The notes under the pieces: model-generated
Seen by the model: only the letters and a program-made list of their open reading frames with translations
Told to the model about the DNA's origin: nothing
The model's database searches: none
Program-made: the position numbers and the translations under genes
Source: Deltaproteobacteria bacterium
GTDB taxonomy: Bacteria; Desulfobacterota; Desulfobacteria; C00003060
Length of the DNA stretch: 13,346 nucleotides
Reading direction: 5' to 3'
NCBI GenBank assembly: GCA_030667105.1
Contig: DAOUWN010000020.1
Location: forward strand, 1-13,346
Shown here: positions 1 to 13,346 of the stretch, in pieces
Numbering within the stretch: the stretch's first letter is position 1
How the letters are laid out: every line of letters begins with the position of its first letter

Positions 1-891
1 AAGAAAAGCCGTCAAACCGACAAGGGCCTCGCTCATCTGGTGGTAAGAATACTCCTGGCCCAGCAGGACCGGTGTAAGGTCGTAATACGAGATGTGCGGC
101 AGTTCGATCTCTTGGGAGATATCCCTGAGCCAAGAACCCCGGGGCTGAAAAAAACGACCATTGACCAAGAGCAGGTCAGAGGCGTCCTCCTTAAGGGCCT
201 TGACCGTCTCTTGTGGAGACATAACCCATTTTACGTGAGGGTAGCCTTCGCCACGCAGGATAGTTCTCAGGGCGCTAGCTCGAGCACGATCAGGTTCAAG
301 GAGGAGGACTTTGCTTTGGCTAGGGGCCCTTTCTTCCAGAGTGATCTTTGCTTTGGCTTCCTGTAGGTCGGCAAGAATGGTAAAGTCCTGCGGAACTTCC
401 AGCTCGGGAGTCGGCGCGTAGGCCTTGCCCTTGTAGTGAACTTCTATAGCCTCCTCAATCTCTGCTATTGAAGCCACCGTAAATTCGAGCCGGATGGGGG
501 CCTGCAAGATGCTTCGAAGCTGCCCAACTATCTCACCATCCTCCGGATCACCCATGGCGATGGTGAGGAGGTTCTCTTCAGGGTTATGGGATACAGGGAA
601 GATCTTCCAGCGCTCGGCAAACTTGAGAGGGACTATTTCTTTGGCAGAATCCGGAGGCCGTTCTGTCATGAGGGGACGGTAAGGCTTTTCGTAGATCTTG
701 CCAAGGCGCTGTCCCAGCCAAGTATAGTCAACAAGATCGAGAAAAAGGAGCGCCTCCTCCACGGATATCTTCCGCGTCAAAGCGTAGTCTTCCGCCTGCA
801 AGAACTGATCCTCGGTTAATCGACCGCTACTCAGGAGATGACTTCTTAGCTTCGAGATGTCAGCCATTCTGCTGCTAGTATCTTGTTTCAT
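1..891 (-). CDS. MshEN-domain protein with degenerate receiver domain (3' end outside window)
   Basis: Only the first 297 residues are visible; the frame is still open at the window edge. Residues about 14-155 look like the MshEN/GspE N-terminal fold found on type II secretion and type IV pilus ATPases and on signalling proteins, with a typical 'LLTIAMGDPED' stretch at 108-118. Residues about 193-275 resemble a response-regulator receiver: strand VLLLEPD (195-201), then DLLLVNG (239-245). Where the phosphorylated Asp normally lies there is Asn244, so phosphorylation is unlikely. The RLG-type c-di-GMP-binding motifs of MshEN are also not clearly kept (KLR at 14-16, KIS at 41-43). The start ATG at 891 has an in-frame stop just upstream and no clear ribosome site; ATG at 867 is an alternative. 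It lies downstream of pilT on the same strand, 157 bases away, which suggests a role in pilus or surface signalling. A C-terminal HD-GYP or other output domain may follow but cannot be seen. Confidence 0.72.
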   Translation of the reverse strand, partial: MKQDTSSRMADISKLRSHLLSSGRLTEDQFLQAEDYALTRKISVEEALLFLDLVDYTWLGQRLGKIYEKPYRPLMTERPPDSAKEIVPLKFAERWKIFPVSHNPEENLLTIAMGDPEDGEIVGQLRSILQAPIRLEFTVASIAEIEEAIEVHYKGKAYAPTPELEVPQDFTILADLQEAKAKITLEERAPSQSKVLLLEPDRARASALRTILRGEGYPHVKWVMSPQETVKALKEDASDLLLVNGRFFQPRGSWLRDISQEIELPHISYYDLTPVLLGQEYSYHQMSEALVGLTAFL

Positions 892-909
892 AAATACTGC
901 GGTTCAAAA

Positions 910-1008
910 TGGCAATTTGAAATAATGCTGTACTTCATCCATTTTCGGATTTCGATATTCGGGTTTTTTTATGTTGTTCCTGTGAGTTGAGGATATGTTA
1001 AATTGCCA
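910..1008. repeat. 9-bp inverted repeat between pilT and the MshEN gene
   Basis: TGGCAATTT at 910-918 is matched by its exact complement AAATTGCCA at 1000-1008, 81 bases apart, in the AT-rich gap between the two minus-strand genes. The first arm also sits inside a small dyad (TTCAAA 903-908 with TTTGAA 916-921). It could be a paired operator for the downstream gene; no T-tract makes it a terminator. Weak evidence of function. Confidence 0.3.
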
Positions 1009-1048
1009 AAATCGTGCACTGAACTTTCAAGACACTGCACTAGGAGGC

Positions 1049-2083
1049 TCACTCTGTTTTCTGGACATAGAGATTCGCTTCCTCTTGGCTAACCACGCAT
1101 TCTTCCACAAATTTCTTGATGTGGTCTTCCAGGGTTTGCATACCAGCCGATTTGCCCGTTTGGAGCACTGAAAAGATCTGGTACGTCTTGCCCTCCCTGA
1201 TAAGGTTCTTGATAGCCTGGTTGCATATCATCACTTCCACCCCAGCAACCCTGCCCTCTCCGCCGGATCTCCTCAACAACTGCTGAGCAACCACGCCTCG
1301 CAAGGACTCGCTGAGCATGGTCCTGATCTGCGGTTGCTGAGTTGTTGGAAACACGTCAATGATGCGATCAACGGTCTTGGCAGCACTGGATGTGTGGAGG
1401 GTGCCGAGGACCAAAAGCCCGGTTTCTGCTCCGGTAAGGGCGAGATGTATGGTCTCCAGATCCCTCATCTCCCCCACAAGGATGACATCAGGATCTTCGC
1501 GCAACGCGGCCCTCAAACCGCCAGAAAAACTCTCCACATGGAAACCTATTTGCCTCTGGTGGATCAGGCACTTCCCCCTGGGATAGATGAACTCGATGGG
1601 GTCTTCCAGGGTAATGATGTGATGATTATGTTCTTTATTGATCAAGTCGATCATGGCGGCAAGTGTCGTGGATTTGCCGGATCCTGTTGGCCCGGTCACC
1701 AGCACGAGCCCGCTCTTGATACGAGCGAGGGAGTGGATAGATTCCGGAAGCATGAGCTCTCTTAAGGTGTTTATCTCTGTGGGAATTAGTCGGAATGCGC
1801 CGGCATAGCCTTTTCTCTCCATGAAAACGTTTGCCCGGAAACGTGCCACCCCCTCCATTTCATACGCAAAAACGATATCAATTCTGGCCTTGAGAAGACC
1901 CACCTGTTCCTCGTCGAGCATCTCCAAAAGAATTACTTCTGTCTCCTCGGGAGTAAGGTCATGATACTTGACACGCTGCAGCCGCCCGTCAATACGGAGC
2001 ATGGGCGGATCACCAGCAGAAACATGAAGATCTGAGGCCCCGTGCTGGATCATCATGTTGAGCAGGACATCAATTTTGGCCAA
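1049..2083 (-). CDS. pilT: Type IV pilus retraction ATPase PilT
   Basis: PilT is the cytoplasmic hexameric ATPase that disassembles type IV pili, powering twitching motility, surface sensing and DNA uptake. The 344-residue length is typical. Visible motifs in order: Walker A GPTGSGKST (131-139), Asp box ITLEDPIEF (157-165), Walker B region DPDVILVGEMRD (197-208), His box GTLHTSSAAKTVDRIIDVFP (227-246), and the PilT-specific AIxNLIRE element as AIKNLIREGK (290-299). These separate it from the extension ATPase PilB, which carries a long N-terminal region and zinc cysteines absent here. The start is TTG, supported by a GGAGG 5-6 bases upstream. No pilin or pilus assembly gene is in the window; the MshEN gene follows on the same strand. 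It is divergent from the deacetylase gene across 205 bases. Confidence 0.97.
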   Translation of the reverse strand: MAKIDVLLNMMIQHGASDLHVSAGDPPMLRIDGRLQRVKYHDLTPEETEVILLEMLDEEQVGLLKARIDIVFAYEMEGVARFRANVFMERKGYAGAFRLIPTEINTLRELMLPESIHSLARIKSGLVLVTGPTGSGKSTTLAAMIDLINKEHNHHIITLEDPIEFIYPRGKCLIHQRQIGFHVESFSGGLRAALREDPDVILVGEMRDLETIHLALTGAETGLLVLGTLHTSSAAKTVDRIIDVFPTTQQPQIRTMLSESLRGVVAQQLLRRSGGEGRVAGVEVMICNQAIKNLIREGKTYQIFSVLQTGKSAGMQTLEDHIKKFVEECVVSQEEANLYVQKTE

Positions 2084-2088
2084 TCCAC

Positions 2089-2094
2089 ACCTCC
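2089..2094 (-). promoter_or_regulatory. Ribosome binding site fixing the TTG start of pilT
   Basis: On the minus strand the run GGAGGT lies about five bases before the TTG codon at 2083-2081. There is no nearby ATG with a comparable site, and the TTG gives the usual PilT N-terminus (MAKIDVLLNMMIQHGASDLH), so TTG is the likely initiator. Confidence 0.7.
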
Positions 2095-2197
2095 GCGCCT
2101 AGCGCCTCACCATCAGCGCAATAGGAATTTTTGCAATTTCATAAAAATCTTAACAAAAATACAAGAAAAAAACCAGTCCTTATACGGGTCGTTATAC

Positions 2198-2261
2198 GTT
2201 AGTTGCGGGTTACAAGCCAGCATGTTACAGATTTAAATACGCAACTAACTCATCAGTAACC
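2198..2261 (+). promoter_or_regulatory. Interlocked inverted repeats in the deacetylase leader (pseudoknot-like or double operator)
   Basis: GTTAGTTGCG (2198-2207) is matched exactly by CGCAACTAAC (2240-2249). Directly after the first arm, GGTTAC (2208-2213) is matched by GTAACC (2256-2261). The order A-B-A'-B' is that of an H-type RNA pseudoknot, though the zero-base first loop would strain it. As DNA it could be two overlapping operators. A direct repeat TTATACG (2180-2186 and 2192-2198) sits just upstream. The whole set ends 27 bases before the start codon at 2289. Confidence 0.45.
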
Positions 2262-2288
2262 AGAGACCGAGAAATCAAGGGAGGCATC

Positions 2289-3350
2289 ATGTCGTCAAGC
2301 ACGGGCGTGGTCCGCCATGACATTTACAAACAGCACCGTGCCGGTTATCCCCATGTTGAAAGCCCACAGCGTCTGGAAGTGATTTATGACATGCTGGATG
2401 AGGCAGAGATGGCTGGAAAATTTGTTGCAATCCCGCCCCGTGCAGCCACCCGCGAGGAGCTTGCCTGGGTCCACAGCGAGTCTCACATCCAAAGGGTCGC
2501 CGCCACAGACGGAAAGCCCCATTCGTCTCTCGACCCTGATACCCAAACAACCCCCCTGTCCTTTCAGGCGGCTGAACTGGCAGTTGGCGGTCTGCTCTGC
2601 CTCGTTGACAAGATCTTTGACGGCACTGTAAGAAACGGTTTTGCCCTGGTAAGACCCCCGGGACATCATGCAGAACGTGACCGCGCTATGGGCTTTTGCC
2701 TCTTTAACAATGTGGCCTGCGGCGCCCTCTATGCCATGAACATCCATTCGGTTAAGAGAGTACTCATCGTGGACTGGGACTTGCATCATGGTAACGCCAC
2801 TCAAAACAGCTTTTATGAAGAACCCGCTGTCCTCTACTTTTCCACACACCAGTTCCCTTACTATCCGGGAAGCGGCGATCTCGCGGAAGTGGGACAGAGC
2901 TCTGGCAAGGGCAAGGGCTATACCGTCAATGTCCCATTATGGCCGGGCCACGGAGATACGGATTTTTTCCAAATCTTCAAACAGATCCTCACTCCTATTG
3001 CAAGCGCATTCCAGCCTGAGTTTATCTTGGTGTCTGCCGGGTTTGACACCTATGTGGATGATCCCCTGGGGGGGATGAAGGTCACACCAAAGGGTTATGC
3101 TGCCCTTGCTCGTGTTATCATGGAAATTGCCCAAACCTATTGCTCTGGCCGGCTGGCCATTACTCTCGAGGGAGGCTATCACCTGGAAGGACTTCGAGAA
3201 TCAGTCAAGGCGGTACTTAAGGAACTTGCCCGGGAAAGCATACTGACCAAGGACGATTTGGAGTCCCTTGAACAAGGGACAATACCCCCCATTGTAAAAG
3301 ACGTGATAGAGATGCAGAGGACGTATTGGCCTTTGAGCTTTCAGCTTTGA
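2289..3350 (+). CDS. Histone deacetylase family (class II-like) zinc deacetylase
   Basis: A 353-residue arginase/deacetylase-fold enzyme that removes acyl groups from lysine or small amines using a zinc ion; bacterial members include AcuC, HDAH and acetylpolyamine amidohydrolases. Seen: HVESPQRL near the N-terminus (22-29), RPPGHHAE (122-129) with the catalytic His pair 126/127, FCLFNN (136-141), VDWDLHHGN (161-169) with probable zinc ligands Asp164 and His166, YPGSG (192-196), AGFD (250-253) with the third ligand Asp253, and LEGGY (293-297) with the transition-state Tyr297. All catalytic residues are present. The DWDxHHGN and YPGSG forms resemble class II enzymes more than AcuC. No signal peptide, so cytoplasmic. 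The start has AGGGAGG four bases upstream. It ends one base from the stop of the convergent livM. The substrate cannot be read from sequence. Confidence 0.95.
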   Translation: MSSSTGVVRHDIYKQHRAGYPHVESPQRLEVIYDMLDEAEMAGKFVAIPPRAATREELAWVHSESHIQRVAATDGKPHSSLDPDTQTTPLSFQAAELAVGGLLCLVDKIFDGTVRNGFALVRPPGHHAERDRAMGFCLFNNVACGALYAMNIHSVKRVLIVDWDLHHGNATQNSFYEEPAVLYFSTHQFPYYPGSGDLAEVGQSSGKGKGYTVNVPLWPGHGDTDFFQIFKQILTPIASAFQPEFILVSAGFDTYVDDPLGGMKVTPKGYAALARVIMEIAQTYCSGRLAITLEGGYHLEGLRESVKAVLKELARESILTKDDLESLEQGTIPPIVKDVIEMQRTYWPLSFQL

Positions 3351-3385
3351 GCTACTGGTTTTCACCCTTGAGCTTTGAGCTACTG
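3343..3385. repeat. 15-bp direct repeat at the convergent gene ends
   Basis: AGCTTTGAGCTACTG occurs at 3343-3357 and again at 3371-3385, 28 bases apart, with further partial copies (CTTTGAGCTTTCAGCTTTGAGC) starting at 3331. The first copy overlaps both stop codons (deacetylase TGA 3348-3350, livM TAG 3352-3354). Because 28 is not a multiple of three, the second copy met by the livM frame supplies its stop. There is no terminator-like hairpin with a T-tract here. Confidence 0.7.
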
Positions 3386-4377
3386 CACATGCTTCTGACC
3401 TTTTCGGGTATGCTTACCACCCCGCCCGGGAGAAAGATCACAATGATCAATACAATGGCACCGTACACCATGACCTCGGCTTCTTCAAAATAGTGAAGCC
3501 ATTCATAGCTGAGAAAGGTGATCAGCACGGCGCCCATGATGGCCCCCCAAAGACTGTAGATGCCCCCCAGGATGATCATAATAAGAAGTTTGATGGAGAC
3601 AAAGAGATCAAAGCTCGCAGGGTTGATAAAGTTCAAATAATGGGCATGCAGGCTGCCTGCAACCGAGGCCACTACGGCAGACAGCACAAAAACATAGATC
3701 TTGTATTTTGCAACGTTCACCCCAACGGCGCTGGCTGCCAACTCGCTGCCGTGTATTGACCGCAGTGCCCTGCCCACCCTTGATTGGATAATGTTAAGAC
3801 AAAGCAACAGCACCACGAGAACCACGCTCCAGACAAAGAAGTAGTATTTCACGACCGAATCGAGAGCATACCCCATAATGCTAATGCCCGGAATGAAAGC
3901 CAGCCCGTCAGGACCTCCTGTAAACGCTACGGACTCATTGAAGATGATCGTGATAATTATGCAAAAAGCCAGGGTTGCCATGGCAAGGTAGTGCCCTCTC
4001 AGCCTCAAAGATGGGACGCCAATTATGAAAGCAACACCCCCGGAGACCACCATGCCAAGGAGGATGCAAAACCATGGGTTCACGCCATACCTTGCCGTTA
4101 TGACACCTGAAACGTAGGCCCCCAACCCGAAAAACGAGGCATGGCCAAGGGATATCTGGCCTGCATAACCCATCAGAAGACAGAGCCCAACTGTTACAAG
4201 ACTATAAATCCCTACAAAGACCATGACATCCACGTAATGCTCAAAAAAACTGATCCATCGGGCAAGCAAAGGAAATAGAAACAGACACACCCCAAAGATC
4301 GTCAGATGCACAGCGCTCCTGTTTTTGGCCAACCCGTAACTCCTCGTCATCACTACTTCGCAAAAAAGCCCCCACAC
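3352..4377 (-). CDS. livM: LivM-family ABC transporter permease
   Basis: One of the two inner-membrane permeases of a branched-chain (hydrophobic) amino acid type ABC importer; it pairs with LivH. The 341 residues form many hydrophobic segments. Family marks: GYAGQISLGHASFFGLGAY (70-88), TGGPDGL (153-159), the cytoplasmic ATPase-contact loop VGRALRSIHGSELAASAVGVNV region (201-222), and LGGIYSLWGAIMGA (270-283). The start given is GTG, eight bases after the livH stop, with AAGGAAG about 13 bases upstream. ATG at 4350 would remove nine residues and is equally possible, but has no good ribosome site. The last codons lie in a direct-repeat region. livG and livF, which normally follow, are absent: the next gene is the convergent deacetylase. 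Confidence 0.93.
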   Translation of the reverse strand: MWGLFCEVVMTRSYGLAKNRSAVHLTIFGVCLFLFPLLARWISFFEHYVDVMVFVGIYSLVTVGLCLLMGYAGQISLGHASFFGLGAYVSGVITARYGVNPWFCILLGMVVSGGVAFIIGVPSLRLRGHYLAMATLAFCIIITIIFNESVAFTGGPDGLAFIPGISIMGYALDSVVKYYFFVWSVVLVVLLLCLNIIQSRVGRALRSIHGSELAASAVGVNVAKYKIYVFVLSAVVASVAGSLHAHYLNFINPASFDLFVSIKLLIMIILGGIYSLWGAIMGAVLITFLSYEWLHYFEEAEVMVYGAIVLIIVIFLPGGVVSIPEKVRSMCSSSKLKGENQ

Positions 4378-4384
4378 CGTGAGG

Positions 4385-5287
4385 TCAAAACTTCCTTATT
4401 TTGCTCACCTCGGCATTTCCCAACAAACCGCTCGGTCTCACAAACAGAACAAGAAGCAGAAGTAAAAGAGCAAAAACATCCTTGTATCCGGAAGAGACAA
4501 GCCCGGCCCCAAGGGACTCAATCAAGCCGATAAGGAGACCGCCGGTCACAGCTCCCGGAAAACTCCCCATACCGCCAAGAACACAAGCCGAAAATCCTTT
4601 CACCGCAAGCATGGCGCCTCTATCGTATTCCATAAGAGATATCGGCGTTATCACGATCCCGCCCAGGGCGCCAATTGCCGCACTCAAGGCAAAGGAGACA
4701 AGGACCATATGTTTGACATTAATGCCAACGAGGCTGGATGCGCTCGGATTCACCGCACAGGCCCTGAGGGCTTTTCCAAGAATGGTGCGGTCGAAAAAGA
4801 GAGTTAGCACGACCACGACCACTAACAGGAAACCAACGACCCACAGGCCCTGAGGTTGCACGACGGCCCCCAGAAAAGAGATAGGGTTTCGGCCCGAAAA
4901 AGGGGGCAAGTCAAAAGGGTTCTTCCCCCAAAGCATCATGGCGGCTCCTCTGATGAAAAAAGACGCCCCAATCGTAGCAATGACCATGGCAAGAACCGAT
5001 GGTTTGGAAAGGGGCTTGATGGCTAGTCGGTCCAGAAGAATGCCCACCATTGTAACCAGCATGATCGTAAGGGGCAGGGAAAATATCACCGGGATATTCA
5101 CGGCAACCCGCAAAAATACCATGACCAGCCCCCCCAGCATGACGAACTCACCCTGGGCAAAATTGATGGCCTCGGTAACATTATAAATAATGTTAAACCC
5201 GATAGCCACCATGGCATAGATACTCCCGATGGTGACACCCGTTATGGCGTACTGAAGAAGCTGGCTTGCAAAAGAAATCTCTTCCAT
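4385..5287 (-). CDS. livH: LivH-family ABC transporter permease
   Basis: Second inner-membrane permease of the same importer. The 300 residues are the usual length. Family marks are the N-terminal IGFNIIYNVTEAINFAQGEF (29-48), the ATPase-contact loop GKALRACAVNPSASSLVGIN (171-190) and LGGMGSFPGAVTGG (237-250). It probably makes about eight membrane segments. The ATG at 5287 has only a weak ribosome site. It lies 213 bases after livK, a gap holding repeat arrays and a weak promoter-like pair, so its expression may be partly separate from livK. It is followed almost directly by livM, pointing to coupled translation. Confidence 0.95.
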   Translation of the reverse strand: MEEISFASQLLQYAITGVTIGSIYAMVAIGFNIIYNVTEAINFAQGEFVMLGGLVMVFLRVAVNIPVIFSLPLTIMLVTMVGILLDRLAIKPLSKPSVLAMVIATIGASFFIRGAAMMLWGKNPFDLPPFSGRNPISFLGAVVQPQGLWVVGFLLVVVVVLTLFFDRTILGKALRACAVNPSASSLVGINVKHMVLVSFALSAAIGALGGIVITPISLMEYDRGAMLAVKGFSACVLGGMGSFPGAVTGGLLIGLIESLGAGLVSSGYKDVFALLLLLLVLFVRPSGLLGNAEVSKIRKF

Positions 5288-5293
5288 AATCTT

Positions 5294-5339
5294 GGTTATA
5301 AGCCGGTTATGCCCGTTGTGCCTGTTCGCCCGTTATGCC
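5294..5339. repeat. Degenerate 8-9-bp repeat array next to livH
   Basis: On the plus strand the stretch reads as successive imperfect units of the type GCCNGTTAT/GCCCGTTNT (for example GCCGGTTAT, GCCCGTTGT, GCCTGTTC, GCCCGTTAT). On the minus strand these are AACGGGC/AACAGGC units. It lies just upstream of livH and is roughly complementary to the array beside livK. Confidence 0.5.
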
Positions 5340-5408
5340 AGTAGGTGCGGCAGTTGGCCAATCAGCCCTCAGATATCTAATCAATCGATCAATGATCTTT
5401 CGTGTCAT
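5307..5408 (-). CDS. Possible 33-residue small ORF between livK and livH
   Basis: ATG at 5408 is preceded by AGGAG four bases upstream, a good ribosome site, and the frame runs to TAA at 5309-5307. The peptide begins MTRKIIDRLIRYLRADW and then runs into residues encoded by the degenerate repeat array. The basic, amphipathic start could be real. A ribosome site by chance in a 213-base gap is also plausible. No known family was recognised. Confidence 0.2.
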   Translation of the reverse strand: MTRKIIDRLIRYLRADWPTAAPTGITGEQAQRA

Positions 5409-5423
5409 TCCACTCCTGTGCAA

Positions 5424-5452
5424 CAGATAGGCTCAAACAAGCTTATTGACAA
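5424..5452 (-). promoter_or_regulatory. Weak promoter-like pair upstream of livH
   Basis: On the minus strand TTGTCA (5452-5447) is followed after 17 bases by TATCTG (5429-5424). The -35 matches five of six consensus bases, the -10 only three. It could give internal transcription of livHM after the livK gap. Low confidence. Confidence 0.22.
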
Positions 5453-5460
5453 GTTACGTG

Positions 5461-5509
5461 AACGGGCAAAACCGGCCAACTGGCTAACCGGCCCAACCGA
5501 TTAATCGGT
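5461..5509. repeat. Degenerate 8-bp repeat array and 14-bp palindrome over the livK stop
   Basis: The plus strand from 5461 repeats imperfect 8-base units (AACGGGCA, AACCGGCC, AACTGGCT, AACCGGCC, CAACCGAT). It ends in the perfect palindrome ACCGATTAATCGGT at 5496-5509, which spans the livK stop codon (TAA, 5503-5501 on the minus strand). The units are roughly the complement of those at 5294-5339, so the 213-base gap is bounded by inverted arrays. The palindrome may end or stabilise the livK message, but no T-tract follows. Confidence 0.55.
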
Positions 5510-6691
5510 CAATGCCCAGTCTCCGTTCTTTACCACAACCATCTGGAAGGCCTCTTTAGTAAGACCGTTATGGTCCTTGGGCGAGAAGTTGAACACGCCA
5601 TGTTGTCCCACGAAGCCCTTGAGGTTCTCCAGATAATCCCTGATCTTGGCCTTGTCCGAGCCCACGGCTTCCAGGGCTTTGGTCACCAGAGCAAGGGAAT
5701 CCCAGGCGTGACCTCCAAAGGATGAAACGGCCTCGTTGTACTTTGCCTTATAGGCCTTAAGGTATTCCATGGTGACTTTTTTCTGTAGATGAGCTGCCGG
5801 AAGCACTTCGGCGATATTGCAGGCCCCCAGGGGACAGAAGACACCCTCGGCAGCGCCTGCGGCAAGTTCAATGTTTTTGCGGCTTCCAAAACCATGGCTC
5901 TGATATAAGGTGGCATTGGTCATACCCAGTTCTTTCCAGTTCCTCACCACTACCACCTGTGTCGGGCCGATAGACCAATTCACAATGGCCTGAGGGGCTT
6001 TTCCCTTGATCTTGGTGAGCTGAGCTGTCATATCTGTATCTTTTGGACCGTATTTCTCGTCTGCCACGATAGTGATGCCATATTGGGGTGCCAGCCGTAA
6101 CAATTCGCTCCGTCCGCTTGCACCAAAACCGGTGGTGCCAGACATGACGGCCACCTTTGAAATGCCATGCTTTTTCATGTGCGTGTATATGGCCTCCGCC
6201 GCCATGCTATCGGATTGGGGGGTCTTGAAAACCCACTTCCACTGTTCGCCAGTCTCGGCATTCTTGGTCACAATTTTGTAACTGGCTGCGCATGACACTA
6301 GTGGTATCTTGTGCTTTTCTGCCTCTGGAAGGACTGCCAAAGAAAGTCCGCTTAAGGAGGGACCAATTATGGCACAAACTTTATCCTGGCTGATCAGCTT
6401 CTGTACGGCAAGAGCACACTTGGTCGAGTCTCCCTCATCGTCATAGATGACCAGTTCCAGGAGATGGCCGTTGATCCCACCTTTCTTGTTGATCTCTTCC
6501 TGGAGCATTACAGCGGTCTTTTTTTCAGGGTCGCCCAAAAAAGAGGCCCTCCCTGTCACCGAGAAGACCGCTCCTACCTTGTAAGCCTCAGCGGCACACA
6601 CGTCCATTGCGGGTATCAGGATGAAAGTCGCCAAAACCACGGCGGCCAACAAACACACCGCCCCTTTGCCAACACTACGATTTGCCTTCAT
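5501..6691 (-). CDS. livK: Periplasmic substrate-binding protein, LivK type (Peripla_BP_6)
   Basis: Captures the ligand in the periplasm and hands it to LivH/LivM. The start chosen is ATG at 6691, which has AAAGGAGG nine bases upstream; the longer frame from 6712 has no ribosome site. This gives 396 residues. The signal peptide has a basic start (MKANRSVGKG), a hydrophobic core and probable cleavage after VCAA (about residue 34). The mature part shows the leucine/amide-binding fold: VGAVFSVTGRASFLG near the mature start, EEINKKGGINGHLLELVIYDDEGD, CAIIGPSLSG, and HAWDSLALVTKALE near the C-terminus. Such proteins bind hydrophobic amino acids, amides or aromatic acids, and the ligand cannot be fixed from sequence. 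Position after paaK and the ACT gene, with a phenylalanine-rich leader peptide in front, favours an aromatic amino acid or aryl acid. Confidence 0.92.
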   Translation of the reverse strand: MKANRSVGKGAVCLLAAVVLATFILIPAMDVCAAEAYKVGAVFSVTGRASFLGDPEKKTAVMLQEEINKKGGINGHLLELVIYDDEGDSTKCALAVQKLISQDKVCAIIGPSLSGLSLAVLPEAEKHKIPLVSCAASYKIVTKNAETGEQWKWVFKTPQSDSMAAEAIYTHMKKHGISKVAVMSGTTGFGASGRSELLRLAPQYGITIVADEKYGPKDTDMTAQLTKIKGKAPQAIVNWSIGPTQVVVVRNWKELGMTNATLYQSHGFGSRKNIELAAGAAEGVFCPLGACNIAEVLPAAHLQKKVTMEYLKAYKAKYNEAVSSFGGHAWDSLALVTKALEAVGSDKAKIRDYLENLKGFVGQHGVFNFSPKDHNGLTKEAFQMVVVKNGDWALTD

Positions 6692-6741
6692 TGCTGTTGT
6701 CCTCCTTTTCATGGGATTTTGCGGGTGGCCACCATGGACAC

Positions 6742-7173
6742 CTACAGCGTGTATACGGTTTTGCCTTCAAGGACTTTTACATTGTTTTCTTGAAGGAGTT
6801 TGACTGCGGTATCAATATCATCAAAACGGAAAATGATGACCGCGTTCTTGCCACTGTGCTGAACAAACGCATACATGTATTCCACATTGACACTCTGCTC
6901 GCTAAGAATACCCAGTATGTGGCTCAACCCTCCTGGCCTGTCTTCCACCTCCACTGCTACGACATCAGTCTTTCCCACGGTGAAACCGTGTTCTTTTAAA
7001 ACTGTCTTGGCCTTGTCATTGTCGTTGACGATTAGACGCAAAATGCCGAAATCAGATGTGTCGGCCAAGGAGAGGGCCCGGATAGTCACTCCTGCCCCTG
7101 ACAGCACCCGGGTGACTTCGGCGAGCCTGCCCGCCTTGTTTTCCAGAAATATGGATATCTGTTCGACTCGCAT
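6742..7173 (-). CDS. Tandem ACT-domain amino-acid-binding protein
   Basis: A 143-residue stand-alone regulatory protein made of two ACT domains, about 4-66 and 72-140. Each has the ligand-loop signature: [10 protein letters not shown] at 11-20 and [11 protein letters not shown] at 78-88 (acidic/Asn-x-Pro/Ala-Gly-x-Leu). ACT domains bind amino acids, often at a dimer interface, and control linked enzymes. Stand-alone two-ACT proteins frequently sit beside phenylacetate-CoA ligase genes, but their exact job is not settled. Its start has AAGGAG six bases upstream, inside the 14-base gap after paaK, so the two are very likely co-translated. In this operon a phenylalanine or other aromatic amino acid is a sensible ligand, by inference. 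Confidence 0.9.
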
Positions 7174-7187
7174 GATTCGCTCCTTTC

Positions 7188-8489
7188 CTAAGTCTTGCGT
7201 TTGTCTATAACTCGTTTGGCCTTTCCTTCACTGCGCTGTATGGTCTTGGGTTCTACCAGGTGAACCATGCATGACACCCCCAGCAGATCCTTAATGTCCT
7301 TTTCAATGTCCCGTTCCATATTCTGAAGATCCTTCACGGCATCGGAAAAGATGTCTTCGTTGATTTCAACATTTACTTCCAGCGTGTCCATGCGCTCTTT
7401 GCGATCAACGATCAACAGATAGTGGGGCGCCACTTCCTTTCTGGCCATAAGAACACTCTCTATCTGGGACGGAAAAACATTCACACCTCGAATGATGAGC
7501 ATGTCATCAGAACGCCCCGTGATCCGTCCCATGCGGGCCAGGTTTCTGCCACATCTGCAGGGTTCGCGATGCAACACAGAGAGGTCTCTGGTCCGGTAGC
7601 GAATGAGCGGAAAGGCTTCTTTGGTAAGCGTGGTAAAAACCAACTCTCCGGGCTCCCCGTACGGGAGGGGTTCGCCGGTTTCCGGATTGATAATCTCGGC
7701 AATAAAATGATCCTCAAAAATGTGCAGCCCTTTCTTGGCCTCCACACATTCCACTGCCACACCGGGCCCCATGACCTCGCTCAGGCCATAGATATCCACA
7801 GCATCAAGACCAAGCCGCCTTTCAATTTCATTTCGGATATTCTCAGTCCAGGGCTCAGCGCCAAGAACCCCGACTCTGAACTTTAGCGCCTTAAAATCAA
7901 CCCCTTCCTCGGCCGCCACATCGGCCAGGCGAAGGGCGTAGGAAGGTGTGCAGGTGAGGACCGTGGCGCCAAAATCCTTCATGAGCAAAATCTGTCGCTT
8001 GGTGTTGCCCCCAGACACGGGAATCACCGAAGCCCCCAGTCTTTCAGCGCCGTAATGGAAGCCAAGGCCACCGGTAAAGAGCCCGTACCCGTAGGCATTA
8101 TGGACAATATCGCCTTTGTGTGCGCCTGCGGCTGCCAGCGTGCGAGCCATGAGCTCTGACCATGTACGAATGTCCCGGCGCGTGTAGCCCACAACCGTCA
8201 GCTTTCCTGTCGTGCCGGAGGAAGCGTGGATCCGTACCACGTTTTCCATTGGCGTGGCAAACATGCCAAAGGGATAATTGTCGCGCAAATCCTGTTTCAT
8301 GGTAAAGGGGAGTTTGGGCAAGTCCTCGAGGGACTTAATGTCGTCTGGTTTCACCCCCTGTTCATCAAACGCCTTTTTGTAAAAAGGAACAGTGGCGTAC
8401 ACCCTTTCTGCCATGTCACGGAGCCTTTTTAACTGAATGGCTTCAAGGGCCTCCCTTGGCAGGGTCTCAAACTCCTCATCGAAAATCAT
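7188..8489 (-). CDS. paaK: Phenylacetate-CoA ligase (AMP-forming)
   Basis: Activates phenylacetate or a related aryl acid to its CoA thioester with ATP, through an acyl-adenylate. The start chosen is ATG at 8489, preceded by AGAGGAGG eight bases upstream. It gives the standard PaaK opening [20 protein letters not shown] and 433 residues, the usual size. The GTG at 8528 would add 13 unlikely residues. Motifs with this numbering: P-loop SSGTTGK (90-96), DIYGLSE (232-238), YRTRDLS (298-304), the CRCG pair of cysteines (311-314), [11 protein letters not shown] (325-335), and the C-terminal EGKAKRV with the lysines typical of adenylate-forming enzymes (about 423-425). First structural gene of the operon. 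The leader holds a Phe-rich peptide and a terminator. Indolyl- or hydroxyphenylacetate may also be substrates. Confidence 0.96.
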
Positions 8490-8564
8490 TTCTGATACCT
8501 CCTCTACAGAGTATTGTTCCCGCGCCACCTGGTTCTTTTACGGCAAGCCCGCCCTGGCGGCCCA

Positions 8565-8599
8565 AAAAAGGCCATGGAGCCAAGCACCATGGCCTTTTT
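8565..8599 (-). terminator. Intrinsic terminator inside the paaK leader (attenuator)
   Basis: On the minus strand AAAAAGGCCATGG (8599-8587), loop TGCTTGGCT, then CCATGGCCTTTTT (8577-8565) form a perfect 13-bp stem ending in a run of six T, followed by GGG. The 8-bp GC-rich core plus T-tract is a strong Rho-independent terminator. It is symmetrical and would also work on the plus strand. It ends about 75 bases before the paaK ATG, downstream of the predicted promoter and the leader peptide, so most transcripts would meet it before paaK. Confidence 0.85.
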
Positions 8600-8704
8600 A
8601 AATCGTGGGCACAAAAAAACCACGGGGCGCTCACCTTCGCCTACCCATGGTCTCTATCTGTCAGCCGGCTTCAGACCTAGGAAGACCCATGGGCAGGCTT
8701 CCTA
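8600..8704 (-). promoter_or_regulatory. Alternative RNA stems between leader peptide and terminator
   Basis: TAGGAAG (8704-8698) pairs with CTTCCTA (8684-8678), whose end overlaps the leader stop codon: a pause-type hairpin. Competing helices: 8693-8683 with 8653-8644 (10 bp with one bulged G), GGTCT 8677-8673 with AGACC 8653-8649, GGCG 8641-8638 with CGCC 8629-8626, and CGTGG 8624-8620 with CCACG 8608-8604. CCATGG occurs four times across leader and terminator (8572, 8587, 8645, 8687), so each can pair with any other. ACCATGG (8651-8645) also fits CCATGGT in the terminator's 5' arm. Confidence 0.6.
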
Positions 8705-8769
8705 AAAAAGAAGAGGAAACCTCCAAAAAAGGCCTTCACAAAATCCGCAAAAAAACCGTGCCCTTTCAT
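8677..8769 (-). CDS. Phenylalanine-rich leader peptide of the paaK operon
   Basis: ATG at 8769 opens a 30-codon frame ending in TAG at 8679-8677. Residues 6-22 read FFADFVKAFFGGFLFFF: nine Phe (seven TTT, two TTC) in 30 residues, with no Tyr or Trp. The T-runs at three places are all in phase as Phe-Phe. The peptide resembles the enterobacterial PheL leaders in composition and in starting Met-Lys. Such peptides have no function of their own; ribosome stalling at Phe codons when Phe-tRNA is scarce changes the fold of the downstream RNA. A hairpin overlaps the stop codon and a terminator begins 78 bases later, the standard attenuator order. Odd point: no ribosome site is seen, and the predicted transcription start lies only a few bases before the ATG, so translation may be leaderless. 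Confidence 0.72.
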   Translation of the reverse strand: MKGHGFFADFVKAFFGGFLFFFRKPAHGSS

Positions 8770-8778
8770 AATTTTGGA

Positions 8779-8808
8779 ATTATTATTGGATTTTCCTCAT
8801 TGTGTCAA
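8779..8808 (-). promoter_or_regulatory. Predicted sigma-70 promoter of the paaK operon
   Basis: On the minus strand a perfect -35, TTGACA (8808-8803), is followed after 18 bases by AATAAT (8784-8779, five of six consensus bases). It lies between the TPR gene and the leader peptide, directly after the TPR stop codon region, and predicts a start near 8772. Confidence 0.55.
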
Positions 8809-8815
8809 GAAAAAA

Positions 8816-9517
8816 CTACCCTTTGAGGCCAAGGACCTTTTCTTCGGCAATCTTGCCGTGGACAGAGGCAGGAAAGTCAGTAACCACCCTGTTGTATGCC
8901 TCCATGGCCTTTTCCCGATTGTTCAAGGCCTCATAAATACGCCCCAGGTTGAAATAGGCCCCTGCCTTCATGAATCCACTTTCAGAGTGAGTCAAGTTCT
9001 GAAAACACTGGGCCGCAGATCTGTAATCTCCTTTCCCTTCGTAAGCATATGCCAGGCCGTTCCACATGAGCTGTTGGAAGCCTTCTTCTTCTGAAAAAGC
9101 CTCAAGCGCCCCCCTGTAAAGCCCAATGGCCTCATCGTACAAACCCTCCTTGTAGTTCATGTCCGCGTACAACGGTAAGCTGAGTTGAGCAGCCTTTGTT
9201 GATGGATAATCACGGAGAACCTCGGCAAATTTCGCCTTGGCTGCCTCGTCAAAGTGGGCTGACTTCCCCCCCGAAACTTGCCCAAGATAGTGAACAAGCC
9301 CTTCCTCAAATAGAGCATAGGCCTTGCGTTCTGACAGATTCGAGAAATATCGAAATGCCCCCAAAACGAGCATAACAACAACCAATCCGATCAAGGCATA
9401 ACAAATCCGTCTTTGGTTCTCTGTTGCAAACTGGATCATTTTGGCCGAAAAAGTCAGGAACTCATCCGGCTCTTTAAGAAGTTGTTTTCTTGTTACCCGT
9501 TTCTTTTTTTTTTCCAT
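8816..9517 (-). CDS. Membrane-anchored tetratricopeptide repeat protein
   Basis: Start ATG at 9517 is chosen because AAGGAG lies six to seven bases upstream; the frame is open back to 9592, but the extra 25 residues have no ribosome site. The 233-residue protein has a very basic start (MEKKKKRVTRKQLLKEPDEF), one membrane segment (about 38-56) and an outward C-terminal part made of TPR-like helix pairs. The clearest are 120-180 (YKEGLYDEAIGLYRGALEAF, then AYAYEGKGDYRSAAQCF) and 185-217 (AYFNLGRIYEALNNREKAMEAYNRVVTDFP). The layout resembles YfgM-type periplasmic TPR proteins that help at the Sec translocon or in envelope assembly, but no specific family was proved. Its stop is eight bases from the paaK promoter -35. 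No terminator of its own is seen, so it may read into the paaK leader. Confidence 0.8.
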   Translation of the reverse strand: MEKKKKRVTRKQLLKEPDEFLTFSAKMIQFATENQRRICYALIGLVVVMLVLGAFRYFSNLSERKAYALFEEGLVHYLGQVSGGKSAHFDEAAKAKFAEVLRDYPSTKAAQLSLPLYADMNYKEGLYDEAIGLYRGALEAFSEEEGFQQLMWNGLAYAYEGKGDYRSAAQCFQNLTHSESGFMKAGAYFNLGRIYEALNNREKAMEAYNRVVTDFPASVHGKIAEEKVLGLKG

Positions 9518-10118
9518 GTTAGCTCCTTCCTCAAGGCCGTGCCTGGCTTTTTTTCCCCAAGGCCCGCAACAGGAACAAAACCTCATTTGCATCTGTGTTT
9601 AATACTATCCCCGAAGGATTGCAAGGCATATGTGCACGACAGGAAATTCCTGCCTATGCTCTTACTGGTAAGGTGCAAACAATTCTACGCCAGGACTCAA
9701 TGCATGTGAGACAACTGGTCATAAATATTAGAACATTGGTTGGCCTTCCGGGCTTGGCACGGGACTTGAAGGTGAGGAATTTGGTTATCCGCAGGGGGGG
9801 TTTAGTTTCGAGGTAGGGCCACTTGTCTCTTTCAGCCGTCGTAGCTAAGGCTACTTTGGCGAAGTCGGCGACCTAGCCCAGAGGACCTGGTTTTCCGTCC
9901 ATCACAGATAGGGCTTGAAATCATAGCACCATGGTATTAGAAGTACCCAAACAAAGAAACCCCCGCCAAACAGGAAGAAGCCCTTTTTCTTGCACGTTCA
10001 GCGGAGGCTCTTTGTGCAAGGAAAACCATTGCCGGCACTCCTCGCACCTGCACGTATGCATATCAACACCGTTTAAATTAATCAATATGGTTTTTCAGAT
10101 CTCGGAGGCAGTTAACCC
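9518..10118. other. 600-base gene-free divergent region with dyads
   Basis: No convincing gene, tRNA or known riboswitch is seen; short open frames here have no ribosome site or familiar motifs. A hairpin lies at 9626-9659: GCATA/TATGC outer arms around CAGGAA-A-TTCCTG (9640-9652). A second structured stretch, 9835-9890, has GTAGC-TAAG-GCTAC (9841-9854), GCCG 9835-9838 with CGGC 9866-9869, and CCAG/CTGG at 9878-9890. A run of seven G lies near 9794-9800. The region must hold the promoters of the TPR gene (minus) and the TolC-type gene (plus), but no strong -35/-10 pair was found for either. Confidence 0.5.
9835..9890. repeat. Compact stem-rich element in the TPR/TolC gap
   Basis: GTAGC (9841-9845) and GCTAC (9850-9854) close a TAAG loop. 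GCCG on the left and CGGC (9866-9869) on the right can enclose it, and a small CCAG/CTGG stem follows. The element is richer in G+C than its flanks and could act on either strand. It resembles short palindromic intergenic repeats but only one copy is in the window. Confidence 0.35.
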
Positions 10119-11465
10119 ATGGAACCTTATCGTTTGCCCTCGGACCAAGCAGCCTTTGTCAAGAAGATCCTCTTCTTTCTTGTTGTGGCCTTCGTCTCTT
10201 TGCCCTGGCCTTGTCGAGGCGAACAACCCACGTCGGCTTTTACACTAAAGTCAAGTGTTGACTACGCCCTGAAACACAACACACAGATACTGATCTCCAA
10301 GGAAGAGGTTGCTGCCGCCCAAGCAAACAAGAAAAAGCAATTCACAGAATTTCTGCCCAAGCTCAGCGGCAGCTACACGTACACCCGCTTGGATGAGGAT
10401 AAAAGGAGTGCCTCAGGTGTTGTCACAAGCCCTGAAAATCTATACGCTTTTGTGGCTACCCTTGACCAACCGATCTTCTCCGGGTTTTCTCGGTTAGCAG
10501 AGCACAATATATCTCGCCTGGGCCTTGATGTTACAAGATGTCTCGAACAGCAAGCCCGCCATAATATCATTCTGAAGGTCAAACGTGCATATTTTGTAAT
10601 TCTTCAGAGGATAAAACTCCAAGGCGTTGCTCAACAGGCTGTGGCCCAGTTATCAGCCCACGCAGAAGTTGCCCGAAACTTCTATGGGGTGGGCATGATA
10701 CCGAAAAATAGTCTTCTCGAGGCACAGGTTGAACTGGCCAATGCCAAACAGGACCTCGTGGTGGCAGATAATAATGTTCAACTTGCAAATTCGCAATTCA
10801 ACACCATTCTGAGACGCCCGATTGATGCGCCCTTGCTTATAGAGGATATCATGACTCTTGAGCCTTTCACCCACGCTTATGAGGAGTGTGTGGAAACAGC
10901 CCTGAGACGAAGACCCGAGAGATTCATTGCCAACCTGGAAGTGGGGACCGCTGAAGAACAAGTGCGCTTGACCAAGAAGGACTACTTCCCGTCCATAGAC
11001 CTTCAGGCAAACTATTACAGCAGGGGCGACGGCCCAGAACTAAACGGCGGAACAGGTATTGCCGATAAAGAAGAATGGGATCTTGTAGCAAGCGCGTCGT
11101 GGACTTTCTGGCAATGGGGAAAAACGCGTTACGGGGTGACGGAGAAACTGAGGCGTTTGGCACAGACAAAGCTCAAGAGGACTGAAATCGAGGACAACAT
11201 CCGGCAGCAGGTAAAAGTAGCTTACCTCAAACTGAAAGAATCCGAAAAGAACATAGTGACGGTACAAACGGCCGTGGAACAGGCCCAAGAGAACTTCAGG
11301 ATTAGCGAAGATCGTTACAAAGAGCAAGTGGCCGCATCCACAGAGGTTCTCGACGCCCGAACGCTTCTCACCAAGACACAGACGAATTACTATAATGCAT
11401 TGAGGACATACAACATATCCAAAGCAGAGATTGACTGGGCCATGGGGGTAGAGCTCGAAGAGTAG
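10119..11465 (+). CDS. TolC-family outer-membrane efflux protein
   Basis: Forms a trimeric outer-membrane/periplasmic tunnel used by efflux pumps or type I secretion. The 448 residues match the family length. A Sec signal peptide covers about residues 1-34 (basic KK at 15-16, hydrophobic ILFFLVVAFVSLPW, cleavage near CRG/EQ). Two OEP repeats follow, about 40-225 and 250-440, with typical FLPKLSGSYTYTR (78-90), YFPSIDLQANYY (289-300) and a long C-terminal coiled region ending KAEIDWAMG. The Cys32 context is not a good lipobox, so it is probably not a lipoprotein. GGAGG lies ten bases before the ATG. No inner-membrane pump or adaptor gene is next to it, so its partner is elsewhere; the protease gene follows after 175 bases with its own promoter candidate. 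Confidence 0.93.
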   Translation: MEPYRLPSDQAAFVKKILFFLVVAFVSLPWPCRGEQPTSAFTLKSSVDYALKHNTQILISKEEVAAAQANKKKQFTEFLPKLSGSYTYTRLDEDKRSASGVVTSPENLYAFVATLDQPIFSGFSRLAEHNISRLGLDVTRCLEQQARHNIILKVKRAYFVILQRIKLQGVAQQAVAQLSAHAEVARNFYGVGMIPKNSLLEAQVELANAKQDLVVADNNVQLANSQFNTILRRPIDAPLLIEDIMTLEPFTHAYEECVETALRRRPERFIANLEVGTAEEQVRLTKKDYFPSIDLQANYYSRGDGPELNGGTGIADKEEWDLVASASWTFWQWGKTRYGVTEKLRRLAQTKLKRTEIEDNIRQQVKVAYLKLKESEKNIVTVQTAVEQAQENFRISEDRYKEQVAASTEVLDARTLLTKTQTNYYNALRTYNISKAEIDWAMGVELEE

Positions 11466-11520
11466 AGAATCCAGGTCTAAAGGGTGTTATCTTCCAAATT
11501 GAATATAGCTTTGATAGTGG

Positions 11521-11549
11521 TTTATTCTCTGTGCCGACTATGGTATGAT
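11521..11549 (+). promoter_or_regulatory. Predicted extended -10 promoter of the S41 protease gene
   Basis: TTTATT (11521-11526, weak -35) is followed after 17 bases by TATGAT (11544-11549, five of six), with TGG directly before it as the extended -10 element. The predicted start near 11556 leaves an 85-base leader. Confidence 0.5.
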
Positions 11550-11596
11550 AATTGCCTGCACCAAAAATGATTTCGGCATGTTAGTATGAATGCCTC

Positions 11597-11621
11597 CAGA
11601 CTCGCTTGTTGGTCGAGTCTG
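11597..11621 (+). promoter_or_regulatory. Hairpin in the protease gene leader
   Basis: CAGACTCG (11597-11604) and CGAGTCTG (11614-11621) form a perfect 8-bp stem around a 9-base loop. It has no T-tract, so it is not a terminator. It ends ten bases before the GGGAGG ribosome site (11631-11636) and could tune message stability or translation, or be a DNA operator. Confidence 0.55.
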
Positions 11622-11640
11622 CAGATAACAGGGAGGACTT

Positions 11641-12990
11641 ATGAGACTCTTGCCAAAACAATACAAAGGATTCATCTGGGTAATTCTTCTTTGCTCTGCT
11701 GGTCTGTGGCTTGGCTCCGCCGGAGTTCATGAACACCTGTTGGCAGGGACAGAGAAGACCTATGAAGAGCTCAAGATATTTAGCGATATTCTTGATATCG
11801 TAGAAAAAAACTATGTGGAAACAGTAGATTCCAAAAAGCTGATTCGCGGCGCCATTCAGGGTATGCTAAGATCTCTTGACCCCCACTCATCATTTCTGTC
11901 GCCTGAAGCCTACAAGGAACTTCGGATAGACACTAAAGGAGAATTCAGTGGTATAGGCATCGTTATAACTATGCAAAACCACCAATTGACAGTCATATCC
12001 CCTATTGAGGGGTCTCCCGCTCACACGGCCGGTGTCAAGGCTGGAGACCGTATTATTAATGTGGACGGGGAAGATACAAAAGAGATGAAGCTGTGGGAAG
12101 CCGTCAAGAAAATGCGAGGAAAGAAGGGAACCACTGTTGTAATTACGGTTTGGCGAAAAGAGGCTCCCGAGCCTATAGAATTCAAGATTGTTCGTGATGT
12201 TATCCCCTTGGAAAGTGTACGTTCCTATACCCTTAAGCCTGGTTACGGTTATTTGCGGATTTCGAACTTCAGGGACCGAACCTACAACGATGTAACGGCA
12301 GCTCTGACGGAACTGGAATCAGGTGAAACACCATTACAAGGTCTGGTCTTCGATCTTAGGGACAACCCTGGTGGCTTACTGGAACAGGCCGTTAAGGTGG
12401 CGGACATCTTTCTGCAAGAAGGACGGATCGTCTCTATTAAGGGTAGGTCCGGGTCCCACTCCAAGGTATATTCTGCCCATTCCGACAAAGAAAAACATGC
12501 CTACCCCATTGTCGTCCTGATCAACGAGGGAAGTGCGAGCGCATCAGAAATCGTAGCCGGGGCCTTGCAAGATCATGCCCGCGCACTTATTTTGGGCGCC
12601 ACCTCTTTCGGAAAGGGATCTGTCCAAGCCGTAGAGCCGTTACGTAATGGGTCCGGGTTGAAACTCACCATCGCCCGGTACTACACGCCAAATGGCCACG
12701 CAATACAGGCAGAAGGGATCAAGCCTGATGTTTTTGTGGAGGAAAGATTCATTGCGGAAATCAACACCCAGAAAAAACATCATATCCAAGAGAAGGATCT
12801 TTTAAACCATATCTCGGCTGAACCAGACGAGGGTGTGTCGGAAAAAAGTAGTCAAAAAAGGTATATGGGGCAGGTGTTTGGCGAGGAGCCATCTGAAGCG
12901 GTTCAAGAACTGCTGACAAAGGACAATCAGGCCAAAAGGGCCCTGGAAATTCTCACAGGTTGGCAAATATTTTCAAAAACGTCCTTTTAG
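11641..12990 (+). CDS. ctpA: C-terminal processing peptidase, S41 family (CtpA type)
   Basis: A periplasmic serine protease that trims or degrades envelope proteins. The 449 residues start with a Sec-type signal or anchor (hydrophobic IWVILLCSAGLWLGSAG, 12-28). A helical N-domain includes SLDPHSSFLSPE (78-89). The PDZ domain spans about 98-175 (GEFSGIGIVI, then SPAHTAGVKAGDRIINVDG). The protease core has GLVFDLRDNPGG (234-245), GSASASEI with probable nucleophile Ser300, and GATSFGKGSVQ with general-base Lys325 and Gln329. The 25-residue Ser-Lys spacing matches Prc/CtpB enzymes. The C-tail (about 375-449) is charged and less conserved. GGGAGG lies four bases before the ATG. The next gene begins 85 bases later and is probably a divergent polysaccharide deacetylase, a pairing common near cell-wall remodelling genes. 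Confidence 0.96.
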   Translation: MRLLPKQYKGFIWVILLCSAGLWLGSAGVHEHLLAGTEKTYEELKIFSDILDIVEKNYVETVDSKKLIRGAIQGMLRSLDPHSSFLSPEAYKELRIDTKGEFSGIGIVITMQNHQLTVISPIEGSPAHTAGVKAGDRIINVDGEDTKEMKLWEAVKKMRGKKGTTVVITVWRKEAPEPIEFKIVRDVIPLESVRSYTLKPGYGYLRISNFRDRTYNDVTAALTELESGETPLQGLVFDLRDNPGGLLEQAVKVADIFLQEGRIVSIKGRSGSHSKVYSAHSDKEKHAYPIVVLINEGSASASEIVAGALQDHARALILGATSFGKGSVQAVEPLRNGSGLKLTIARYYTPNGHAIQAEGIKPDVFVEERFIAEINTQKKHHIQEKDLLNHISAEPDEGVSEKSSQKRYMGQVFGEEPSEAVQELLTKDNQAKRALEILTGWQIFSKTSF

Positions 12991-13075
12991 ACCTACCCCT
13001 GACAAACCCTAACCAGAAAACACTACATCAATAGTCTTTGACAGAAAGAACACAACTTTCTTAAATAACGGACGA

Positions 13076-13346
13076 ATGGCCTCATCCAGAAAGGTCTCCA
13101 AGAAAAAACGAACCAAACCTCTAATTGTCTCTCTTGTCGGCCTATTGCTCTTACTTGGAGTTTCCGGATTTGGGATCTATCGGCTTTTCTCTTCAAGGCT
13201 GAGCAGCAAGGCGCCTCTTTTTGAAACCTACCCTTCCGGCGGAACAGAAGCCAGAATAAAAGAGTTTGATCGACGCATGTGCGATGCGCTGTTAGCCTTA
13301 GGTGTCCCTGCTGAGGATGTCCAATTCAACTCAGTGGAAACCAAGT
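13076..13346 (+). CDS. Probable divergent polysaccharide deacetylase (YibQ-like), 5' part only
   Basis: Ninety codons are visible before the window ends. A short, very basic start (MASSRKVSKKKRTK) leads into one membrane segment (about 15-34, PLIVSLVGLLLLLGVSGFGI). A periplasmic-looking stretch follows with ARIKEFDRRMCDALLALGVPAEDVQF (from about residue 54), which resembles the region before the catalytic domain in divergent polysaccharide deacetylases. The family call leans on this stretch and on the position directly after an S41 protease gene, a frequent arrangement; the catalytic domain is not in view. The ribosome site is weak (ACGGA before ATG). It could instead be another single-pass membrane protein. 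Confidence 0.58.
   Translation, partial: MASSRKVSKKKRTKPLIVSLVGLLLLLGVSGFGIYRLFSSRLSSKAPLFETYPSGGTEARIKEFDRRMCDALLALGVPAEDVQFNSVETK

What the first reader, a model, noticed from the sequence alone, without database searches (positions are those of the whole stretch)
8565..8808. Phenylalanine attenuator in front of a phenylacetate-CoA ligase operon
Seen: a promoter (TTGACA-18-AATAAT), then a 30-codon frame with nine Phe codons and no Tyr/Trp, a hairpin covering its stop codon, competing stems, and a 13-bp terminator with six T before paaK. Established: this order (Phe-rich peptide, pause hairpin, terminator) defines the pheA and pheST attenuators of enteric bacteria. Inference: paaK, the ACT gene and livKHM are controlled by ribosome stalling at Phe codons. 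I know of no described Phe leader peptide on a paaK operon, but I could not search.
Basis: partly seen in the sequence, partly recalled or inferred. Interest (0 to 1): 0.85.

Follow-up and report, generated by a model that had tools for sequence, protein, structure and literature searches.

The report
Phenylalanine attenuator before paaK operon
A short phenylalanine-rich peptide and a set of competing RNA hairpins sit in front of a phenylacetate-CoA ligase and transporter operon; relatives keep them, which suggests that these bacteria switch the operon on when phenylalanine runs short, as if it served to make phenylalanine rather than to degrade it.

Summary
On the minus strand a promoter (8808-8779), a 30-codon frame with nine Phe codons (8769-8677) and competing hairpins precede paaK-ACT-livKHM. 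The same arrangement precedes paaK in at least 16 families of the phylum (14 in the window's order). Compensatory changes support helices 1:2, 2:3 and 4:5. A covariance model built without the peptide matches 306 of 389 genomes of the order. In twelve genomes, all 50 sites read, 44 carry a leader peptide; at the 29 before genes of known amino acid the control codons fit (Phe, Tyr, Trp, Leu).

Two corrections. The hairpin over the stop codon looks like the antiterminator, not a pause hairpin: segment 1 starts 5 nt after the last Phe codon, so ribosomes stalled earlier leave it free. The fold evidence for this scheme is suggestive, not uniform, and the leader is absent in 6 of 13 same-genus genomes. 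Control by Phe implies a role in Phe supply (aryl-acid salvage or uptake), which is inferred.

The parts
8779..8808 (-). Promoter TTGACA-18-AATAAT. In the window and six same-genus relatives TTGAC starts 36-39 nt before the leader ATG, which puts a predicted start within a few nt of the ATG
8677..8769 (-). Leader peptide gene MKGHGFFADFVKAFFGGFLFFFRKPAHGSS*, nine Phe codons
   Evidence: conserved in relatives
8687..8698 (-). Segment 1 (GCCTGCCCATGG), in codons 24-28 of the leader, begins 5 nt after the last Phe codon
8639..8650 (-). Segment 2 (CCATGGGTAGGC), pairs with segment 1 (proposed antiterminator) or with segment 3
8613..8626 (-). Segment 3 (CCCGTGG) and T7; with segment 2 forms proposed terminator 1 (8651-8613)
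8587..8599 (-). Segment 4 (AAAAAGGCCATGG), pairs with segment 5, or with segment 3 (proposed second antiterminator)
8564..8577 (-). Segment 5 (CCATGGCC) and T6; with segment 4 forms terminator 2
7188..8489 (-). paaK-like phenylacetate-CoA ligase, 433 aa
   Evidence: AMP-binding, AMP-binding_C_2; TIGR02155 624.6 bits, below its cut-off of 646.3
6742..7173 (-). ACT domain pair protein (ACT_8), 143 aa
5501..6712 (-). livK-like periplasmic binding protein of an ABC transporter
   Evidence: Peripla_BP_6; below NCBIfam cut-offs
4385..5287 (-). livH-like permease
3352..4377 (-). livM-like permease; no ATPase gene follows it in the window (the next gene is on the other strand)

Best explanation
It is a ribosome-mediated transcription attenuator that reads charged tRNA-Phe and controls paaK-ACT-livKHM. 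RNA polymerase starts just upstream of a Phe-rich leader gene. When Phe is plentiful the ribosome runs to the stop codon and covers segment 1; segment 2 then pairs with segment 3 (terminator 1, U7) and segment 4 with segment 5 (terminator 2, U6), and transcription stops before paaK. When Phe-tRNA is short the ribosome stalls on the Phe codons. Because segment 1 begins about 5 nt beyond the last Phe codon it stays free for most stall sites and pairs with segment 2, so terminator 1 cannot form; segment 3 is freed, pairs with segment 4 as it emerges, and delays terminator 2, so the operon is read. Shown by comparison: the frame, its Phe codons, the helices 1:2, 2:3 and 4:5, the fixed geometry, and the fit of codons to genes in sister leaders. 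Inferred: the order of events, the 3:4 step, and that tRNA-Phe charging is the signal. By implication the operon supplies Phe (uptake of phenylacetate or Phe; PaaK with indolepyruvate ferredoxin oxidoreductase running towards phenylpyruvate).
For: Helices in 20 aligned leaders: 1:2 has 97.9% of cells paired and 12 cells with changes on both sides, 0 of 500 shuffles as high on either; 2:3 plus 4:5 has 97.4% and 27 such cells in 9 pairs, 0 of 500. Own-partner duplex energies beat permuted partners for 1:2, 2:3, 3:4 and 4:5 in 62 distinct leaders, 0 of 2000 permutations each; of two controls, upstream:segment 4 does not (725 of 2000), upstream:segment 3 does (0 of 2000, but by 1.0 kcal/mol only). 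Frame: 44 of 46 paaK leaders have one frame strictly richest in Phe. Geometry: by the script's count segment 1 starts 3-4 nt after the last Phe codon in 40 of 44 leaders (5 in the window by direct reading); with the ribosome on the stop codon 2:3 wins in 44 of 44, and 36 of 44 have at least one Phe stall position favouring 1:2. A run of four or more T follows segment 3 in 16 of 20 leaders. Scaffold: 44 of 50 model sites in 12 genomes carry a leader peptide. In G034 paaK-ACT and livKHM lie on different contigs, and each has its own leader with Phe codons. Ior alpha is present in 25 of 25 leader-bearing genomes, and iorB lies directly upstream of paaK in 7 of 8 annotated loci without leader (not a random sample).
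Against: No expression data. Equilibrium folding favours 1:2 at a majority of Phe positions in only 18 of 44 leaders and at none in 8; in the window only F20 and F21 favour it. Terminator 2 forms at equilibrium (P 0.98 or more) wherever the ribosome stands in the three leaders tested, so escape needs kinetic 3:4 pairing, which has no compensatory change in the 20 paaK leaders and is not supported for the Ala and TRAP leaders. Four of 20 leaders (L016, L024, L040, L049) lack a T run after segment 3. 1:2 is not supported in Trp-type leaders of the same scaffold. The leader is missing in 6 of 13 same-genus genomes that hold the gene, and its presence changed at least three times on the paaK tree. 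PaaK scores below its NCBIfam cut-off, so the substrate is uncertain.
Confidence: 0.81

Rival explanations
1. Classic four-segment attenuator as in enteric pheA: the ribosome stalled at Phe codons covers segment 1, freeing segment 2 to form an antiterminator 2:3, and only the last hairpin is a real terminator; 1:2 is a pause hairpin.
For: Leader frame, competing stems and a final U-tailed hairpin are present. A ribosome with the last Phe codon in its A site covers part of segment 1, and then 2:3 wins in the folds (F22). Four of 20 leaders have no T run after segment 3.
Against: 2:3 is followed by seven T in the window and by four or more T in 16 of 20 leaders, so it looks like a terminator. 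Segment 1 begins after the last Phe codon in 42 of 44 leaders. Forming 2:3 would leave segment 4 free to form 4:5, that is, termination.
Confidence: 0.15
2. The hairpins are terminators of the upstream TPR gene and the Phe-rich frame is a by-product of T-rich sequence; paaK is expressed constitutively or from elsewhere.
For: Six of 13 same-genus genomes have paaK behind the TPR gene without the leader. Ten of 5000 shuffles give as many Phe codons in an ATG frame. Six of 50 model hits are plain terminators without peptide.
Against: The upstream gene differs between relatives, yet frame, helices and spacing persist. The same scaffold carries other, fitting codons before other genes.
Confidence: 0.03
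3. The leader senses something other than tRNA-Phe charging, for example a nascent-peptide arrest by the conserved tail FFFRKSxHG.
For: The peptide tail F-[FY]-F-[RK]-K-[SP]-x-H-G recurs in many leaders while the front varies (judged by eye).
Against: Most of that tail (KSxHG) is encoded by segment 1 and follows from pairing with segment 2. Sister leaders keep the scaffold but change the codon run to Tyr, Trp, Leu or Ala.
Confidence: 0.05
4. The attenuator is real but the operon is catabolic (phenylacetate or Phe degradation), and Phe control has an indirect role.
For: PaaK and Ior can also run in the direction of Phe degradation (general knowledge). Two loci annotated have an enoyl-CoA hydratase upstream of paaK (L022, L043), and several more look alike (by eye).
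Against: The same kind of leader, with Phe codons, precedes Phe biosynthesis genes (fused DAHP synthase-prephenate dehydratase, chorismate mutase-prephenate dehydratase); an operon that opens on Phe starvation is an odd choice for degrading Phe.
Confidence: 0.2

Closest known systems
Phe attenuators of pheA and pheST in gamma-proteobacteria (Rfam Phe_leader RF01859; PMC1262725 cites Panina 2001 and Vitreschak 2004 for them)
   Same: Phe-rich leader peptide, competing stems, U-tailed terminator, target read when Phe is short (principle; enteric details recalled)
   Different: No match above the Rfam cut-off in any of 8 genomes; two U-tailed hairpins; segment 1 beyond the Phe codons; target is paaK-ACT-liv
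Putative attenuator before aroA'-aroB'-aroQ-pheA-aroF-tyrA-trp in Desulfovibrio vulgaris (PMC1173090, Table 7, after a database by Merino)
   Same: Predicted attenuator on aromatic amino acid genes in a delta-proteobacterium; aroA' (ADH synthase) is also a target of the scaffold described here
   Different: The passages that I read give neither leader peptide, nor segments, nor paaK; whether it is the same element was not tested
trp attenuators of Corynebacterium and Streptomyces (PMC1262725, passages)
   Same: Control codons in a leader peptide, competing antiterminator and terminator hairpins
   Different: There the passages describe one antiterminator and one terminator; here four successive helices and two U-tailed hairpins
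Aryl-acid route to aromatic amino acids in Methanococcus maripaludis (Porat 2004, as cited in PMC4162585)
   Same: Indolepyruvate ferredoxin oxidoreductase linked to aromatic amino acid synthesis from aryl acids
   Different: An archaeon; here only gene neighbourhood and regulation suggest such a route

Membership tests
Ribosome-mediated amino acid attenuator (general kind) | Short leader frame rich in the codons of one amino acid, upstream of the operon and downstream of a promoter | tested here: met
Ribosome-mediated amino acid attenuator (general kind) | Mutually exclusive helices, one of them terminator-like, conserved by compensatory change | tested here: met
Ribosome-mediated amino acid attenuator (general kind) | Control codons fit the amino acid of the target genes | tested here: met
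   29 of 29 sister sites before genes of known amino acid; for paaK itself the fit is what is being inferred
Ribosome-mediated amino acid attenuator (general kind) | Read-through rises when the charged tRNA falls | not testable with these tools
   no expression data
Rfam Phe_leader RF01859 | Match to the covariance model at the gathering score | tested here: not met
   0 of 8 genomes over cut-off, 1 of 14 control genomes over it; no Rfam family in 8400-8900 of the window (best 17.3 bits against 53) or in 20 sister loci
Classic four-segment scheme (stalled ribosome covers segment 1) | Segment 1 overlaps the control codons | tested here: not met
   segment 1 starts after the last Phe codon in 42 of 44 leaders; a ribosome at the last Phe codon can still reach into it
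Phenylacetate-CoA ligase PaaK (TIGR02155) | Score over the curated cut-off | tested here: not met
   624.6 against 646.3 bits; it is the best NCBIfam family, so PaaK-like

The most novel reading that the evidence does not exclude
Desulfobacterota share one modular attenuator scaffold across the aromatic amino acid regulon. Its Phe/Tyr form carries an extra segment that inverts the classic logic: the stalled ribosome acts by leaving segment 1 free, which blocks terminator 1 and, through a cascade, terminator 2. Its attachment to paaK-ACT-liv shows that in this phylum PaaK with indolepyruvate ferredoxin oxidoreductase works anabolically, scavenging phenylacetate or related aryl acids from anoxic surroundings into phenylalanine, with the liv-type transporter as the aryl-acid importer.
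Probability: 0.45. Interest if true: 0.78.

Novelty: new variant of a known kind. Interest (0 to 1): 0.66.

Why it matters
Genes annotated as phenylacetate degradation are under a switch that fits Phe supply. If right, it gives a function to a widespread paaK-ACT-liv operon of sulfate reducers and their kin, predicts an aryl-acid (or Phe) importer, and makes an old physiological idea (phenylacetate as a Phe precursor in anaerobes; recalled) directly testable. It also extends amino acid attenuation, whose motifs one survey thought may have originated in gamma-proteobacteria (PMC3766115, passage read), to many genomes of another phylum, with Phe, Tyr, Trp and a few Leu and Ala leaders on one scaffold, and offers a way to assign amino acids to orphan transporters and aminotransferases there.

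Tried and rejected
Rfam scans gave nothing: only chance hits (best 17.3 bits against a gathering score of 53), no match in 20 sister loci. RF01859 gave only weak matches below cut-off. No similar DNA in the plasmid collection. The consensus terminator scan listed neither hairpin. First I read the upstream regions of ten minus-strand loci on the wrong strand; one search put this right. I considered a spurious frame, a plain terminator of the TPR gene, and nascent-peptide arrest, and down-weighted them as told under rivals. 3:4 pairing had no compensatory change in the 20 paaK leaders; it is supported only by the own-partner tests over the wider set. One of the two controls (upstream against segment 3) also beat its permutations, which is expected if segments 1 and 3 both resemble the complement of segment 2, but it shows how the shared palindrome blurs these tests. 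The Trp-type leaders do not support 1:2, so the inverted scheme should not be stretched over the whole scaffold; how those work is unresolved. Nine searches for reports of Phe, paaK or Desulfo attenuators or of the aryl-acid route listed no such leader; these are search listings of open-licence papers. Of PMC4833913, PMC1262725, PMC3766115, PMC4162585, PMC1173090 and PMC11109978 I saw passages only.

Full report
WHAT IS THERE. On the minus strand a TTGACA-18-AATAAT promoter (8808-8779) precedes a frame at 8769-8677, MKGHGFFADFVKAFFGGFLFFFRKPAHGSS*, with nine Phe codons. Five short segments follow that share the core CCATGG or a near copy: 1 (8698-8687, inside the frame), 2 (8650-8639), 3 (8626-8620, then T7), 4 (8594-8587, preceded by five A) and 5 (8577-8570, then T6). 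Then come paaK (start at 8489), an ACT_8 protein, and livK, livH and livM homologues. Shuffled sequence rarely gives such a frame (10 of 5000 with ATG starts), and 8555-8775 folds better than each of 200 shuffles.

RELATIVES OF THE OPERON. paaK orthologues of 83% identity or more occur in 13 of 22 same-genus genomes; 12 became loci there, and the 13th (G002, frame interrupted) was fetched. Seven have the leader (L001, L002, L004, L007, L009, L012, L205); in six (L003, L005, L006, L008, L010, L011) paaK follows the TPR gene without it. On the paaK tree of 22 rows the leader label needs five changes, three of them forced by starred branches, so it is gained or lost readily. Outside the genus the leader was first seen in L016-L019 and then in nine of 80 named loci (L024 Desulfacinum infernum, L026, L028, L034, L040, L043, L044, L049 Desulfobotulus alkaliphilus, L050).

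COVARIATION. In 20 leaders, helix 1:2 has 97.9% of cells paired and 12 cells changed on both sides (for example C-G for U-A at the second pair, U-A for G-U at the fifth); slid versions reach at most 48%. Helices 2:3 and 4:5 reach 97.4% with 27 such cells in nine pairs; slid versions at most 54.6%. Pairing 3:4 is possible in 95.7% of cells but shows no change on both sides. Seven of the 20 rows, the window included, are of one genus, so these counts are not independent events. A T run (four or more in the next ten bases) follows segment 3 in 16 of 20; L016, L024, L040 and L049 lack it.

A MODEL WITHOUT THE PEPTIDE. I built covariance model R1 from segments 2-5 only. It matches 306 of 389 genomes of the order at E <= 0.01 and 148 of 395 drawn over the phylum at E <= 1e-5 (14 of those 148 are of the window's order). 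Some matches are plain terminators (see below). Of the 30 loci fetched, 29 lie before paaK and one (L127) before ADH synthase. Phe-type leaders before paaK were seen in 14 families of the order (f1, f11, f13, f15, f16, f22, f24, f28, f30, f43, f59, f62, f67, f69; that of f30, L139, has three Phe only) and two outside it (f139, f155).

THE FRAME IS REAL. R1 knows nothing of the peptide, so the frame upstream is an independent test. In 46 distinct paaK leaders the richest frame holds 7.1 Phe on average against 2.1 in the others; it is strictly richest in 44, has five or more in 38, and an ATG in 42 (L024, L040 and L124 were misjudged by the script's segment finder, and L101 starts with GTG). The distance from ATG to segment 1 ranges from 24 to 115 nt but differs by multiples of three in 37 of those 42 (most often 61; exceptions L007, L009, L019, L179, L203). 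TTGAC lies within 160 nt upstream of the start in 41 of 46, and 36-39 nt before it in the window and six same-genus relatives, which predicts a very short untranslated region for the leader gene there.

ONE SCAFFOLD, SEVERAL AMINO ACIDS. In twelve genomes the model gave 61 rows, 11 of them opposite-strand shadows, leaving 50 sites, all of which I read. Forty-four have a leader peptide: before paaK 10 (Phe; L139 weakly), livK 2 (Phe), fused DAHP synthase-prephenate dehydratase 5 (Phe), chorismate mutase-prephenate dehydratase 1 (Phe/Tyr), ADH synthase 5 (Phe/Tyr/Trp), DAHP synthase 5 (aromatic), trpE 9 (Trp), TrpB-like 2 (Trp), tyrS 1 (Tyr), leuA 1 (Leu), aminotransferases 2 (Ala runs), a TRAP-type binding protein 1 (Trp). 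Six have none and look like plain terminators. At the 29 sites before genes whose amino acid is known (all but paaK, livK, the aminotransferases and TRAP; TrpB-like counted as Trp) the codons fit in 29. The classification is my reading; gene names rest on NCBIfam for 17 of the 44 (trpE, livK, the chorismate mutase domain and the L159 aminotransferase score below curated cut-offs) and otherwise on likeness of the N-terminal sequence judged by eye.

SPLIT OPERON. In G034 paaK-ACT lies on contig C20 with no liv homologue in the 9 kb behind it (L208), and livKHM with two ATPase-like genes lies on contig C7 (L207); both have their own leader with Phe codons (L116 and L135). In G353 a livKHM locus with ATPase-like genes and a paaK paralogue (36%) has one too (L133, L206).

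HOW IT WORKS. By the script's count segment 1 starts 3-4 nt after the last Phe codon in 40 of 44 leaders (others L007 2, L205 7, L126 -5, L179 -1); in the window the gap read directly is 5 nt, so the script's edge is probably one base outside the helix. Taking 13 nt from the first base of the A-site codon as the ribosome's leading edge (recalled; PMC4833913 says up to 12 nt downstream), I folded what lies free. With the ribosome at the stop codon 2:3 beats 1:2 in 44 of 44, as it must when segment 1 is covered. With the ribosome on a Phe codon 1:2 wins at one or more positions in 36 of 44, at most positions in 18, at none in 8. L034 switches cleanly (F5-F18 give 1:2, F19 onward 2:3); in the window F20 and F21 give 1:2, F22 onward 2:3, and earlier Phe positions favour 2:3 (P of 1:2 0.02-0.32); L024 never favours 1:2. 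So the equilibrium picture is suggestive, not uniform. The 4:5 hairpin forms at equilibrium in all states of the three leaders tested; it can be avoided only if 3:4 forms first and holds while the polymerase passes, as with other attenuators (general knowledge). Own-partner duplexes support 3:4 over the wider family: -13.05 against -11.39 kcal/mol in 62 distinct leaders (own better than the row median in 35 of 62) and -14.55 against -11.30 in the 31 without CATGG (27 of 31), 0 of 2000 permutations both times; of the controls, upstream against segment 4 gave 725 of 2000, upstream against segment 3 gave 0 of 2000 (-10.14 against -9.11). Compared only between gene classes, own 3:4 is better in 44 of 51, but not on average for the Ala and TRAP leaders; own 1:2 is better in 40 of 51, clearly so for paaK, livK, DAHPS-PDT, pheA, ADH synthase, tyrS and leuA, not for trpE or Trp-type DAHP synthase. 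Relatedness inflates such tests.

WHAT IT IS FOR. Sister Phe leaders precede Phe biosynthesis. An ACT homologue follows paaK within about 700 nt in 66 of the 80 named loci. Of eight loci without leader whose upstream gene I annotated, seven have the beta subunit of indolepyruvate ferredoxin oxidoreductase and one (L022) an enoyl-CoA hydratase (chosen by their look, so not a random sample). The alpha subunit is encoded in 25 of 25 leader-bearing genomes, over the cut-off in 22. This fits the route aryl acid to aryl-CoA to aryl pyruvate to amino acid, as reported for Methanococcus maripaludis (Porat 2004, cited in PMC4162585, passage read). Against: enoyl-CoA hydratases upstream in some loci, and the ligase is below the PaaK cut-off, so its acid is not certain.

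COMPARED WITH WHAT IS KNOWN. It works like the enteric Phe attenuators in principle but does not match Rfam's Phe_leader, and no Rfam family covers it. An attenuator before aroA' in Desulfovibrio vulgaris was predicted earlier (PMC1173090, Table 7), so attenuation of aromatic genes in this group is not wholly new; paaK as a target, the five segments and the shared scaffold did not turn up in my searches. [quoted passage not shown]

VERDICT. Confirmed observation, supported interpretation, with a corrected mechanism: new variant of a known kind.

Noticed in passing
L144 1333-1581: Tyr-rich leader (QAYYYCGYYPYP) and the scaffold in front of tyrS.
   Followed up: partly
L161 172-378: Leu-rich leader (LLLLLGLL) and the scaffold in front of leuA.
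   Followed up: partly
L159 136-377 and L170 2694-2893 (minus strand): Ala-run leaders (KAAAAD, GAAAAAAAGG) in front of aminotransferases, the first alanine-transaminase-like but below cut-off.
   Followed up: partly
L164 2633-2800 (minus strand): Trp-rich leader (YYWWWR) in front of a TRAP-type substrate-binding protein: candidate tryptophan or indole-acid importer.
   Followed up: partly
L191, L198, L199, L200: Phe/Tyr leaders in front of class I/II aminotransferases (L198 annotated, the others alike by eye): candidate aromatic aminotransferases.
   Followed up: partly
L131, L145, L156: DAHP synthase fused to prephenate dehydratase, preceded by a Phe leader ending FRSVHP.
   Followed up: partly
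L003, L005, L006, L008, L010, L011: Same-genus paaK behind the TPR gene without the leader.
   Followed up: yes
window 8703-8688 (minus strand): AGGAAG lies 7 nt before an internal ATG in the leader tail (MGLPRSEAG*), like a ribosome-binding site; AGGAAG recurs in many paaK leaders. Meaning unknown.
   Followed up: no
window 8808-8769: The predicted transcript start lies within a few nt of the leader ATG, so the leader gene may be translated almost leaderless.
   Followed up: partly
L138, L140-L142, L151, L152, L157, L158, L163: Trp leaders before trpE share segments 2-5 but not the 1:2 pairing; how stalling is read there is unexplained.
   Followed up: partly
window 2289-3350: Histone-deacetylase-like protein on the plus strand, convergent with livM, the ends one base apart.
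   Followed up: no
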